NCBI GenBank assembly: GCA_020723805.1 | Contig: DYID01000003.1 | Location: 1-64,000 of the forward strand | Source: Anaerolinea sp. | Lineage (GTDB): Bacteria; Chloroflexota; Anaerolineae; Anaerolineales; Villigracilaceae | DNA length: 64,000 bases | Reading direction: 5' to 3' | Part shown: positions 1 through 64,000 of the stretch, one piece after another | Position numbering within the stretch: the first letter of the stretch is position 1 | Layout of the letters: the number at the start of each line of letters is the position of its first letter | Made by a program: the position numbers and the translations under genes | Notes under the pieces: model-generated | What the model was told of the DNA's origin: nothing | What the model saw: the letters and a program-made list of their open reading frames with translations, nothing else | Database searches by the model: none

Positions 1-46
1 TAACTGATAACTTCGACAACTTCATCACTCCCCAAAAGGACCCACC

Positions 47-634
47 ATGCTTGTCATGTTCCACCCGCTCTACGGACTTGCCGCCCTCATCGTCATCCTG
101 ATTGTCCTGCGGCGGAACGGTAAAAGCATCACCTGGCTGTTCTTCTTCTCGCTGTTCTGGCTGTATCTGATGCAAGTCGTCAGCGTTGCCATCTTTCCAT
201 TCCCCATTGACATCGCCGACGAAAATTTCAAACCGAACATCAACCTCATCCCGTTCGATTTCGGACACTGCGACCCTCGTGCGCGTGACCTGTGCCTCCG
301 GCAAATCTACGAAAACATCCTGCTCACCATTCCCTTCGGCTTCGGCGTCAACTTCATCGCCCGCCTCAAACCGAGACAGATTTGGGGACTGGCGGCAGGA
401 GTTGGCTCGACGCTGGAACTCATTCAACTCGCCATCTCGCTGACCTTCCGCATCTCCTTCCGCGTTGTGGACATCAACGACGTGCTGCTCAATGCGGCAG
501 GCGTTTTGATTGGCTATGCCGCCTTTCGCCTCTTCGGCTGGACATACTCTCAACTTCTTCAGCGCCTCAACATCCAACCTCGTTACATCTTCGCCTACAT
601 TCAAGACCTCACCCGCCCGCCCACTGATCACTGA
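47..634 (+). CDS. VanZ-family membrane protein
   Basis: A 195-residue integral membrane protein of the VanZ-like family. Hydrophobic segments lie at about residues 7-21, 28-52, 90-105, 111-130 and 148-162. Family marks are visible: a NILLTIPFGFG stretch (residues 90-100), a conserved glutamate in the STLELIQL helix (about 124), and the closing DVLLNAAGVLIGY motif (145-157). VanZ itself gives low-level teicoplanin resistance by an unsettled mechanism, but most family members have no known role, so resistance should not be assumed. The start has an AAAAGGA ribosome binding site at 34-40, six bases ahead. The stop codon lies inside a GATCACTG repeat array. The neighbours (aroKB) do not hint at a function. 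Confidence 0.85.
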   Translation: MLVMFHPLYGLAALIVILIVLRRNGKSITWLFFFSLFWLYLMQVVSVAIFPFPIDIADENFKPNINLIPFDFGHCDPRARDLCLRQIYENILLTIPFGFGVNFIARLKPRQIWGLAAGVGSTLELIQLAISLTFRISFRVVDINDVLLNAAGVLIGYAAFRLFGWTYSQLLQRLNIQPRYIFAYIQDLTRPPTDH

Positions 635-718
635 TCACTGATCACTCGATCACTGATTACTCCCTCTTTCTTCTTTCCTCTTTCCTCTCCCAACTCCCCA
701 CTTTCCACTCCCCCTCAC
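623..718. repeat. Intergenic ACTGATC array followed by pyrimidine-rich tract
   Basis: Tandem copies of ACTGATC (period about 8) at 623-660, overlapping the stop codon of the VanZ gene, run into a CTTT/CTCC tract at 661-718. The tract ends against the aroKB start codon, where there is no purine-rich ribosome binding site. A very similar pyrimidine tract recurs at 58859-58898, and the ACTGATC unit recurs near 40470 and 50750. Confidence 0.75.
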
Positions 719-721
719 CCC

Positions 722-2260
722 ATGCCCCACCTCTTCCTCTACGGTCCCCCTGGCACAGGCAAAACCACCATCGGACAGCGGCTTGCCGAAAACCTGCGCC
801 TGCCCTTCATTGACCTTGACAGCCTCATCGAGTCGCAGGCGGGCATGTCCATTCCGCAAATCATGGCGGAGCAGGGCGAAACCGCCTTCCGCGATATGGA
901 AACCGCCGCGTTGAAATCCGTTGCTCCTCTCCCTATGGGACGTGTACTCGAAAGGGTGGAGGGGGTAGGGGTGAGGGATTCGGTCATCGCCCTCGGCGGC
1001 GGCGCGCTCCTCCGCGAAGAAAACCGCGCCCTCGCCGAAGCCAGCGGCACGGTCATCCTGCTCACGGCGGAGATGGAAACCCTGCTCGAAAGACTCAGCG
1101 CCGACCCGCACCAACGTCCCCTGCTCGCGGGAGACTTGCGGGGAAAACTGACCTTCCTCCTAGAAGCCCGCAAAGAACACTACGCCTCGTTTCCTCTGCA
1201 ACTGCGCGTGGACGGAAAATCGGCGGAGCAACTTGCCCGCCAGATTCAAGTCATTGCAGGCAGACATCATCTCTCCGCCATGGGCGAATACGATGTCGTT
1301 GTAGGACAAATTTCCAACCTGCCAACCCCGCCAAACTCTATCCTCGTCACCGATGAAAACGTGGCAAAACATCATCTCGACAAAATCAAGGGCGTCAAAT
1401 CCATCCTCATCCCTGCGGGCGAAGAACATAAAAATCTCGAAACCGTCTCGCGGCTGTGGCGCGCCTTCCTCGAAAACGGACTTGACCGCAAAAGCACAGT
1501 CATTGCCCTGGGCGGCGGCGTGGTCAGCGACCTGACGGGCTTTGCCGCCTCCACCTACATGCGCGGCGTGGACTGGATCACCGTCCCCACCACCCTGCTT
1601 GCCATGGCAGACGCCTCGCTCGGAGGAAAGACCGGCATTGACCTGCCCGAAGGGAAGAACCTCATCGGCTCTTTCCACCCGCCGAGGCTTGTCCTCGCCG
1701 ACCCAAGCCTTTTACTCACCCTCAACGACCGCGAACTGCGCTCCGGCATGGCGGAAGTGGTCAAGCACGGCGTCATCTCCGACCCTGAACTGTTCGAGAT
1801 GTGTTCCCGCGGCATGGACTGGGTGAAAGCCAGCCTCGAAACCGTCGTCAAACGCGCCATGGCGGTGAAGATACAAATCATCGAGGCGGACCCTTACGAA
1901 AAAGGCATCCGCGCCAGCCTGAACCTGGGGCATACCGTCGGTCATGCCGTCGAACTCGTCAGCGGATTCAAGTTAAGTCACGGCGAGGCGGTTGCCATCG
2001 GCATGGTCGTCGAAGCCAGATACGCCGAGAGAATCGGAATGGCAAAGGCAGGTGTATCTGCTGCGATTGCCGGAGTGTTATCTTCTTTGGGCTTGCCGGT
2101 TGAAATTCCGAACGAACTGCCGCGCGAAGCCATCCTCCGCGCCATGCGCGTGGACAAGAAAAAGAACGCAAAGTCCATCCGCTTTGCCCTGCCGGCGGAG
2201 ATTGGCAGGGTGGAACTGGTGGAGGTTGAAACTCTGGAAGAGGTAATTGGTAAGTGGTAA
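722..2260 (+). CDS. aroKB: Shikimate kinase / 3-dehydroquinate synthase fusion
   Basis: Bifunctional shikimate pathway enzyme of 512 residues. The kinase domain (about 1-180) phosphorylates shikimate with ATP: its P-loop GPPGTGKTT is at 8-16, DLDS at 31-34, the substrate arginine in FRDME at 56-60, and IALGGGALL at 89-97. The synthase domain (about 190-512) turns DAHP into 3-dehydroquinate with NAD and a metal: GGGVVSD at 264-270, [13 protein letters not shown] at 295-307, and probable metal ligands E345, H404 and H420. Between the kinase arginine and the LGGG strand there are about 20 extra residues (66-87), encoded by a GC-rich repeat-like element. The start codon follows a C-rich tract with no ribosome binding site. 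Next is aroQ, the following pathway step. The fusion order is known in other bacteria. Confidence 0.95.
920..983. repeat. Dispersed GC-rich element inside aroK coding region
   Basis: The segment starts with GCTCCTCTCCCTATGGGA and ends with GGGGTAGGGGTGAGGG. Its two ends are partly complementary (CCTCTCCC against GGGTGAGGG). A similar element lies at 35368-35412 in another gene, and both are read in the same frame, giving APLPMG and APLPQG. It accounts for the extra residues in the kinase domain. Confidence 0.65.
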
Positions 2261-2278
2261 TTACATTTACCAATTACC
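2242..2278. repeat. Inverted AATTACC repeat between aroKB and aroQ
   Basis: A perfect 12-base inverted repeat: GGTAATTGGTAA at 2242-2253 and TTACCAATTACC at 2267-2278, with the aroKB stop codon in the loop. The AATTACC unit belongs to the same family as the arrays at 37336-37346, 38402-38424, 40429-40455 and 61412-61433. Confidence 0.75.
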
Positions 2279-2301
2279 ATTTACCTCCAATGAGGATACA
2301 A

Positions 2302-2739
2302 ATGAAGATATTGATTTTGCACGGACCCAACCTCAATTTGCTCGGCACGCGCGAACCTGAAATCTACGGCTCGATGACGTTGACCGACATCAACGAAAAG
2401 CTAATTGCCCTGGGCAAGGAATTGGGCGTGGAAGTGACCTACCTGCAATCGAACCACGAAGGCGCGTTGATTGACGCCCTGCACGAGGCGCGCGCCTGGG
2501 CAGACGGCGTGGTCTTCAACCCCGGCGGCTACACCCATACCTCGGTCGCCTTGCGCGATGCGGTTTCCGCCATTCAAATCCCGGTGGTGGAGGTGCATCT
2601 CTCGAATGTGTATGCGCGCGAGGAGTTTCGTCATATTTCCATGATTTCGGCAGTGTGCGTGGGGAAAATTGCCGGCTTCGGGTGGAGGTCGTATGCGCTG
2701 GGACTGCGGGCGCTGGTGGAACTGCTGAGGAGTAGATAA
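2302..2739 (+). CDS. aroQ: Type II 3-dehydroquinate dehydratase
   Basis: Converts 3-dehydroquinate to 3-dehydroshikimate in aromatic amino acid synthesis. The 145-residue product has the normal type II length and motifs: the opening [16 protein letters not shown], the catalytic tyrosine in EIYG (Y22), the [10 protein letters not shown] loop (72-81), and VEVHLSN with the catalytic histidine (H99). The ATG at 2302 is chosen because TGAGG lies about six bases upstream and the protein then begins directly at the first beta strand. Upstream in-frame ATGs at 2254 and 2290 would add residues encoded by the intergenic repeat. It sits directly behind aroKB, which makes the preceding intermediate, so the two probably share a transcript. 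Confidence 0.95.
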
Positions 2740-2803
2740 AGGCTGATTCAACGGGAGCAGGTTGCGGGGCGGGGAGAAGCGCAGGGGAAACGTCAGGTAA
2801 GTA

Positions 2804-2834
2804 TTGGGGATGCGGTCTCGTCCCCATGTATAAT
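2804..2834 (+). promoter_or_regulatory. Putative promoter of the S1C protease gene
   Basis: A TATAAT box at 2829-2834 has a weak TTGGGG -35 candidate at 2804-2809 (spacing 19). Transcription would start about ten bases ahead of the ATG at 2851. GAGG (2845-2848) precedes the ATG closely. Confidence 0.45.
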
Positions 2835-2850
2835 CAGGCAACCAGAGGCG

Positions 2851-3669
2851 ATGAGAGAGTCCTTTTTTGCCGGGTTCCGGCGATGGCGTGAACGTTTGCG
2901 GGGGATGATTCCGTTTGCATCGGGGGTCATGGCGGCTTTGCTGGCGTTGATTTTGTATCGAGCCCTTTTCCCATCGGAACAATTGACGAGGCGCGAAGTA
3001 AACGAAGTGGTCGCCAGCGCCATGGCTTCTGCCACGCCGCGCCCGCCGGATGCGGTGCAGGTGTATCGGATTATCCAGCCTTCGATTGTGTTCATCGAAG
3101 TGGAGTTCGAGGGCGGGGAGGGAAACCGCAGCGGCGGGCTGGGCACGGGCGTCATCATCAACGACAGCGCAGATATTGTGACGAGTTTTCATGTGGTGGA
3201 CGGCGCACGCGTGATTCAAGTCACGTTTGCCGACGGCTCGACCTCGAAAGCGTTTGTGCTTGCCGAGATGCCCGAACAGGACCTGGCAGTACTGCGCGCC
3301 TTCAATTCGCCGGACGTGGTGGTGCCGGCCGTGCTGGGCAACCCGGCAACGATGCAGGTGGGCGACGATGTGTATGTGGTCGGCAATCCGTTTGGGCTGT
3401 ATGGTTCCATGAGCGCGGGCGTGATTTCGGGATTCGGACGTTCGTTTCAGCCCTCTGGCTCCGATACGGTGCTGGAAGGCTTGATTCAGTTCGACGCGGC
3501 GGCAAACCCGGGCAACTCGGGCGGTCCGCTGTTGGACCGCAACGGGCGCGTGATTGGCATTGTGACCGGGTTGGTCAACGCGGGCGGCGGCAACTTTTTT
3601 GTGGGCGTTGGCTTTGCCGTGCCGATTACCAGCGCCACCTCCGGCGGACGGGGCAGCCCGCCGTATTGA
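2851..3669 (+). CDS. S1C (HtrA/DegP-like) serine protease without PDZ domain
   Basis: Trypsin-like serine protease of 272 residues, anchored by one N-terminal helix (about 21-40), with the protease domain outside the membrane. The catalytic triad is complete: H114 in TSFHVVDGA, D144 in EQDLAVL and S223 in NPGNSGGPL. The domain ends at FAVPIT, followed by a short glycine/serine tail (SATSGGRGSPPY), so the PDZ domain that usually follows in HtrA proteins is missing. PDZ-less S1C proteases are known, so this is probably not a truncation. The role in envelope protein quality control is inferred from the family. The neighbours (aroQ, moxR) are unrelated. Confidence 0.9.
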   Translation: MRESFFAGFRRWRERLRGMIPFASGVMAALLALILYRALFPSEQLTRREVNEVVASAMASATPRPPDAVQVYRIIQPSIVFIEVEFEGGEGNRSGGLGTGVIINDSADIVTSFHVVDGARVIQVTFADGSTSKAFVLAEMPEQDLAVLRAFNSPDVVVPAVLGNPATMQVGDDVYVVGNPFGLYGSMSAGVISGFGRSFQPSGSDTVLEGLIQFDAAANPGNSGGPLLDRNGRVIGIVTGLVNAGGGNFFVGVGFAVPITSATSGGRGSPPY

Positions 3670-3748
3670 TGCGCAAATATGCGTTTGAAATTCGTGCAGA
3701 GTAGCGTAGATTAGCGGATCAGAAAGCCTTTCCAAAAGGAGTCAAACT

Positions 3749-4756
3749 ATGGTTCAAAGCAAAACGGAAAATCGAACGCCGATGGAGCAGGTGTTGTACG
3801 AGGTAAAGAAGGTCATTGTCGGGCAGGACCACATGCTCGAGCGGATGATCGTCGCCCTGCTGGCGCGCGGACATATCCTGGTGGAAGGCGTGCCGGGACT
3901 CGCCAAGACGATGGCAATCAAAACCTTGGCGGAAGCCATCGGCGGCGAATTCAAACGCATCCAGTTTACGCCCGACCTCGTGCCTGCCGACCTGATCGGC
4001 ACGCGCATCTACAACCAAAAGACCGGCAAATTCGAAACCTCGCTGGGACCCGTCTTCACCAACCTCCTGCTGGCAGATGAAATCAACCGCGCCCCCGCCA
4101 AAGTGCAAAGCGCCCTGCTGGAGGTGATGCAGGAACGGCAGGTGACCATCGGGCGCGAGACCTTCAAAGTGCCGAATCCTTTCCTCGTGCTGGCGACCCA
4201 GAACCCCATCGAGACCGAAGGGACGTATGCCCTGCCCGAAGCGCAGGTGGACCGCTTTATGCTCAAGGTGGTCATCGGCTATCCCTCGCCCACCGAGGAA
4301 TTCGTCATCGTCGAGCGCATGACCGGCGCACTGCAAACGGTGCAAAAAATTCTCACCATCGAGCGCCTGCTCGAACTGCAAAAAGAAGCCGACAAGGTCT
4401 ATGTGGACCCGGCGCTCATGGAGTTCGCCGTCCGCATGGTGACCGCCACGCGCAGCCCGAAGGAAGTGGGCTTGCCGGAACTCCAGCGGTACATCCTCTA
4501 CGGAGCCAGCCCGCGCGCCTCCATCAACCTGATTCTGACCGGGCGCGCCCTCGCCTTCGTGCGCGGACGCAACTACGCCCTCCCGCAGGACGTGCTCGAC
4601 ATGGCGCTCGATGTGATGCGCCACCGCCTCGTCCTGACCTACGAAGCGCTCTCCGACAACGTCAGCGCAGACGACCTCCTCAACCGCATCCTCGACCGCA
4701 TTCCCATTCCGGTGGTACCTTTGCATGAACACGCCGACCTCCGCGCAAACGCCTGA
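3749..4756 (+). CDS. MoxR-family AAA+ ATPase
   Basis: A 335-residue AAA+ ATPase of the MoxR class, which acts as a chaperone in assembly or activation of protein complexes, usually with von Willebrand A partners. Walker A is GVPGLAKT (47-54), Walker B is LLLADE (106-111), followed by the family hallmark INRAPAKVQ. Sensor 1 lies in LATQNPIE and the arginine finger region in LPEAQVDRF. The ribosome binding site AAAAGGAG stands eight bases ahead of the ATG. The 3' end overlaps the next gene (DUF58) by 32 bases, indicating translational coupling. MoxR, DUF58 and two VWA proteins together form the classical Bat-type operon. Confidence 0.93.
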   Translation: MVQSKTENRTPMEQVLYEVKKVIVGQDHMLERMIVALLARGHILVEGVPGLAKTMAIKTLAEAIGGEFKRIQFTPDLVPADLIGTRIYNQKTGKFETSLGPVFTNLLLADEINRAPAKVQSALLEVMQERQVTIGRETFKVPNPFLVLATQNPIETEGTYALPEAQVDRFMLKVVIGYPSPTEEFVIVERMTGALQTVQKILTIERLLELQKEADKVYVDPALMEFAVRMVTATRSPKEVGLPELQRYILYGASPRASINLILTGRALAFVRGRNYALPQDVLDMALDVMRHRLVLTYEALSDNVSADDLLNRILDRIPIPVVPLHEHADLRANA

Positions 4757-5624
4757 AAAGATTCTGCTCCGCCTCGACTGGCACGTCATCCGCCGGCTGG
4801 ATGGTCTGCTTCAGGGCGATTACCGCTCGCTGTTCTACGGCTTCGGCGTGGACTTTGCCGACCTGCGCGAATACCAACCCGAAGACGACATCCGCTACAT
4901 TGACTGGAACGTCACCGCACGGATGAACACGCCCTATGTGCGCCAGTACCTCGAAGACCGCGAAATCACCGCCTGGTTTTTGCTGGACTTGAGTCCTTCT
5001 GTGGACTTTGGCACAGTGGGCGTACAAAAACGTAACATGCTGGTGGATTTCGTCGCGGTGCTGGCGCGGTTGATGACAAGGCACGGGAATCGTGTCGGGG
5101 CGATGATGTTTGGGAGCCGCATCCAGCACACGGTCCCGGCGCGAGGCGGCAAGGTGCAGGTGCTGCGTCTCATCAACGACCTGCTCAAACAGCCGCAGCT
5201 TTCCCGTGTCCCGCGCACCGACCTCAAGCCGTTCTTCGAGGGAGCACTGCATGCCATCAAACGGCGCTCGCTGGTTTTCATCATTTCCGATTTTCTGAGC
5301 CAACCCGGCTGGGAACGTCCGCTGAACATGCTGGGCGAGAAACATGAGGTGGTTGCCATTCGCCTGACCGACCCGCGCGAAATGGAACTGCCTGATGTGG
5401 GCATGGTGGTGATGGAAGACGCCGAGACGGGCGAGCAGTTGTTCGTGGATACGCACGATGCGAAGTTCCGCCGGCGTTTTTTGGAGGCGGCGCAGAAGCG
5501 CGAGGAGGAATTGAACGCGGCGTTCAAACGCGCCGGCGTGGATATGCTGACGCTCTCGACGGAGGATGACCTGATTCGAGCCATCCTGCGTTTTGCAAAG
5601 CGGCGTCAGCAGAGAAAAGCATGA
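4725..5624 (+). CDS. DUF58 domain protein of the MoxR/Bat operon
   Basis: A 299-residue soluble protein with a DUF58 core, the conserved partner of MoxR ATPases. The family segment around residues 36-60 is seen: FADLREYQPEDDIRYIDWN. After it comes a VWA-like fold: the strand AWFLLDLSPSVDFG carries a DxSxS-like metal site (D, S, S). The function is unknown beyond its link to MoxR. The gene overlaps moxR at its start and is separated from the two VWA membrane proteins by 210 bases containing repeats. Confidence 0.85.
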   Translation: MNTPTSAQTPEKILLRLDWHVIRRLDGLLQGDYRSLFYGFGVDFADLREYQPEDDIRYIDWNVTARMNTPYVRQYLEDREITAWFLLDLSPSVDFGTVGVQKRNMLVDFVAVLARLMTRHGNRVGAMMFGSRIQHTVPARGGKVQVLRLINDLLKQPQLSRVPRTDLKPFFEGALHAIKRRSLVFIISDFLSQPGWERPLNMLGEKHEVVAIRLTDPREMELPDVGMVVMEDAETGEQLFVDTHDAKFRRRFLEAAQKREEELNAAFKRAGVDMLTLSTEDDLIRAILRFAKRRQQRKA

Positions 5625-5639
5625 ATCCCACGTCTGTCA

Positions 5640-5830
5640 ATCCTTGCGAATTCGGTGATTACCGCTTCGGCAGGGACTCAAGTCCCGCTCCGAGTCCGCT
5701 TGAGCGGACTTTCAGGCGCTGAGCAGGCGGCTTTAGCCCTGCGATTCGAGATGTGAGCAATCACCAGTTGCGAATGAGCGCTCATCGTTGTTCATTCGCG
5801 GAGATTGGCGATGATTAGCGGATTAAACTT
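5640..5830. repeat. Intergenic region with GTCCGCT hairpin and GATTAGCGGAT unit
   Basis: The gap between the DUF58 gene and the first VWA gene contains a hairpin with arms GTCCGCT and AGCGGAC near 5695-5712, neighbouring GGGACTCAAGTCCC-type palindromes, and a GATTAGCGGATTA unit near 5813. The last unit also occurs at about 3707 before moxR. No convincing gene is seen here. Confidence 0.5.
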
Positions 5831-5843
5831 CTGAGTGGAGAAT

Positions 5844-6863
5844 ATGTCTTTTATCTGGTCTTCCCTGCTCGGTTTGCTGGCGCTCCCGCCGCTGTTGGTG
5901 CTGGCGTATTTCATCCTTCAGCGGCGGCGCAGGGAACGGGCGGCAAGGTCGGGCTTTGGGGTAGTACAAAGCCCGGGCGGCGTGACCGCCTCCCCGTCCG
6001 GTGGAAGCGGCGTGCGGCGTCACATCCCGGCGATGCTGTTTCTGCTGGGTGTCACCGTCCTGCTCTTTTCGCTCGCGCGTCCGCAGGCGACCGTCAGCCT
6101 GCCGCGCTACGAAGGGACCGTCGTCCTCGTCTTCGATGTCTCCGGCAGCATGGCAGCGGATGACATCGCCCCCACCCGCATGGAAGCCGCCAAGACCATC
6201 GCGGCAGACTTTGTCAACGACCAGCCCGCCAACGTGCGCATCGGCGTGGTGGCATTCAGCGACGGCGGTTTGACCGTGCAAACGCCCGCCACCAACCGCG
6301 AAGCGACTTTGGCAACCATCGAACGGCTCGTTCCCCGCCGCGGCACCTCGCTGGGCAACGGCATCCTCGTGGGTCTCAACACCATCGCTGTGGACGCCGG
6401 CGACCCGCCCCTCGTCAACACCAACAGCCTTTCCACCGCCGACGATGTGCTGACCGCTCCGCAGGGCTGGTATCCGTCGGCGGTCATCCTGCTCTTCAGC
6501 GACGGCGAAAACAACGACCCGCCCGACCCGCTTGCCGTCACCGACCTGGCGGCGGACCTCGGCGTGCGCATCTACACCATCGGCGTGGGCAGTCTCGAAG
6601 GCGCCACCATTCGCGTCGAAGGCATGACCATCCACACGCAAATGAACGAGGCGCTCCTGACAGAAATTGCCCAAGCCTCCGGCGGGCAATACTACTTCGC
6701 CGGCGACAGCGCCGGTCTCGACCGCATCTACAGCGACCTCGAACCGACCCTCTCCATCAAACCCGAAAAACTGGAACTGACCTCTCTGCTGGCAGGACTC
6801 AGCATGTTGGTCTTTCTTGCCGGAGGCGCACTCTCCATGTCCTGGTTTGGAAGGGTGATATGA
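5844..6863 (+). CDS. BatA-like von Willebrand A membrane protein
   Basis: Membrane-anchored VWA protein of 339 residues. Two N-terminal hydrophobic helices (about 4-24 and 61-77) and one at the C-terminus (about 312-332) flank an exported VWA domain. The metal-ion-dependent adhesion site is intact: DVSGS at 98-102, followed by DDIAPTR. This is the normal aerotolerance-operon (Bat) layout. The ATG at 5844 is preceded by GGAG; an in-frame GTG at 5835 is the alternative start. The stop overlaps the next gene by four bases (ATGA), so the two VWA proteins are co-translated. A glycine/serine-rich insert (about residues 38-57) between the two N-terminal helices is unusual. Confidence 0.87.
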   Translation: MSFIWSSLLGLLALPPLLVLAYFILQRRRRERAARSGFGVVQSPGGVTASPSGGSGVRRHIPAMLFLLGVTVLLFSLARPQATVSLPRYEGTVVLVFDVSGSMAADDIAPTRMEAAKTIAADFVNDQPANVRIGVVAFSDGGLTVQTPATNREATLATIERLVPRRGTSLGNGILVGLNTIAVDAGDPPLVNTNSLSTADDVLTAPQGWYPSAVILLFSDGENNDPPDPLAVTDLAADLGVRIYTIGVGSLEGATIRVEGMTIHTQMNEALLTEIAQASGGQYYFAGDSAGLDRIYSDLEPTLSIKPEKLELTSLLAGLSMLVFLAGGALSMSWFGRVI

Positions 6864-7930
6864 CTTTCCTCTGGTCTCCCTTACTGGTATCCCTGCTGAT
6901 TTTGCCGCTTGCCGTTGCCGCCTACCTCCTCGCCCTGCGCAGACGCCGGCGGTTTGCCGTGCGCTACTCCAGCCTGTCGCTCCTCCGCGAAGCCGCCTCG
7001 CATCAGACCTGGTGGCGGCGTCACCTGCCCTTCGTCCTCTTCCTGCTGGCGCTTGCCTCCCTCATCCTGGCGCTGGCGCGTCCGGTTGCCACGGTCGTCG
7101 TCCCCTCCAACAAAGCCACCGTCATCCTCGCCATGGACGTCTCTCGCAGCATGTGCGCCACCGACATCGCCCCCAACCGCCTCGAAGCCGCCAAAGACGC
7201 CGCCCAGGCGTTCGTCCAAAACCGCACCTCGGGCAGGCAGATTGGCATCGTGGCGTTTGCCGGCTTCGCCGAACTCATCCAGCCGCCCACCACCGATACC
7301 CAAGTCCTGACTGAAGCCATCGAAAACCTGACCACCGCCCGCCGCACCGCCATCGGAAGCGCCATTCTGCGCTCGATTGACGCCATTGCAGAGGTGGACA
7401 ACCGCATTGCTCCCAGCGGCAACACTGCCGCTTCCGGCGGGACCTCGGACCTGGCTCCCGCCGATGTGCCTCTTTCTCCCCACATCATCGTCCTGCTCAC
7501 CGACGGCGCCAGCAACGCCGGTCCCCCGCCGCTCACCGCCGCCGCCCAAGCCGCCGCGCGCGGCATCCGCATCTACACCATCGGTTACGGCACGTTCAGC
7601 AACACCACCCGCATGGACTGCGGCGACGACTTCAACTCTGACCAGTTCTTTTTTGGCGGAGGCGGCTTCCAGTTCGAGCCGCAGACCGGCTCCCGCGACT
7701 TCCGCCTGCAAATTGACGAAACCACCCTCAAGCAAATCGCCGATGTTACCGGCGGCGCTTACTACTTTGCATCCAGCGCCGGCGAATTGGAGGATGTCTT
7801 TCAAAACCTGCCCTCCTTCGTGGTCGCCACGCGCGAGACCATCGAGGTCGGCGTGTTCTTTACCGCGTTTGCGGCAATCATGATTTTGCTGGCGATGTTC
7901 CTCTCGTTGCGCTGGCATCCGCTGGGATGA
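6860..7930 (+). CDS. BatB-like von Willebrand A membrane protein
   Basis: A 356-residue paralogue of the preceding gene with the same plan: N-terminal helices at about 4-26 and 55-73, VWA domain, and a C-terminal helix at about 329-350. The adhesion site reads DVSRS (93-97) followed by ATDIAPNRLEAAK. A second metal-site threonine is likely in LLTDGASN. Near residues 249-275 there is an insert rich in glycine and phenylalanine (FFFGGGGFQFE) not seen in the first copy. The start overlaps the preceding stop (ATGA). MoxR, DUF58 and two VWA proteins would act together at the membrane. BatC/BatD partners are not present here. Confidence 0.87.
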   Translation: MTFLWSPLLVSLLILPLAVAAYLLALRRRRRFAVRYSSLSLLREAASHQTWWRRHLPFVLFLLALASLILALARPVATVVVPSNKATVILAMDVSRSMCATDIAPNRLEAAKDAAQAFVQNRTSGRQIGIVAFAGFAELIQPPTTDTQVLTEAIENLTTARRTAIGSAILRSIDAIAEVDNRIAPSGNTAASGGTSDLAPADVPLSPHIIVLLTDGASNAGPPPLTAAAQAAARGIRIYTIGYGTFSNTTRMDCGDDFNSDQFFFGGGGFQFEPQTGSRDFRLQIDETTLKQIADVTGGAYYFASSAGELEDVFQNLPSFVVATRETIEVGVFFTAFAAIMILLAMFLSLRWHPLG

Positions 7931-7942
7931 TATATTTGGGGG

Positions 7943-8659
7943 ATGTTTACCCTCAAGAATGAAAAAGCCAGGCAGTTCTGGGCGGGCGTGCGTGCCGAAC
8001 TCCCGCTTCTGGTTGGCGTCTTCCCCTTCGGCATGATTTACGGCGCGCTGGCGTTGAATGCGGGGTTGTCGAAATCCGCCGCGCAGATGATGTCCTCCAT
8101 CGTGTTTGCCGGGTCTTCGCAGTTTGTGGCGGCGCAGTTGATTCACGAATCGGCGCCGGGGCTGGTGATTGTGCTGACGATTGTGGTCGTCAATCTGCGG
8201 CACATGCTCTACTCCGCTTCGCTCGCCCCGTACCTTGCCTCCCTTTCGACACGCTGGAAAACGCTGTTAGCCTATCTGCTCACCGACGAAGCATACGCTC
8301 CCACCATCCTCCACTATGAGCGCAACGGGGTGCAGCCGTTCGGTCACTGGTTTCTGCTGGGGGCGGGGCTGGCGCTCTGGTCCACGTGGCAGGCAAGCAC
8401 GGCGCTGGGCATCTTCCTCGGCGCCGCCATCCCCGATTCCTGGTCGCTGGATTTCGCCCTGCCGCTGACGTTCATCGCCATGGTCGTGCCTGTCCTCAAG
8501 GGACGTCCGTATGTGGCGGCGGCGCTTTCAGCGGGCGCGGTGGCTTTGCTTGCTCATGCCCTGCCGTTTAAACTTGGCTTGATTCTCGCCGCGCTGACCG
8601 GCATTGCCGTAGGGACGGCGCTGGAAACGCGGGAAACACGCAAAGGAGGCGCACTGTGA
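7943..8659 (+). CDS. azlC: AzlC-family branched-chain amino acid exporter, large subunit
   Basis: Polytopic inner membrane protein of 238 residues. The family hallmark is near the N-terminus: LPLLVGVFPFGMIYGALALNAG (split here by positions 17-38), followed by the MMSSIVFAGSSQFVA segment (47-61) and NLRHMLYSASLAPYL (84-98). With AzlD it forms a two-component exporter for branched-chain amino acids (as in Bacillus 4-azaleucine resistance and E. coli YgaZH). GGGGG just ahead of the ATG serves as ribosome binding site. It overlaps azlD by four bases, and it follows the Bat genes by only 12 bases, perhaps in the same transcript. Confidence 0.92.
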   Translation: MFTLKNEKARQFWAGVRAELPLLVGVFPFGMIYGALALNAGLSKSAAQMMSSIVFAGSSQFVAAQLIHESAPGLVIVLTIVVVNLRHMLYSASLAPYLASLSTRWKTLLAYLLTDEAYAPTILHYERNGVQPFGHWFLLGAGLALWSTWQASTALGIFLGAAIPDSWSLDFALPLTFIAMVVPVLKGRPYVAAALSAGAVALLAHALPFKLGLILAALTGIAVGTALETRETRKGGAL

Positions 8660-8970
8660 ACATCTGGCTGGTGATGCTCCTCGGCGGGCTGGTCACCTTT
8701 GGGATGAGGTTTTCGCTCATTTATTTGTTCGGCAGGTTTCAGGTCCCGGAGACGATGCGACGGGCGCTGCATTACGTCCCGCCGGCGGTGCTTTCCGCCA
8801 TCATCGCCCCCGAGTTGTTTTTGTCGGATGGCGTGTTGAATGTATCGCTGGGGAACACTCGCCTGCTGGCTGGTCTTGCCGCCGTTCTGACGGCATGGTT
8901 CAGCAGGAACACGCTTGTCACCATCCTGGCAGGGATGGCGGTGCTGCTGGCTTTGCAGTATTGGATGTGA
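8656..8970 (+). CDS. azlD: AzlD-family exporter, small subunit
   Basis: A 104-residue membrane protein with about four hydrophobic helices, the obligate small partner of AzlC. Family features: the N-terminal GGLVTFGMRFSLIYLFGRF and the central YVPPAVLSAIIAPELF (residues 41-56). It starts with GTG inside the azlC stop region (GTGA overlap), which ensures coupled translation. The gene is followed by a bidirectional terminator shared with the converging response regulator gene. Confidence 0.92.
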   Translation: MNIWLVMLLGGLVTFGMRFSLIYLFGRFQVPETMRRALHYVPPAVLSAIIAPELFLSDGVLNVSLGNTRLLAGLAAVLTAWFSRNTLVTILAGMAVLLALQYWM

Positions 8971-9002
8971 TTTAGAGGCTCACTTTATGCAGCGGCGTAA
9001 GA

Positions 9003-9047
9003 TTTTTCTTGCGTTTCGGGCGACATGAATGTCGCGCTACAAGAAAA
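9003..9047. terminator. Bidirectional terminator between azlD and response regulator gene
   Basis: Arms TTTTCTTG (9004-9011) and CAAGAAAA (9040-9047) enclose a second small palindrome GCGACAT-GA-ATGTCGC (9020-9035). The A and T runs at the ends suit termination in both directions. The genes converge here. Confidence 0.6.
9020..9035. repeat. GCGACAT palindrome, copy 1
   Basis: GCGACAT and ATGTCGC separated by two bases, followed by GCTAC. Two more copies lie in the leader of the btuF-like gene (35894-35911 and 35923-35940), so this is a small dispersed palindrome family. Confidence 0.65.
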
Positions 9048-9060
9048 CTGGTCACAGCAG

Positions 9061-9972
9061 TTAGAGGAAGAGGGTGTAAACCTGTCCATCCCCCGCCTGA
9101 CGCGCGCCGGCGAGCGCCTCGCGGCACTTTTCTATCAGCATCTCGATTTCGGTCGCTGCTGTGACGCGCAAGGCTGAGACGACTCCCGCGCCAAGTTTCA
9201 GGTCGAGGGCGGTGCCGTCGAGCAGGGAGATGTTGGCGTTTTGAATGCCCTTGAGGATGCGGGCGGCGATTTTCTCCGCATCCTGACCGATGACGCCGGG
9301 CAGGGGGATGAGGAAGAGGTTTTCGCCGATCCGCCCCGTGCCGTCGTAAGGACGGCTTTTTTCATGAATGGTTTGTGCAATGAGAGCGAGCGCTTCGCCG
9401 GCGGTGTCTTCGCCGTGCCGCTGGGCAATCTCGCGGAAGTTTTCGACTTCGATGGCAACGAGGCTGAGGGGCGCCTGGGCGCGGCGCGCGCGTTCGAGTT
9501 CACCGTGCGAGAGTGTGAGGAAGGCTTTTTCGTTCAGGACTTTGGTCAGCGGGTCGAACATGGCGGTCTGTTCGAGCGCGCCCTTTGCGCTGACGAGATG
9601 GTCTCTCAAGCCGAGCATACGCAGACCGATGTGCAGGCGTGACTTCAGTTCGAGCGGCGTGATGGGCTTGTGCAGGTAATCGTCCGCGCCGCCGCGCGAG
9701 GGGGCGATGTCGGCTTCCTGCAGTTTGGAGGCAATCAGCAAAATGTAGATGTAGTAGGGCGGCTGCGCCTCGCGCACGCGTTGGATGAATTGGGCTTCGC
9801 CGGCGTCCGTTGTCTCGCGGTCCACGATGACGAACCGCGCCTCCCCCTCCCGCAGGAGTTGCATGGCGTCCTCGCTGTTTTCTGCCAGGATAATTTCATG
9901 CCCGTTGTGCTGAAGCACCTGCCGGATGACAGAACGTTCCACTTCATCGTTGTCGAGGACGAGGATTTTCAT
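9061..9972 (-). CDS. Response regulator with degenerate GGDEF domain
   Basis: A 303-residue protein with an N-terminal receiver domain (about 1-120): acidic pocket D7/D9, phospho-acceptor D51, and K102 in YLHKP. A GGDEF-type domain follows (about 135-303): the opening DPLTKVLNEKAF is recognisable, but the GGDEF signature reads GENLF (216-220), and the metal-binding aspartates are glutamates. Diguanylate cyclase activity is therefore unlikely; it may bind nucleotide or a partner instead. The start at 9972 is preceded by GGAG at eight bases, and a TATAAT box stands at 9992-9997; longer upstream starts would run through the promoter. No sensor kinase is adjacent. Confidence 0.88.
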   Translation of the reverse strand: MKILVLDNDEVERSVIRQVLQHNGHEIILAENSEDAMQLLREGEARFVIVDRETTDAGEAQFIQRVREAQPPYYIYILLIASKLQEADIAPSRGGADDYLHKPITPLELKSRLHIGLRMLGLRDHLVSAKGALEQTAMFDPLTKVLNEKAFLTLSHGELERARRAQAPLSLVAIEVENFREIAQRHGEDTAGEALALIAQTIHEKSRPYDGTGRIGENLFLIPLPGVIGQDAEKIAARILKGIQNANISLLDGTALDLKLGAGVVSALRVTAATEIEMLIEKCREALAGARQAGDGQVYTLFL

Positions 9973-9991
9973 GCCTGCATCTCCGCCGGGA

Positions 9992-9997
9992 ATTATA
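9992..9997 (-). promoter_or_regulatory. -10 box of the response regulator gene
   Basis: TATAAT on the minus strand, giving a leader of about 13-15 bases before the ATG at 9972. No good -35 hexamer is seen at the usual distance. Confidence 0.45.
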
Positions 9998-10084
9998 TCG
10001 TACGCGCGTGCGGCAGTGCGTCGCACCATACGGGCAGATATACCCAAAAAAAACAGTCAAAACGCCGCTTGGAACTTTCTTTGG

Positions 10085-10110
10085 CAGAGAAGGTGCGACG
10101 CACCCTCTGC
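10085..10110. terminator. Hairpin downstream of the HD-domain gene
   Basis: Arms GCAGAG/CTCTGC and GGTGC/GCACC form an almost perfect stem. It lies between the HD-domain gene and the response regulator gene on the same strand. No T run follows, so its role as a terminator is uncertain. The 5' part (GTGCGTCGCACC) also occurs at 10016-10027, so alternative pairing is possible. Confidence 0.4.
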
Positions 10111-10150
10111 GTAGTATGCACGTCTGCACAGAAAAAAGAGCCCGCTCGAA

Positions 10151-10726
10151 TTATTGTGGCTTTGGCAGGTTTCCTTCCAGTCCCAGTTCCGGGGCGATTT
10201 TTCTCATGGCTTGGATTACATTGCCCACATGCTCCCACAATTCGACACCGAATTCCTGCGCGGCGCGTTCCATTTCAGAGCGGGAGGTGCCGGCGGCAAA
10301 GGCTTTGTCCTTCCATTTCTTTTTGACCGAGGCAGGTTCGAGGTCATAGAGCGAACGGGAGGGACGCACCAGCGCGACGGCGGTAATCAATCCCGTAATC
10401 TCGTCGCAGGCGGCGATGGCTTTGCGCACCAGCGTATCGCGCGGCATGTTCATGTGGTCGGCGTGACTCAAAATGTCCTGGATGATGTCTTCGGGTACGC
10501 CGCGTTCGCGCAGGATGGGAGCGCCGTCCTGCGGATGCTGTTCGAGGGTGGGGTGGATTTCCCAGTCGAAATCGTGGAGCAAACCGATCAAGCCCCAGCG
10601 TTCCACGTCTTCGCCGAACTTTTCGGCATAGAAACGCATGGCGGCTTCCACTGAGAGCATGTGGCGCACCAAGCCTTCATTCTTTACATATTCGCGCACG
10701 AGGGACAGGGCTTCATCACGTGTCAT
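10151..10726 (-). CDS. HD-domain protein (predicted metal-dependent phosphohydrolase)
   Basis: A 191-residue cytoplasmic protein with an HD domain: H22 in VRHMLSVE, the HD pair H51-D52 in GLLHDFDWE, and further metal-site histidines in the following helices (QHPQDGAP, ILSHADH). Such small HD proteins hydrolyse phosphate esters of nucleotides or related metabolites, but the substrate cannot be told from sequence. The size is typical for this subgroup, which is often annotated only as HDIG-domain protein. The gene lies upstream of the response regulator on the same strand, with about 180 bases of hairpin-rich DNA between them. Confidence 0.82.
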   Translation of the reverse strand: MTRDEALSLVREYVKNEGLVRHMLSVEAAMRFYAEKFGEDVERWGLIGLLHDFDWEIHPTLEQHPQDGAPILRERGVPEDIIQDILSHADHMNMPRDTLVRKAIAACDEITGLITAVALVRPSRSLYDLEPASVKKKWKDKAFAAGTSRSEMERAAQEFGVELWEHVGNVIQAMRKIAPELGLEGNLPKPQ

Positions 10727-10734
10727 TGAATCTC

Positions 10735-10800
10735 CCGAAATTCACCGCGAAGGCAAAAAGAGACCCTTTTATAAGGTTTCCCCGGCATCTTCGCGGTTTG
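10735..10800. repeat. Intergenic inverted repeat CCGCGAAG / CTTCGCGG
   Basis: Short gap between two minus-strand genes. It contains the inverted pair CCGCGAAG (about 10745) and CTTCGCGG (about 10790), resembling a dispersed intergenic element. No gene is seen. Confidence 0.4.
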
Positions 10801-10803
10801 ATT

Positions 10804-11826
10804 TTAGATGCTTGTCGAAGTCTCCAGACCATACTGAGCGGCGAGGTCGTCGAGCAGGGCTTCCACTTCATCGAGGAAATGGTCGAGCGCTTCCACGCGT
10901 TCGCTCATGCCTGCCACCAGTCCCAATTGACCACACGCGGCGCGCCAGGGGCTTTCCAATTCCGGCACAACATTTACGGCGAGAGTCCAGGTTTGCAGGA
11001 GGGACCACAAGGCGGCGTGGGGTTTGTCGCCGCCAAGCATCGCCAGGATTGCCTTCTCATAATAATTCATGCGCGCCGGATGGATGCGAGGGTCCACGCG
11101 GTTGTTTTTCGCGGCGGCTTCGAAGGCGAGACGCCAATCGGGAAGCCAGGATTGGATGGTGGACGGTTCCAGCGCATGGACGCCCATCAAGCCAGCCAGC
11201 GCCGCATCCATGCCGGGACGTCCAGCCGTCTCTGCCCGCCCGGCAAATTCCAACATCAGACGCCTCTCCTGCAATGGCGGACCGGACAACTCTGCCACGG
11301 CGTTGACGGCGTGGTAGAGCGACTTCATGTACTTCGCCACGTCGGTGGGGGTGACCGAGCCGCTCACTTCGAGCAGGTCGCGCCAGATCTGCCGCCCGTG
11401 CGAGAGCAGTTCGCGCGAACGGTGCAGAGCGGGCGCCGGGGCGTTGAATTCGGAGCCTGCCCGCAAGCCAGCCTGCACAAACTCGAAGAATTTTTCGCGT
11501 TCGTAAAGGAGCATGGGGTCGTACATTTCCCAGCCCAGCCAGGGATCGAGGCGCAGTTCGCGCGGACGTTTGAACTCCGCTTTGGCGCGGTGACCGATGT
11601 CCACGTGGAAGTCGGGGGTGAGTTTGATGAATTCGCGGCGGTGGCGCGGCTCGTCGGCGTGGACGAAGATGATGTCAATGTCGGCGGTGCCGCCGAGGAG
11701 CGGGTCGAGTTGGTCGTCGGCGAGGGCGCCGGTCAGGTAGGCGGCGATGATGTCCTTGTCGTTGTAGGCGCGTTCTTGGGCGGTCTCGCGGGCAATTTTG
11801 ATGAGGGATTCGCGTGTCACTCGCAT
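10804..11826 (-). CDS. Predicted nucleotidyltransferase-fold protein
   Basis: A 340-residue protein of unknown role. Near the N-terminus (about residues 28-50) it has an ADIDIIFVH strand after a GG pair, the pattern of a polymerase-beta-type nucleotidyltransferase with two active-site aspartates; another acidic residue may come from DFHVDIGH. The rest is helical, with no other motif I recognise. The start at 11826 is chosen because AGGAAG lies about six bases upstream. Downstream it follows the deoxynucleoside kinase gene by 45 bases on the same strand, so the two may be co-transcribed. It could modify a small molecule or nucleic acid; the substrate is unknown. Confidence 0.6.
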   Translation of the reverse strand: MRVTRESLIKIARETAQERAYNDKDIIAAYLTGALADDQLDPLLGGTADIDIIFVHADEPRHRREFIKLTPDFHVDIGHRAKAEFKRPRELRLDPWLGWEMYDPMLLYEREKFFEFVQAGLRAGSEFNAPAPALHRSRELLSHGRQIWRDLLEVSGSVTPTDVAKYMKSLYHAVNAVAELSGPPLQERRLMLEFAGRAETAGRPGMDAALAGLMGVHALEPSTIQSWLPDWRLAFEAAAKNNRVDPRIHPARMNYYEKAILAMLGGDKPHAALWSLLQTWTLAVNVVPELESPWRAACGQLGLVAGMSERVEALDHFLDEVEALLDDLAAQYGLETSTSI

Positions 11827-11871
11827 AAGTATCTTCCTGTTGGCGCAGGTCAAAGCCGCCGGGAGAGGCGA

Positions 11872-12513
11872 TCAGGCTTCGGGGAGGGGCAAGGTTTGTT
11901 GAAAGGGCGGCAGGTTCAGGCTTTGTCGGATGCGGTTTTCAATCAGTTTGAGATGCTCGGGGTTCTGGACGATGTTCAGGTTGTTGGTGTCAATGGTCAG
12001 GATGGGCGTATGGTCGAAGGGTTTGGAGAAGAAGTCCTCGTAGGCGAGGTTGAGTTCGTGGATGTAGGAACGTTCCATCTGACGTTCGTAGGGGCGGTCG
12101 CGCAGGGCGATGCGCTGCATGAGGGTGTCGGTGCTGGCTTGCAGATAGACGAGCAGATCGGGCTTTTGGATTTTTTCGGCAAGCGCCTCGTGGACTTTGT
12201 AGTACATGTCGAGTTCGTCGCCTTTGAGGTTGATGCGGGCGAAGAGGGCGTCTTTAGCGAAGGTGTAATCGGCGATAAGGTTTTTGCCGGCGGCGAGCAG
12301 TTCGTGAACGGTGCGGCGCTGCTGGTGATAGCGGCTGAGCAAAAAGAAGATTTGCGTTTGAAAGGCGTAGCGCGCGCGGTCGCTGTAGAAATCGGACAGG
12401 AACGGGTTTTCTTCGAATACTTCGAGCAGGAGTTCGGCGTCGAAGGCGGGTTGTAACAGTCGGGCGAGGGTGGTCTTTCCCACTCCGATCACCCCTTCAA
12501 TGGCAACATACAT
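11872..12513 (-). CDS. Deoxynucleoside kinase (dNK family)
   Basis: Salvage enzyme that phosphorylates deoxynucleosides using ATP. The 213-residue product has the family pattern: P-loop GVIGVGKTT (7-15), the catalytic base region EVFEENPFL (31-39), the DRS-like element ADYTFAKD (81-88), and the arginine-rich lid RDRPYERQ (about 138-145). It resembles the bacterial deoxyadenosine/deoxyguanosine kinases more than thymidine kinase, but specificity cannot be settled from sequence alone. The gene starts 189 bases downstream of gyrA on the same strand. Confidence 0.88.
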   Translation of the reverse strand: MYVAIEGVIGVGKTTLARLLQPAFDAELLLEVFEENPFLSDFYSDRARYAFQTQIFFLLSRYHQQRRTVHELLAAGKNLIADYTFAKDALFARINLKGDELDMYYKVHEALAEKIQKPDLLVYLQASTDTLMQRIALRDRPYERQMERSYIHELNLAYEDFFSKPFDHTPILTIDTNNLNIVQNPEHLKLIENRIRQSLNLPPFQQTLPLPEA

Positions 12514-12604
12514 GGATTGCGCTCCAGATGGCAGGTTGGGTTAAGGATACCATATTGAGGTATTCGCCGTGAGGGCAGGATGACTGACAGGCTCACAATC
12601 TTTC

Positions 12605-12662
12605 GCCACAGATTTCACGGATTTTTCACTGATGTTCCTTGTCAATCGGTGAAATCTGTGGC
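12605..12662. repeat. Dispersed inverted repeat GCCACAGATTTCAC
   Basis: Perfect 14-base arms GCCACAGATTTCAC (12605-12618) and GTGAAATCTGTGGC (12649-12662). It lies between gyrA and the kinase gene and could form a strong hairpin at the 3' end of gyrA mRNA. A related element is at 47150-47207. Confidence 0.75.
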
Positions 12663-12702
12663 AAGGTTTTTGGAGTTTCCCGTTAAAACGGTGGAGCCAA
12701 TT

Positions 12703-15264
<2,562 letters not shown>

Positions 15265-15284
15265 GGGGTCTCCAGATGCTAACC

Positions 15285-15333
15285 ACAAAGACACGGAGAA
15301 CACAGAGGCTTTTGTTCTCAGTGTCTCCGTGAC
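15285..15333. repeat. Dispersed inverted repeat with CACGGAGA arms
   Basis: CACGGAGA (15292-15299) and TCTCCGTG (15324-15331) pair around an ACACAGAGG core. This is the common CACAAAGACACGGAG-type intergenic element. It lies in the gyrA leader region, just upstream of the ribosome binding site. Confidence 0.6.
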
Positions 15334-15392
15334 TCAGCGGCGAATGGATGTTCTATAAGTCGGGACAATCTTACGGGGAAAGGGGGAGGGCG

Positions 15393-16478
15393 TCAAGTGA
15401 CGCGCCTTTTGCCAAAGTAGGAGCGAAGCGCCATGATTGAAATGACCAGGAAGGTGAAAGGCGCATAGAAAAGGGCAAACGCTGTCAGCGCGGGGAGAGC
15501 CGCACTTTCCGATGAACGCAGAACGAGGCAGGCGGTGTAGAGCAGATAGTAGGAGAACAACAGCCCGCCTTCAAAGCGCGAGACACGGCTGTCAATGTAG
15601 AAGATGGGCAGGGTGACAACGGCGACGAAAATCATGACCGGGAAATCGAAGCGGAAGGCGGTTTCGGCAATGCCAATGCCGCCCGGCGCCGCCAGCCCGG
15701 CAATGCCCAGCACGCCCAGCAGGTTGTAGATGTTGCTCCCCACCGCGTTGCCGACGGCAATATCGCTTTCGCCCCGCAGGGCGGCAACGACCGAGGTGGC
15801 GACCTCCGGCAGAGAGGTGCCGGCGGCGACGATGGTCAAGCCAATCACCAGTTCGCTGACGCCCAGCGCCACGGCAATGGCGGTCGCCGCATTGACCAGC
15901 CAGCGCGCGCCCAGCACCAGCAAGCCCAGCCCGGCGGCGATGAGCAGGAGGTACTTCAGGATGTTGCGCGGCGTGGTGGTTTCTTTTTGAGCGTATTCCT
16001 GGGCGTATTCCTGCTGGACATTTTTAGTCTCCCGCCGGCTCTGGCGCAGGGAAAACAGGGTGTAAGCAACGACGCCGCTGAAAAGGAGGGCGCTGTCCAG
16101 TTTGCCCAGTCTCCCATCTGCCGCCAGCAGGTAGGTCAGCAGCGATATGCCAATCATGATGGGTGCATCGAGACGGATGAGCTGCTCGGCAATGAGCAGG
16201 GGCGCAGCCACGGCGCTCAAACCCAGCACGAACAGGATGTTGAAGATGTTCGAGCCGATGATGTTGCCGATGGTGATGTCGCCCTGTCCGCTGACTGCGG
16301 CTTGCAGGGAAACGGCAATCTCCGGCGAGGCAGTGCCGACCGCGACAACCGTCAAGCCGATGACGAGGGGCGAAACGCCAAACGCCGCCGCCAAACGCGA
16401 AGAACCCCGCACGAGCGATTCCGCGCCGAGGATGAGGACAATCAGTCCCGCAATGAAGAGTAGTATGGTGGATAACAT
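15393..16478 (-). CDS. CaCA-family cation antiporter (YrbG-like Ca/Na exchanger)
   Basis: Polytopic membrane protein of 361 residues with about ten helices and the duplicated alpha repeats of the calcium/cation antiporter superfamily. Repeat 1 contains GTASPEIAVS and GNIIGSNIFN; repeat 2 contains GTSLPEVATS and GNAVGSNIYN. The glutamates in the two PE motifs are the ion-binding residues of the family. A central cytoplasmic loop (about 140-170) is rich in charged residues. The length is usual for YrbG-type proteins. Exchange of calcium for sodium or protons is inferred. A TACAAT -10 box lies at 16522-16527 on the minus strand. Confidence 0.9.
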   Translation of the reverse strand: MLSTILLFIAGLIVLILGAESLVRGSSRLAAAFGVSPLVIGLTVVAVGTASPEIAVSLQAAVSGQGDITIGNIIGSNIFNILFVLGLSAVAAPLLIAEQLIRLDAPIMIGISLLTYLLAADGRLGKLDSALLFSGVVAYTLFSLRQSRRETKNVQQEYAQEYAQKETTTPRNILKYLLLIAAGLGLLVLGARWLVNAATAIAVALGVSELVIGLTIVAAGTSLPEVATSVVAALRGESDIAVGNAVGSNIYNLLGVLGIAGLAAPGGIGIAETAFRFDFPVMIFVAVVTLPIFYIDSRVSRFEGGLLFSYYLLYTACLVLRSSESAALPALTAFALFYAPFTFLVISIMALRSYFGKRRVT

Positions 16479-16540
16479 CGGATTGCTCCCAAAACAGCCA
16501 GTCCCGCCCGGCTGGGGAGATATTGTATCCCCTTTTGAAG

Positions 16541-16570
16541 AAAAACCGGGCAGGTCATCTGCCTGCCCGG
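16541..16570 (-). terminator. Rho-independent terminator after SH3 lipoprotein gene
   Basis: Stem CCGGGCAGG/CCTGCCCGG (16546-16554 and 16562-16570), followed on the minus strand by TTTTT. It lies eight bases beyond the stop of the lipoprotein gene at 16578. Confidence 0.8.
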
Positions 16571-16577
16571 TGCATGT

Positions 16578-17438
16578 TCAGGGCTTGAATTCGATGTTGT
16601 GTGTGACGCACATGCCGTTTACGCCGTCTTCGGAGCAAAGCGTGAGCGTGGCGCGGAATTTATGTCCGCCCGGATCGTAGTTGAAGACGGGCGAACTCAC
16701 GGTCAGTTTCTCGCCGAGACCCAGCGCCTTTTTCGCGTCAATGTCGGTACAACCGTTGCGGTTGGTGAAGTTGTTGTCGCTCAGCGAGAGGGTGATCTTG
16801 GCGTCGGTATCCTGCACGGACATGGAAATGGAGCGGAAGACAATGCCGCCGGTGTTTTGCAGTTTGAATTCCACCCACCAGCCGCTGCCGGTGCAGGCTT
16901 CCAGCCCGGTGTATTCCGCCGCGAAATCAGGAGCAGGCGTCGGTGTGGGGGGGGGCGTGAAGACCGGCAGCGCCTGGATGTTGCCAACCAGCGTGGCGTA
17001 TTCTCCCCACAGCCAGCAGAATCCGCCTTCCACGTCTGGGTTGGCGACGTACCAGTAATTGCCCAGCGCATCGCGCCCATAGACCTCGGTCATTTCGCCC
17101 ACCAAGAGCGCTCCCACGCGGTCATACGCTTTACCGGGACCGACGCGGCAATTGGTGGCGACCGAGACGCTGATGAGCGGCACGGAAGGGGTAGCGGTAA
17201 ACTCCGGTGTGGGGGTGAGGGTAATGGTGGGAGATGCCGTAGGCGGAGCGGGGGTGAACGTGGCAGTTGGCTGGGCGCCCGGCTGTGCGCTCTGGGTCTG
17301 GATGACCGCGAGGGTCTGGGCGACCAGCGTGTTGATGAGATTGGGGTTGGGGGTGGCGGTCATGCCAAGGGGGGCGCAAGCCGCCGCGCTAACCATCAAA
17401 ACAATCATAAAGACACGCAAGGGAGAGGGCTTGAACAT
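16578..17438 (-). CDS. Lipoprotein with SH3-like domain (copy A)
   Basis: Predicted lipoprotein of 286 residues. The signal peptide ends in a lipobox with C21 (SAAAC). A threonine/proline-rich linker (about 48-90) leads to an SH3b-like domain (about 97-155: NCRVGPGKAYDRVG ... YWYV). The C-terminal domain (about 180-286) has four cysteines and beta-rich sequence. It is a clear paralogue of the next gene upstream (17715-18572). SH3b domains usually bind cell wall or surface ligands; no enzymatic motif is seen. AAGGAG lies six bases ahead of the ATG. It has its own terminator and stands behind a 127-base palindromic leader. Confidence 0.8.
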   Translation of the reverse strand: MFKPSPLRVFMIVLMVSAAACAPLGMTATPNPNLINTLVAQTLAVIQTQSAQPGAQPTATFTPAPPTASPTITLTPTPEFTATPSVPLISVSVATNCRVGPGKAYDRVGALLVGEMTEVYGRDALGNYWYVANPDVEGGFCWLWGEYATLVGNIQALPVFTPPPTPTPAPDFAAEYTGLEACTGSGWWVEFKLQNTGGIVFRSISMSVQDTDAKITLSLSDNNFTNRNGCTDIDAKKALGLGEKLTVSSPVFNYDPGGHKFRATLTLCSEDGVNGMCVTHNIEFKP

Positions 17439-17462
17439 GGGAACTCCTTTTGCTAAGTGATT

Positions 17463-17589
17463 GGTCGAAATTTTTATAAACTCCTGTGAGTACTCGGCGT
17501 TCTCTTACGCCGAGGGGGGACGTTACACACCTGCCCTGACGGGCGGTGCCAGGGGAGAACGTCCCCTACACGTAAAATCTATTTCGACC
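17463..17589. other. Nested palindromic element upstream of SH3 lipoprotein
   Basis: Outer arms GGTCGAAAT (17463-17471) and ATTTCGACC (17581-17589) enclose two further hairpins: CTCGGCGT/ACGCCGAG near 17495-17516 and GGGACGTT/AACGTCCC near 17517-17575. The whole could fold as a multibranched RNA or could be a short miniature element. It lies in the leader of the lipoprotein gene at 16578-17438. Confidence 0.5.
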
Positions 17590-17661
17590 GGCTATTTATC
17601 ATCACGGTATTTTTAATGACGATGCCGTCACCCAATGAGTTCCTCCATTGAGACGAGAATC

Positions 17662-17698
17662 AACGAGCCGCCCTGAAATGACAGCAGGGCGGCTCGTT
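17662..17698. terminator. Strong hairpin downstream of SH3 lipoprotein copy B
   Basis: Perfect 14-base arms AACGAGCCGCCCTG (17662-17675) and CAGGGCGGCTCGTT (17685-17698). It lies 17 bases beyond the stop of the minus-strand gene. No T run follows, so termination is likely but not certain. Confidence 0.55.
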
Positions 17699-17714
17699 CG
17701 GTGGCTACAGGCGG

Positions 17715-18572
17715 CTACGGCTTGAAGGTAAGTTCGCGCGTCAGGCAGGAGCCTTTGAGGTCGGGGTCGGTGCAGACGGTGATGGAAGCGCTCATGGAGT
17801 GCCCGGCAGGATTTGCCGCCAGCGGCGGCGAACTGATTGTCACCGCGCCGCCGGGGATGAGCGTATCCACTGTGATGGGGGCGTTGCATCCATCGCGCCG
17901 CGTGAAGTCGTTGGACTCCAAGGAGGCGGTGGTGTTGGCGGTGATGTCGCGCATGGTGAGCGAGAAGGATTGAAATGTCGCCGGGCTCGAGTTGGTCAGA
18001 CGAAAGTCCACCCACCAGACGGTGCAGGTCCCCACCCGCTGGAAGGAGACGGTGAAACTGCTGGCAGGCGGCGGTTCAGGAGAAAGATACGCAATGTGGA
18101 GCGTGTTGCCGGAGACGGTGGCATATTTGCCCCACAGCCAGCAAAATTCGGGACCCTGACCCTGGTCCGGGTTGCGGATGTACCAAAACTCGCCCTTCGG
18201 TTCACGCCCGACGACTTCGGCTGTTTCGCCAACGAGGAGGATTCCCACCCTCTCATACAACTCGCCAGGACCCGTGCGGCAGTTGGTATCCACCGAAACG
18301 CTGATGAGCGGAATCTCAGGGGTGGCGGTAAAGTCAGGGGTGGGAGTGAGGCTTGGGAGGGGTGTCAGGCTGGGGGTCGGGGGTGAAGCGGTGAAGGTGG
18401 CAGTAGGAGGGTTGGCGCGGGCGGCTTCGGTCTGACGGGCGGCGACGGTCTGCACGATGGAGGTGGCAAGAGCGTTGGGGTCTGCGGTTGAGGCGGGGGC
18501 GGGCAATCCGCAGGCGAGCGAGGCGGTGAGCAAAATGATGACGGCGGCGAGAGGAATATGTCGCTTTCGCAT
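17715..18572 (-). CDS. Lipoprotein with SH3-like domain (copy B)
   Basis: Predicted lipoprotein of 285 residues, a tandem paralogue of copy A. Signal peptide with lipobox cysteine C21 (ASLAC), threonine/proline-rich linker (about 50-95), SH3b-like domain (NCRTGPGELYERVG ... FWYI), and a cysteine-containing beta-rich C-terminal domain ending in LTFKP. The start at 18572 is supported by AGGAG five bases upstream and by the signal peptide that follows; longer upstream reading would overlap the neighbouring methyltransferase gene. The linker DNA of both copies is simple-sequence GGGGT/GGCGG, which favours replication slippage. The function is unknown; it is probably an exported surface protein. 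Confidence 0.8.
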   Translation of the reverse strand: MRKRHIPLAAVIILLTASLACGLPAPASTADPNALATSIVQTVAARQTEAARANPPTATFTASPPTPSLTPLPSLTPTPDFTATPEIPLISVSVDTNCRTGPGELYERVGILLVGETAEVVGREPKGEFWYIRNPDQGQGPEFCWLWGKYATVSGNTLHIAYLSPEPPPASSFTVSFQRVGTCTVWWVDFRLTNSSPATFQSFSLTMRDITANTTASLESNDFTRRDGCNAPITVDTLIPGGAVTISSPPLAANPAGHSMSASITVCTDPDLKGSCLTRELTFKP

Positions 18573-18606
18573 ACGGCTCCTTTTGTCTGGTTCATCATAC
18601 CAAATT

Positions 18607-19410
18607 TTATAACCGCCAGATGAGGTAGCCGCGGGAGAGCCAGCGGCGTTGAAGCGCCACGCGGTAGCCTTTGGCTTCGAGACGTTCTGCCGCCGCGATA
18701 AACCACTGACGCAAGCCGTAGGTTTTGGCGGCGGAGGCTTCGGCGGCGGCGCGTTTCCATGCCTGGAAGAAGTCGTGTATGGGTTCGCCCGGCACGACGC
18801 GGTGGATGAGGTTCTTCGGCAGGATGGTCTGGAATTCCGCCGGGTCGAACCCCAGGCGAAAGTTGGTGCTGAAGACCAGCGCTTCGAACTTCCACGTTCC
18901 GCTTTCCTCTTTTCGCGCCAGATTCGCCGCCCAAATGCTCCCAAACGGACTCGAGGTGCCTTCGATCATCAGTCCGCCCGGCAGGACGTATTGCGCCAGC
19001 ATCTCGTAGGCGGGAGCGAAATCGGCTTCCTCGTATTGGCGGAGGACATTGAAGGCGCGGATGAGCCGCACGTGCTCGCCGGGCTGGAGCGGCAGGTTAA
19101 AGCCGCCGAGGCGGAAGAAGGTTTGTTCGTCGGCGAAGGGCTGGGCGGCTTCGACGCGTTCGCGGTCAATTTCCACGCCGAGGATTTTCAGGCGGGGGTT
19201 GAGGCGGCGGAAGCGCTGCGCCGCTTCAAGGGTGGTGCGGGGGTCGAAGCCGTAGCCGAGGTCCACAAAGAGGGAATCGGCGAACAGTCCGTCGGTCCGC
19301 GTGAGAAGCGAGGGTTCGTAGAGCAGGAGGAAGTGATCTACGCGGCGCAGGCGGTTGGAGGCGGTCTTTCCGCGGGTGGGTTGTCCGAGCGGTTTTTGAG
19401 GGCGCGGCAT
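18607..19410 (-). CDS. Class I SAM-dependent methyltransferase-like protein
   Basis: A 267-residue protein with a Rossmann-type methyltransferase core: motif I is LFVDLGYGFDPRTTLEAA (about 47-64) and the acidic end of strand 2 is LGVEIDRER (about 77-85). The substrate is unknown. The ATG at 19410 is chosen because a TATAAT box (19418-19423 on the minus strand) stands only seven bases upstream, so the mRNA probably begins at the start codon and has no leader; an earlier ATG at 19479 would lie upstream of this box. It is separated from rpoC by the rpoC terminator, so it is an independent unit. Confidence 0.72.
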   Translation of the reverse strand: MPRPQKPLGQPTRGKTASNRLRRVDHFLLLYEPSLLTRTDGLFADSLFVDLGYGFDPRTTLEAAQRFRRLNPRLKILGVEIDRERVEAAQPFADEQTFFRLGGFNLPLQPGEHVRLIRAFNVLRQYEEADFAPAYEMLAQYVLPGGLMIEGTSSPFGSIWAANLARKEESGTWKFEALVFSTNFRLGFDPAEFQTILPKNLIHRVVPGEPIHDFFQAWKRAAAEASAAKTYGLRQWFIAAAERLEAKGYRVALQRRWLSRGYLIWRL

Positions 19411-19417
19411 GAGTGCG

Positions 19418-19423
19418 ATTATA
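19418..19423 (-). promoter_or_regulatory. -10 box for leaderless methyltransferase mRNA
   Basis: TATAAT on the minus strand, seven bases upstream of the ATG at 19410. No ribosome binding site is present, which fits leaderless transcription. Confidence 0.5.
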
Positions 19424-19508
19424 AACAGGACTTTCGTTTGCCCGCATAGCCGGCGCAAGAGAGCGCCTTTTACGCGCACAGAATCATTTTGAGCGCAAAA
19501 GTCCCGAT

Positions 19509-19546
19509 AAAAAACTCACCCCTGAGATTTTCTCAAGGGTGAGTTT
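19509..19546 (-). terminator. Rho-independent terminator of rpoC
   Basis: On the minus strand, ACTCACCC/GGGTGAGT arms with an inner TGAGA/TCTCA stem are followed by TTTTTT (complement of 19509-19514). It lies just after the rpoC stop codon. Confidence 0.85.
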
Positions 19547-19566
19547 GTGAACGGTGGATGTGCGAT

Positions 19567-23823
<4,257 letters not shown>

Positions 23824-23901
23824 TGGTTCCTCTCCTTAGAAAAAGTCTGTCAACAACATGGCGGACAGCGTATAAGCGTCCTGTATAAGAGACAAACAAA
23901 G

Positions 23902-23935
23902 GCAAGCGCTTCGAGGGTTTTCCTCAAGCGCTTGC
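23902..23935. promoter_or_regulatory. Hairpin in the rpoC leader
   Basis: Perfect arms GCAAGCGCTT (23902-23911) and AAGCGCTTGC (23926-23935) with inner GAGG/CCTC pairing. It lies about 30 bases after the predicted rpoC transcription start and is followed on the minus strand by CTTTGTTTG, a poor T run. It may act as attenuator or stabilise the mRNA. Confidence 0.45.
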
Positions 23936-23969
23936 GGTGTTTCGTTGTCTGATTTCATCCAGCAGTCGA

Positions 23970-23997
23970 ATTATATGCGGAAACCCCTGTGAGTCAA
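23970..23997 (-). promoter_or_regulatory. Promoter of rpoC
   Basis: On the minus strand: -35 TTGACT (23992-23997) and -10 TATAAT (23970-23975) with a 16-base spacer. This is close to consensus for the housekeeping sigma factor and gives a leader of about 140 bases. Confidence 0.75.
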
Positions 23998-24013
23998 GGA
24001 AAAAATTGGCTTT

Positions 24014-24042
24014 TTGGGTGGGTGCTGGCGGTGCATTATAAT
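24014..24042 (+). promoter_or_regulatory. Promoter of the Trm112-methyltransferase gene
   Basis: TTGGGT (24014-24019), a 17-base spacer and TATAAT (24037-24042). Together with the rpoC promoter it makes a divergent promoter region. Confidence 0.55.
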
Positions 24043-24066
24043 GCCGTGAGATTGGAGTGTATGCCC

Positions 24067-25206
24067 ATGCAACAACCACTGACGGAGATGCTGGATGTAC
24101 TGGCTTGCCCGGAAACGGGTCAACCGCTCGAACTGGTCACGCGCCAGCAGGCGGAAGCAGAAATGGGGGCACCGCTTTGTCTGCTGCGCGCCGAGGATGA
24201 ACAATCTGCCGCTTTAGAGGCTCATTTCGGGGCGGTGACGCACATCCTGCGCCGCAAGGATCGTCAGGTGGCGTATGCCGTGGTGGACGGCATTCCGATT
24301 CTGATGGCGCCGGAACAAATCGGACCCTGGACTCAGCGCCGCACCTTCGATTTGAAAGATCCGCGTTACGCCGAGGCGTATGCGGAGATGGAGCATTACA
24401 ACCAAGTTTCGGGCAGTCTGGCGCAGGACATCACCCGCTCGGAGGCATATACCCACGTCGCCCGCGTGCGGCAAGCCTCGCCCGCCGAACGCGCCTCCTT
24501 CCCTGCCCCGCCTCAGGTCTGGCTGGATGCGGTGTACGACAGCGCCAGTCAATGGGACGCTTACAAGCACATCGCGCCGTTGGGCGGCAGGCGGGTGATG
24601 CAGTTGGGCGGTCAGGGTATTCACGCCGTCAAGTTTTTGCTTGGCGGGGCGGAGGAAGCCTGGCTGGTGACGCCCATGCTGGCGGAAGCCCGCTTTGCCG
24701 TTTCGCTGGCGGAAGCCTTTGGGGTGGAATCCCGCCTGCGGTGTGTGGTAGCCATTGCCGAAGAGTTGCCCCTGCAGGATGCCGCTTTCGATGCGGTGTA
24801 TTCGGGCGGATGCGTGCATCACATGGTCACTTCCTTGGCGCTGCCGGAGGCGGCGCGGGTGTTGAAGGAAGGCGGGCGTTTCGCGGCAATCGAACCCTGG
24901 CGGGCGCCTCTCTATTCACTCGGAACCCGCATCTTCGGCAAGCGCGAAGAGAATGTGTTCTGCCGTCCGCTCGACCGGGAGCGGGTGGCGCCGCTCCAGA
25001 CCGCCTTCGGCTGGTCCGCTACGGTTCAACACGGGACCTTTGCGCGTTACTTTCTCATCGCGTTGAAAAAACTGGGGGTGAAATTATCCCTGATGACGGT
25101 CTGGCGGCTGATTCGCATGGACGACAGCCTTGCCAGTCTCGTGCCTGGACTGCGACGGTTGGGCAGCAGTATTGCCCTGCTGGGAACCAAAGTATCAGCC
25201 CTGTAA
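24067..25206 (+). CDS. Methyltransferase with N-terminal Trm112-like domain
   Basis: A 379-residue protein. The N-terminus (about 1-80) resembles the Trm112/UPF0434 fold: LDVLACPETGQPLELV and then VAYAVVDGIPILMAPEQ. The rest is a class I SAM methyltransferase of type 11: motif I is weak (VMQLGGQGIHAVKFLLGG), followed by EELPLQDAAFDAVYSGG and a post-motif GGRFAAIEPW. The Trm112-like part has lost most zinc cysteines (only one C is seen), so it is probably structural. GGAG is at 24054-24057; ATG 24067 gives the better spacing, ATG 24061 is the alternative. The substrate is unknown; glycosyltransferases lie downstream. Confidence 0.75.
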   Translation: MQQPLTEMLDVLACPETGQPLELVTRQQAEAEMGAPLCLLRAEDEQSAALEAHFGAVTHILRRKDRQVAYAVVDGIPILMAPEQIGPWTQRRTFDLKDPRYAEAYAEMEHYNQVSGSLAQDITRSEAYTHVARVRQASPAERASFPAPPQVWLDAVYDSASQWDAYKHIAPLGGRRVMQLGGQGIHAVKFLLGGAEEAWLVTPMLAEARFAVSLAEAFGVESRLRCVVAIAEELPLQDAAFDAVYSGGCVHHMVTSLALPEAARVLKEGGRFAAIEPWRAPLYSLGTRIFGKREENVFCRPLDRERVAPLQTAFGWSATVQHGTFARYFLIALKKLGVKLSLMTVWRLIRMDDSLASLVPGLRRLGSSIALLGTKVSAL

Positions 25207-25223
25207 CGCAGATAACACCGGCT

Positions 25224-26627
25224 TCAAGACAATAAACTTCTGGCAAATGCCAGAAAGCCCTGCACGTCCTTGAAATTGGTGACCATGCCGACGGAGATTC
25301 GCACTGCGCCGCTGGATTTGCCGTCAATGCAGTGACGGAAGTCCTCGATGGTGAGGCGGCTTTCGTGTCCGGGCTGGGTGAAGCAGACATCCAATTCGAC
25401 GCGGGAAATGCCGAGCGCCACCTCGCCGGCGCCGGGGTTGCAGAAGCATCCCGTCCGCAGGGAGATGTTGACCTTGTTCGCCTGCTCTTCGATGTAGCGG
25501 TGGTCGAACGCTTTGTCGTCCCTGTCGTAGAAATTGACCGTTACCGCTCCGCCTCTGCCCTCCATGCGGGTGGGTCCATAGACCCGTACCAGCGGCACGC
25601 CGGTGCTGTGTTTCATCTCGGTCAGGTTCTTCAACAGCCAGCCGGTCAGGCAGTGGACGCGCTCGCTGATGACATCGTAGCCGATGGACTCGATGTGTTT
25701 GAGTCCGATTTCGATGGCGGGGATGTTGAGATAATCGAGCGTACCGTCTTCGAAGGCGGCGGCGCCCTCGGCGAGATAATACTTGCCGCCCTGCACTGAA
25801 GCGACGGTGATGGTGCCTCCCGCAAACCAAGGACGGCGCAGTTTTTCCAGCGCAGGCTTGCGCGCCAGTAACGCGCCAATGCCGGTGGGATAACCGAACA
25901 TTTTATAGAAAGAGATGGGGACGAAGTCGGGTTTGACGCGGCTCAGGTCGAGCGGGCTGGTCGGGACGAAGGCGGCGGCGTCGAGCAGGACGTCCCAGCC
26001 GTGAGCGTGCGCTTTTTCGATCCACTCCAGCGGATGTTTGACAGAGGAGAAGTTCGATTGGGCAGGGTAAGCAAAAAGGTTGTGTCCGCGTTTGGAGGGC
26101 TGGGCAAGTTCACGGTCCAGTTGAGATGCGTCCACGCGCATATCGGGCAGGGCAACCGGGATGTAAGTCACCGTGCCGCCGCGCGCGTGGGCAAATTCAC
26201 GGATGCCGTTCACCGAGTTGTGGTTATCGAAGGTCAGGAGGTAACGCCCGTTGGCGAACGGATACGATTCGCCAATCAACTTCAACGCGCCGCTGGCGTT
26301 GGAGGTGAAGATGGCAACATACTCATCGGGGTCGGCGTTGAAGAACTTGAGGATGTATTCGCGCGTGTGTTCCACCAATTGCGTGGCGGCTTGCGAGGTG
26401 GGGTTGCCGGAGTGCGGGTTGCCGAAGACATGCTCGGCAAGCAGGCGATGATGACGGCGCAGCTGCGACTCGGCATATAAGCCGCCGCCCGTATAATCAA
26501 GATAAATGTGACCACCCAAATCGAGACGGGCATATTCGACGGCGCGCAGGTCGTCAATGATGTGAGTGGTGGGGTAGGTGGGAAACTCTCTCAGAAACGC
26601 CACAAAGTCCGGGTCGTGTTGGGTCAT
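25224..26627 (-). CDS. Class V aminotransferase (cysteine desulfurase-like fold)
   Basis: PLP-dependent enzyme of 467 residues, fold type I. It opens with a YLDYTGGGLYAESQ strand (about 40-53), typical of the molybdenum cofactor sulfurase and cysteine desulfurase branch. The PLP lysine is in PISFYKMFGYPTG (about residue 240). HSGNP and SNASGALKLIGE are also typical. A C-terminal FCNPGAGE motif contains a cysteine in the region where desulfurases carry their sulfur-accepting loop. There is no MOSC domain, so it is not full-length Moco sulfurase. moaA lies in the window but 20 kb away. Substrate and product are open; sulfur transfer is an inference only. Confidence 0.78.
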   Translation of the reverse strand: MTQHDPDFVAFLREFPTYPTTHIIDDLRAVEYARLDLGGHIYLDYTGGGLYAESQLRRHHRLLAEHVFGNPHSGNPTSQAATQLVEHTREYILKFFNADPDEYVAIFTSNASGALKLIGESYPFANGRYLLTFDNHNSVNGIREFAHARGGTVTYIPVALPDMRVDASQLDRELAQPSKRGHNLFAYPAQSNFSSVKHPLEWIEKAHAHGWDVLLDAAAFVPTSPLDLSRVKPDFVPISFYKMFGYPTGIGALLARKPALEKLRRPWFAGGTITVASVQGGKYYLAEGAAAFEDGTLDYLNIPAIEIGLKHIESIGYDVISERVHCLTGWLLKNLTEMKHSTGVPLVRVYGPTRMEGRGGAVTVNFYDRDDKAFDHRYIEEQANKVNISLRTGCFCNPGAGEVALGISRVELDVCFTQPGHESRLTIEDFRHCIDGKSSGAVRISVGMVTNFKDVQGFLAFARSLLS

Positions 26628-26677
26628 CGTTACCTCCCCGGCTATTTAACCACAGAGTTGGCTCTGGCACAAACGGC

Positions 26678-26683
26678 TATAAT
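26678..26683 (+). promoter_or_regulatory. -10 box for leaderless glycosyltransferase mRNA
   Basis: TATAAT six bases upstream of the ATG at 26690. No ribosome binding site is present between them, so transcription probably starts at or next to the start codon. Confidence 0.5.
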
Positions 26684-26689
26684 ATTTCC

Positions 26690-27697
26690 ATGCCTCGTAT
26701 CTGTATCGTGCCGCGCGCCGACGGACTGGCGGGCGTGGCGTCTTTTCGACTCAAATTCGAGAACGGCTTGCGCACCCGCGGCGTGGATGTGACTTACGAC
26801 CTCTCCGAACCATCGGATGTCATCCTCGTTCTCGCCGGGACCCGCAGCCTGCTCCCGCTGTGGAGAGCGCGTTCACGCGGACGGCGAATCGTGCAGCGCC
26901 TCGACGGAATTAACTGGGTGCATCGCGCCCGCTGGGCGGGGATGCGTTACACCCTGCGAGCCATTTATGGGAATTGGAATCTCTCCTTTATCCGCGCGCA
27001 TCTGGCGGATGAGGTGATTTATCAAAGTCAGTTCATCCGCCGCTGGTGGGAGGACTGGTATCGTCCGGCGCGCGTTCCGTCGTCGGTCATCCTCAACGGC
27101 GTGGACTTGACTCAGTACACGCCGCACGGTTTGCATGAACGTCCATCCATGCACCATCGGCTGTTGATTGTGGAGGGCAGTCTGGCAGGCGGCTTGAACG
27201 CCGGCTTGTTCCAGGCGGTGGAACTGGCAGCGCGGCTCTCGCGCAAATTCAAGATCGAGTTGCACATCGCCGGTCAGGTGGATTCGCACACCAAACACAA
27301 ACTGGAAAATCAAACCGCCTTCCGCATCCGCTTTCTGGGAGCGGTCAAGCGCGAACAAATTCCCTGGCTGATGCGTTCCTCGCATCTGCTGTTTTCGGCG
27401 GAGGTCAACCCGCCCTGCCCCAATTCGGTCATCGAAGCGCTGGCATGCGGACTGCCCGTCGTCGGTTTCGATACCGGCTCGCTCTCCGAACTCGTGCAGG
27501 GAGAGGCGGGACGGCTGGTCCCCTACGGAGCAAATCCCTGGAAACTGGAAACGCCCGACATTCCCGCGCTTGCCGAGGCGGCGGAGGAAGTTCTGCGGGA
27601 GAATGAAAAGTTCCGGCGGGCGGCGCGGACGCAGGCGGAGAATCGTCTGGGTCTCGACCAGATGGTCGAAAAGTATCTCGAAGTTCTGCTGAGATAG
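26690..27697 (+). CDS. Glycosyltransferase, GT-B fold (family 4-like)
   Basis: A 335-residue glycosyltransferase. The C-terminal nucleotide-sugar half has the GT4 pattern: LHIAGQVD, the acceptor-side helix, IPWLMRSSHLLFSAEVNPPCPNS with the donor-binding glutamate region replaced by NPPCPNSVIEALACGLPVVGFDTGS (split over residues 242-266). The N-terminal half is short and carries VQRLDGINW (about 64-72) and a VILNGVDL segment. It probably builds a surface polysaccharide or glycolipid. It is the first of three genes in the same direction, the others being a membrane protein and a second GT-B enzyme, which suggests one cell-envelope unit. Confidence 0.82.
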   Translation: MPRICIVPRADGLAGVASFRLKFENGLRTRGVDVTYDLSEPSDVILVLAGTRSLLPLWRARSRGRRIVQRLDGINWVHRARWAGMRYTLRAIYGNWNLSFIRAHLADEVIYQSQFIRRWWEDWYRPARVPSSVILNGVDLTQYTPHGLHERPSMHHRLLIVEGSLAGGLNAGLFQAVELAARLSRKFKIELHIAGQVDSHTKHKLENQTAFRIRFLGAVKREQIPWLMRSSHLLFSAEVNPPCPNSVIEALACGLPVVGFDTGSLSELVQGEAGRLVPYGANPWKLETPDIPALAEAAEEVLRENEKFRRAARTQAENRLGLDQMVEKYLEVLLR

Positions 27698-27755
27698 GAG
27701 GAAGGTTGTCCCACGTCCATACATCCCCTGCCTGGCAGGCACTGCACATCCCATC

Positions 27756-29192
27756 ATGAACGCACGCCCCATCCGAAGTTACGACCTCCTCTGGCTGAGC
27801 CTGACATTGCTTGTACTTGTCACGCTCTCCTTCCTGTTTGCCATTCAGCCGCAGGATTACTGGTGGTGCCTGCGCGTGGGACGGGATACCCTCGCGGCGC
27901 GGGCGGTGCCGGTCACGGAGACCTTGAGTTGGAGCCGGGCTGGCGAACCTATTTTGTACGAGCCCTGGCTGGCGTGCGTCATTTTCGAGCGCACCCACGC
28001 GCTGGGCGGCGCAACCGCGACCTTTTTGCTGCGCGGCTTGCTCATCGGGTTGACCTACGCTCTCCTTTGGGTCATGGCAAGACGCTCGCTGAGTCCGCAA
28101 GTCGCAGCGCTCCTCGTGCTGACCGCCGGGCTGGCGGGAAGCAATAACTGGGAAATGCGCGCCCAGTTGTTTGCGTATCCGCTGTTTGTCCTCTGTCTTT
28201 ACAGCCTGCTCGAGTGGCAGGCGGGCAATCACAAAATGCTTTGGACCCTGCCGCTGGCGACCCTTCTGTGGGCGAACCTTCACGGCTCTTTCATTCTGAG
28301 CCTTGTGCTGGCTGGCTCTGCCCTGCTCTTTGGAAAAGGGAATCGCAAAGCGTTATTCATCATCCTCCTGCTCATGCTGGCAGCGTCCTTCCTCACCCCG
28401 CACGGCATTGACTTGTGGGAACATCTGCGCTTCATGCTCACCGTGCCGTCCAATCAGGAATACAGCCTGGAATGGCGGGCGCCGGTCAATGAAGGCTGGC
28501 AGATGAACCTCTTTTTTGCATGGGTCCTGTCTTTTGCTCCGCTGGCGGCGTTCTCTTCCAGAAAAATTTCTCTCATGGAATGGGTATGGTTTCTGGGGTT
28601 TGGCTGGCTGGCGTTTTCAGGCGTCCGCTATGTGATTTGGCTGCTCTTTCTGCTGGTCGTGCTGACCGCCCGACTGCTGGAGGGCATCCTTCCTGCGCCG
28701 CGCGTATCTCCCGAACGCAACCGCTTTCCTGCCTTCAACATCGCGCTGGCGGGTTTGTTGATGGCGTTGTCCCTCCTCTATCTGCCCGGCTTGCGGGAAA
28801 CGTGGTGGGCGCAGGCGCCGGCAGTGTACGCGCCCAAACTGACCCCCATTCAGGCGGTGGAATGGCTGAGCCGCCGCCCGGAACTGCCCGGTCCGCTCTG
28901 GAACGATTATGCCTTCGGTAGTTATCTTGCTTATGCCCTGCCCTCGCGTCCGGTCTGGGTGGACAGCCGTTTCTTCCCTTTCAGCGGCGGGCAAATGGAA
29001 GAATACCTGCAAGTCAGCCGCGGCGCCGCCGATTGGGAGGCGGTATTCGACCGCGAAGGCGTCAACCTGCTCCTCCTTTCCACCGTCAACCAGCCCGCAC
29101 TGATCCAGCAAGTGGAAGCCTCTCCTCGGTGGTGCGAACAATACCGCGACGAGGTCGCAGTCATCTTCTCAAGGTGTGAACCGATTCGATGA
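27756..29192 (+). CDS. Polytopic membrane protein of unknown function
   Basis: A 478-residue protein with about ten hydrophobic helices in residues 10-355 and a soluble C-terminal domain (about 360-478), probably outside. An early loop reads QPQDYWWCLRVGRDTL and the first extracellular stretch contains TLSWSRAGEPILYEPWLA, which resembles the acidic first loop of GT-C glycosyltransferases and related membrane enzymes; this is only suggestive. The C-terminal part has WNDYAFGSYLAYALP and VWVDSRFFPFSGG. It sits between two glycosyltransferase genes and overlaps the second by four bases (ATGA), so a role in surface glycan synthesis or transfer is likely but unproven. Confidence 0.65.
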   Translation: MNARPIRSYDLLWLSLTLLVLVTLSFLFAIQPQDYWWCLRVGRDTLAARAVPVTETLSWSRAGEPILYEPWLACVIFERTHALGGATATFLLRGLLIGLTYALLWVMARRSLSPQVAALLVLTAGLAGSNNWEMRAQLFAYPLFVLCLYSLLEWQAGNHKMLWTLPLATLLWANLHGSFILSLVLAGSALLFGKGNRKALFIILLLMLAASFLTPHGIDLWEHLRFMLTVPSNQEYSLEWRAPVNEGWQMNLFFAWVLSFAPLAAFSSRKISLMEWVWFLGFGWLAFSGVRYVIWLLFLLVVLTARLLEGILPAPRVSPERNRFPAFNIALAGLLMALSLLYLPGLRETWWAQAPAVYAPKLTPIQAVEWLSRRPELPGPLWNDYAFGSYLAYALPSRPVWVDSRFFPFSGGQMEEYLQVSRGAADWEAVFDREGVNLLLLSTVNQPALIQQVEASPRWCEQYRDEVAVIFSRCEPIR

Positions 29193-30280
29193 AACATTTC
29201 CCCGGCAAACTTGCCGTTCAACAGCGCGTCCTTCCCACGTACCGCGTGCCCTTCTTCGACCTGCTCGCCTCCGCCTGCAGCGGAGGCATGAGTCTGTTCG
29301 CCGGCGCGCCACGCCCCCACGAGGGCATCACCACCGCCAGCCGCTTGCAGGTCGCCCATTACTGTCACGGCGAAAACCTTCACCTGTTCGACGGCGCGTT
29401 GTATCTGTATTATCAAAAAGGCGTGCTGGACTGGCTCGAAGAACAAAACCCCGACATTCTGATTGTAGATGCCAACCCGCGCTGTCTCTCCACCTCCGCC
29501 GTCATCCGCTGGATGCACAAACGACAGCGTCCCGTCATCGGCTGGGGATTGGGTGCTCCGCCTCTTTCTGGACCTCTGGCTGGATTCCGCCAAATGCGCC
29601 GCGCCGCCTCCCTCTGCCGCTTCGATGCGTTGATTGCCTACAGCCGCCGCGGGGCAGACGAATACGCCGCCCTCGGCTTCCCGCGCGACAAAATCTTCGT
29701 GGCATACAACGCCGTCTCCCCCGCGCCCGTCCATCCGCTCCCCTCCCGCCCGTTGACCTTCGACCCGCGTCCCGTGGTTCTCTTTGTCGGCAGACTCCAG
29801 GCGCGGAAGCGGGTGGATTCCCTCCTGCGTGCCTGCGCCGCGATTCAAAACGTGCGGCTGGTCATCGTGGGCGATGGACCGGAACGTCCCGCCCTCGAGT
29901 CGCTCGCCAGAGACGTGTACCCGCAGGCGGAGTTTGTCGGAGCAAAGCATGGAGCGGAGTTGAAGCCCTTTTTCGAGGTGGCAGACCTATTCGTCCTGCC
30001 GGGAACCGGCGGGCTGGCGGTTCAGGAGGCGATGAGTTACGGTCTGCCCGTCATCGTGGCGCAAGGCGACGGCACACAGGATGACCTCGTCCGCCCGCAG
30101 AACGGCTGGCAGATTCCGCCGGACGATTTCGAGGCGTTGGTCTCAGCGATGAAAGACGCGCTCACAAACCCGGCGCGTCTGCGCAGGATGGGGGAGGAAT
30201 CCTATCGGATTGTGAGGGAGGAAATCAACATCGAACGGATGGCGCAAACGTTCGTGACGGTGTTGAACGCGCTGACGTAA
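29189..30280 (+). CDS. Glycosyltransferase family 4 protein
   Basis: GT-B glycosyltransferase of 363 residues. The C-terminal half shows the GT4 set: VVLFVGRLQARKRVDSLLRA (about residues 194-213), VIVGDGPERPALE, VADLFVLPGTGGLAVQEAMSYG with the conserved glutamate of the EX7E-type motif, and LPVIVAQGDGT. The N-terminal half carries DILIVDANPR and the IAYSRRGADEYAALG segment, a usual acceptor-side helix. Start and previous stop overlap (ATGA). The enzyme probably transfers a sugar in surface polysaccharide or glycolipid synthesis; donor and acceptor are unknown. The 3' end is three bases from the converging comEC stop, with no terminator visible between them. Confidence 0.88.
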   Translation: MKHFPGKLAVQQRVLPTYRVPFFDLLASACSGGMSLFAGAPRPHEGITTASRLQVAHYCHGENLHLFDGALYLYYQKGVLDWLEEQNPDILIVDANPRCLSTSAVIRWMHKRQRPVIGWGLGAPPLSGPLAGFRQMRRAASLCRFDALIAYSRRGADEYAALGFPRDKIFVAYNAVSPAPVHPLPSRPLTFDPRPVVLFVGRLQARKRVDSLLRACAAIQNVRLVIVGDGPERPALESLARDVYPQAEFVGAKHGAELKPFFEVADLFVLPGTGGLAVQEAMSYGLPVIVAQGDGTQDDLVRPQNGWQIPPDDFEALVSAMKDALTNPARLRRMGEESYRIVREEINIERMAQTFVTVLNALT

Positions 30281-30283
30281 TCC

Positions 30284-32779
30284 CTACGGCGTTTCTGTTG
30301 GCAGCGGCGGCGTGCGCTCCACATTGACCCACATTTGCACGCCGTCGGTGGAAATTTCGATCCAGCCGTTCTGGTCGGTGCGCAGCAGGGCGTAATCTTT
30401 CACGGCTTCAAGGGTGTCGGCATCGGGCATGCCATTCGGGTCGGCGGCGGCGACGCTCAACACTACCAGTGCGGGGTTGAGGTTGACGATCCAGTCTTCG
30501 GGGTTCGATGGCGCGTACCCCGCATCTGCCAGCAGCAGCACGCTCACGCCGCCCAAATCTTCACCGTATCCCAGTTCATCCAGCGCGTCGAAACTCATGC
30601 CCACCGGCAGCATCGCCCGGAAGTTACCGTATTCCAACAACAGCACCGCCCCGCGCGGACCGGTCGTCAGCGCTGTCAGCGTGGCACCATCGCCCAGGTC
30701 GAGCGTCTGCCCGCTTTTTGCCTCGCTGACGGGAATGCCTCGAATCGAAAGATACTCGTTCAAAATGCCCGCTGAAAACGACGCCTGACGGTTGCCGCTC
30801 CACCACACCGCGCCCGGCGGGTAACGTTCCAGCACGCGCGGCAGGGCGGCGACCTGTTCTTCCTCGGTGGAGGCAACCACCAGCCAGTCCAGTTTGCGGT
30901 CGAACGACGAGATGCGTCTGCCCAATTGATCCGACAAGTTCGTCACGCTCTCTCCGCCGTTGATCAAAATCTTTCTGCCGGCAGGCGTTTGGATGAGGAT
31001 TCCGTCTGCGGAGCCGGCGTCCAAAAAGGTGACGTGCAAACGTCCATCGGGGACGGCGGAGGCGGCGCGCCAGGTCAACAGCAGGGCAATGACGAGGAGG
31101 ACGATTCCGCTTCCGACTCCGACCGCGCCTGCTTTCTGCCCGAGGGAGCGCATCCACGCTTTGAGGCTGGACCAGCCAAAAGCGCCGCCCTGAGCAAAGA
31201 GAAAGGTCAGAGAGAAAAGCGCGGCGTAGAACAAAACCGCGAACCAGAGCGAGAAATCCCCCAGGAAGAGCGTTCCATGCGGCACGCGGTCGAACAATTC
31301 CACAACACGGATGGTGTACACGACGAAGGGCAGGGAAATCCAAGCCGCCGCCTGTCCCAGCGGGAACCAGGCATGGCTGAGCAGAACCGCCAGCCCGCCG
31401 AGGATCATCACCGCCGGCTGGGCAGGCAGGATGAACGGGTTGGCGATGAACGAAACGAGCGAGATGCGCTGAAAGTGATATGCCATGATGGGAAGGGTGG
31501 TCAGTTGCGCGGCGAGGGTGAGCAGGACAAAATCGGAAAACCACTGTGCGGCTTTCTCGCCTGCCGAAGCGGGGAGGTATTTGGTGATGATTCTATTCGC
31601 AAATTCGGAAAACGGCTGGGCGTAGAGAATCAGTCCCAGCGTGGCGAAGAACGAGAGTTGAAAGCCAACATCCCAAATGTAGAGCGGATTCCACAGGCAC
31701 ATGACCAGCGCCACCGCCAGCAGGGTATTCAGGGCGACCTGCCGGCGTCCGACCTGTCTTGCCAGCAAAGCCAGAGTGCCCATGATGGCGGCGCGCACCA
31801 CTGCCGCATCGCCGCCGACCAACACCGTGTAGAGGGCAATGGCAACGACCGCCAGCGCCGCGCCCCTCCGCGCGCCGAGGAAGCGGCTGAAAAAAGTGAT
31901 GAAGATGCCCGCAATGATGCTGATGTTGAAGCCCGAAATGGCGATGATGTGCGCCGTGCCGGTGTTTTTGAAGGCTTGCTGAAGTTCCTTCGTAAGACCG
32001 GTATCCACGCCGAGCAGGATGCCCGCCAGCAGGGAGGCTTCCGGGTCGGGGAAGAGGCGGTAGAGGTTGGTCAGCGAGCGTTCCTTGAACGTATATAGCG
32101 CCCGCAGGAGCGGATTCCCCGCCTGCCTGGGCAGAATCGTGACAGCGGCGTTGGGCATGTATGAGTGAATGCCCTGCCGGGCAAGATACTCGCGGTAGGA
32201 GAAATCCTCGTTTTCGGGCGGCGTTTCCACCTTGCCGCGCAAACGCACCATTTGCCCGTATTCGAAAACCTGATTGGCGGGAGCGCGGGCAAGGAGCAGA
32301 CCTTCGGCATCGAAATCGCCGTCGCCGGTGTCCACCTTGGTCACTTGAATGCGGAGGTTGGTATAGGCGTCGCGGTAATCGGGCGGCTCGGCAACGTAGC
32401 CGGTGACGAGCAATTCGTAATTGCGGTCATTGTAAAAGGCGATGTGGAAGGCATCGAATCGAGGCACAGAGAATTGATAACGCGCCGCGCCGAGGAAGAG
32501 GGCGGTTAAAAGGATGAATGAGAAAGGATGAAGGATGAAGGAGAAGGGTTGGGAAAAGAAAGAGGAAAGCCTGCCCTGAGCCACGTCGAAGGGATGAAAG
32601 AGGCGGGAGGAGAGGGCAAGCAGGATGAAGAACAAAGCGAGCGCTCCCCATCCCCACAGCGGCAGAGAGACCAGCCTGCCCAGCACAATGCCGCCGAGAA
32701 AGGCAAGCGAAATCCACATCAATGGAGGCTGGGCGGTCAAGCGTTCGCGCAGAGAGGGAGAAGGTTGTTCTGCCTGCAT
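30284..32779 (-). CDS. comEC: ComEC/Rec2-family DNA uptake channel protein
   Basis: Large membrane protein (831 residues) of the DNA internalisation channel. An N-terminal OB-like domain (about 100-220) is followed by the competence core with many helices and the GILLGVDTGL and IIAISGFNISIIAG motifs (about 255-300). The C-terminal domain starts like the usual metallo-beta-lactamase part (VTFLDAGSADGILIQTPAGRK), but the HxHxDH metal motif is replaced by STEEEQ (about residue 635), so nuclease activity is unlikely. Around residues 60-90 the protein carries repeat-derived sequence (HPFDVAQGRL, FSFILHPFSF). A TATGAT -10 box lies 11 bases ahead of the ATG. comEA is not adjacent. Confidence 0.9.
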   Translation of the reverse strand: MQAEQPSPSLRERLTAQPPLMWISLAFLGGIVLGRLVSLPLWGWGALALFFILLALSSRLFHPFDVAQGRLSSFFSQPFSFILHPFSFILLTALFLGAARYQFSVPRFDAFHIAFYNDRNYELLVTGYVAEPPDYRDAYTNLRIQVTKVDTGDGDFDAEGLLLARAPANQVFEYGQMVRLRGKVETPPENEDFSYREYLARQGIHSYMPNAAVTILPRQAGNPLLRALYTFKERSLTNLYRLFPDPEASLLAGILLGVDTGLTKELQQAFKNTGTAHIIAISGFNISIIAGIFITFFSRFLGARRGAALAVVAIALYTVLVGGDAAVVRAAIMGTLALLARQVGRRQVALNTLLAVALVMCLWNPLYIWDVGFQLSFFATLGLILYAQPFSEFANRIITKYLPASAGEKAAQWFSDFVLLTLAAQLTTLPIMAYHFQRISLVSFIANPFILPAQPAVMILGGLAVLLSHAWFPLGQAAAWISLPFVVYTIRVVELFDRVPHGTLFLGDFSLWFAVLFYAALFSLTFLFAQGGAFGWSSLKAWMRSLGQKAGAVGVGSGIVLLVIALLLTWRAASAVPDGRLHVTFLDAGSADGILIQTPAGRKILINGGESVTNLSDQLGRRISSFDRKLDWLVVASTEEEQVAALPRVLERYPPGAVWWSGNRQASFSAGILNEYLSIRGIPVSEAKSGQTLDLGDGATLTALTTGPRGAVLLLEYGNFRAMLPVGMSFDALDELGYGEDLGGVSVLLLADAGYAPSNPEDWIVNLNPALVVLSVAAADPNGMPDADTLEAVKDYALLRTDQNGWIEISTDGVQMWVNVERTPPLPTETP
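32512..32593. repeat. Dispersed repeats inside comEC
   Basis: Two elements lie in frame near the 5' end of comEC: a tandem GGATGAA tract (32512-32547) and a copy of the widespread CCCTTCGACnnnGCTCAGGGC-type palindrome (32570-32593 in reverse, arms CCCTGAGC and TCGAAGGG). They encode HPFDVAQGR and the FSFIL repeats. Confidence 0.65.
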
Positions 32780-32862
32780 GGATGCCGTGTATCATAGCAT
32801 GGAATTTGATTGGTGAGATACAATTTCGCCCGTCATTGCGAACAGCCAAAAGTAATGAAACC

Positions 32863-34323
32863 ATGATGTCATCCTCCAAACTTATCCTCGTCACCGGCGC
32901 GACCGGCTATGTCGGCGGGCGGCTCGTGCCGCGCCTGCTCGAAGCGGGATACCGCGTGCGCGTCCTCGTCCGCGACCCGGCGCGCCTGCACGGACGTCCC
33001 TGGCTGAATCAGGTGGAAATTACCGCCGGCGACGCGCTCGATGCATCTTCCCTCATCGAAGCCCTGCGCGGCGTTTCCACCGCCTACTATCTCATCCATG
33101 GTATGCAGGGGGGCAAAGTCAACGCCGAACGCGACCTGAGCATGGCGCGCAACTTTGCCAATGCCGCCCGTGAAGCGGGAGTGGAACACATCATCTACCT
33201 CGGCGAATTGGTGGACCCCACCGCCGACATCTCTCCTTACCTGCGTGCCCGCCACGAGACCGGCTACATTTTGCGCGCCAGCGGCGTGCCGGTCACCGAG
33301 TTCCGTGCGGGCATGATTGTCGGCTCCGGCTCGGTGCTGTTCGAGATGATTCGCTATCTGAGCGAACGCGAGCCGCTGCTCATCTGCCCAGCCTGGTTTT
33401 TCTCACAGGCGCAACCCATCGCCATCCGCGACGTGCTGGCATATCTCATCGCCGCCCTCGACACGCCGGATGCCATCGGCAGACTTATCGAGATCGGCGG
33501 TCCGACCCGCCTGACCTATGCCGACATGCTCCTCGAATACGCCAAGGAGCGCGGACTCAAACGCTACCTCATCCGCACGCCGTTCTACGCGCCGCGCCTT
33601 TCCGCCTATTGGGTTCACATGATCACGCCGCTGCATTGGCGTCTGGTACTGCCGCTCATCGAGGGTCTGCGCGCCAGTCTCATCGTCCGTAATGAAGCGG
33701 CGCGGGCGCTCTTCCCGCACATCCAGCCCATAGACTTCCGCACCGCCGTCCATCTGGCGTTGGGACGCATCCAGCGCGACAACGTCGAAACCAGTTGGGC
33801 GGATGCGCTCGTCACCACCGCCGGCGCGGTCAAGCCCTACACCTTCACCGTCGAAGAGGGCATGTTCATCGAAAAACGGCAGGTGCTTCTCGACCTTCCG
33901 CTCGAAGCGGTCTTTCGTTCCTACATGGGCATCGGCGGCGAACGCGGCTGGCTCTACATGGATTGGGCGTGGGCAATGCGCGGCTGGATGGACAAGGCAG
34001 TCGGCGGCGTAGGGTTGAGGCGCGGGCGGCGGCATCCCGACGAAATTCGCGCGGGCGAGGCGCTCGACTTCTGGCGTGTCGAACAGGTGGAGCCGAACCG
34101 CCTCCTGCGTCTGCGCGCCGAAATGAAACTGCCCGGCAAAGCCTGGCTCGAGTTCCGTTCCGATCCGCAGGATGGCAAGACCCTCTTCACTGTCACCGCC
34201 TACTTTGCCCCGCATGGTCTCTTCGGTTTTCTTTACTGGTATGCCATGTGGCTCCCCCACCGTTTCATCTTCGACGGGCTGACGCGCAGAGTAGCGTCGA
34301 GGGCGCGTGTCCTTGCACATTAG
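32863..34323 (+). CDS. NAD(P)-binding SDR-type protein with DUF2867 C-terminus
   Basis: Atypical short-chain dehydrogenase of 486 residues, like E. coli YbjT. The N-terminus has the nucleotide fold: LVTGATGYVGGRLVPRLL (about 8-25), VRVLVRDPARL, and YLIHGM in the strand 4 position. The C-terminal part (about 330-486) is a DUF2867 domain ending in LFTVTAYFAPHGLFGFLYW. The catalytic YxxxK is not present in standard form, so it may bind cofactor for a quinone or lipid reaction, or for regulation. The ATG at 32863 (or 32866) begins just ahead of the first strand; there is no clear ribosome binding site. It is followed at once by a shorter paralogue. Confidence 0.82.
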   Translation: MMSSSKLILVTGATGYVGGRLVPRLLEAGYRVRVLVRDPARLHGRPWLNQVEITAGDALDASSLIEALRGVSTAYYLIHGMQGGKVNAERDLSMARNFANAAREAGVEHIIYLGELVDPTADISPYLRARHETGYILRASGVPVTEFRAGMIVGSGSVLFEMIRYLSEREPLLICPAWFFSQAQPIAIRDVLAYLIAALDTPDAIGRLIEIGGPTRLTYADMLLEYAKERGLKRYLIRTPFYAPRLSAYWVHMITPLHWRLVLPLIEGLRASLIVRNEAARALFPHIQPIDFRTAVHLALGRIQRDNVETSWADALVTTAGAVKPYTFTVEEGMFIEKRQVLLDLPLEAVFRSYMGIGGERGWLYMDWAWAMRGWMDKAVGGVGLRRGRRHPDEIRAGEALDFWRVEQVEPNRLLRLRAEMKLPGKAWLEFRSDPQDGKTLFTVTAYFAPHGLFGFLYWYAMWLPHRFIFDGLTRRVASRARVLAH

Positions 34324-34324
34324 C

Positions 34325-34365
34325 CTACTTTCTACGTTCCACTTTTTGTGGAAAATAGAAAGTAG
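34325..34365. terminator. Hairpin between the two SDR paralogues
   Basis: Arms CTACTTTCTA/TAGAAAGTAG and TTCCAC/GTGGAA around a TTTTT loop make a 16-pair stem with one 2x2 internal loop. The 3' arm continues as AGAAAGTGG into the GTG start of the next gene. It may be a terminator, an mRNA processing hairpin or a member of the repeat families. Confidence 0.5.
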
Positions 34366-34368
34366 AAA

Positions 34369-35589
34369 GTGGATTCTTTGACTTCTCCTCTCATCCTCGT
34401 CACCGGCGCCACTGGATATATTGCCAGCAGACTCATCCCCCGCCTGTTGGACTCCGGCTATCGTGTCCGCGCCCTTGCCCGGGACCCGCGTCGTCTCTAC
34501 GGGCGCGCTTGGTCCTCCCAAATCGAAATTGTCCACGCTGACGTCACCCTCCCCGAAACCCTGCCCCGCGCCTTCGAGGGCGTCCACACCGCCTACTACC
34601 TCGTCCACAACATGGCGCACGGACGCGGCTACACCGCCCTCGAGCTGGAAGCCGCCCGCGCTTTTGCCTCTGCCGCCGAACGCGCCGGCATGGAACACAT
34701 CATCTACCTCGGCGGGCTGGCAGACCCCGAACAGCACATCGCCCCGCACATGCGTTCCCGCATCGAGACCGGGAAAGTCTTGCGGCAGGGAAAGGTTCCG
34801 GTCACCGAGTTTCGTGCGGGCGTCATCGCTGGCTCGGGCAGCATCTCGTTCGAAATGATCCGCTTCATGACCGAGTTGTTTCCGCTCGTGCCGGGTCCGC
34901 TGTGGCTGAAGAACAAGTCCCAGCCCATCGCCATCCAAAACGTCATTGACTATCTCCTTGCCGCGCTGACCAATCCCAACGGGCGCGGCGGCGTCTTCGA
35001 AATCGGCGGACCGCACATCCACACCTACGCCGACCTGATGCTCCGTTACGCCCGCGCCCGCGGACTCAAACGCCGCATGGTCCTCCTGCCCGGGCTCCCC
35101 GTCTGGTTCATGGCGCTCGGTGTGGCGCTGATGACGCCGGTTCCCTACCCCATTGCTCATGCGCTCATCGGCGGGCTTTCTGCCGACAGCGTGGTCAAAC
35201 ATCCCCAAGCCCTGCAAGCCTTCCCCGAGGTCACATTGATTGACTTCGACGCCGCCATCCGCGACGCCCTCCAGCGCACCCACCCCGACCACATCGAACG
35301 CATCTGGCTGGACGGCAGGTCGGGCGTCAAATCGCTCAAGCACGAAGGCTGTTTTATTCTTCATCTTGATGCCCCTCTCCCACAGGGGAAGGGGTTAGAG
35401 GTGAGGGAGTTTCGTCATACACCCTTCGGCTCGCTCTGGATGGAGCGTGACCGTCAGTCCCAAACCATCCTCTTCTCCCCGCGCGGACTACCGGGCTTCC
35501 TTTATTGGTATCTGCTATACCCCTTGCGCTGGTTGAAATTTTTCGGTTTGCTTTGGAAGCGCAAACAGCAAAACACAACGCGGCATTGA
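34369..35589 (+). CDS. NAD(P)-binding SDR-type protein, shortened paralogue
   Basis: A 406-residue paralogue of the preceding gene, with the same start LVTGATGYIASRLIPRLL and the same LVHNM, HIIYLGGLAD and PVTEFRAG motifs. The DUF2867 domain is largely gone: after about residue 320 a repeat-derived stretch (DAPLPQGKGLEVREF) joins directly to the last DUF2867 strand (QTILFSPRGLPGFLYW). The gene therefore looks like a tandem duplicate that lost about 80 residues where a dispersed repeat sits. It starts with GTG at 34369, with TTG 34378 as alternative. It ends just ahead of the cobalamin riboswitch. Confidence 0.78.
   Translation: MDSLTSPLILVTGATGYIASRLIPRLLDSGYRVRALARDPRRLYGRAWSSQIEIVHADVTLPETLPRAFEGVHTAYYLVHNMAHGRGYTALELEAARAFASAAERAGMEHIIYLGGLADPEQHIAPHMRSRIETGKVLRQGKVPVTEFRAGVIAGSGSISFEMIRFMTELFPLVPGPLWLKNKSQPIAIQNVIDYLLAALTNPNGRGGVFEIGGPHIHTYADLMLRYARARGLKRRMVLLPGLPVWFMALGVALMTPVPYPIAHALIGGLSADSVVKHPQALQAFPEVTLIDFDAAIRDALQRTHPDHIERIWLDGRSGVKSLKHEGCFILHLDAPLPQGKGLEVREFRHTPFGSLWMERDRQSQTILFSPRGLPGFLYWYLLYPLRWLKFFGLLWKRKQQNTTRH
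35368..35412. repeat. Dispersed GC-rich element inside second SDR gene
   Basis: Begins GATGCCCCTCTCCCACAGGG and ends GGGGTTAGAGGTGAGGG. It is the second copy of the element found in aroK at 920-983 and is read in the same frame (APLPQG). It marks the junction where the DUF2867 domain is deleted. Confidence 0.65.
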
Positions 35590-35611
35590 CTTTCCCCCCG
35601 CCCCGTCATAC

Positions 35612-35835
35612 AATACGCACAACCAAATCAGACCAGTCAGCGGCGAAGTCCGGTGCGAATCCGGCGCTGTCCCGCAACTGTGATGTTAGTCAAATAGTCG
35701 AATAGTCATATAGTCTGATAGTCAATCTATAAAACTATGAGACCATAAGACTATAAGACTATAAGACTAACTAAGTCAGGTCGCCCGCCCTGGTCGGTTC
35801 GCCCACTTCTCGCGGAAAGGAGGTGGAGAACGGTC
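35612..35835 (+). promoter_or_regulatory. Cobalamin (adenosylcobalamin-type) riboswitch
   Basis: The aptamer core is clear: GTCCGGTGCGAATCCGGCGC at 35648-35667, then GTCCCGCAACTGTGA (35669-35683) containing the B12-box-like CGCAACTG, and on the 3' side AAGTCAGGTCGCCCGCC (35773-35789), and a GCGGAAAGGAGGTGG segment near 35812. Cobalamin riboswitches shut off B12 uptake or synthesis when the cofactor is abundant, which fits the btuF-btuC-btuD genes behind it. Between core and 3' side there is a long AT-rich arm (35686-35770) built of six-base helices; see separate entry. A terminator-like hairpin at 35859-35881 is the probable expression platform. Confidence 0.93.
35686..35770. repeat. Beaded repeat arm within the riboswitch
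   Basis: The 5' side has TTAGTC and then four ATAGTC blocks, each separated by two bases; the 3' side has ACTAT, GACCAT, two GACTAT and GACTAA, also spaced by two bases. In register, five short helices pair, one with a single mismatch, with 2x2 internal loops between them (period 8). The 3' unit (GACTAT plus two bases) recurs at 39615-39642 ahead of another gene. Confidence 0.8.
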
Positions 35836-35858
35836 CAGTCGGATTGCCTCTCCAACCT

Positions 35859-35881
35859 CCCCAGCCTCGGCTGGGGATTTT
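35859..35881 (+). terminator. Terminator-like hairpin of the riboswitch expression platform
   Basis: CCCCAGCC (35859-35866) pairs with GGCTGGGG (35869-35876) and is followed by ATTTT. It lies between the aptamer and the btuF-like gene and could be formed or prevented by cobalamin binding. Confidence 0.6.
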
Positions 35882-35893
35882 GATTCGCAGTAC

Positions 35894-35940
35894 AGCGACA
35901 TTCATGTCGCTTACCCTGCCCATGCGACATCAATGTCGCA
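35894..35940. repeat. GCGACAT palindromes, copies 2 and 3
   Basis: AGCGACAT/ATGTCGCT at 35894-35911 and TGCGACAT/ATGTCGCA at 35923-35940, both with a two-base loop. They lie in the btuF leader and match the copy at 9020-9035. Confidence 0.7.
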
Positions 35941-35967
35941 CTACTACACACTTTTTGGAGATTCCCT

Positions 35968-37233
35968 ATGCTTCGCAAGACCTTGCTTTTGACCCTGCTG
36001 TTCGCCTTCGCCCTTGCAGGCTGTGCGCCCGCTTCCACCCCGACCGAGGCGCCTGCCCCTGCCCCAACCGAAACCCCCGTCGCCGCCGCCCCTACGCAAG
36101 GCGTCCTCATTGCCGCCCCCGAACACAACCTCACCGACGGCTGTGTCGCCGCAGGCGAGTATGACGCTTCGATTGACTACTTCCCCGAAAAAGCCGCGCT
36201 CACCCACACCGAAAACTTCAGCATCGAATACTTCAACAACTACAAAATCGTCACGGTCAAGACGCCCTACCCCGGCGCAACCGAATCGGTGGAGTACGTC
36301 CTCGTCCAGTGCGGCACGCCCGCGCCCGAAGGTTTCCTCGACGAGCAAATCATCGAAGTCCCCGTGCAGACCATCGTCACCATGTCCACCTCCTACCTGC
36401 CCTTCCTCGATGAACTCGGTCTGCTCGACCGCCTCGTCGGGCTGGACGACGCCACCTACGTCAGCAACCCGACCGTGCTGAAGATGGCGGAAGAAGGCAA
36501 ACTGACCATGCTTGGCTATGGCTCCGGCGTCAACGTGGAAAAAGCGCTCGAACTCGCCCCGGACCTGATCATGACCTACGGCTCCGGCGCTCCCGAGTAC
36601 GACGCCCACCCCGTCCTGCTCGAAGCGGGGCTGAAGGTGGCGCTGAACGCCGAGTGGATGGACACTTCCCCGCTGGGACGCGCCGAATGGGGCAAGTTCA
36701 TCGCCGCCTTCTTCAACAAGGAAGCGGACGCCGAAGCCCTTTTTGCTGAAAAGGCGCAAAAATACGAAGAACTCAAAGCCCTTGCCGCCGGCGTGACCGA
36801 AAAACCCACCGTGTTCACCGGCTCCGCCTACCAGGGAACGTGGAACGTGCCGGGCGGAAACAGTTTCGCCGCCGCCTTCCTCAAGGACGCGGGCGCAGAC
36901 TACCTCTGGGCGGACGACGTATCCACCGGCAGCATCCCGCTCGCCTTCGAAGCCGTCTTTGAAAAAGCCAAAGACGCCGACTACTGGGTGAACGTCGGTT
37001 TCTTCTTCACCCTCGCGGACGTGCTCGCCGCCGACGCACGCTACGCCGACTTCGCCGCCTACAAAAACGGCAACGTCTGGAACAACGACGCCAAGACCTC
37101 CCCCAACGGCGGCAACGACTACTACGAAAGCGCCGTTGCCCATCCCGAAATTGTCCTCGCCGACCTCATCAAAATCTTCCACCCCGACCTGCTCCCCGAC
37201 CATGAGTTGGTGTATTACAGGCAGTTGAAATAG
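35968..37233 (+). CDS. btuF: Cobalamin ABC transporter substrate-binding lipoprotein
   Basis: Exported binding protein of 421 residues. Signal peptide with lipobox ending at C18 (FALAGC), a proline/threonine/alanine linker (about 19-45), then a class III (BtuF/FhuD) binding fold, with PVQTIVTMSTSYLPFLDELGLLDRLVGLDD and LAPDLIMTYGSG as core segments. The protein is longer than E. coli BtuF (about 266 residues) because of the linker and an extra N-terminal domain-like stretch. Class III proteins bind B12 or siderophores; the cobalamin riboswitch in its leader makes B12 the likely ligand. GGAG lies about eight bases ahead of the ATG. The symbol is assigned from context. Confidence 0.85.
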   Translation: MLRKTLLLTLLFAFALAGCAPASTPTEAPAPAPTETPVAAAPTQGVLIAAPEHNLTDGCVAAGEYDASIDYFPEKAALTHTENFSIEYFNNYKIVTVKTPYPGATESVEYVLVQCGTPAPEGFLDEQIIEVPVQTIVTMSTSYLPFLDELGLLDRLVGLDDATYVSNPTVLKMAEEGKLTMLGYGSGVNVEKALELAPDLIMTYGSGAPEYDAHPVLLEAGLKVALNAEWMDTSPLGRAEWGKFIAAFFNKEADAEALFAEKAQKYEELKALAAGVTEKPTVFTGSAYQGTWNVPGGNSFAAAFLKDAGADYLWADDVSTGSIPLAFEAVFEKAKDADYWVNVGFFFTLADVLAADARYADFAAYKNGNVWNNDAKTSPNGGNDYYESAVAHPEIVLADLIKIFHPDLLPDHELVYYRQLK

Positions 37234-37251
37234 CAGGTCAAACGTTCCAAG

Positions 37252-37346
37252 GCGAAAGTCGAAGGTCAGAGACAATTCGACCTTTGACTTTCGACCTTCA
37301 ACCTTCGACCTTCGACCTTCAACCACCCACCACTTACCAATTACCA
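37252..37346. repeat. Tandem GACCTTC and AATTACC repeats before btuC
   Basis: Tandem copies of GACCTTC and GACTTTC (period 7-8) at about 37252-37320, with an inverted part (CGAAAGTCGAAGGTC near 37252 against GACCTTTGACTTTCG), then CACTTACCAATTACCA directly touching the btuC start codon. No ribosome binding site is visible. Confidence 0.75.
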
Positions 37347-38399
37347 ATGCTATCCTTCCCCAAACTCGGACTCCGCGCCTGGATCGTCGTCCTCCTGCTG
37401 GTTATTCTCGCGGCGGCGTTTATCCTCAGCCTCACGCTGGGGTCGGTTCGCATCCCGCCCGAACAGGTGCTACGAATCCTAAGCGGCGGCGAACCCGACA
37501 AAGCCTCGTGGGCAGATGTCATCTTCAAGTTCCGTCTGCCCAAAGCCATCACCGCCCTGCTGGTCGGCGCGGCGCTTTCGGCGGCGGGCTTGCAAATGCA
37601 GACCCTCTTCCGCAACCCGCTGGCAGACCCGTTCATTCTGGGCGTCAGTTCGGGCGCGAGTTTGGGCGTGGCGCTGGTGATTCTCGGCACGGGCGCGGGC
37701 AGCGCTTCCGCCTTCATCGCGGGTCTGAACGCCTTCGGCGACCTCAGCCTGGCGCTTGCCGCCAGTTTGGGCGCGGGGACAGTCCTCGGCGCAGTGCTGA
37801 TCGTTTCCCGCCGCGTACAAAACACCGTCACTTTGCTCATCCTCGGCTTGATGTTCGGCTACCTCACCAACGCCGTCGTCAGCCTGCTCATCTACTTCAG
37901 CCAGCCCGAACGCGTGCAGGTCTTCAGCCTGTGGGCGGCGGGCAGTTTTGGCGGCGTGACCTGGAATCAGATGCGCGTCTTTGCCCCTGTCACCATCGCG
38001 GGCTTGTTCATCGGCTTCGTGATGATGAAGCCCCTCAACGCCCTGCTGCTCGGCGACGACTACGCCCGCTCGCTGGGACTCAACGTCCGCCGCGCCCGCT
38101 TCTGGATTATTTTGAGCGCCTCGCTCCTGGCAGGCGTCTCCACTGCCTTTTGCGGACCCATCTGGTTCATCGGCGTCGCCGTGCCGCATGTGGCGCGCTC
38201 CCTGCTCAACACCGCCGACCACCGCGCCCTGCTCCCCGCCTCCATGCTGATGGGCGCATCCTTCGCCCTCGTCGCGGATGTCATCGCCCAGGCGCCGGGC
38301 AGTCAATACGTTTTGCCGCTCAATGTTGTCATGTCCCTCTTTGGCGTGCCTGTCATCCTCTGGGTCATCCTGCACCAGCGCCAATTGCGTTTCTCGTGA
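37347..38399 (+). CDS. btuC: Cobalamin ABC transporter permease (FecCD family)
   Basis: Membrane permease of 350 residues with about ten helices, of the FecCD/BtuC family. Family motifs: VRIPPEQVLRIL (about residues 37-48), FRLPKAITALLVGAALSAAGLQMQ split near 61-84, NPLADPFILGVSSGASLG (about 89-106), and the coupling-helix region GPIWFIGVAVPHVARSL (about 270-286). It dimerises and works with the ATPase that follows. The ATG at 37347 follows an AATTACCA repeat without ribosome binding site; upstream in-frame codons would encode repeat sequence only. The gap to the next gene is another AATTACC array. Confidence 0.92.
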   Translation: MLSFPKLGLRAWIVVLLLVILAAAFILSLTLGSVRIPPEQVLRILSGGEPDKASWADVIFKFRLPKAITALLVGAALSAAGLQMQTLFRNPLADPFILGVSSGASLGVALVILGTGAGSASAFIAGLNAFGDLSLALAASLGAGTVLGAVLIVSRRVQNTVTLLILGLMFGYLTNAVVSLLIYFSQPERVQVFSLWAAGSFGGVTWNQMRVFAPVTIAGLFIGFVMMKPLNALLLGDDYARSLGLNVRRARFWIILSASLLAGVSTAFCGPIWFIGVAVPHVARSLLNTADHRALLPASMLMGASFALVADVIAQAPGSQYVLPLNVVMSLFGVPVILWVILHQRQLRFS

Positions 38400-38401
38400 C
38401 A

Positions 38402-38424
38402 ATTACCAGTTACCAATTACCAAC
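38402..38424. repeat. AATTACC array before btuD
   Basis: ATTACCAGTTACCAATTACC-type array between the btuC stop (38399) and the btuD ATG (38425). It takes the place of a ribosome binding site. Confidence 0.75.
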
Positions 38425-39432
38425 ATGCTCACCACCTCCTCCCTCACCATCGGCTACCACCGCAGACCCATCGCATTCAGCCTCGACCTTGAACTGCGTC
38501 CCGCTGAAATGGTCTGCCTCATCGGACCGAACGGCGCGGGCAAATCCACCCTGCTGCGCACGCTGGCGGGGATGCAGGAGCCGCTCTCAGGGACGGTGAG
38601 ACTGGGCGGCGCCGACCTGTTCTCCATCCCCGCCCTCGAACTGGCGAAACAACTTGCCGTCGTTCTCACGGGGCGCGTCGAAGCGGGCAACCTCTCCGCC
38701 TACGCTCTCGTCACGCTGGGGCGTCATCCCTACACCGACTGGCTCGGACGCCTCACCCCCCGCGACGAAGAAGCCGTCCGCCGCGCCATGCAATTGACAG
38801 GCTGCGAAGCCCTCGCCGCCCGTCCCATCCACGAACTCAGCGACGGCGAACGTCAAAAAGTGATGATCGCCCGCGCCCTTGCACAAGAACCCAAAGTTCT
38901 CCTCCTCGACGAACCCACCGCCTTCCTCGACCTGCCCCGCCGCGTCGAACTCCTCCAACTCCTCAAACGCCTCTCGCGCGAGACCCGCTGCGCCGTCCTG
39001 CTCTCCACCCACGACCTCGACCTCGCCCTGCGCATCGCCGACAAACTCTGGCTGCTCTCCTCGAGCGGCGAACTGCACATCGGCTTGCCCGAAGAACTCG
39101 CCCTCAACGGCGCGCTTGCCCGCGTCTTCCAAAGCGAAGGCGTGGAATTCGACCACGCCCGCGGCGCCTTCAAAGTCCACCAGCCTGTGTGCGGACCCAT
39201 CAGCCTGCATGGCGACCGTGACGGCGTCGCCACCGCCTGGACCTGGCGCGCCCTCGAACGCATCGGCTACGAAGTCCACAACAACGGCGTCCGCCGCCCC
39301 GTCCACGTGGACGTGCTGGACTCGCATCACTGGCATCTCACCACCCCACACGGACAAAGCGACCACCCCACCCTTGCATCCCTCCTCAATGCCCTCACTG
39401 CCCCATCAGGAAATGAACCCAAGCGGGGTTGA
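38425..39432 (+). CDS. btuD: Cobalamin ABC transporter ATP-binding protein with C-terminal extension
   Basis: ABC ATPase of 335 residues. Walker A GPNGAGKST (about 35-43), Q-loop region, signature LSDGERQKVMIARAL (about 138-152), Walker B KVLLLDEPTAFLD (about 157-169), and the switch histidine in LLSTHDLD. It drives B12 import with BtuC. A normal BtuD ends near residue 255; this protein has about 80 more residues (VCGPISLHGDRDGVATAWTW onward) that form a small unknown domain, possibly regulatory. The ATG at 38425 is chosen because it starts the first beta strand; the region before it is an AATTACC repeat and btuC coding sequence. Confidence 0.9.
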   Translation: MLTTSSLTIGYHRRPIAFSLDLELRPAEMVCLIGPNGAGKSTLLRTLAGMQEPLSGTVRLGGADLFSIPALELAKQLAVVLTGRVEAGNLSAYALVTLGRHPYTDWLGRLTPRDEEAVRRAMQLTGCEALAARPIHELSDGERQKVMIARALAQEPKVLLLDEPTAFLDLPRRVELLQLLKRLSRETRCAVLLSTHDLDLALRIADKLWLLSSSGELHIGLPEELALNGALARVFQSEGVEFDHARGAFKVHQPVCGPISLHGDRDGVATAWTWRALERIGYEVHNNGVRRPVHVDVLDSHHWHLTTPHGQSDHPTLASLLNALTAPSGNEPKRG

Positions 39433-39454
39433 AGCCGCATCCTCAATTCCTGAA

Positions 39455-39504
39455 AGCCCTGTGGGCTGGGCGCCAACTCAAATTTTTTCAACTTCCACAG
39501 GGCT
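39455..39504. repeat. Hairpin downstream of btuD
   Basis: AGCCCTGTGG (39455-39464) pairs with CCACAGGGCT (39495-39504), extended by GGTTGAAGCC-type outer arms. A TTTTTT run lies in the loop (39483-39488). It could be a processing or stabilising hairpin. Confidence 0.5.
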
Positions 39505-39529
39505 TCAATCCGTTGAACAAAACACTTTC

Positions 39530-39642
39530 GACTTTTGACTTTCGACTTTCGACCCTCGACTTCCGACTTTCGACTTTCGACCCTCGACTTCCGACCTTCG
39601 ACCCTCCCTCATCCGACCATCAGACTACAAGACTATGAGACT
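39530..39642. repeat. Tandem GACTTTCGAC and GACTATGA arrays before binding-protein gene
   Basis: About ten copies of GACTTTC/GACCCTC/GACTTCC units (period 7-8) at 39535-39605, then GACCATCA, GACTACAA, GACTATGA, GACTATGA at 39615-39642. The last unit runs straight into the ATG at 39643. The second array is the same unit as the 3' half of the riboswitch arm. Confidence 0.8.
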
Positions 39643-40467
39643 ATGAGACTCTACTGCGACCCCCTCCGCGACCACGTCCACATCCCCGAACGCCCGCGCC
39701 GCATCGTCTCCCTCGCCTCGGGGCTGACCGAAGCCCTCGTCCACATGGGCTGGGGCGACTCCATCGTTGGCGTCTCCGAATTTTGTCCGCGCTACACGCC
39801 GCAACTGCAAGCCCCCATCGTCGGCGACTACCTCAAAGTGGACGACGCCGCCCTGCGCGAAACCCAGCCCGACCTCATCCTGCTCACCACAGGCATTCAG
39901 CGCACGCTGGCGTACAAACTGCATCAACAGGGCTTGCCTGTGTACCTTCTTCCGCTTCCCAACAGCCTGCATGGCGTTTTGGAAAACGTCCTGACTCTCG
40001 GCGCGCTCGTGGATGACCTCCCTGCCGCCCGCGCCTTGATCCAAAAATGGAACCGCCTCTTTCTGGACCTCGAAGCGGATTCGCCAACCCCCAAGCCTCG
40101 CATCTACGCCGAACTCTGGTTCGGAAAACACGTCCGCATGACGGGCGGGCTGACCTTCGTCCACGACCTCATCCAGGCGGCAGGCGGCGAAAACATCTTC
40201 GGCGATGTCCGCACGGGCTACCTCGCGCTGGACACAAAAGAAGTCGAGCGCCGCAAACCCGACCTCTTCCTGTGCTTCTCCGAACCCGAACATCCCGTCC
40301 AGGCTGTTGACCTGATGCGCGAGCGCGGCTGGGACTTTCCCTACATCCAAGCCGACGTTCAGCCCGAACACAACCTCATCCACGACGGACCCTCCATGAT
40401 GCAAGCCGCCCAATGGCTGCATGAAACAATTACCAATTACCAATCACCCATTACCGCAACTCACTGA
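39643..40467 (+). CDS. Signal-less cobalamin-binding-protein-like (BtuF fold)
   Basis: A 274-residue protein of the class III substrate-binding fold: RPRRIVSLASGLTEALVHMGWGDSIVGVSEFC (residues 17-48, shown in part), QPDLILLTTGIQ and MTGGLTFVHDLIQAAGGENIFGDV are typical for BtuF-like proteins. There is no signal peptide or lipobox, so the protein should stay in the cytoplasm. Signal-less BtuF relatives exist in other bacteria and may pass cobalamin or a precursor on after import. The C-terminus (ETITNYQSPITATH) is encoded by an AATTACC repeat and is unlikely to be functional. It lies in line behind btuFCD. Confidence 0.78.
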   Translation: MRLYCDPLRDHVHIPERPRRIVSLASGLTEALVHMGWGDSIVGVSEFCPRYTPQLQAPIVGDYLKVDDAALRETQPDLILLTTGIQRTLAYKLHQQGLPVYLLPLPNSLHGVLENVLTLGALVDDLPAARALIQKWNRLFLDLEADSPTPKPRIYAELWFGKHVRMTGGLTFVHDLIQAAGGENIFGDVRTGYLALDTKEVERRKPDLFLCFSEPEHPVQAVDLMRERGWDFPYIQADVQPEHNLIHDGPSMMQAAQWLHETITNYQSPITATH

Positions 40468-40496
40468 TCACTGCCTTACTGATCACTGATTACCAC
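40429..40496. repeat. AATTACC and ACTGATC arrays at the end of the binding-protein gene
   Basis: ATTACCAATTACCAATC (40429-40446) encodes the C-terminus of the preceding protein, followed by ACTGATCACT units (40460-40490) up to the CCCCCC just ahead of the next ATG. Confidence 0.75.
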
Positions 40497-40503
40497 TCCC
40501 CCC

Positions 40504-41178
40504 ATGAACTCCCGCCTCCTCCTCTCCTGGTCTTCAGGCAAAGACAGCGCCTGGACGCTCCACGCCATCCGCCAGCAGCCCGCTGTGGAAATCATCGGCT
40601 TGCTCACCACCTTCAACGAGACCAACAACCGCGTCGCCATGCACGGCGTCCGCATGGAATTGGTGGAAAAACAGGCGGAAGCGGCGGGCATTCCGCTCTG
40701 GTCTGTGCCGCTGCCCTTCCCCTGCTCCAACGAAGAATACGAAACAAGAATGCGCGCCGTCATCGAACGCGCCCGCAGCGAAGGCGTGACCCACATTGCT
40801 TTTGGCGACCTCTTCCTCGAAGACATCCGCGCCTACCGCGAACGCATGATGGCAGGCACGGGCATTCAGCCCATCTTCCCCCTCTGGCGCGCGCGGGACG
40901 ACTCCAAAGCCCTCGCCGAAGAAATGCTTGCGGGCGGCTTGCGCGCCGCGCTGACCACCGTTGACCCCAAACAACTTGCCCCATCTTTTGCGGGACGCCT
41001 GTACGACGAGCGTCTGCTTGCCGAACTGCCGCCCTCCGTTGACCCGTGCGGCGAGAACGGCGAATTCCACACCTTCTGCTTTGCGGGACCTATGTTTCAG
41101 CATTCCATCCCGATTCAAATCGGCGAAACCGTCACCCGCGACGGCTTTGTATTCACCGATATTCTCCCGTTCACATAA
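40504..41178 (+). CDS. Dph6-like PP-loop ATPase
   Basis: A 224-residue ATP pyrophosphatase of the adenine nucleotide alpha-hydrolase superfamily. The PP-loop SGKDS is at residues 11-15, followed by the family segments LLTTFNETNNRVAMHGVR, EGVTHIAFGDLFLEDIRAYRE and, near the end, VDPCGENGEFHTFCF. The nearest characterised relatives are diphthine-ammonia ligases of archaea and eukaryotes, but bacteria do not make diphthamide. Its place directly behind the B12 uptake genes suggests a role in cobalamin or cobinamide amidation or salvage; this is inference. The start follows a CCCCCC tract with no ribosome binding site. Confidence 0.75.
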   Translation: MNSRLLLSWSSGKDSAWTLHAIRQQPAVEIIGLLTTFNETNNRVAMHGVRMELVEKQAEAAGIPLWSVPLPFPCSNEEYETRMRAVIERARSEGVTHIAFGDLFLEDIRAYRERMMAGTGIQPIFPLWRARDDSKALAEEMLAGGLRAALTTVDPKQLAPSFAGRLYDERLLAELPPSVDPCGENGEFHTFCFAGPMFQHSIPIQIGETVTRDGFVFTDILPFT

Positions 41179-41211
41179 CACAGCAGATGTGTTCTCTCGC
41201 CAGGGTCAATC

Positions 41212-41240
41212 TTGTTGCACCCCTGAAGTTGCTGTATACT
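41212..41240 (+). promoter_or_regulatory. Promoter of restriction-modification pair 1
   Basis: TTGTTG (41212-41217), 17-base spacer, TATACT (41235-41240). The start codon at 41275 lies about 28 bases after the predicted transcription start, without a good ribosome binding site (a T run precedes it). Confidence 0.5.
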
Positions 41241-41274
41241 GAAAATCAACATCTGCCGTCTGCGAGTTTTTTTC

Positions 41275-42405
41275 ATGTCAAATACACTGTTTTTTAAAGG
41301 CTTTATTAGAGATTTGCATTATCAGGCCCATTTGGCCGACCGTTTGGTTTCCTACAACCCCCTCGAATTCGATATTAATAACGTCAAATCATACGGTCTA
41401 TTGAATTTTGCACGCGGCCAAGTTGCATATTCAAAGTGGACATCCCCCAAACGAACACGGACCTATCCTTTTGCAAGGCTATATAACACTTACAATGAGT
41501 CGAAAATTCTGACAGTCATTCCTGTAATGAAAGATGAAGGCTTGGATGGCGATCTGGACAAAATTCAATACTCCACAATATCGTGGATGAATTTACTGAA
41601 TGTGTATATTGTTTTGGCTTACTACGAAAGTGCAGACAAAAACCGAAGCCCCCAACAGAAAAACAGGCATAAGCTAACCAATCAAAAGTTAAATGCAGAG
41701 GATGTAAACTCGCAAATCAAGGCAATTTCCACCTACAAACAAAGCGCCCTGCATTGGAACCGTAGTTTGTTCGAGGAGCGATTCGTTGATATATACGAAA
41801 AGGCCGTATTTGCTTATGAGGATATTTCGCGTAGGACGAAAGTAAAGGTGCATCCCCGCGAAACAAAACTTCAATATCTTGAGGTTGTCAAAAAAGATTA
41901 CAGACAATTCAGAGACATCTCTTTGAAAGGCTCTCAGGGGGCGGCTGTTCGTGAATCAAAGACATCACATTTGCAGGAATACTTGAAAGACGGCGGAAAA
42001 AGTGTGTTTTTGATTGAAAATTATCTTGGGGGTGTTTACCACCTAACCGCCGATGAGGTTTTACGCGAACAAGGTGTATACATTATTCAAGAAGCGAAAA
42101 ATTCCACAAAGAATTTTTTGCCATCCATATCTGATATCAAGGATGGATTATTCAAGCTTATTCTATTTGCCAATCTTGATTCGTTGGAAATTGAAGGACG
42201 CAATGTCGCCTTTTCTACACGTTTGAAATTGACCGGAAACAAAGTTCGCGGAAACATCCGCTTTCCTTGCAAAGAAAAAGCCTTGGAGAACTTTGCATCA
42301 TCAAACGGCGTTTCGAGAGCGCAATTTGATCTGATGAAAAAGTTAAATCTGGAGGCGACACAAAACAAAAATCTCACCATTGAAATAGGAGGAAATGATG
42401 GCTGA
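41275..42405 (+). CDS. Putative type II restriction endonuclease (pair 1)
   Basis: A 376-residue protein with no family I recognise with certainty. It overlaps a Dam-type methylase gene by eight bases, which is typical for a restriction enzyme. A possible PD-(D/E)XK nuclease core is visible: acidic residues in LTADEV (about 257-262), then the strand GVYIIQEAKNS with E273-A-K275. The N-terminal 200 residues are rich in aromatic and basic residues and may bind DNA. The codon use is AT-rich (AAA, ATT, GAT, TTT), unlike the GC-rich neighbours, so the pair was probably acquired by transfer. The recognition site should be that of the methylase but is not known. Confidence 0.6.
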   Translation: MSNTLFFKGFIRDLHYQAHLADRLVSYNPLEFDINNVKSYGLLNFARGQVAYSKWTSPKRTRTYPFARLYNTYNESKILTVIPVMKDEGLDGDLDKIQYSTISWMNLLNVYIVLAYYESADKNRSPQQKNRHKLTNQKLNAEDVNSQIKAISTYKQSALHWNRSLFEERFVDIYEKAVFAYEDISRRTKVKVHPRETKLQYLEVVKKDYRQFRDISLKGSQGAAVRESKTSHLQEYLKDGGKSVFLIENYLGGVYHLTADEVLREQGVYIIQEAKNSTKNFLPSISDIKDGLFKLILFANLDSLEIEGRNVAFSTRLKLTGNKVRGNIRFPCKEKALENFASSNGVSRAQFDLMKKLNLEATQNKNLTIEIGGNDG

Positions 42406-43270
42406 GATCAAAAGTCCCCTTCGTTACCCCGGCGGAAAATCACGCGCAATTCAACGGATGAAATACCTCCTGCCTCCAGAGTTCGATGAATATCGGGAGC
42501 CTTTTGTGGGAGGCGGTTCATTCTTTATCTATCTCAAGCAAAAAAGACCAAATCTGAAAGTCTGGATCAACGATCTAAATCTCGAACTCTATTATTTCTG
42601 GAAGTATGCTCAAATTGATTCGGAAAAACTTGCCCGTGAAGTTCTAAAAATAAAAAGCGAGAGGCGGAATGGGCAGGAATTGTTCGATGAACTCTTGGGC
42701 ACAAATACCGATTCTCTAACCGAGTTCGAACGCGCCGTAAGATTTTTTGTGTTAAATCGAATTACGTTTTCGGGCGTTGTCGAATCCGGAGGCTATTCCA
42801 GGCATGCTTTTGAATCCCGTTTCACCATTTCTTCCATCGAGCGGCTGTCAAATTTAGGGCGTGTATTAGAGGGCGTCAAGATTACTCACCTTGACTATCG
42901 CAAATTACTGGAAGATGGCGACAAACGTGTTTTTACTTACCTGGATCCTCCCTACTTCAAGGCAACCAAGTCGAGACTGTATGGCAGGAATGGCGTTTTA
43001 CACATCAATTTCAATCATGATGAATTCGCACATGAGATGAGAAAATGCAAACATTCCTGGCTGATTACCTATGACGACTCGCCGGAAATCCGTAAAAACT
43101 TTTCCTTTGCCAAAATTTATGAATGGGAATTGCAGTATGGGATGAACAACTACAAACAAGGAAAAGCCGAACGGGGCAATGAGCTTTTTATAGCCAATTA
43201 CGATCTTCCGAGTCTGCAAACGAAATCAAAAAAGAAATCAGCCGAAGCCGCGCAATTGGTAATGTTGTAA
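42398..43270 (+). CDS. DNA adenine methylase, Dam/D12 class (pair 1)
   Basis: N6-adenine DNA methyltransferase of the D12 class, 290 residues. The SAM-binding YPGGK is at 10-14, motif I REPFVGGGSFF near 31-41, and the catalytic DPPY at 183-186. A further D12 mark is NDLNLELYYFW. An N-terminal MAEIKSPLRYPGGK opening matches restriction-associated Dam-like enzymes. AGGAGG at 42387-42392 is best spaced for ATG 42398 (an in-frame ATG lies at 42395). Overlap with the upstream gene implies coupled translation with the endonuclease. Base use is AT-rich compared with the neighbours. It could in principle be an orphan methylase, but the partner makes restriction-modification more likely. Confidence 0.9.
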   Translation: MAEIKSPLRYPGGKSRAIQRMKYLLPPEFDEYREPFVGGGSFFIYLKQKRPNLKVWINDLNLELYYFWKYAQIDSEKLAREVLKIKSERRNGQELFDELLGTNTDSLTEFERAVRFFVLNRITFSGVVESGGYSRHAFESRFTISSIERLSNLGRVLEGVKITHLDYRKLLEDGDKRVFTYLDPPYFKATKSRLYGRNGVLHINFNHDEFAHEMRKCKHSWLITYDDSPEIRKNFSFAKIYEWELQYGMNNYKQGKAERGNELFIANYDLPSLQTKSKKKSAEAAQLVML

Positions 43271-43272
43271 AC

Positions 43273-43308
43273 AAAAAACTTCCGAGCCTGTTCACTCGGA
43301 AGTTTTTG
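43273..43308. terminator. Bidirectional terminator between methylase and cysS
   Basis: Stem AACTTCCGAG (43277-43286) with CTCGGAAGTT (43295-43304), flanked by AAAAA and TTTTT, so it works in both directions. The genes converge here. Confidence 0.88.
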
Positions 43309-43325
43309 ATTTGCCAGGTACCCGC

Positions 43326-44723
43326 CTAACTCCATCTCCACTTTGTGCCGTCTTTTGTGTCCTCGAGCGTCACGCCGAGTTCCTTGAGCCGGTCACGGAT
43401 CAGGTCGGAGAGCGCCCATAACTTCTGTTTGCGGACTTCGCTGCGCACTTCGACAAGCAAGTCAATGAATTTGTCTGCGTCGCCGGAGCCTTGTTTTTCC
43501 TGCAGGCGCAAGCCGAGGACTCCGGTCAATTCACGGAGCATGGACTGGGCGGGCTGGAGTTGCGCGTCTGTGGCGCCGTTGTCACGAGCGGTGTTGATGG
43601 CTTTGACGAGTTCGTAGAGCGCGGCGAGGGCAAGCGGGGTGTTGAAGTCGTCGTCCATGGCTTCGATGAAGGCTTGTTTGGTGGATTCCGCCTGGGCGGC
43701 GAGGGCAGAGGCGGCTTCAGCGGAGAGTCCGCTTGCAGAGGGCGAGGCAGGCCGCAGGGCGGTCTTGAGGCGTTCCAGTGATTTTTCCGCGGCGTCTTGT
43801 GTTTCGTCGCTGAAGATGAGGGGTGCGCGGTACGATCCCATCAATACGAGCATCCGCATCACGTCTGCGTCGCGCTGTTTGAGAAATTCCTTGATGGGGA
43901 CGATGTTGCCGAGCGACTTGGACATCTTCTCGCCGCCGAGTTGCAGCATGCCATTGTGGACCCAGTAGCGGGCGAAGGGTTTGCCGGTGTAGCATTCGGT
44001 TTGGGCGATTTCGTTTTCGTGATGGGGAAAGATGAGGTCGTTGCCGCCGCCGTGAATGTCAATCTGTTCGCCGAGTTCGACAAGGTTCATGGCGGAGCAT
44101 TCAATGTGCCAGCCGGGACGCCCCTTGCCCCAGGGACTGTCCCACGAGATTTCGCCGGGTTTGGCGGCTTTCCAGAGGGCGAAGTCCATGGGGTGTTCTT
44201 TGGCTTCGCCGATTTCGATGCGGGCGCCGGCTTGCATGTCTTCGAGCCTGCGCCCGGAGAGTTTACCGTAGTCGTCGTCTTTGGTGACGCGGAAGTACAC
44301 GTCGCCGTTGGGCGCAGCGTAGGCGTAGCCTTTTTCGATCAGCCCTTGGATGAATTGAATGATGTGCGGCATCGTCTTGCTGACCTGCGGGGTGGAGGTG
44401 GGCGGCAGGACGTTGAGATTACGCAGGTCGTTGGCGTAGTCTTCGATGTAGCGCTGGGAGAGTTTGAGGGGGTCCTCGCCGAGCTGCCGCGCGCGGTTGA
44501 TGATTTTGTCGTCCACGTCAGTGTAGTTCATGACGTGTTTGACCTTGTAACCGCGGTATTCGAGGTAGCGGCGGATGATGTCGAACACCAGCGCCGACAT
44601 GGCGTGACCGACATGCGCGTCGTTATAGACCGTGACGCCGCAGACGTACATCTTGACGACGCCCGGCTCGAGGGTCTGGAATTCTTCTTTTTTGCGGGTG
44701 AGGGTGTTGTAGATGCGAATCAT
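43326..44723 (-). CDS. cysS: Cysteinyl-tRNA synthetase
   Basis: Charges tRNA-Cys. The 465-residue product has the class I signature HVGH (37-40), the zinc/cysteine-recognition C28 in MYVCGVTVY, a second zinc region with [19 protein letters not shown], and the KMSKS loop EKMSKSLGN near residue 267. The C-terminal anticodon-binding part ends in WRWS. The ATG at 44723 is chosen from the conserved opening [13 protein letters not shown]; an upstream in-frame ATG would overlap the PIN-TRAM gene. It follows that gene by four bases on the same strand, so the two form a conserved-looking pair. Confidence 0.97.
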
Positions 44724-44727
44724 GGCT

Positions 44728-45834
44728 TTATTTTCTCTTCTTCCCGTTTTCCTCCTCCACACGGGCAAAGATCATGCGCCCGGCGGCGGTTTGCAGGACC
44801 TTGGTGACGACCACTTCCTTATACTCGCCGATGTAATCCTTGCCGTTTTCCACCACGACCATCGTGCCGTCGTCCATGTAGCCCACGCCCTGACCATACT
44901 CCTTGCCTTCCTGGAAAATGTTGATGGTCATGCGCTCGCTCGGCAGAACCACCGACTTGACGGCGTTGGCGAGTTCGTTGATGTTGAGGATGGTCACGCC
45001 CTGCAGTTCGGCAACGCGGTTCAGATTGTAATCGTTGGTCAGAATGGGACATTTCAACTGGCGGGCAAGCACAACGAGTTTATCGTCCACTTCGCGCACG
45101 CCTTCGGCATTGATATCGCTGATGCGCACCAGCACGTTGGGAAGTTTTTGCAGTTCGGCAAGCACTTCCATACCGCGGCGTCCGCGCTGGCGGCGCAGAC
45201 CATCGGGGGAGTCGGCGATGTATTGCAGTTCGTTCAACACGAAGCGCGGAATAAGCAGCGTGCCGGGCAGGAAGCCTGTCTTGGCGATGTCGGCGACGCG
45301 CCCGTCAATGATGACGCTCGTATCGAGCAGGATGGTACGGTTGAGATTCGTCCACGAGGAGGAAGAACCGCTCTCGCCGCGTCCGCTCAGGGCGCTGATG
45401 AGCCCCAGCAAATCTCCCTGCCTCATCACGAACAGGGAAATCCCCAGGTAGGAAAATGCCGCCACGCCCAAAAACGGCAGAATTTGCCCGAACGGCGTGG
45501 GGAGCAGGGAAAGGGGAAACGCCAGCAGGGCGGCGGTCAACAAACCGACAATCAACCCCATCAGCCCGGCAAAGAGCGTCTCGGCGGAGAGCCGCCCCAA
45601 ACTGCGGCGAATGGCGCGCGCCGGGCGGGTGGTAAAGTAGGGAATCAAAATGAACCCGGAAAGCCCGCCCAGCAAAGCGAAAACGGTTTGAAACAGGAAA
45701 ATCTCAGCGGTATCGGTCGGACCGAAATAATTTGCCACCGCCGCCCCAAACGAAAACCCCGAAATCCCAAAAATAAAAAGCCCAATGAAACGGACAATAA
45801 GCTCGACAACGCGAAAAGAATAACTGCTTTTCAT
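44728..45834 (-). CDS. PIN-TRAM domain membrane protein (YacL-like)
   Basis: A 368-residue protein with about four N-terminal helices (residues 12-130), a PIN nuclease-like domain (about 155-285) and a C-terminal TRAM domain (about 295-355, [22 protein letters not shown]). In the PIN domain the acidic residues are seen: [11 protein letters not shown] at the start and [10 protein letters not shown] near the end. Bacillus YacL and relatives have this layout, and the gene often stands upstream of cysS or ispD. RNA binding or cleavage at the membrane is inferred. AAGGAG lies eight bases ahead of the ATG at 45834. Confidence 0.9.
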
Positions 45835-45926
45835 AAAATAACTCCTTTGTAAAGTGCAATAATGATGTCTCATCATAGCATGGCTGAAAAACCTAGTCAA
45901 TTGCTCATCGAAACTTCATATACCCT

Positions 45927-45935
45927 TGTTATAAT
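45927..45935 (+). promoter_or_regulatory. Extended -10 promoter upstream of moaA
   Basis: TG (45927-45928), one base, TATAAT (45930-45935). Transcription would start near 45942, giving a leader of about 78 bases. Confidence 0.5.
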
Positions 45936-45949
45936 CTCTAAAAACCGTC

Positions 45950-46019
45950 TGGAGGACGCTGCGCCTCCTTCCCCGCTCGAGGCTGGCGCGCCTCCCCAGC
46001 CTGTTCCACCCCCAAGCCT
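45950..46019 (+). promoter_or_regulatory. Structured leader of moaA
   Basis: GC-rich leader with two possible hairpins: GGAGG/CCTCC near 45951-45969 and GGCTGG/CCAGCC near 45981-46001. There is no purine-rich ribosome binding site ahead of the ATG. I do not see the conserved Moco riboswitch core. Confidence 0.3.
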
Positions 46020-47021
46020 ATGCTGACCGACACCCTCCGCCGCCCCCTGCGCGACCTGCGCATCTCCGTCACCGACCGCTGCAACTTCCGCTGTGTGTAC
46101 TGCATGCCCAAGGAAGTCTTCGGCTCGGATCATCCCTTCCTGCCGCACGCCGAAATCCTGACCTTCGAAGAAATCGCGCGTCTGGCGCGCATCTTCGTCT
46201 CACTTGGCGTCAAGAAAATCCGCCTGACGGGCGGCGAACCGCTTGTCCGCCGCGATCTGCCCCTGCTCGTCTCCATGCTCTCGCAGATTCCCAACGTTGA
46301 TCTGACCATGACGACCAATGGCTCGCTCCTTGCCCGCAACGCCCAGGCGCTCAAAGACGCCGGGCTGAAGCGGATTACGGTCAGCCTCGATTCACTCGAC
46401 GACGCCGTCTTCAAAGCCATGAACGACGTGGATTTCCCGGTGGCGAAAGTATTGGAGGGAATGGAAGCCGCCCAAAAGGTCGGGCTGGAGCCGATTAAGG
46501 TCAACATGGTGGTCAAGCGTGGGCTGAACGAATCCAGCATCCTGCCGATGGCGCGGTTCTTCCGCGAGAAGGGCTACATCCTGCGCTTCATTGAATACAT
46601 GGATGTCGGCACGACCAACGGCTGGCGGATGGACGACGTAGTGTCGGCAAAGGAAATCATCAACATCATCAACGCCGAACTGCCGCTCGAGCCGCTCGAC
46701 CCGAACTACAAAGGCGAAGTGGCAGAACGCTGGCGCTACAAGGATGGAAGCGGCGAAATCGGCGTGATTGCCTCGGTCACCCAGCCCTTCTGCCGCGACT
46801 GCAACCGGGCGCGCCTCTCCGCGGAGGGAAAACTCTACACCTGCCTGTTCGCCGCCAGAGGATATGACCTGAAAAACATGCTGCGCAGCGGCGCAAGCGA
46901 CGAGGAGATTGCAGAGTTCATCACTCATCTCTGGAGCCGCCGCAGCGACCGCTACTCGGAAATCCGCTCCGAAAATACGGTTGCCCTGCCCAAGGTCGAA
47001 ATGTCGCACATCGGGGGCTGA
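46020..47021 (+). CDS. moaA: GTP 3',8-cyclase (radical SAM)
   Basis: First enzyme of molybdenum cofactor synthesis, converting GTP to 3',8-cyclo-dihydro-GTP with MoaC. The 333-residue product has the radical SAM cluster C21-x3-C25-x2-C28 ([11 protein letters not shown]), the glycine-rich LTGGEP, and the C-terminal second cluster C258, C261, C275 ([11 protein letters not shown] ... YTCLF). It ends with the essential GG. No other moa or moe gene is in the window, so the pathway is scattered. Expression is likely from the extended -10 promoter in the divergent region with the PIN-TRAM gene. Confidence 0.97.
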
Positions 47022-47149
47022 ACGCATGAGTTATCCACTAATCCTAGCCAATCTTCGCAAATTTTGAACAAATTGGCGGCGACTGGCGAAATCAAATCGA
47101 GTTGTGCGTAAGGTTCTGTAAAAGAGAACTCCTGCAAAAGTACCGTTAG

Positions 47150-47207
47150 CCACAGAATTCACGGATGCACACGGATTTTCACAAATCTGTGAAAATCCGT
47201 GTAATTC
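47150..47207. repeat. Dispersed inverted repeat with ACACGGATTTTCAC arms
   Basis: Perfect 14-base arms ACACGGATTTTCAC (47169-47182) and GTGAAAATCCGTGT (47189-47202), with further weak pairing outside. It is related to the element at 12605-12662 (CACAGATTTCACGG unit). The remaining gap 47022-47149 contains GCGAAATC-type simple sequence and no gene. Confidence 0.75.
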
Positions 47208-47258
47208 GCCGCGAAGAATTTGCTGCTGCCGCAGGCTGCGTGTATTTCGCCGCCTCTC

Positions 47259-47267
47259 TGCTATAAT
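47259..47267 (+). promoter_or_regulatory. Extended -10 promoter for leaderless yqeY mRNA
   Basis: TG (47259-47260), one base, TATAAT (47262-47267), seven bases ahead of the ATG at 47275. The mRNA probably starts at or just before the start codon. Confidence 0.55.
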
Positions 47268-47274
47268 CCCCTCC

Positions 47275-47721
47275 ATGACCATCAAAGATCAACTCAACCA
47301 ATCCATGAAGGAAGCCATGAAGAGCGGCGACGAAATCCGCAAGCGCACGGTGCGGATGGCGCTCGCCGCCGTCAAACAGGTGGAGGTGGATAAGCGCGTC
47401 GAACTCGACGACGCGGCGGTGATGGCGCTCCTGCAAAAGGAAATCAAGAACCGCCGCGAATCGCTCGAAGAAGCGAAAAAAGCCAACCGCGCCGACCTGG
47501 TTTCCGCCAACGAGGCGGAAATCGCTGTGCTGGAGTCCTTCCTCCCCAAAGCCATGCCGGAAGAGGAACTGCGCGCCATCGTGCAAGCCGCCATTGCCGA
47601 AACCGGCGCCGCATCCCCTGCCGACATGGGCAAGGTGATGAAGGTCGTCATGGGCAAGGTCGCAGGACGCGCCCCCAACGACCTCATCAGCCGTACTGTG
47701 CGGGAATTGCTCCCCAAATAG
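47275..47721 (+). CDS. yqeY: YqeY/GatB-tail domain protein
   Basis: A 148-residue protein of the YqeY family, which shares its fold with the tail of GatB, the amidotransferase subunit that recognises misacylated tRNA. Characteristic stretches are LNQSMKEAMKSGDEIRKRTVRMALAA near the N-terminus (shown in part), LQKEIKNRRESLEEAKKANR in the middle, and LPKAMPEEELRAIVQAAI and MGKVMKVVMGKVAGRA near the end. The exact role is unknown; a tRNA-linked function is inferred from the fold. It heads a tight run with the pgpH-like gene (one base apart), ybeY and dgkA. Confidence 0.92.
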   Translation: MTIKDQLNQSMKEAMKSGDEIRKRTVRMALAAVKQVEVDKRVELDDAAVMALLQKEIKNRRESLEEAKKANRADLVSANEAEIAVLESFLPKAMPEEELRAIVQAAIAETGAASPADMGKVMKVVMGKVAGRAPNDLISRTVRELLPK

Positions 47722-47722
47722 G

Positions 47723-49840
47723 ATGACCCTCCCTCCTCCGCGGCAAAAACAGATACCGCCGCAACTGCGCACCCTGCAAATCGTTCTGCTCGTCCTCGTG
47801 AGCATCATTTCCTATGGGGCGCTGGTCCTGCCATCGCTCATGGGACCCGCCTCCGTTTCCCTGCAAGCGGGAGACGTGTCGCCCAGCGACTTTCAAGCGC
47901 CGCAAGACATCAGTTACATCAGCGAAGTCCGCACCGAAGAGGCGCGTGCCGCCGCGGAAAACGCGGTTGCCCCGGTCTATGCCCCGCCCGATCCATCCAT
48001 CGCGCGCAAACAACTCGAACGTCTGCGCGCCGCCCTCCAATACATCACCCTCGTCCGCGAGGACGCCCACGCCTCCCCCGAACAAAAAGCCGCCGATATC
48101 GCCTCGCTGAGCGACATCAGCCTCAAACCCCAAACCATCGAACAGATCCTCGCCCTGCCTCCCGCCCGCTGGGACGCCATCCAGCAGGAAGCGTTGAGCG
48201 TGCTGGAACAGGTGATGCGCCGCACCATCCGCGACACCGACCTGGATTCCGTCCGAAGGAGCGTTCCCTCCCTCGTGAGTTTGGCGCTCAACGAAGAGCA
48301 AGCCGTCATCGTGGTGGAACTGGTCTCGGCGTTCGTGACGCCCAACAGCGTGTATTCGGCTGAATTGACCGAAGCCGCCAAACGGTCCGCGCGCGAGGCG
48401 GTGGAGCCGGTGACCCAAAGTTACAAGGCGGGCGAAATCATCGTCCTGCGCGGACAGGTCCTCCGCCCCGCCCAGCTCGAGGCGCTCCAAAAACTGGGCT
48501 TGATCGAACAGACCAGCCCCTGGCAGGAATACGCCGGCGCCGGCGCGCTGGTGGTGATGTTGGCGGTGTTGAGCGTGCTGTACTTTACGCGCCGCCGCCT
48601 GGGTTTTCTCTCCGATGCACGCAGCACGATGATCGTGGCGCTGATTTTCCTGGTGTTTGTCATTGGCGCACGCCTCATCATCCCCGACCGCACCGTTCTG
48701 CCATACGCCTATCCCCTGCCCGCTGTGGGATTGTTGATGACCACCCTCTTCGGGCTGGAGACGGGCATCATCCTTTCGATTTTGCTCTCCCTGCTCGTGC
48801 CATACGGACTGCCCAACGCTCTCGACCTGATTCCGTATTTTCTCTTTTCCTCCTTGACCGGCGTACTCGTGCTGGGAGCGGCGCGCCGGGTGTGGACGTT
48901 TTTCCGCGCAGGCATGGGGATTGCCGCGGCGGGCATCATCATGCTGGCAGCCTTCCGTCTGCCATTCACTGCCATGGACGGCGTCGCCATCTTTCAACTG
49001 ACGGCGGCGGCGCTCTTCAACGGCTTGGCGTCCTCCAGCATTGCCCTGCTCATGCAATACTTCCTGGCACAGACACTTGGTCTCACCACCGCCCTGCAAT
49101 TGATTGAAATTTCGCGCCCCGATTTTCCCCTTTTGCAATTTTTCCTGCGCAATGCGCCCGGCACCTATCAGCACAGTTTGCAGGTTGCCAACCTTGCCGA
49201 ACAAGCCGCCGAACTCATCGGCGCCGATGCCCTCCTCACGCGCGTGGGGGCGCTATTTCACGATGTAGGCAAGGCGCTCAACCCGTCCTTCTTCATCGAA
49301 AACCAGCCCGCCGAAAACATTGACCCGCACGACGACATCCCGCCCGAGGAAAGCGCGGCAGCCATCATCGCCCACGTCACCGACGGCGTGGCGCTGGCGC
49401 GCAAATACCGCCTGCCGCGCCGCATGGACGACTTCATCCTCGAACATCACGGCACGATGGTCACGCGCTACCAGTACAATCAGGCGGTGCAGGCGGCGGG
49501 CGGCGACGCATCCAAAGTGGACATCGAAAAGTTCCGTTACCCCGGTCCGCGCCCGCAATCGCGCGAAACCGCCCTCCTCATGCTCGCCGACGGCGCTGAA
49601 GCCCGCGCCCGCGCCCAGCGCCCGCATGACGAAGAATCTATCCGCAAACTGGTGCTTTCCACCATCGAAGCCGCACAGAAACAAGGTCAACTCGACGACA
49701 CCAAACTCACCCTGCGCGACCTCAGCATCATTACCGAAGCCTTCGTCACCGTCCTCAAAGGCACACATCATCCCCGCATTGCCTACCCCAAAGAGACGCC
49801 CGCCGGCGAGGACGTGGTGACCGTCCCTCACAAACCATGA
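47723..49840 (+). CDS. 7TMR-HD cyclic-di-AMP phosphodiesterase (PgpH-like)
   Basis: A 705-residue membrane protein with an N-terminal helix (about 16-37), a large extracellular domain (40-260), seven helices (about 270-460) and a cytoplasmic HD domain. The HD pair is H513-D514 in LFHDVGKALNPSF, preceded by the metal histidine in GTYQHSLQVANLAEQAA and followed by HVTDGV and LEHHGTMV. In PgpH this domain cleaves cyclic di-AMP to pApA. The extracellular part may sense a ligand. The gene begins one base after yqeY, and overlaps ybeY by four bases (ATGA). The arrangement pgpH-ybeY-dgkA is widely conserved. Confidence 0.92.
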   Translation: MTLPPPRQKQIPPQLRTLQIVLLVLVSIISYGALVLPSLMGPASVSLQAGDVSPSDFQAPQDISYISEVRTEEARAAAENAVAPVYAPPDPSIARKQLERLRAALQYITLVREDAHASPEQKAADIASLSDISLKPQTIEQILALPPARWDAIQQEALSVLEQVMRRTIRDTDLDSVRRSVPSLVSLALNEEQAVIVVELVSAFVTPNSVYSAELTEAAKRSAREAVEPVTQSYKAGEIIVLRGQVLRPAQLEALQKLGLIEQTSPWQEYAGAGALVVMLAVLSVLYFTRRRLGFLSDARSTMIVALIFLVFVIGARLIIPDRTVLPYAYPLPAVGLLMTTLFGLETGIILSILLSLLVPYGLPNALDLIPYFLFSSLTGVLVLGAARRVWTFFRAGMGIAAAGIIMLAAFRLPFTAMDGVAIFQLTAAALFNGLASSSIALLMQYFLAQTLGLTTALQLIEISRPDFPLLQFFLRNAPGTYQHSLQVANLAEQAAELIGADALLTRVGALFHDVGKALNPSFFIENQPAENIDPHDDIPPEESAAAIIAHVTDGVALARKYRLPRRMDDFILEHHGTMVTRYQYNQAVQAAGGDASKVDIEKFRYPGPRPQSRETALLMLADGAEARARAQRPHDEESIRKLVLSTIEAAQKQGQLDDTKLTLRDLSIITEAFVTVLKGTHHPRIAYPKETPAGEDVVTVPHKP

Positions 49841-50283
49841 TTACCATTCACACCAAAAGCGGTTTCCCCGCCAAACTTCTCGAACGCGCCGCCCAAGCCG
49901 CGCTGGATCATCAATCCGCTCCCGCCGCTTCAAACCTGACCATCGTTCTGACCGACGACAAACGGATTCGGGAACTCAACCGCGATTACTTGGGCAACGA
50001 CGCCCCAACCGATGTGCTTTCCTTCCCCGCCTCCGAAACGGACCCTGAGACGGGCGCGCCCTATTTGGGCGACATCCTCATCTCTCTGCCGTATGCCGCC
50101 AAAAGCGCCGCCAAAGCCGGTCATGCGCTCGAAGCGGAAGTGCAGTTGCTGGTGGTGCATGGCGTGCTGCATCTGCTCGGTCACGACCATGCCAAAGCCC
50201 GCGAAAAAGCACGGATGTGGAAGGCGCAGGCGGAGATTTTAGAGTCGCTGGGCTTGGGCGGCATCAAAATTCGGGAAGAATAG
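49837..50283 (+). CDS. ybeY: Endoribonuclease YbeY, rRNA maturation factor
   Basis: Zinc-dependent RNase needed for 16S rRNA 3' end maturation and ribosome quality control. The 148-residue product has the family motif with H108, H112 and H118 (VVHGVLHLLGHDHAK) as metal ligands, and the conserved N-terminal part IRELNRDYLGNDAPTDVLSFP with the arginine and aspartate of the active cleft. The start overlaps the pgpH-like stop (ATGA). The usual follower in many genomes is dgkA, as here. Confidence 0.96.
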   Translation: MITIHTKSGFPAKLLERAAQAALDHQSAPAASNLTIVLTDDKRIRELNRDYLGNDAPTDVLSFPASETDPETGAPYLGDILISLPYAAKSAAKAGHALEAEVQLLVVHGVLHLLGHDHAKAREKARMWKAQAEILESLGLGGIKIREE

Positions 50284-50343
50284 TATGACAGCGCAAGGTT
50301 GAGCAAACGTAAGAGAACATCTGCCGCGCCACAACATACAATC

Positions 50344-50739
50344 ATGACCTTCAAAGAATTCATCTACTCTCGCATCCGCTCGTTCGGACACGCCTTTCGC
50401 GGCTGGTGGTATGTTCTCAAAACCCAGCACAACGCCTGGATTCATGCCGTCGCCGCAGTGGCGGTTTTTCTCCTCGCCCTCTGGCTGGGACTGCCTCCCC
50501 GCGATTGGGCGGTCCTCATCCTGACCGTGACGATGGTCTTCGCCGCCGAATTCGTCAACACCGCCATCGAAGCGGTTGTGGATTTGGCGAGCCCGGTCCA
50601 CCACCCGCTGGCAAAGGTGGGCAAGGACGTGGGCGCGGCGGCGGTGCTCATCGCGGCGCTGGCGGCAGTGATCATCGGTCTGCTCATTCTCGGTCCGCCG
50701 TTGTGGGTAAAACTCATTGCACTGCTCGCTAATCACTGA
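50344..50739 (+). CDS. dgkA: Diacylglycerol/undecaprenol kinase (DgkA family)
   Basis: Small membrane kinase with 131 residues and three helices (about 35-52, 58-76, 100-125). The family signature with the catalytic glutamates is visible: EFVNTAIEAVVDLASP. Gram-positive relatives phosphorylate undecaprenol rather than diacylglycerol; the substrate here is not known. The ATG at 50344 begins at the usual position (MTFKEFIYSRIRSFGHAFRG). A TTG at 50299 would add 15 basic residues; neither has a good ribosome binding site. It ends at a repeat array. Confidence 0.88.
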   Translation: MTFKEFIYSRIRSFGHAFRGWWYVLKTQHNAWIHAVAAVAVFLLALWLGLPPRDWAVLILTVTMVFAAEFVNTAIEAVVDLASPVHHPLAKVGKDVGAAAVLIAALAAVIIGLLILGPPLWVKLIALLANH

Positions 50740-50815
50740 ACACTGATCACCGACAACTGATCATTGATAACTGATCACTGATAACTGATCACTGCTTACT
50801 CTTAACTGTCAACTG
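50740..50815. repeat. Tandem ACTGATCACTGATAA array
   Basis: Seven or more copies of ACTGATCA/CTGATAA units (period 8) between dgkA and the TIM-barrel gene, ending at CAACTGGAGACACC, where GGAG serves as ribosome binding site for the next ATG (50824). The same unit occurs at 623-660 and 40460-40490. Confidence 0.8.
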
Positions 50816-50823
50816 GAGACACC

Positions 50824-51678
50824 ATGACCCTATCCTTTCAATTTGGCACAGTCGGTTCGCCCATTGGCACACCCAAGAAACCGGGCGGCTCGGTGGGAGC
50901 GATTGAGTTCAGCAAATCCATCGGCTTGACGGCGTTGGAGTTGGGCTGGGTGCAGTCGGTGCGCGTGACCGAGGCAACCTGCGCGGCGATCCGCGAAAAG
51001 GCGGCGGAGCAGGGGGTCGCGCTGAGCGTCCATGCGCCGTACTTCATCAACCTGAACGCCGACGATGACGAGTGGCAGAAGTCCCGCAAACGCTTGATGG
51101 ATGCGGCTTACTACGGCAACCTCGCCGGCGCCACCGACATCATCTTTCACCCCGGTTCGTATTTCGAACGTCCGCCGGCGGAGGTGCTGAAGGTTGCCAT
51201 CCCGCGCTTGAAAGACTGTGTGAAGGAATTGCGCAAGGCAAAGAACCCGGTCATCCTGCGCCCGGAGACGATGGGCAAGTCTGCCATGCTGGGGTCGCTG
51301 GAGGATACGCTGGCGATGAGCAAAGCCATCGAGGGAGTGAGACCGTGCCTCGATTTTGCGCATCTGCACGCCCGTCCCGGCGATGGGACGATGAACTCGG
51401 TCGAGGAGTGGAAAAGGCTGCTCGAAGCGTATCAGGCGTCGCTGGGGAAGGAAGCGCTGAAGAGTCTGCACATCCACCTCTCGGGCATCGAGTACGGTCC
51501 GAAAGGGGAAAAGAATCATCTGCCGCTGCAGGAGTCCGATTTGAAGTTGAAGGCGTTGTTCGAGGCGCTGAGGGATTTCGGCTGTGCGGGGCGCATCTTG
51601 TGCGAAAGCCCCATCATGGAGGAGGACGCGCTGTTCATGAAGAAGACGTGGATGAAGGTGAGCGGGGAAAAGGAATAG
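50824..51678 (+). CDS. Endonuclease IV-like TIM-barrel protein
   Basis: A 284-residue AP-endonuclease-2 superfamily TIM barrel. Metal-site residues of endonuclease IV are recognisable: H in VHAPYFINL (about 69), H in FHPGSY (about 109), E in ILRPETMG (about 144), D and H in CLDFAHLHAR (about 176-180), H in LHIHLSG, and E in ILCESP (about 260). The DNA repair role (cleavage at abasic sites) is therefore plausible, as all zinc positions appear kept, although many relatives are sugar isomerases. The length is close to E. coli Nfo (285). GGAG precedes the ATG. Confidence 0.82.
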   Translation: MTLSFQFGTVGSPIGTPKKPGGSVGAIEFSKSIGLTALELGWVQSVRVTEATCAAIREKAAEQGVALSVHAPYFINLNADDDEWQKSRKRLMDAAYYGNLAGATDIIFHPGSYFERPPAEVLKVAIPRLKDCVKELRKAKNPVILRPETMGKSAMLGSLEDTLAMSKAIEGVRPCLDFAHLHARPGDGTMNSVEEWKRLLEAYQASLGKEALKSLHIHLSGIEYGPKGEKNHLPLQESDLKLKALFEALRDFGCAGRILCESPIMEEDALFMKKTWMKVSGEKE

Positions 51679-51681
51679 GCG

Positions 51682-52011
51682 TTATTCAGCAAACATTTCA
51701 GCAAGGAGCGCCAGTACCTTCTTTTGAGCGGCGGCGTCTATTTGCCCCAGTCGTTTGACGAGCCGCACTTTGTCCACTGTGCGAATTTGGTCGAGTACGA
51801 TTTGCCCTTCTTTGCCTTGAAAACGGCAATCCACGCGCGTTGGGTAGGGGCGTCCCTTTGTGGTCATGGGGGCAACAATAACGGTGGCGATATGCTCGTT
51901 CATTTCGTCGGGAGAGATGACAAGACAGGGTCTGGTCTTTTTGATCTCTCTGCCGATGGTTGGATCGAGATTGACGAGGTGAACGTCGAAACGTTTGACT
52001 ACCATTCCCAT
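51682..52011 (-). CDS. mazF: MazF-type mRNA interferase toxin
   Basis: Toxin of a type II toxin-antitoxin pair, 109 residues. The MazF/PemK fold is evident: VVKRFDVHLVNLDPTIGREIKKTRPCLVISPD (beginning at residue 4, shown in part), with the conserved arginine in KKTRPCLV, and the second core strand IVLDQIRTVDKVRL. It would cut mRNA at short sites when free of antitoxin. The start overlaps the end of mazE by 13 bases (ATG 52011) or seven (ATG 52005). Its 3' end nearly meets the converging TIM-barrel gene. Confidence 0.93.
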   Translation of the reverse strand: MGMVVKRFDVHLVNLDPTIGREIKKTRPCLVISPDEMNEHIATVIVAPMTTKGRPYPTRVDCRFQGKEGQIVLDQIRTVDKVRLVKRLGQIDAAAQKKVLALLAEMFAE

Positions 52012-52256
52012 TCGCTTCTATCCCATTTGGTTGAGACAGGGGCATCGAGCAGTTGATCGTCGCCGTTTTCAGCCATTTTGCGGAATTGTTCCGCCCAGCC
52101 GCGGCGGGGAAGCGCAACGGGACGAATGACAATCGCGCCGCGCTGAACGGCAATCTCCACTTCGGTGCCAAGCTTTGCCTGGTCAATAAAAGGCTTGGGA
52201 ATGCGGACGCCGCGCGAGTTGCCAATCTTGATTACCTGGGTTCTAATCGTGTTCAT
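51999..52256 (-). CDS. mazE: MazE-type antitoxin
   Basis: Antitoxin of 85 residues. The N-terminal AbrB/SpoVT DNA-binding fold reads IRTQVIKIGNSRGVRIPKPF (residues 4-23), followed by VEIAVQRGAIVIRP. The C-terminal part (about 50-85), acidic and rich in tryptophan, should bind and block MazF. AAGGAG lies six bases ahead of the ATG. Antitoxin and complex probably repress the promoter immediately upstream. Confidence 0.93.
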   Translation of the reverse strand: MNTIRTQVIKIGNSRGVRIPKPFIDQAKLGTEVEIAVQRGAIVIRPVALPRRGWAEQFRKMAENGDDQLLDAPVSTKWDRSEWEW

Positions 52257-52277
52257 GCCGGTCTCCTTTGTGCAAAC

Positions 52278-52306
52278 ATTGTAATCACAGACAGAAGAGG
52301 GGTCAA
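52278..52306 (-). promoter_or_regulatory. Promoter of mazEF
   Basis: On the minus strand: TTGACC (52301-52306), 17-base spacer, TACAAT (52278-52283). Near-consensus housekeeping promoter with a leader of about 15-20 bases to the mazE ATG at 52256. Confidence 0.75.
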
Positions 52307-52367
52307 TGGCGGCACGCCGCGAATAAAACGTACAATGAAGGTGAGCAGGGAGAAGGAATGAGGCGCT

Positions 52368-52754
52368 TCAGCCCTTGACGTAGGACAGTTTCTCGCAAAT
52401 CAGCCCATCCCTCACTTTGAAAATATCCACCCCGCGGACGTGTCCCTTTGCGCCCGAAGCATCCACCCAGGTATATTTCCAGCGCATGACGCAGCGCTGA
52501 TTGCCCAGCCCAAACGCCTCTTCGATTTCGATGTGCGCCTGCGGCGACTCGCGGAAGAACTCCTGCCAGAAGCGCGTTACGGCTTCCTTGCCGGCATAAA
52601 CGGTTCCATCGGGGGCGGGATGGGTGTTCTCGAAGACGCAGTCGTCGGTCATGAGCGCCATCATCCCTGCTGCATCATGACGGTTGAAGGCGTCGTTGAA
52701 GTCAAGGACGACGCGCAGGGCGGTTTCGATTTTTTCCATGCGGATAGGGGTCAT
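52368..52754 (-). CDS. SnoaL/NTF2-like protein
   Basis: A 128-residue protein of the nuclear transport factor 2-like fold: DFNDAFNRHDAAGMMALMTDDCVFENTHP (about 19-47, shown in part) is the typical helix-strand opening, followed by a conserved FWQEFF and IEEAFGLGNQRCVMRWKY. Such proteins may be small isomerases, cyclases or ligand binders. No assigned activity. The start at 52754 is preceded by AGGG; an internal ATG at 52739 is possible. It lies downstream of the second restriction-modification pair and may be carried with it or be a resident gene. Confidence 0.78.
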   Translation of the reverse strand: MTPIRMEKIETALRVVLDFNDAFNRHDAAGMMALMTDDCVFENTHPAPDGTVYAGKEAVTRFWQEFFRESPQAHIEIEEAFGLGNQRCVMRWKYTWVDASGAKGHVRGVDIFKVRDGLICEKLSYVKG

Positions 52755-52764
52755 AAGACAACCC

Positions 52765-53427
52765 TTATCGAAATACGATTCTGTCTATCAAAAAATGACC
52801 CAATATCTCTTCGTCGTAATCGAGCATATACTTTGGCGGGCGGGGCTTGCCGTTGCTATTTCTTCCTTGATGATGAATTCCCAACAGCGCAATATTTTTG
52901 GGAGTGATTGCAAGGAATAAAATTTCTTGCAATTCGACTCTGGTCTTTCGATACCGGGATACGCTGGTTCTTTGTTCCCTTTCCAATTGGTATTTCGATT
53001 TACCTCCTTTTAACTCTTCATGCCATCGCTGGAAAGACCTGTCATTATCGTTATATTCGACATCACATAAGCCAATCATCAAACCGTGAGCGCCATACTC
53101 CTTGACGCTCCAGTCCATTGCTTCTGCATCATTCAAAATGGAACGATGGTCGTCAGATTTTATGGCTTTGGCTTTCAAATCCCAATTGATGGAGCGTTTT
53201 AAGTCAAAGCATGAAGTGGCGGCTGAGCCATATTTATCGCCAGGGATGGAAAACTCGCCAGCAAGCCGTCTGTGGCAAAGCAACTCAAAATAAAATCCCC
53301 ACCATTCCATCTGCCGCCAGTTGAAATCGGCTTCTTTCATTTCCAAAACGCTTGTTTTCCCGTCCCATTTTGTCGGCAAATCTGCAAGCAGGCGTTTGGC
53401 GATTTTTATGTCATTTTTATATGACAT
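52765..53427 (-). CDS. Putative type II restriction endonuclease (pair 2)
   Basis: A 220-residue protein next to an SPPY-type DNA methylase, in the order methylase then endonuclease on the minus strand, eleven bases apart. A plausible PD-(D/E)XK core is visible: D75 in SCFDLK and then INWDLKAK with D83-x-K85. The preceding WWGFYFELLCHRRL helix fits the N-terminal part of such enzymes. Base use is AT-rich relative to the neighbourhood. It reads as a complete gene. The target sequence is not known. An alternative is a methylase-linked protein of other function, but the acidic-lysine motif favours a nuclease. Confidence 0.6.
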   Translation of the reverse strand: MSYKNDIKIAKRLLADLPTKWDGKTSVLEMKEADFNWRQMEWWGFYFELLCHRRLAGEFSIPGDKYGSAATSCFDLKRSINWDLKAKAIKSDDHRSILNDAEAMDWSVKEYGAHGLMIGLCDVEYNDNDRSFQRWHEELKGGKSKYQLEREQRTSVSRYRKTRVELQEILFLAITPKNIALLGIHHQGRNSNGKPRPPKYMLDYDEEILGHFLIDRIVFR

Positions 53428-53438
53428 TTGGGTTGCTC

Positions 53439-54296
53439 CTAAAACATGCTGACTTGATTGGCTTGTGCTTCAATTTGAAGACGTTTTCGAGCAATGTCAC
53501 AATACTCTTCGCTGATTTCGATGCCAATAAACTGTCTGTTATTTAATTTTGCCTGCACGCAGGTTGTGCCACTGCCACACATGGGGTCTAACACAATATC
53601 ATTTGGCTCTGAAAAACATCGAATCAGATCGCTGGCGAGTTTATCTGGAAAAGTAGCGGGGTGTTGTAGCTTGAGCCGATTTCCTTCGGTATTGCTTGTC
53701 GAATACTCCCAAACCGTCCCCCGGCATTTCATCGGGTTGACTGCTTTGGGTTCAATCTTCTTGAAGCCGCCATTTGTTAATCTATCCGTCCCCGAATAAA
53801 TTTTCCCCGCATGTTTGCTGGGTACCATAAGATGTTCCTTGTGGAAGGACTTGGGGCGATTTCCTTTGAAAAACATCAAGATGTACTCGTGGTCAACCCG
53901 AAAGCGCTGATTCCACCATGCGCCAGGGTTGCCGTCACGCTTGTAAATGACGCTTTCAAAGAGTTTCCAACCAATATCATCCACCCAATTGACAGCCAGC
54001 CGAAAAGAAGTAAGGGACTTGGCGAAATTTTTCGTCCCATCGCCGATGACGACGACAGCAACACCGCCATCTTTTGTTATTCTAAAAAGGTGTTTTCCTA
54101 GTTCAACAAAATCAAAAGACCAATTATTTTTATAGTCTCGAATACCATCATAAGGGGGAGAAAATACAGTTAGGTCAATCGAATTATCATCAAAGAAAGC
54201 AAGTTCTTTGAGACAATCGGCTTGAATAATTTGGTTTAACCGGGCAGAAGTGGATTTCTCTACGGTCACAGAATGCTCCATGTGCATCATAATCAT
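53439..54296 (-). CDS. DNA methyltransferase, beta class with SPPY motif (pair 2)
   Basis: Site-specific DNA methyltransferase, 285 residues. The catalytic motif IV is SPPY (46-49), and the SAM-binding motif I comes later, VLDPMCGSGTTC (about 245-256), an order typical of beta-class enzymes. SPPY is usual for N4-cytosine methylation, though a few such enzymes modify adenine. The start ATG at 54296 has GGGAG seven bases upstream. Several ATGs follow closely, the last at 54281. A TATAAT box lies at 54311-54316 (minus). It is the protective partner of the following nuclease. Confidence 0.88.
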   Translation of the reverse strand: MIMMHMEHSVTVEKSTSARLNQIIQADCLKELAFFDDNSIDLTVFSPPYDGIRDYKNNWSFDFVELGKHLFRITKDGGVAVVVIGDGTKNFAKSLTSFRLAVNWVDDIGWKLFESVIYKRDGNPGAWWNQRFRVDHEYILMFFKGNRPKSFHKEHLMVPSKHAGKIYSGTDRLTNGGFKKIEPKAVNPMKCRGTVWEYSTSNTEGNRLKLQHPATFPDKLASDLIRCFSEPNDIVLDPMCGSGTTCVQAKLNNRQFIGIEISEEYCDIARKRLQIEAQANQVSMF

Positions 54297-54310
54297 GAAC
54301 GCACTCCCAA

Positions 54311-54316
54311 ATTATA
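54311..54316 (-). promoter_or_regulatory. -10 box of the pair 2 methylase
   Basis: TATAAT on the minus strand, 14 bases ahead of the ATG at 54296. A -35 is not evident at 17 bases. Confidence 0.4.
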
Positions 54317-54404
54317 CTTGACCTGACTAAAACAAGCGTTCAACCCAATCCGGCATAAATTTTGCCAGGCGCCTGATCTTGCTTCCCTTTGCGTATTCCG
54401 TTCA

Positions 54405-55181
54405 TCACTGCGCCGTATTGCCTCCATCCACCAGCAGGAGATGACCCGTCACGAACGACGAATCATCCGAGGCAAGGAACAGCACGGCACGGGCGATTTC
54501 TTCCGGCTTGCCGAAGCGTCCCATCGGGATGTAGGCGCTCGCATCCTTCATTGCCTGCTCCAGACTGACCGGGTCCGAGTATTCGAAGTAGCCCTTCTCC
54601 AGCCAGCGGTCCACGAACGTATCGCCGGGACAGACGGCGTTGACGCGGATGTTGTCGCGCGCAAAATCGAGCGCCATCGCCTTCGTCATCATCCCCACTG
54701 CGCCTTTGCTTGCCACATACGGGAACGCGTCCCTGCCCGCCACCACCGACCAGTCCGAACCGTTGTTCACAATCACGCCCCCGCCCTGTCTCTTCATGTG
54801 CGGGATGACCAGTTTACACATCCGCCAGACCGCCGTCACGTTGATTGCCAGCGTCTCGTTCCAAACCTCATCGGTCGTCGTCTCGGCAGTACCGCCTGTC
54901 ACGATGCCGGCGTTGTTGAACAGGATGTCCACGCGGTTGAATTCGGCGAGAGTCCGCTCGACGACGCGGGAACAATCGTCGGCTTGAGCATGATCCGCCT
55001 GGACGAATACGCAGCGGACTCCCCTTTGCCTGATCTCCGCTTCGACGGCTTTTCCCAACTCTGCGCGTCGTCCCGTAATGACCAGGTCCGCGCCTTCATC
55101 TGCAAACAAAAGCGCCGCCGCCTTGCCGATGCCCGAAGTCGCTCCTGTGATGATGGCAACCTTGCCGCTCAATTTTCCCAT
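54405..55181 (-). CDS. Short-chain dehydrogenase/reductase
   Basis: Classical SDR oxidoreductase with 258 residues. Cofactor motif TGATSGIG (13-20), NNAG in FNNAGIV (about 88-94), catalytic serine in NNGSDWS, and YxxxK in YVASK (about 155-159). A PGDTFVDRW segment follows, and the C-terminus has the family closing FVTGHLLLVDGG. GRR at strand 2 (about 36-38) suggests NADP(H) preference. Substrate unknown. AGGAGG stands five bases ahead of the ATG. It is divergent from the HAD gene across a 50-base promoter region. Confidence 0.92.
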   Translation of the reverse strand: MGKLSGKVAIITGATSGIGKAAALLFADEGADLVITGRRAELGKAVEAEIRQRGVRCVFVQADHAQADDCSRVVERTLAEFNRVDILFNNAGIVTGGTAETTTDEVWNETLAINVTAVWRMCKLVIPHMKRQGGGVIVNNGSDWSVVAGRDAFPYVASKGAVGMMTKAMALDFARDNIRVNAVCPGDTFVDRWLEKGYFEYSDPVSLEQAMKDASAYIPMGRFGKPEEIARAVLFLASDDSSFVTGHLLLVDGGNTAQ

Positions 55182-55218
55182 CTCATCCTCCTGTTGAATG
55201 TCTGTTCCATGATTATGA

Positions 55219-55224
55219 TATTAT
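55219..55224 (+). promoter_or_regulatory. -10 box for the HAD gene
   Basis: A TATTAT box about seven bases ahead of the ATG, again fitting a leaderless or very short-leader mRNA. No ribosome binding site is visible. Confidence 0.35.
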
Positions 55225-55231
55225 ATTTGAC

Positions 55232-55957
55232 ATGACCAATAATCACCGAATCAAAGCCGTTTTCTTCGACCTCGACGGCACGCTCCGTCACAGCGTCCCT
55301 GAGGGCGCACAAGTCTTCGACGAATATCTGATTTCGCTGGGTTACTCCCTCCACGAGGAAGACCGCCGCCGCGCCCTGCGCTGGGAGTACCTCTATTGGG
55401 CAAACTCCCCCGACCTGCGTGACGACCTGCTTGCCCACTCCGCCGACAGCGAAAACTTTTGGATCGAATATACCCGCCGCCGACTCGTGGCGGTGGGACT
55501 TTCTCCTGCCGCAGCAAAGGAACTTGCGCCGCAGGTTTCCGCGCACATGGGCGAAATGTACAAGCCGCAAAGCATCGTCCCTGCGGATGTGCAGCGTCTC
55601 CTGCCTGCCCTCAAGGAGGCGGGCTACATCCTGGCGGTCATCTCGAACCGCGACGAACCGTTCCATGAACTGCTGGCAAGCCACAACCTGAGCGAATACT
55701 TTCATTTTTCACTCGCCGCCGGCGAAGTAAAAATCTACAAGCCCGAGCCGGGCGTCTTTCACCACGCGCTGGAACGTGCAAACGTCTCCGCACAGGAGAC
55801 GGTGTATGTCGGCGACAATTACTTTGCGGATGTGGTCGGCTCGCGCCGCGCCGGACTTCATCCTGTGCTTTACGACCCAAACGGAATCTTCCCCGAAGCC
55901 GACTGCCCCACCATCCAATCGTTCGATGAGTTGAATGCTGTAATCGAAAGCATATAA
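55232..55957 (+). CDS. HAD-superfamily hydrolase
   Basis: Phosphatase-like protein of 241 residues. Motif I is FFDLDGTLR (11-19) with both aspartates, motif II VISNRDE (about 137-143), motif III lysine in GEVKIYKPEPGVF (about 163-175), and motif IV VYVGDNYFADVVGSRRAG. A helical cap lies between motif I and II, as in subfamily IA. The substrate (a phosphorylated metabolite, such as phosphoglycolate or a nucleotide) cannot be told. It may form a unit with the malic enzyme, which begins 26 bases downstream. Confidence 0.9.
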   Translation: MTNNHRIKAVFFDLDGTLRHSVPEGAQVFDEYLISLGYSLHEEDRRRALRWEYLYWANSPDLRDDLLAHSADSENFWIEYTRRRLVAVGLSPAAAKELAPQVSAHMGEMYKPQSIVPADVQRLLPALKEAGYILAVISNRDEPFHELLASHNLSEYFHFSLAAGEVKIYKPEPGVFHHALERANVSAQETVYVGDNYFADVVGSRRAGLHPVLYDPNGIFPEADCPTIQSFDELNAVIESI

Positions 55958-55983
55958 AACCTGCTTCGAAAAGGATGTGAACC

Positions 55984-57333
55984 ATGGCATGGGAACGTAA
56001 AATCATGCGAACCGTCCGCGTTCGCAACGAACACAAACTCGGCACGCTGGCGCGTCTGATGACGGCAATCTCCAGCCTGGGAGCGAGCGTCGGCACCATC
56101 GAACTCATCAACGAGACCGCCCAATCCGTCGTGCGCGACATCACCGTCTATGCCGATGACGCCGAACACATGGACAAGGTCATCGAGGCGATGCGCGCCA
56201 ACGAAGGGACGCGCGTGCTTGCCGTCCGCGATGAAGTGCTCGAATTGCACCAAAAAGGGAAGATCGCCATCCGCTCGCGCTTCCCGATTGACTCGATTGC
56301 CACCCTGCGCCGCGTCTATACGCCCGGCGTTGCGGAAGTGTGCCTGAAGATTGCAGACGACCCGGCGCTGGCGCGGCTTTATACGAGCGTCAGTCACATG
56401 GTTGCCATCGTCACCGACGGCACGGCAGTGCTGGGACTGGGCGACATCGGTCCGCTGGCGAGTATGCCGGTCATGGAAGGCAAAGCCATGCTGATGGAAA
56501 CGCTGGTGGGTTTATCCGGCGTGCCGATTTTACTGAACACCCGTGACACCGATGAAATCGTGCGCACCGTCGCCGCCATTGCCCCGACCTTCGGCGCGAT
56601 TCAACTGGAAGACATCTCCGCGCCGCGCTGCTTCGAGGTGGAAGAAAGGCTGCAGGCGCTGCTCGACATCCCCGTCATGCACGATGACCAGCATGGCACG
56701 GCGGTGGTCAGCACGGCGGCGCTCATGACCGCCGCCAAACGCGCCGGCGTGGACGTTCGCAAGGCGAAGATCGGTCAAATCGGCTTGGGCGCGGCAGGGA
56801 ACGCCATCGGAAAGATGCTGATGGGGCTGACGGGGAATCCTGTGTTCGGGGCGGATCTAAACGAGGATGCAGTGAGGCGGTTCGTAGAGGCGGGCGGCAA
56901 AGCCTCCAGCCTGAAGGAAATCATGGCGGAGTGCGATATCGTCCTCGCCACTACCGGCGCGCCGAATCTCATCAAGCCGGAGATGGTTCGCCGCGGGCAA
57001 ATCATTTTCGCGCTCTCCAACCCCAATCCCGAAATTGACCCGGAAGCGGCGCTGGCGCAGGGCGCGGTGTTTGCGGCGGACGGCAAGTCGGTGAACAATG
57101 TGCTGGGCTTCCCCGGCATCTTTCGCGGCGCAGTGGATGCCAACGCACCGCGCATCACGCACGAAATGCTGATTGCGGCGATGGAAGTGCTGGTGCGCAT
57201 GACCCCGGCCGGCGAGCTGCTCCCCAACCCGCTCGACAAGAACGTCCATCATGAGGTTGCCCGCGCCGTGGCGAAGACCGCCATCAAACAGGGCATCGCC
57301 CGCGCCGACTATATCCCCTACGCAGAGGGATGA
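55984..57333 (+). CDS. Malic enzyme with N-terminal ACT domain
   Basis: Decarboxylates malate to pyruvate, reducing NAD(P). The 449-residue product begins with an ACT-type regulatory domain (about 6-82), followed by the malic core: Y112 in VYTPGVAE, LGLGDIGPLA, GKAMLME with the catalytic lysine, the metal-site DDQHGTA (about 237-243) and the dinucleotide fold IGLGAAGNAIGKM (about 262-274). ACT fusions bind amino acids or similar effectors, so allosteric control is likely. AAAAGGA lies nine bases ahead of the ATG. Followed by a strong hairpin. Confidence 0.95.
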   Translation: MAWERKIMRTVRVRNEHKLGTLARLMTAISSLGASVGTIELINETAQSVVRDITVYADDAEHMDKVIEAMRANEGTRVLAVRDEVLELHQKGKIAIRSRFPIDSIATLRRVYTPGVAEVCLKIADDPALARLYTSVSHMVAIVTDGTAVLGLGDIGPLASMPVMEGKAMLMETLVGLSGVPILLNTRDTDEIVRTVAAIAPTFGAIQLEDISAPRCFEVEERLQALLDIPVMHDDQHGTAVVSTAALMTAAKRAGVDVRKAKIGQIGLGAAGNAIGKMLMGLTGNPVFGADLNEDAVRRFVEAGGKASSLKEIMAECDIVLATTGAPNLIKPEMVRRGQIIFALSNPNPEIDPEAALAQGAVFAADGKSVNNVLGFPGIFRGAVDANAPRITHEMLIAAMEVLVRMTPAGELLPNPLDKNVHHEVARAVAKTAIKQGIARADYIPYAEG

Positions 57334-57372
57334 TTTCGAATATTCGCCATCCCCGGCAGCGAGCGCTTCAAT

Positions 57373-57404
57373 CACAGACCGCCGTCTTCCAACGGCGGTC
57401 TGTG
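57373..57404. terminator. Terminator-like hairpin after the malic enzyme gene
   Basis: Perfect 13-base arms CACAGACCGCCGT (57373-57385) and ACGGCGGTCTGTG (57392-57404), followed by TGTTTC. It lies between converging genes. Confidence 0.7.
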
Positions 57405-57445
57405 TGTTTCAGGCATTGTCGAAGCCTTTGGGCGCAATCGCAGGG

Positions 57446-58675
57446 CTACACTTTTTCGCTGATCAATTCCCTCAATGTCATGCCCAGCCGCGTGATGCCT
57501 TCGCGGATGGTATCGGGCGAGGAATACGAGAAGTTGATGCGCATCGTGTTCTTCCCGCCGCCGTTGGGATGGAACGCCTCGCCCGGGACGAACGCCACCT
57601 TCTTCTCGATGGCGCGTTTCAACACCTCGGCAGAGTCCATACCTTCGGGCAAAATGCCCCACAGGAACATGCCCCCCTGCGGCTTGGTCCAGCGCACGCC
57701 GTCGGGGAACATCTCCTCCATCATTTCGATCATCACATCGCGGCGTTCCTTGTAGGTAGCGCGGATGACCTTGACATGCTCGTCGAGGAAGCCGCCCTTC
57801 GCCACCTCATACGCCACATACTGATTGAACGAGGAGGTGTGCAGGTCGGCGGCTTGCTTGGTCATCACCAGTTTGCGAATCACCTCCGGCGGCGCAATCA
57901 CCCACGCCAAGCGCAGACCGGGCGCCAGCAGTTTGGAGAACGTGCTCAGGTAAATGACGTTGCCGCTGTAGTGCGAGCCGTTCGGACCGCGGTATTCGCT
58001 GTCCAGCATCACCACCGAGGGGATGTGATCCCCTTCATAGCGCAACTGCCCGTAGGGATCGTCCTCGACGATGGGCACGCCGTACTTGTCGGCGAGTTCC
58101 ACCAGTTTCTTGCGCCGTTCGAGGGTCAGGGTGGAACCGCTCGGGTTCTGGAAGTTCGGGAGGACGTAGATGAATTTCGGTCCGATGCGCAGCGCCGCCT
58201 CCAGTTCGTCCACGATCATGCCATTTTCATCCGAGCGGACCGGGATGTACTGTGCGCCGTAGGCGTTCCATGCCTGCAACGCGCCGAGGTAGGTGGGCGA
58301 TTCGACCACGATGTAATCGCCGCGGTTGATGAACAGCCTCCCGATGAAATCCAGCGCCTGCTGCGAACCAGACGTAATCATAATATTGTCGGCGGTGACC
58401 GCTACGCTGTAGCGCGCCGTGTGCCGGGCGATCATCTCGCGCAGGGGACGGTAGCCTTCGGTGGTGCTGTATTGCAAAGCCTGTGGACCAAAATGCTCCA
58501 GCACATAATTGCACGCCTGGCGGAATTCCTTCACCGGGAAGACCTCCGGCGCCGGCAAGCCGCCTGCGAACGAGATAATATCGGGCTGTTCGGTCAGTTT
58601 CAGCAATTCGCGGATGACCGAACTCCCCATTTTTTGTGTACGATGAGCATAGCGATATTCCCAGGGTGTCTGCAT
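57446..58675 (-). CDS. PLP-dependent aminotransferase (class I/II, AAA-like)
   Basis: Fold type I aminotransferase of 409 residues, of the subgroup with 2-aminoadipate and multi-substrate aminotransferases. Typical segments: ISFAGGLPAPEVFP (about 30-43), LQYSTTEGYRPLREMIA, ITSGSQQALDFIGR, and the PLP lysine in YLSTFSKLLAPGLRLAWVI (about 234-252). The ATG at 58675 has AAGGAG six bases upstream and lies at the conserved start. It is preceded by a leader of about 120 bases with a strong intrinsic terminator, so expression may be attenuated. The substrate is not certain. Confidence 0.9.
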   Translation of the reverse strand: MQTPWEYRYAHRTQKMGSSVIRELLKLTEQPDIISFAGGLPAPEVFPVKEFRQACNYVLEHFGPQALQYSTTEGYRPLREMIARHTARYSVAVTADNIMITSGSQQALDFIGRLFINRGDYIVVESPTYLGALQAWNAYGAQYIPVRSDENGMIVDELEAALRIGPKFIYVLPNFQNPSGSTLTLERRKKLVELADKYGVPIVEDDPYGQLRYEGDHIPSVVMLDSEYRGPNGSHYSGNVIYLSTFSKLLAPGLRLAWVIAPPEVIRKLVMTKQAADLHTSSFNQYVAYEVAKGGFLDEHVKVIRATYKERRDVMIEMMEEMFPDGVRWTKPQGGMFLWGILPEGMDSAEVLKRAIEKKVAFVPGEAFHPNGGGKNTMRINFSYSSPDTIREGITRLGMTLRELISEKV

Positions 58676-58707
58676 ATCGGCTCCTTTTGAAAATAATGTG
58701 CAGAGAT

Positions 58708-58747
58708 AAAAAAAGCCTGGCAGGTACACTTCCACACCTGTCAGGCT
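58708..58747 (-). terminator. Terminator in the aminotransferase leader (possible attenuator)
   Basis: On the minus strand, AGCCTG/CAGGCT and CAGGT/ACCTG arms form a long stem with one mismatch, followed by TTTTTTT (complement of 58708-58714). It stands 32 bases ahead of the start codon, inside the predicted leader, and no minus-strand gene lies upstream that it could terminate. A further palindrome TTCTTGCAAGAA near 58757-58768 may take part in an alternative fold. Confidence 0.65.
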
Positions 58748-58812
58748 GACTGACTCCTTCTTGCAAGAACGTCTAGGAGGATGAGAGCCAGATTCCGTAT
58801 CATGGCGGATTT

Positions 58813-58841
58813 ATCTTACACTATTTTCAGCCCCCTTGCAA
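58813..58841 (-). promoter_or_regulatory. Putative promoter of the aminotransferase leader
   Basis: On the minus strand: TTGCAA (58836-58841), 17-base spacer, TAAGAT (58813-58818). It would give a leader of about 125 bases including the terminator. Confidence 0.4.
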
Positions 58842-58858
58842 TTGCCAACCGTCACATT

Positions 58859-58908
58859 CTCCTCTTTCTTCTTTCCTCTTTCTTCTTTCCCCTTTCCTCC
58901 CTTATAAT
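58859..58908 (+). promoter_or_regulatory. Pyrimidine tract and -10 box before the lipoprotein gene
   Basis: A CTTT/CTTC tract (58859-58900), like that at 661-718, ends in TATAAT (58903-58908). The TTG start at 58936 would lie about 20 bases beyond the transcription start. Confidence 0.4.
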
Positions 58909-58935
58909 CCCCGTCTCGAACCAATGGAGGTACCC

Positions 58936-59322
58936 TTGCGAAAAACCATCCTGCTTTTCACCCTTATTCTGGCTGGCATCCTTCTCGCCGCCTGCGCCTC
59001 GAAAACAGACGCGCCCGCCCAGGCGGTCCAAAACTACCTCAACGCCCTCGTCAACAAGGAAGCCGACAAACTCCCCGCCCTCGTCTGCGGCGACTGGGAG
59101 GAGGACGCCCTCATCGAACTCGACTCCTTCCAGGCAGTCACGGCGCGCCTCGAGGATGTCTCCTGCTCCCAAACCGGCACCGACGGCGACACCGTCCTCG
59201 TCCTTTGCACCGGCAGCATCGTCGCCACCTACAACAACGAAGACCAAAAACTCGACCTCTCCGTCCGCACCTATCAGGTCATCCAGCAGGGCGGCGACTG
59301 GCTCGTATGCGGCACGCGCTGA
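58936..59322 (+). CDS. Small predicted lipoprotein
   Basis: A 128-residue exported lipoprotein with a signal peptide and lipobox (LLAAC). The mature part has four cysteines and an alpha/beta pattern like NTF2-type or DUF-type lipoproteins: QAVQNYLNALVNKEADKLPALVC. It resembles no enzyme. TTG at 58936 is preferred because GGAGG lies five bases ahead, whereas the in-frame ATG at 58924 would contain this ribosome binding site in its own codons. It is the first gene of the surface locus and overlaps the small membrane peptide gene by 16 bases. Confidence 0.75.
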   Translation: MRKTILLFTLILAGILLAACASKTDAPAQAVQNYLNALVNKEADKLPALVCGDWEEDALIELDSFQAVTARLEDVSCSQTGTDGDTVLVLCTGSIVATYNNEDQKLDLSVRTYQVIQQGGDWLVCGTR

Positions 59323-59435
59323 AACGAATTTTCACGCCCGAAAACACTTGGGCGCTTCTGCTCTTCCTCATCGTCGTCGCGCTGATTATTTTCACCACCG
59401 ACGACAGTCCCCAGTGGATTTATCAGGGCTTCTAA
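59307..59435 (+). CDS. 42-residue single-pass membrane protein
   Basis: A short gene that is easy to miss. Basic N-terminus (MRHALKRIF), one strongly hydrophobic helix (about 15-31, WALLLFLIVVALIIF) and a short acidic outer end (TTDDSPQWIYQGF). It overlaps the preceding lipoprotein gene by 16 bases, and its stop codon is followed immediately by the ATG of the MBOAT gene. That packing argues for a real gene, perhaps a partner of the acyltransferase as small membrane proteins in other polysaccharide-modifying systems. No homologue is known to me. Confidence 0.6.
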   Translation: MRHALKRIFTPENTWALLLFLIVVALIIFTTDDSPQWIYQGF

Positions 59436-60860
59436 ATGGGACTGACCCAAATCGCCGCATCCATCCTGACCTCGATCCTGGTCGGCGCACTGACGCACGG
59501 CTCCTGGCGGACGTATTCCCTGCTCGCGCTCAGCGCCCTGGCGGTGTATTGGTTTCAGCCTGCCCTGCCTTTGCGCTCCTTCGACTTCTGGCTTCCCTCG
59601 CTCACGCTTGCACTGGTGACGCTCACCTGGTTCGTCACCTCCCCGCCCGGCGCATGGAAGACGCGGCACAACCTCGCCGGCTTGCTCATCATCGGCGGGG
59701 TCGTCACGTTCGTGGAACTCTCCCGTTACATTTTCCCTGAGCCGCTCCTTACGGGAACGACCCCGCCTCCCTTTCCTCACTACATCGTCTTCCTCGCCAT
59801 CCTCATCTTCTTTACTGCGCTATTCACCTTCATCAATCGCCACACCCTTTTTCCACTTTCCACTCTCCTGCTTATCACTCTTTTACTCTCCATCCTCATC
59901 ATCCTCAAATCCCCGGCGCTCTCCCTGCAAGCCAGCATCTTCTTCCGCACGCTGACCGACCGTCCCACCGCCACCGCCTCCGCCCTCGACCTGCGCTGGC
60001 TCGGCATCTCCTACATTGCCTTCCGCCTCATCCACGTCCTGCGCGATAAACAGACCGGTCGCCTCCCCGAACTCTCCCTGCCCGAATTTGCCGCCTACGT
60101 CATCTTCTTCCCGTCGCTTGCCGCCGGTCCCATTGACCGCGCCGAACGCTTCGCCAAAGACCTCCGCGCTGACTTTACCCTCACACAGAATGAAACGCTC
60201 TCGGCGGGACAGCGGATTATCGTCGGGCTGTTCAAAAAATTCGTCGTTGCCGATGCGCTGGCGTTGATTGCCCTGAACGACACGCTGGCGGCGCAAGTCC
60301 ATGCCGCAGGCTGGATGTGGATCCACCTCTACGCCTACACCTTCCAAATCTACTTCGACTTCAGCGGCTACACCGATATTGCCATCGGCATCGCGCGGCT
60401 CGTTGGCGTCAGGCTTCCCGAAAACTTCCTCGCCCCCTACACCAAACCCAACCTGACCCAATTCTGGAACGCGTGGCACATGACCCTCACCCAGTGGATT
60501 CGCGCCTACTTCTTCAACCCCTTCAATCGCTGGATTCGCGGATACAAATCCCTCCCCGCCTGGGCAATGCTCCTCCTCGGTCAACTCGCCACCATGCTGC
60601 TCATCGGTCTCTGGCACGGCGTCACCTGGAACTTCGTCCTGTGGGGCGCCTGGCATGGACTGGGTCTCTTCCTCCAAAACCGCTGGAGCGACTTTGCCAA
60701 GACGAGAATAGCCGCTGCCGGTCCGCGCCTGCAAAGCGTCCTGCAATTCGGCGGCGTCCTGCTCACCTTTCACTTCGTCGCGCTGGGATGGGTCTTCTTC
60801 GCGTTGAGCGCACCGCAACTCTCGGCGCAGGTCTTCTCGAAACTCTTCGGGCTCGGATAA
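59436..60860 (+). CDS. MBOAT-family O-acyltransferase (AlgI-like)
   Basis: Membrane-bound acyltransferase of 474 residues with about twelve helices. It belongs to the MBOAT group of AlgI, DltB and PatA: the catalytic histidine is H394 in GLWHGVTWNF, with a second conserved histidine H407 in AWHG. Another mark is YFDFSGYTDIAIGIARLVG (about 306-324) and NFLAPYTKPNLTQFWNAWHMTL. It would move an acyl group across the membrane for O-acetylation of an exported glycan. The gene abuts the small membrane protein upstream and the SGNH-like gene downstream, the normal partners of such systems. Confidence 0.92.
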   Translation: MGLTQIAASILTSILVGALTHGSWRTYSLLALSALAVYWFQPALPLRSFDFWLPSLTLALVTLTWFVTSPPGAWKTRHNLAGLLIIGGVVTFVELSRYIFPEPLLTGTTPPPFPHYIVFLAILIFFTALFTFINRHTLFPLSTLLLITLLLSILIILKSPALSLQASIFFRTLTDRPTATASALDLRWLGISYIAFRLIHVLRDKQTGRLPELSLPEFAAYVIFFPSLAAGPIDRAERFAKDLRADFTLTQNETLSAGQRIIVGLFKKFVVADALALIALNDTLAAQVHAAGWMWIHLYAYTFQIYFDFSGYTDIAIGIARLVGVRLPENFLAPYTKPNLTQFWNAWHMTLTQWIRAYFFNPFNRWIRGYKSLPAWAMLLLGQLATMLLIGLWHGVTWNFVLWGAWHGLGLFLQNRWSDFAKTRIAAAGPRLQSVLQFGGVLLTFHFVALGWVFFALSAPQLSAQVFSKLFGLG

Positions 60861-61973
60861 ATGGAACAGAAACATCCGTCCATCAACCTCTTCCGCCTTC
60901 TCCTCAAGGCAGGCATTCTGTTTGCCCTGTTCAATTTTGCGTTTGTCTTCGTCAATCTCGAAGCGCTCGGCAGGCTTTCCCTCTACAACCGCCTCTTTCC
61001 CGGACGTGAGCGCTTTCCCTTCGGCGAGACGCGCGCCTCCTACAACCTCAGCCTCTACAACCTCAACGCCATGTTCGCCTCGCACGTTCTGACCGGCGCA
61101 GAAAAATCGTCCGACGAATACCGCGTCCTGCTCATCGGCGATTCATCCGTGTGGGGTACACTGCTCACGCCGGAACAGACCCTCGCCGGTCAACTCAACG
61201 CCCGCGCCCTCGCCGCCTGCGGAAGGACCGTCCGCGCCTACAACCTCGGCTACCCCACCATCTCTCTGACCAAAGACCTAATGCTCCTCGACCAGGCGCT
61301 CGCCTATCAGCCCGATATGGTCATTGTCCTCACCACCCTCGAGGCGTTCCCGCTCGACAAACAGTTCGAATCCCCGCTCGCCGCCAATAACGCCGAACGC
61401 ATCCGCCACTTAATTACCAATTACCAATTACCTCTCGAACCCAATGACCCAGCGTTGATCCACCCCTCGAAACGGGACCAGACCTTCCTGAGTCGGAGGC
61501 GGGCGGTTGCCGACCTCATCCGTCTGCAACTCTATGGGGCGTTGTGGGCATCCACCGGCATAGACCAGGTCTATCCCGAAAACTATGAACGCGCCCAAAC
61601 CGACCTCGATGCCGACCTCGCATATCACGGTCTCACCCAGCCTTCGGAACTGCGCGGCGCGCTGGCGTTGGAAGTCCTCGACGCGCTCATGAACGCCGCC
61701 GATGTCCCCACCCTTTTGGTCAACGAACCGATGCTCGTCAGCAACGGGCAGAACAGCGGCATCCGCTATAATTTTTTCTACCCGCGCTGGGCATACGACG
61801 AATACCGCCGCCTGCTCGCCGAGCGCGCCGCACAAAACGGCTGGAACTACCTCGACCTTTGGAACATCGCGCCGCTGAACGAATTCACCAACAGCGCCAT
61901 TCATCTCACCCCCTCCGGCGAAGCCCTGCTTGCAGACAAACTCGCCGAGGCAATTCCAATGATTTGCAAATAG
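60861..61973 (+). CDS. SGNH-like protein, AlgJ/AlgX-type partner
   Basis: A 370-residue protein with one N-terminal membrane helix (about 13-33) and an exported SGNH-like domain. The nucleophile motif is GDSS (93-96, serine S95), and the histidine is H348 near the C-terminus (NSAIHLTPSGEA); the usual aspartate three residues before the histidine is serine. The partner role, transfer of the acetyl group to glycan after the MBOAT step, is inferred from the AlgI-AlgJ type pairing. In the middle, residues about 184-193 (LITNYQLPLE) derive from an AATTACC repeat. It begins directly after the MBOAT stop codon. Confidence 0.78.
   Translation: MEQKHPSINLFRLLLKAGILFALFNFAFVFVNLEALGRLSLYNRLFPGRERFPFGETRASYNLSLYNLNAMFASHVLTGAEKSSDEYRVLLIGDSSVWGTLLTPEQTLAGQLNARALAACGRTVRAYNLGYPTISLTKDLMLLDQALAYQPDMVIVLTTLEAFPLDKQFESPLAANNAERIRHLITNYQLPLEPNDPALIHPSKRDQTFLSRRRAVADLIRLQLYGALWASTGIDQVYPENYERAQTDLDADLAYHGLTQPSELRGALALEVLDALMNAADVPTLLVNEPMLVSNGQNSGIRYNFFYPRWAYDEYRRLLAERAAQNGWNYLDLWNIAPLNEFTNSAIHLTPSGEALLADKLAEAIPMICK
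61412..61433. repeat. AATTACC repeat inside SGNH gene
   Basis: Three tandem AATTACC units in frame inside the coding region, giving TNYQLP. The same unit is otherwise intergenic (2267, 37336, 38402, 40429). Confidence 0.7.
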
Positions 61974-61976
61974 GAC

Positions 61977-62921
61977 ATGAAAAAAACACTGTTGTTCTAC
62001 ATGCTGGCGGCGGGGTTGTTCTCCGCCTGTTCAACAGCGCAGGCGACAACACCCGCCGCTCTTGAACCCACACAGTCAACACCGCCATCCCCAACAGCCG
62101 CTTTGGTAATTCCATCACCGTCCGCGTCCCCCACCGCAACCTTACCTGCTTTCACGCCTGCACCCGCGCCGACAAGCCCCGACCCTGCGAGTTGGAAAAC
62201 CTGGTCCGTCATCCCAACGCTCAGCCCGCAGATGCTGGATGTGTATGTCAAAGGGCAAAACCTGGGGCGCGATGTGCATGTCGTTTCTGTGGTGGGCGAT
62301 TGCGAAAGTTCCTCCGACTGGTTCTTGAAGGACTTTTCAAAAGACGAACGCTTCTACAAACTCGGTCCATACACAAACCTGCAAAGCACGATTGATCATT
62401 TCAAAGCCTCCCTCGGGTATCGCAGTTACGCCGCCCTCCGCGGCGCGACTGCATCCACTGTGCTCTCGCCCCTCTGGGCTGACCCCCAGGCTTGTGAGAG
62501 CGGCGAAACACCCCTGGCGTGTGAATACCGCCTGCACAACCCAGCCTTTGCCTTCATCGCGCTCGGCACCAACGACATTCATAAGCGCGAACAATTCGAA
62601 CCGCAAATGCGCGAGATTATCGAATACACGCTGGAACAGGGCATCATCCCCATTCTGGTCACGAAAGCCGACAATCTGGAAGGCGATGAAAGCATCAATC
62701 AAAGCATTGCACGTCTCGCAGTGGAGTATCGCGTCCCGGTGTGGAACTTTTGGGCGGCAGTTCAGCCCCTGCCCGGGCACGGGCTTCAAGAAGACGGCGC
62801 TCATCTTACCTTTGCCCCAAACTTCTTCGATGACCCCCAAAACCTCGAAGGCGCCTGGGCAATCCGAAACCTGACTGCCCTGCAGGTCCTGGATGCCATA
62901 CTTGCAGAAGTGCAGGAGTGA
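61977..62921 (+). CDS. SGNH-fold lipoprotein with cysteine at nucleophile position (copy A)
   Basis: Lipoprotein of 314 residues: lipobox C18, long threonine/proline linker (about 20-75), then an SGNH-like domain. Block I reads VVGDCES with C109 where serine is expected; block III is GTND (197-200) with N199; the catalytic dyad is D273 and H276 in EDGAHLTF. A cysteine pair (C173, C182) lies between. Cysteine may act as nucleophile or the enzyme may have lost it; this cannot be decided from sequence. Tandem with a paralogue and directly behind the SGNH-MBOAT genes, so a role on the same acetylated glycan is likely. Confidence 0.75.
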   Translation: MKKTLLFYMLAAGLFSACSTAQATTPAALEPTQSTPPSPTAALVIPSPSASPTATLPAFTPAPAPTSPDPASWKTWSVIPTLSPQMLDVYVKGQNLGRDVHVVSVVGDCESSSDWFLKDFSKDERFYKLGPYTNLQSTIDHFKASLGYRSYAALRGATASTVLSPLWADPQACESGETPLACEYRLHNPAFAFIALGTNDIHKREQFEPQMREIIEYTLEQGIIPILVTKADNLEGDESINQSIARLAVEYRVPVWNFWAAVQPLPGHGLQEDGAHLTFAPNFFDDPQNLEGAWAIRNLTALQVLDAILAEVQE

Positions 62922-62924
62922 ATT

Positions 62925-63887
62925 ATGCAAAGAATGATTCTCATCTCACTGATTTTGACCCTCCTCGCGGCTTGTTCCAGCACAGGGACATCCACTCCAG
63001 CCGCGCCCCTTTCACCGACGGACGCCGCGCTTCAAACCGACCCGACGCCTGCTTCGCTCCAACCAGCCTCCGCCTCCCCGACGGCGCTTCCCGCCACCTC
63101 CACCCCCACACCAACACCCAAACCGCCCCTCGCCAAAGACGCCTGGATGCAAATGCCTGCCGTGCCAAGCGGCGTCAGCGACGCCATGCGCGAAGTGTAC
63201 CGGCGCGGCTTGGAACTGGGCAACGACCCGACCCATTTCTCCGTCATCGGCGATTGCCAAAACGTGTCCTCGTATTTTCTTTCCGTGTTCGATAAACCTG
63301 GAGAATACAGCCTCGGCGAAGAATATGCCTACCTTCAACCCACCATTGACTACTATCAGGGCTCGTTCTCGCGCGTGAGCGTGGCTGTGAAAGGCGGCTT
63401 CAACGCCGCGGCGGTCATCTCCCCCCTGCGCGCCGACCCGACGGTCTGCAACGCCAACGAATCCCCCCTCGATTGCGAACTGCGCCTGTGGCGTCCCTCC
63501 GTCGTCATCGTCAGCATGGAGACGTGGTGGTCGCATAAGCCCGCGCAGGAATACGAAAAGTACATGCGCCGCGTGCTCGACCGCATCATCGAAAGCGGCG
63601 CCGTCCCCATCATCGCCACCAAAGCCGACAACCTCGAAGGCGACCATGCCATCAACGCCGCCATCGCCCAACTCGCCTACGAATACGATATTCCGCTGTG
63701 GAATTTCTGGGCGGCGGTTCAGCCTTTGCCCAATCATGGTCTCAGCCCCGATGGCTTCCACCTCACCTTTGCCCGTAACTTCTTCGATGACCCCGTCCGC
63801 ATGAAGAGCGCCTGGCCCTGGCGCAACCTGACCGCCCTGCAAACGCTGGATGTCGTCCGCAAAGGGTTGACGAAAGGACAGCCGTAG
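62925..63887 (+). CDS. SGNH-fold lipoprotein with cysteine at nucleophile position (copy B)
   Basis: Paralogue of the preceding gene, 320 residues: lipobox C17, linker rich in serine, threonine and proline (about 20-70), then the same domain with VIGDCQN (C111), and D276 and H279 in PDGFHLTF. Block III has lost the GTND motif (VSMETWW instead). The other landmarks, ADPTVC, ATKADNLEGD and NFWAAVQPLP, are shared with copy A. AGGAG lies seven bases ahead of the ATG. Without the asparagine, oxyanion stabilisation would differ, so the copy may bind rather than hydrolyse its ligand. Confidence 0.75.
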   Translation: MQRMILISLILTLLAACSSTGTSTPAAPLSPTDAALQTDPTPASLQPASASPTALPATSTPTPTPKPPLAKDAWMQMPAVPSGVSDAMREVYRRGLELGNDPTHFSVIGDCQNVSSYFLSVFDKPGEYSLGEEYAYLQPTIDYYQGSFSRVSVAVKGGFNAAAVISPLRADPTVCNANESPLDCELRLWRPSVVIVSMETWWSHKPAQEYEKYMRRVLDRIIESGAVPIIATKADNLEGDHAINAAIAQLAYEYDIPLWNFWAAVQPLPNHGLSPDGFHLTFARNFFDDPVRMKSAWPWRNLTALQTLDVVRKGLTKGQP

Positions 63888-63888
63888 A

Positions 63889-64000
63889 TCAGTCCTTTTC
63901 CTGCCCCACTTCCAGTTTGCCTTTCAGGTCGTCCCGTTTGCCGACGAGGGGAACGCCCGTCCGGTATGCCGACGAAGAGATGGCATGTGCTACCGCCGGC
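63889..64000 (-). CDS. C-terminal end of a protein running out of the window
   Basis: An open frame enters from beyond the right edge on the minus strand and ends with TGA at 63889-63891. The 36 visible residues start PAVAHAISSSAYRTGVPLVG and end in a lysine/glutamate-rich tail (KLEVGQEKD). The AVAHAI pattern resembles the C-terminus of NAD(P)-binding or malic-type enzymes, but this is too short to assign. It converges with the lipoprotein gene, leaving only one base between the two stops. Confidence 0.5.
   Translation of the reverse strand, partial: PAVAHAISSSAYRTGVPLVGKRDDLKGKLEVGQEKD

Follow-up and report, generated by a model that had tools for sequence, protein, structure and literature searches.

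The riboswitch leader and importer genes

The window, a stretch of 64,000 nucleotides from Anaerolinea sp. (assembly GCA_020723805.1, contig DYID01000003.1, positions 1 to 64,000 of the forward strand), contains a cobalamin riboswitch whose leader is bracketed by a promoter-like site (35586–35614) and a terminator-like hairpin (35858–35877) and which precedes genes of a predicted importer. The features of the locus, all on the + strand, are listed here with the evidence for each.

35586–35614, +, sigma-70-type promoter-like site 5′ of the leader, TTGACT-17-TACAAT (10 of 12 consensus matches; consensus match only)
35631–35636, +, 5′ strand of the closing stem, GACCAG, complement of CTGGTC at 35790–35795 (sequence)
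35649–35681, +, 5′ part of the aptamer core, including CCC of L5 at 35671–35673 (RF00174 alignment; helix names putative)
35686–35723, +, 5′ repeat array of the arm, with five blocks of the ATAGTC type and 2-nt spacers (sequence, Tandem Repeats Finder, fold)
35724–35732, +, gap separating both arrays, terminal loop region (fold)
35733–35770, +, 3′ repeat array of the arm, with five blocks of the GACTAT type, complement of the 5′ array (sequence, Tandem Repeats Finder, fold)
35774–35796, +, 3′ part of the aptamer core, AGTCAGGTCGCCCGCC... (RF00174 alignment as far as 35780; kept in relatives)
35809–35816, +, L13-like loop CTCGCGGA, putative partner of L5 in a kissing interaction (letters vary with L5 across relatives; assignment putative)
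35858–35885, +, intrinsic-terminator-like hairpin of the expression platform, stem 35858–35877 (sequence; kept in G014)
35968–37233, +, periplasmic binding protein, BtuF/FecB type (domain match, PF01497)
37284–38399, +, FecCD/BtuC-type permease (domain match, PF01032)
38278–39432, +, ABC transporter ATPase, start codon uncertain (domain match, PF00005)
39524–39602, +, heptamer array, ACTTTCG type (Tandem Repeats Finder)
39615–39650, +, one-sided octamer array of the family of the riboswitch arm (pattern search, Tandem Repeats Finder)
39643–40467, +, second BtuF-like gene, likely ATG in the last repeat unit (domain match, PF01497; start predicted from sequence)

The assignment of the host RNA to the cobalamin riboswitches, made in the initial annotation from the letters alone, holds under the Rfam covariance model RF00174, which matches 35649–35780 with 35.6 bits against a gathering score of 31.5 in an alignment that spans only model positions 51–163 of 189. 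It is the one cobalamin riboswitch that RF00174 detects in the genome. Five loose-threshold matches to other Rfam families in 35580–35900 were far below their cut-offs and were counted as chance. A similar promoter-like site was seen by eye in some relatives, such as those with the handles G004 and G014 (G, L and C numbers are our handles for genomes, loci and contigs). In 98 arm records of related rows, one of which was later removed as false, CCC in L5 occurs with GTGG (20) or GCGG (19) in L13, and CGC or AGC with GCGG (18), GCAG (12) or GCGA (5) and never with GTGG; this is an association of letters among related rows, and 24 of the 98 records have other or unread loops. The way in which the L5 and L13 letters go together, and the platform and terminator kept between G000 and G014, suggest constraint on the switch.

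Judged by their domains, the three genes 3′ of the riboswitch have the make-up of a B12/siderophore-type importer; the families PF01497, PF01032 and PF00005 serve siderophore import too. The eight named relatives of the first binding protein (71% identity or more) are all MAGs, labelled Chloroflexi, Anaerolineales, Anaerolineae or Candidatus Villigracilaceae, the last being a family within Anaerolineales.

The repeat arm and its dispersed family

Between the two parts of the core lies an arm (35682–35773), flanked by CGCAACTGT and AGTCAGG, that is a hairpin with five 8-nt units on each side, each unit being a six-base block with a two-base spacer. Its position in the alignment to RF00174, together with the description in PMC11260477, would make the arm the P6 extension. 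The 5′ side (35686–35723) reads TTAGTC and then ATAGTC four times, with the spacers AA, GA, AT and TG, and the 3′ side (35733–35770) reads AACTAT, GACCAT, GACTAT, GACTAT and GACTAA, with the spacers GA, AA, AA and AA; period 8 is read directly from both sides, and both arrays are called by Tandem Repeats Finder (35687–35725 and 35727–35769). Folded alone, the arm has a minimum free energy (MFE) of −35.2 kcal/mol (z −8.16), which none of 200 shuffles equalled, and the fold of the 271-nt leader contains the identical hairpin. In the MFE structure the first three helices have 7, 6 and 6 pairs with 2×2 loops between them, the fourth block is split by a single A–C mismatch and the spacers there are partly paired, and the fifth block has 5 pairs and an 11-nt loop. 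The five short helices of period 8 and the single mismatch of the initial annotation are thereby borne out, and its two unpaired bases on both sides of each junction are found at the two outer junctions but not in the inner part, where a strict alternation of helix and 2×2 loop had to be rejected.

The octamer is also found elsewhere. In the window GACTATNNGACTATNNGAC is matched 13 times when as many as 3 mismatches are allowed (0.43 expected), and in the 3.69-Mb genome 196 times when as many as 2 are allowed, whereas the reversed pattern gives 41 matches, so that the repeat family suspected in the initial annotation is real and dispersed. The unit is short, degenerate and tandem, as in repeats of the STRR type, and is 8 nt long. 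The exact matches form 25 separate places (C11:143435 among them). Eleven of these places, among them the riboswitch, have an ATAGTC-type array and, no more than 100 nt 3′ of it, a GACTAT-type array, and none of the 25 has the reverse order; the other 14 were not scored as hairpins, and one of these (C44) has a more distant inverted partner. The same order holds for all eight neighbouring opposite octamer pairs in G088, and neighbouring opposite pairs of other repeat families in about 834 kb of the window's own genome share it with one exception, AATTAC. Twelve of the 24 dispersed places overlap a crude open frame, a count that is uninformative on gene context. The 6+2 spacing is also present in one-sided arrays, and hence the period-8 beads are a trait of the repeat family and not evidence of RNA design.

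One such one-sided array, which the initial annotation had noted as intergenic at 39615–39642, is real and extends to 39650; because its end reaches the probable start codon of the second BtuF-like gene, an ATG at 39643 that the array itself seems to provide, intergenic is only approximately right. Period-7 arrays occur in the window at 622–688, 2238–2285, 37276–37348, 38400–38423, 40427–40490, 50720–50808, 58860–58899 and 61412–61432, and belong to the CACTGAT, CCTCTTT, CAATTAC/AATTACC and TTCGACC families.

Arms in related genomes and tests of pairing

Of 121 related genomes, 110 have an RF00174 match, and the arm census comprises 97 arms from 92 of the 110, a false arm in G102 having been removed. 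Sixteen genomes were left out (G073, G081–G084, G086, G087, G091, G093, G098, G099, G104–G106, G117 and G118), and G097 and G120 were lost for want of anchors, the anchorless loci being six in all (L061, L245–L248 and L250). With labels set by a 60-nt cut and by motif counts, 53 arms are plain (15–53 nt, median 23) and 44 are long (65–225 nt, median 84.5), and some of the plain ones contain repeat-like units (G054, G056, G059). The long arms mostly consist of paired repeats of period 7 or 8: 17 have a GAC octamer, 10 an AAC octamer, 4 a GCTAA and 2 a GCTGA heptamer, 2 a CACTGA heptamer and 9 something else. A single base separates GAC from AAC and likewise GCTAA from GCTGA, and the nine others look repeat-like by eye in G051 (GAATAGA), G077 (GGAATC) and G113 (ATAGC), and not clearly so in G042. 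The 225-nt GAC-octamer arm of L252 (G116) includes, in its 5′ array, three copies of a hairpin sequence of about 27 nt.

The initial annotation had staked its reading on variation of this arm among relatives, and both length and repeat content vary. The 18 arms of the window's genus (22–218 nt) comprise 10 with the GAC octamer, 5 with the AAC octamer, 1 with the GCTGA heptamer and 2 plain ones. Arm state varies inside 12 of the 15 genera that have several arms; summed within genera, assumed to be monophyletic, there are at least 19 differences of state, or 15 without the three genera that have paralogues in the same genome. Among such paralogous riboswitches, the three of G079 (L237–L239) have three different arms and the two of G031 (L092, L243) have one plain and one octamer arm. 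Median identity in the genus is 0.86 for core plus platform and 0.57 for the arm, which is less alike in 150 of 153 pairs. Outside the arm G000 and G014 are 95% identical, and their arms differ by indels; compared with G000, only G014 has TGAGTC on its 5′ side and, complementary to it, GACTCA on its 3′ side, both blocks departing from the consensus, a pair that is consistent with paired growth, either through selection or through copying. An intermediate arm of 44 nt with AAC-type units occurs at L164, in one MAG. The arm was readable in 16 of 34 named loci, and in five of these (Roseiflexus, Chloroflexaceae and Chloroflexales) it is a hairpin of 20–27 nt, which suggests, by distribution and not by a tree, that the plain form is ancestral. 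Twelve of the 17 other members of the window's genus fall under Rfam's cut-off for RF00174, which shows that cobalamin riboswitches of this kind can be undercalled by a covariance model.

All 34 of the 44 long arms that entered the shuffle test (100 shuffles each) were more stable than their shuffles, with z from −2.1 (G103) to −10.8, and plain arms are hairpins as well. The register of the two sides was examined in 22 of the 27 octamer arms, G002, G014, G063 and G116 (less than 60% in register) and G031 (not tiled) being set aside; in those four the 8-nt register is lost. In the blocks 559 of 660 positions are paired, against 527.8 ± 6.0 when the 3′ blocks are permuted (reached in 0 of 2000 permutations), and in the spacers 45 of 176, against 48.3 (reached in 1637 of 2000). 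Without the outermost block the values are 428 of 528 against 418.8 (51 of 2000), and without both this block and G032 they are 412 of 510 against 408.1 (211 of 2000), a weak signal which implies that much of the inner pairing follows from having one unit on both sides. A folding version of the permutation test on 32 long arms gave a mean z of −0.87 with 23 of 32 negative (p = 9e-5), and with the outermost unit fixed −0.48 with 21 of 29 negative (p = 0.024); in 9 of the 32 the native order of 3′ units is not stabler than the mean permuted order. Taken together, the two tests indicate clear co-adaptation at the arm's base, weak co-adaptation further in and none in the spacers. With the same scoring, 22 of the 27 octamer arms but only 10 of the 24 other exact-match places of the window's own genome are two-sided, a comparison of arms from several genomes with places from one. 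The five exceptions are G003, G019, G031, G075 and G088, and a looser unit leaves two of them, giving 25 of 27. The proposal that the repeats were kept as base-paired structure is thus supported by this excess and by the in-register blocks, with most of the signal in the outermost block.

The dispersed repeats of 47 chosen genomes were compared with their arms, matches within a genome's own arm being subtracted. The median log2 of the GAC/AAC ratio is 0.17 in GAC-armed and −2.37 in AAC-armed genomes (p = 0.003), and GAC exceeds AAC in 9 of 15 GAC-armed against 1 of 9 AAC-armed genomes (p = 0.03). GCTAA arrays are commoner in GCTAA-armed genomes than in the rest (p = 0.002), and total repeat load has a median of 69 in 33 long-armed against 7.5 in 14 other genomes (p = 5e-6); the rows share descent, and therefore the p-values of this study are too small. 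The arm unit thus tends to be one that is common in the same genome, with exceptions. AAC equals or exceeds GAC in 6 of 15 GAC-armed genomes (G002, G003, G005, G009, G017 and G021), the reverse case among AAC arms being G001; G003 and G005 are almost without dispersed octamers, and GCTAA abounds in G088 (72) and G016 (54), neither of which has a GCTAA arm. A reversed-pattern control of the GCTAA search (154 in G000) was dropped as a background, as it probably matches another repeat family.

Origin of the arm and comparable RNAs

We consider it likely that the P6-extension arm of a cobalamin riboswitch that is ordinary in other respects is tolerant and has been colonised again and again by dispersed tandem repeats, which are kept when they are paired. 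The ancestral arm was probably a plain hairpin of 15–50 nt, and the P6 extension would require a short hairpin that closes it, or at least take no harm from one. Genomes of this group are stocked with degenerate 7- and 8-mers, part of them already in inverted pairs, and some of these would enter the arm, where the plain hairpin would be replaced or enlarged by the dispersed degenerate octamer with its six conserved and two free bases. Since the octamer is inverted between the two sides, it would pair as a long irregular helix, and since the ligand-binding junction does not include the arm, for which closure alone would be enough, paired repeats would be tolerated. Repeats that leave the arm closed would persist, vary in unit number and give way to other repeats common in the genome. 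We infer the order of these events, the unit-wise growth, the exchange with dispersed copies, the selection for closure and a working switch.

That the arm received a ready-made beaded hairpin, REP-like or MITE-like and moved whole by a Y1/RAYT-type transposase, is rather unlikely. The identical hairpin form at 10 other octamer places, always in the order ATAGTC then GACTAT, the seven Y1_Tnp matches in the genome and the seemingly abrupt swaps between unit families would all fit such a whole insertion; however, the loops and flanks of the dispersed hairpins vary by eye, 14 of the 25 octamer places were not scored as hairpins, and the indels between G000 and G014 are about the size of a unit and not of a whole element. 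No octamer array of at least three units was found at any of the seven Y1_Tnp loci (2.1–3.4 kb examined at each), and a Y1 transposase was rejected as the mover on this count; a GACTTT hairpin occurs at one of these loci together with a CAATTAC array, and a CACTGA array at another. It is unlikely, too, that one side was copied from the other at replication, by template switching at a quasi-palindrome and without selection on the RNA. Such copying would account for the complementary TGAGTC and GACTCA blocks in G014 and for helices that continue through the spacers in G004, G061 and G016, but it would match blocks and spacers alike, and hence the result for the 22 octamer arms, in which blocks are paired above the permuted level and spacers are not (45 of 176 against 48.3), counts against copying as a general mechanism.

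Neutral growth of the arrays, with pairing as a by-product of one repeat family on both sides and without selective meaning, is also rather unlikely, although one-sided arrays show the same unit conservation and 6+2 spacing and the register signal of the inner blocks is weak. Against it stand the larger share of two-sided arms (22 of 27, from several genomes) than of two-sided octamer places elsewhere (10 of 24, from one genome), the clear co-adaptation of the outermost block and the finding that plain arms are hairpins as well. A positive function of the long arm, which might slow or order co-transcriptional folding or bind a protein and so tune the switch, appears quite improbable: the recurrence of long arms across many genera is all that speaks for it, and the arms read have no conserved unit or length, 22–36 nt suffice in sister species and 15–20 nt in other genera. 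Improbable as well is a more far-reaching version of repeat colonisation, in which repeat hairpins would keep landing in the P6 extension of this order's cobalamin riboswitches, being lost from it and being exchanged there, and in which the number of units would determine how long after the first half of the aptamer the second is transcribed, so that slippage of dispersed repeats would tune B12 control between strains; if true, this would be a contingency-type riboswitch. Under the reading that we prefer, colonisation of a tolerant arm by repeats kept when paired, the locus is a natural experiment, in which one conserved aptamer has undergone many arm replacements (15–225 nt) in related species. 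It offers material for asking what a peripheral RNA arm must do, and the comparison of blocks with spacers parts selection for pairing from repeat biology.

In core, terminator-like platform and B12-type importer genes 3′ of it, the element resembles other RF00174 riboswitches. According to PMC11260477, peripheral elements issue from the P3–P6 junction enclosing the ligand, and in the Mycobacterium metE riboswitch the P6 extension includes a second four-way junction (P7, P8, P10 and P11). Such a second junction, a trait of Class I cobalamin riboswitches, was not found here, where the arm folds as a single repeat hairpin and, going by the same paper, is nearer to the truncated P6 extension of ppe2. 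The nearest case of a repeat-built stem appears to be P6b of the Nostoc tRNA-Leu(UAA) group I intron, which, as described in PMC4476775, is a stem-loop of Class I (TDNGATT) or Class II (NNTGAGT) repeats, 50–126 nt long in one type and 52–83 nt in the other, in which one repeat class replaced another repeatedly. Both are peripheral stems of variable length made of complementary degenerate short repeats in a structured RNA; that one is a group I intron with two 7-nt classes in lichen-symbiotic Nostoc, whereas here the host is a riboswitch in a Chloroflexota order, the units are of more types and have period 7 or 8, and sister species have plain arms. Dispersed, degenerate heptamer arrays of the GGGAATC type in Xanthomonas, with related ones in Nostoc, include 70 and 75 cases of close opposite-strand pairs with one polarity (convergent) and so share the one-way order of the octamer pairs, but are G-rich, were studied for quadruplex formation and are not described as lying in a riboswitch (PMC4692102). 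REP elements, as described in PMC3733652, are single palindromes of 20–40 bp with GTAG/CGTC tags, GTAG repeats being reported in Chloroflexi and other phyla; the octamer hairpins are dispersed palindromes like these and differ in having tandem units on each side. No fixed GTAG/CGTC tag was noticed by eye at the dispersed octamer hairpins, and no REP-like link to a Y1 (RAYT) transposase was found at the seven Y1_Tnp loci of the window's own genome.

A literature search of titles and abstract openings, with incomplete coverage, returned no report of tandem repeats in a riboswitch arm and, for Anaerolineae, nothing about repeats of this sort. Vioque (1997) reportedly described STRR sequences within the gene for RNase P RNA in heterocyst-forming cyanobacteria; these and the present arm are short tandem repeats in the gene of a structured RNA, and RNA and phylum differ. 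By analogy, the arm would add a riboswitch to the hosts of repeat-built stems, among which a group I intron is already known and RNase P RNA has been reported.

Among other structured RNAs of the window's genus, the TPP riboswitch (110–112 nt in 17 of 17 matches; none in G009) and tmRNA (17 full-length matches of 365–396 nt; none in G008) are nearly constant in length and were discarded as further repeat hosts. RNase P RNA has 14 full-length matches of 431–535 nt, and by eye its arm after CCACAGAAACA holds, in several genomes, a GC-rich inverted repeat that differs from the octamer, while other genomes have a short plain hairpin there. Dispersed hairpins thus seem to be tolerated in at least two structured RNAs, with different repeat families. 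A GC-rich inverted repeat of the CCCTCTCCC...GGGAGAGGG type lies upstream of the riboswitch, at 35367–35410 of the window, and a related one is seen by eye in the RNase P RNA arm of G000, G004, G006, G007, G011, G016 and G017 (loci L202–L204, L208, L209, L211 and L212). Contigs seem to stop inside RNase P RNA at L210 (G009), L211 (G016), L212 (G017) and L213 (G003), and three of these four genomes have other pieces of RNase P RNA elsewhere; the contig ends are probably assembly breaks, and may mark an integration site.
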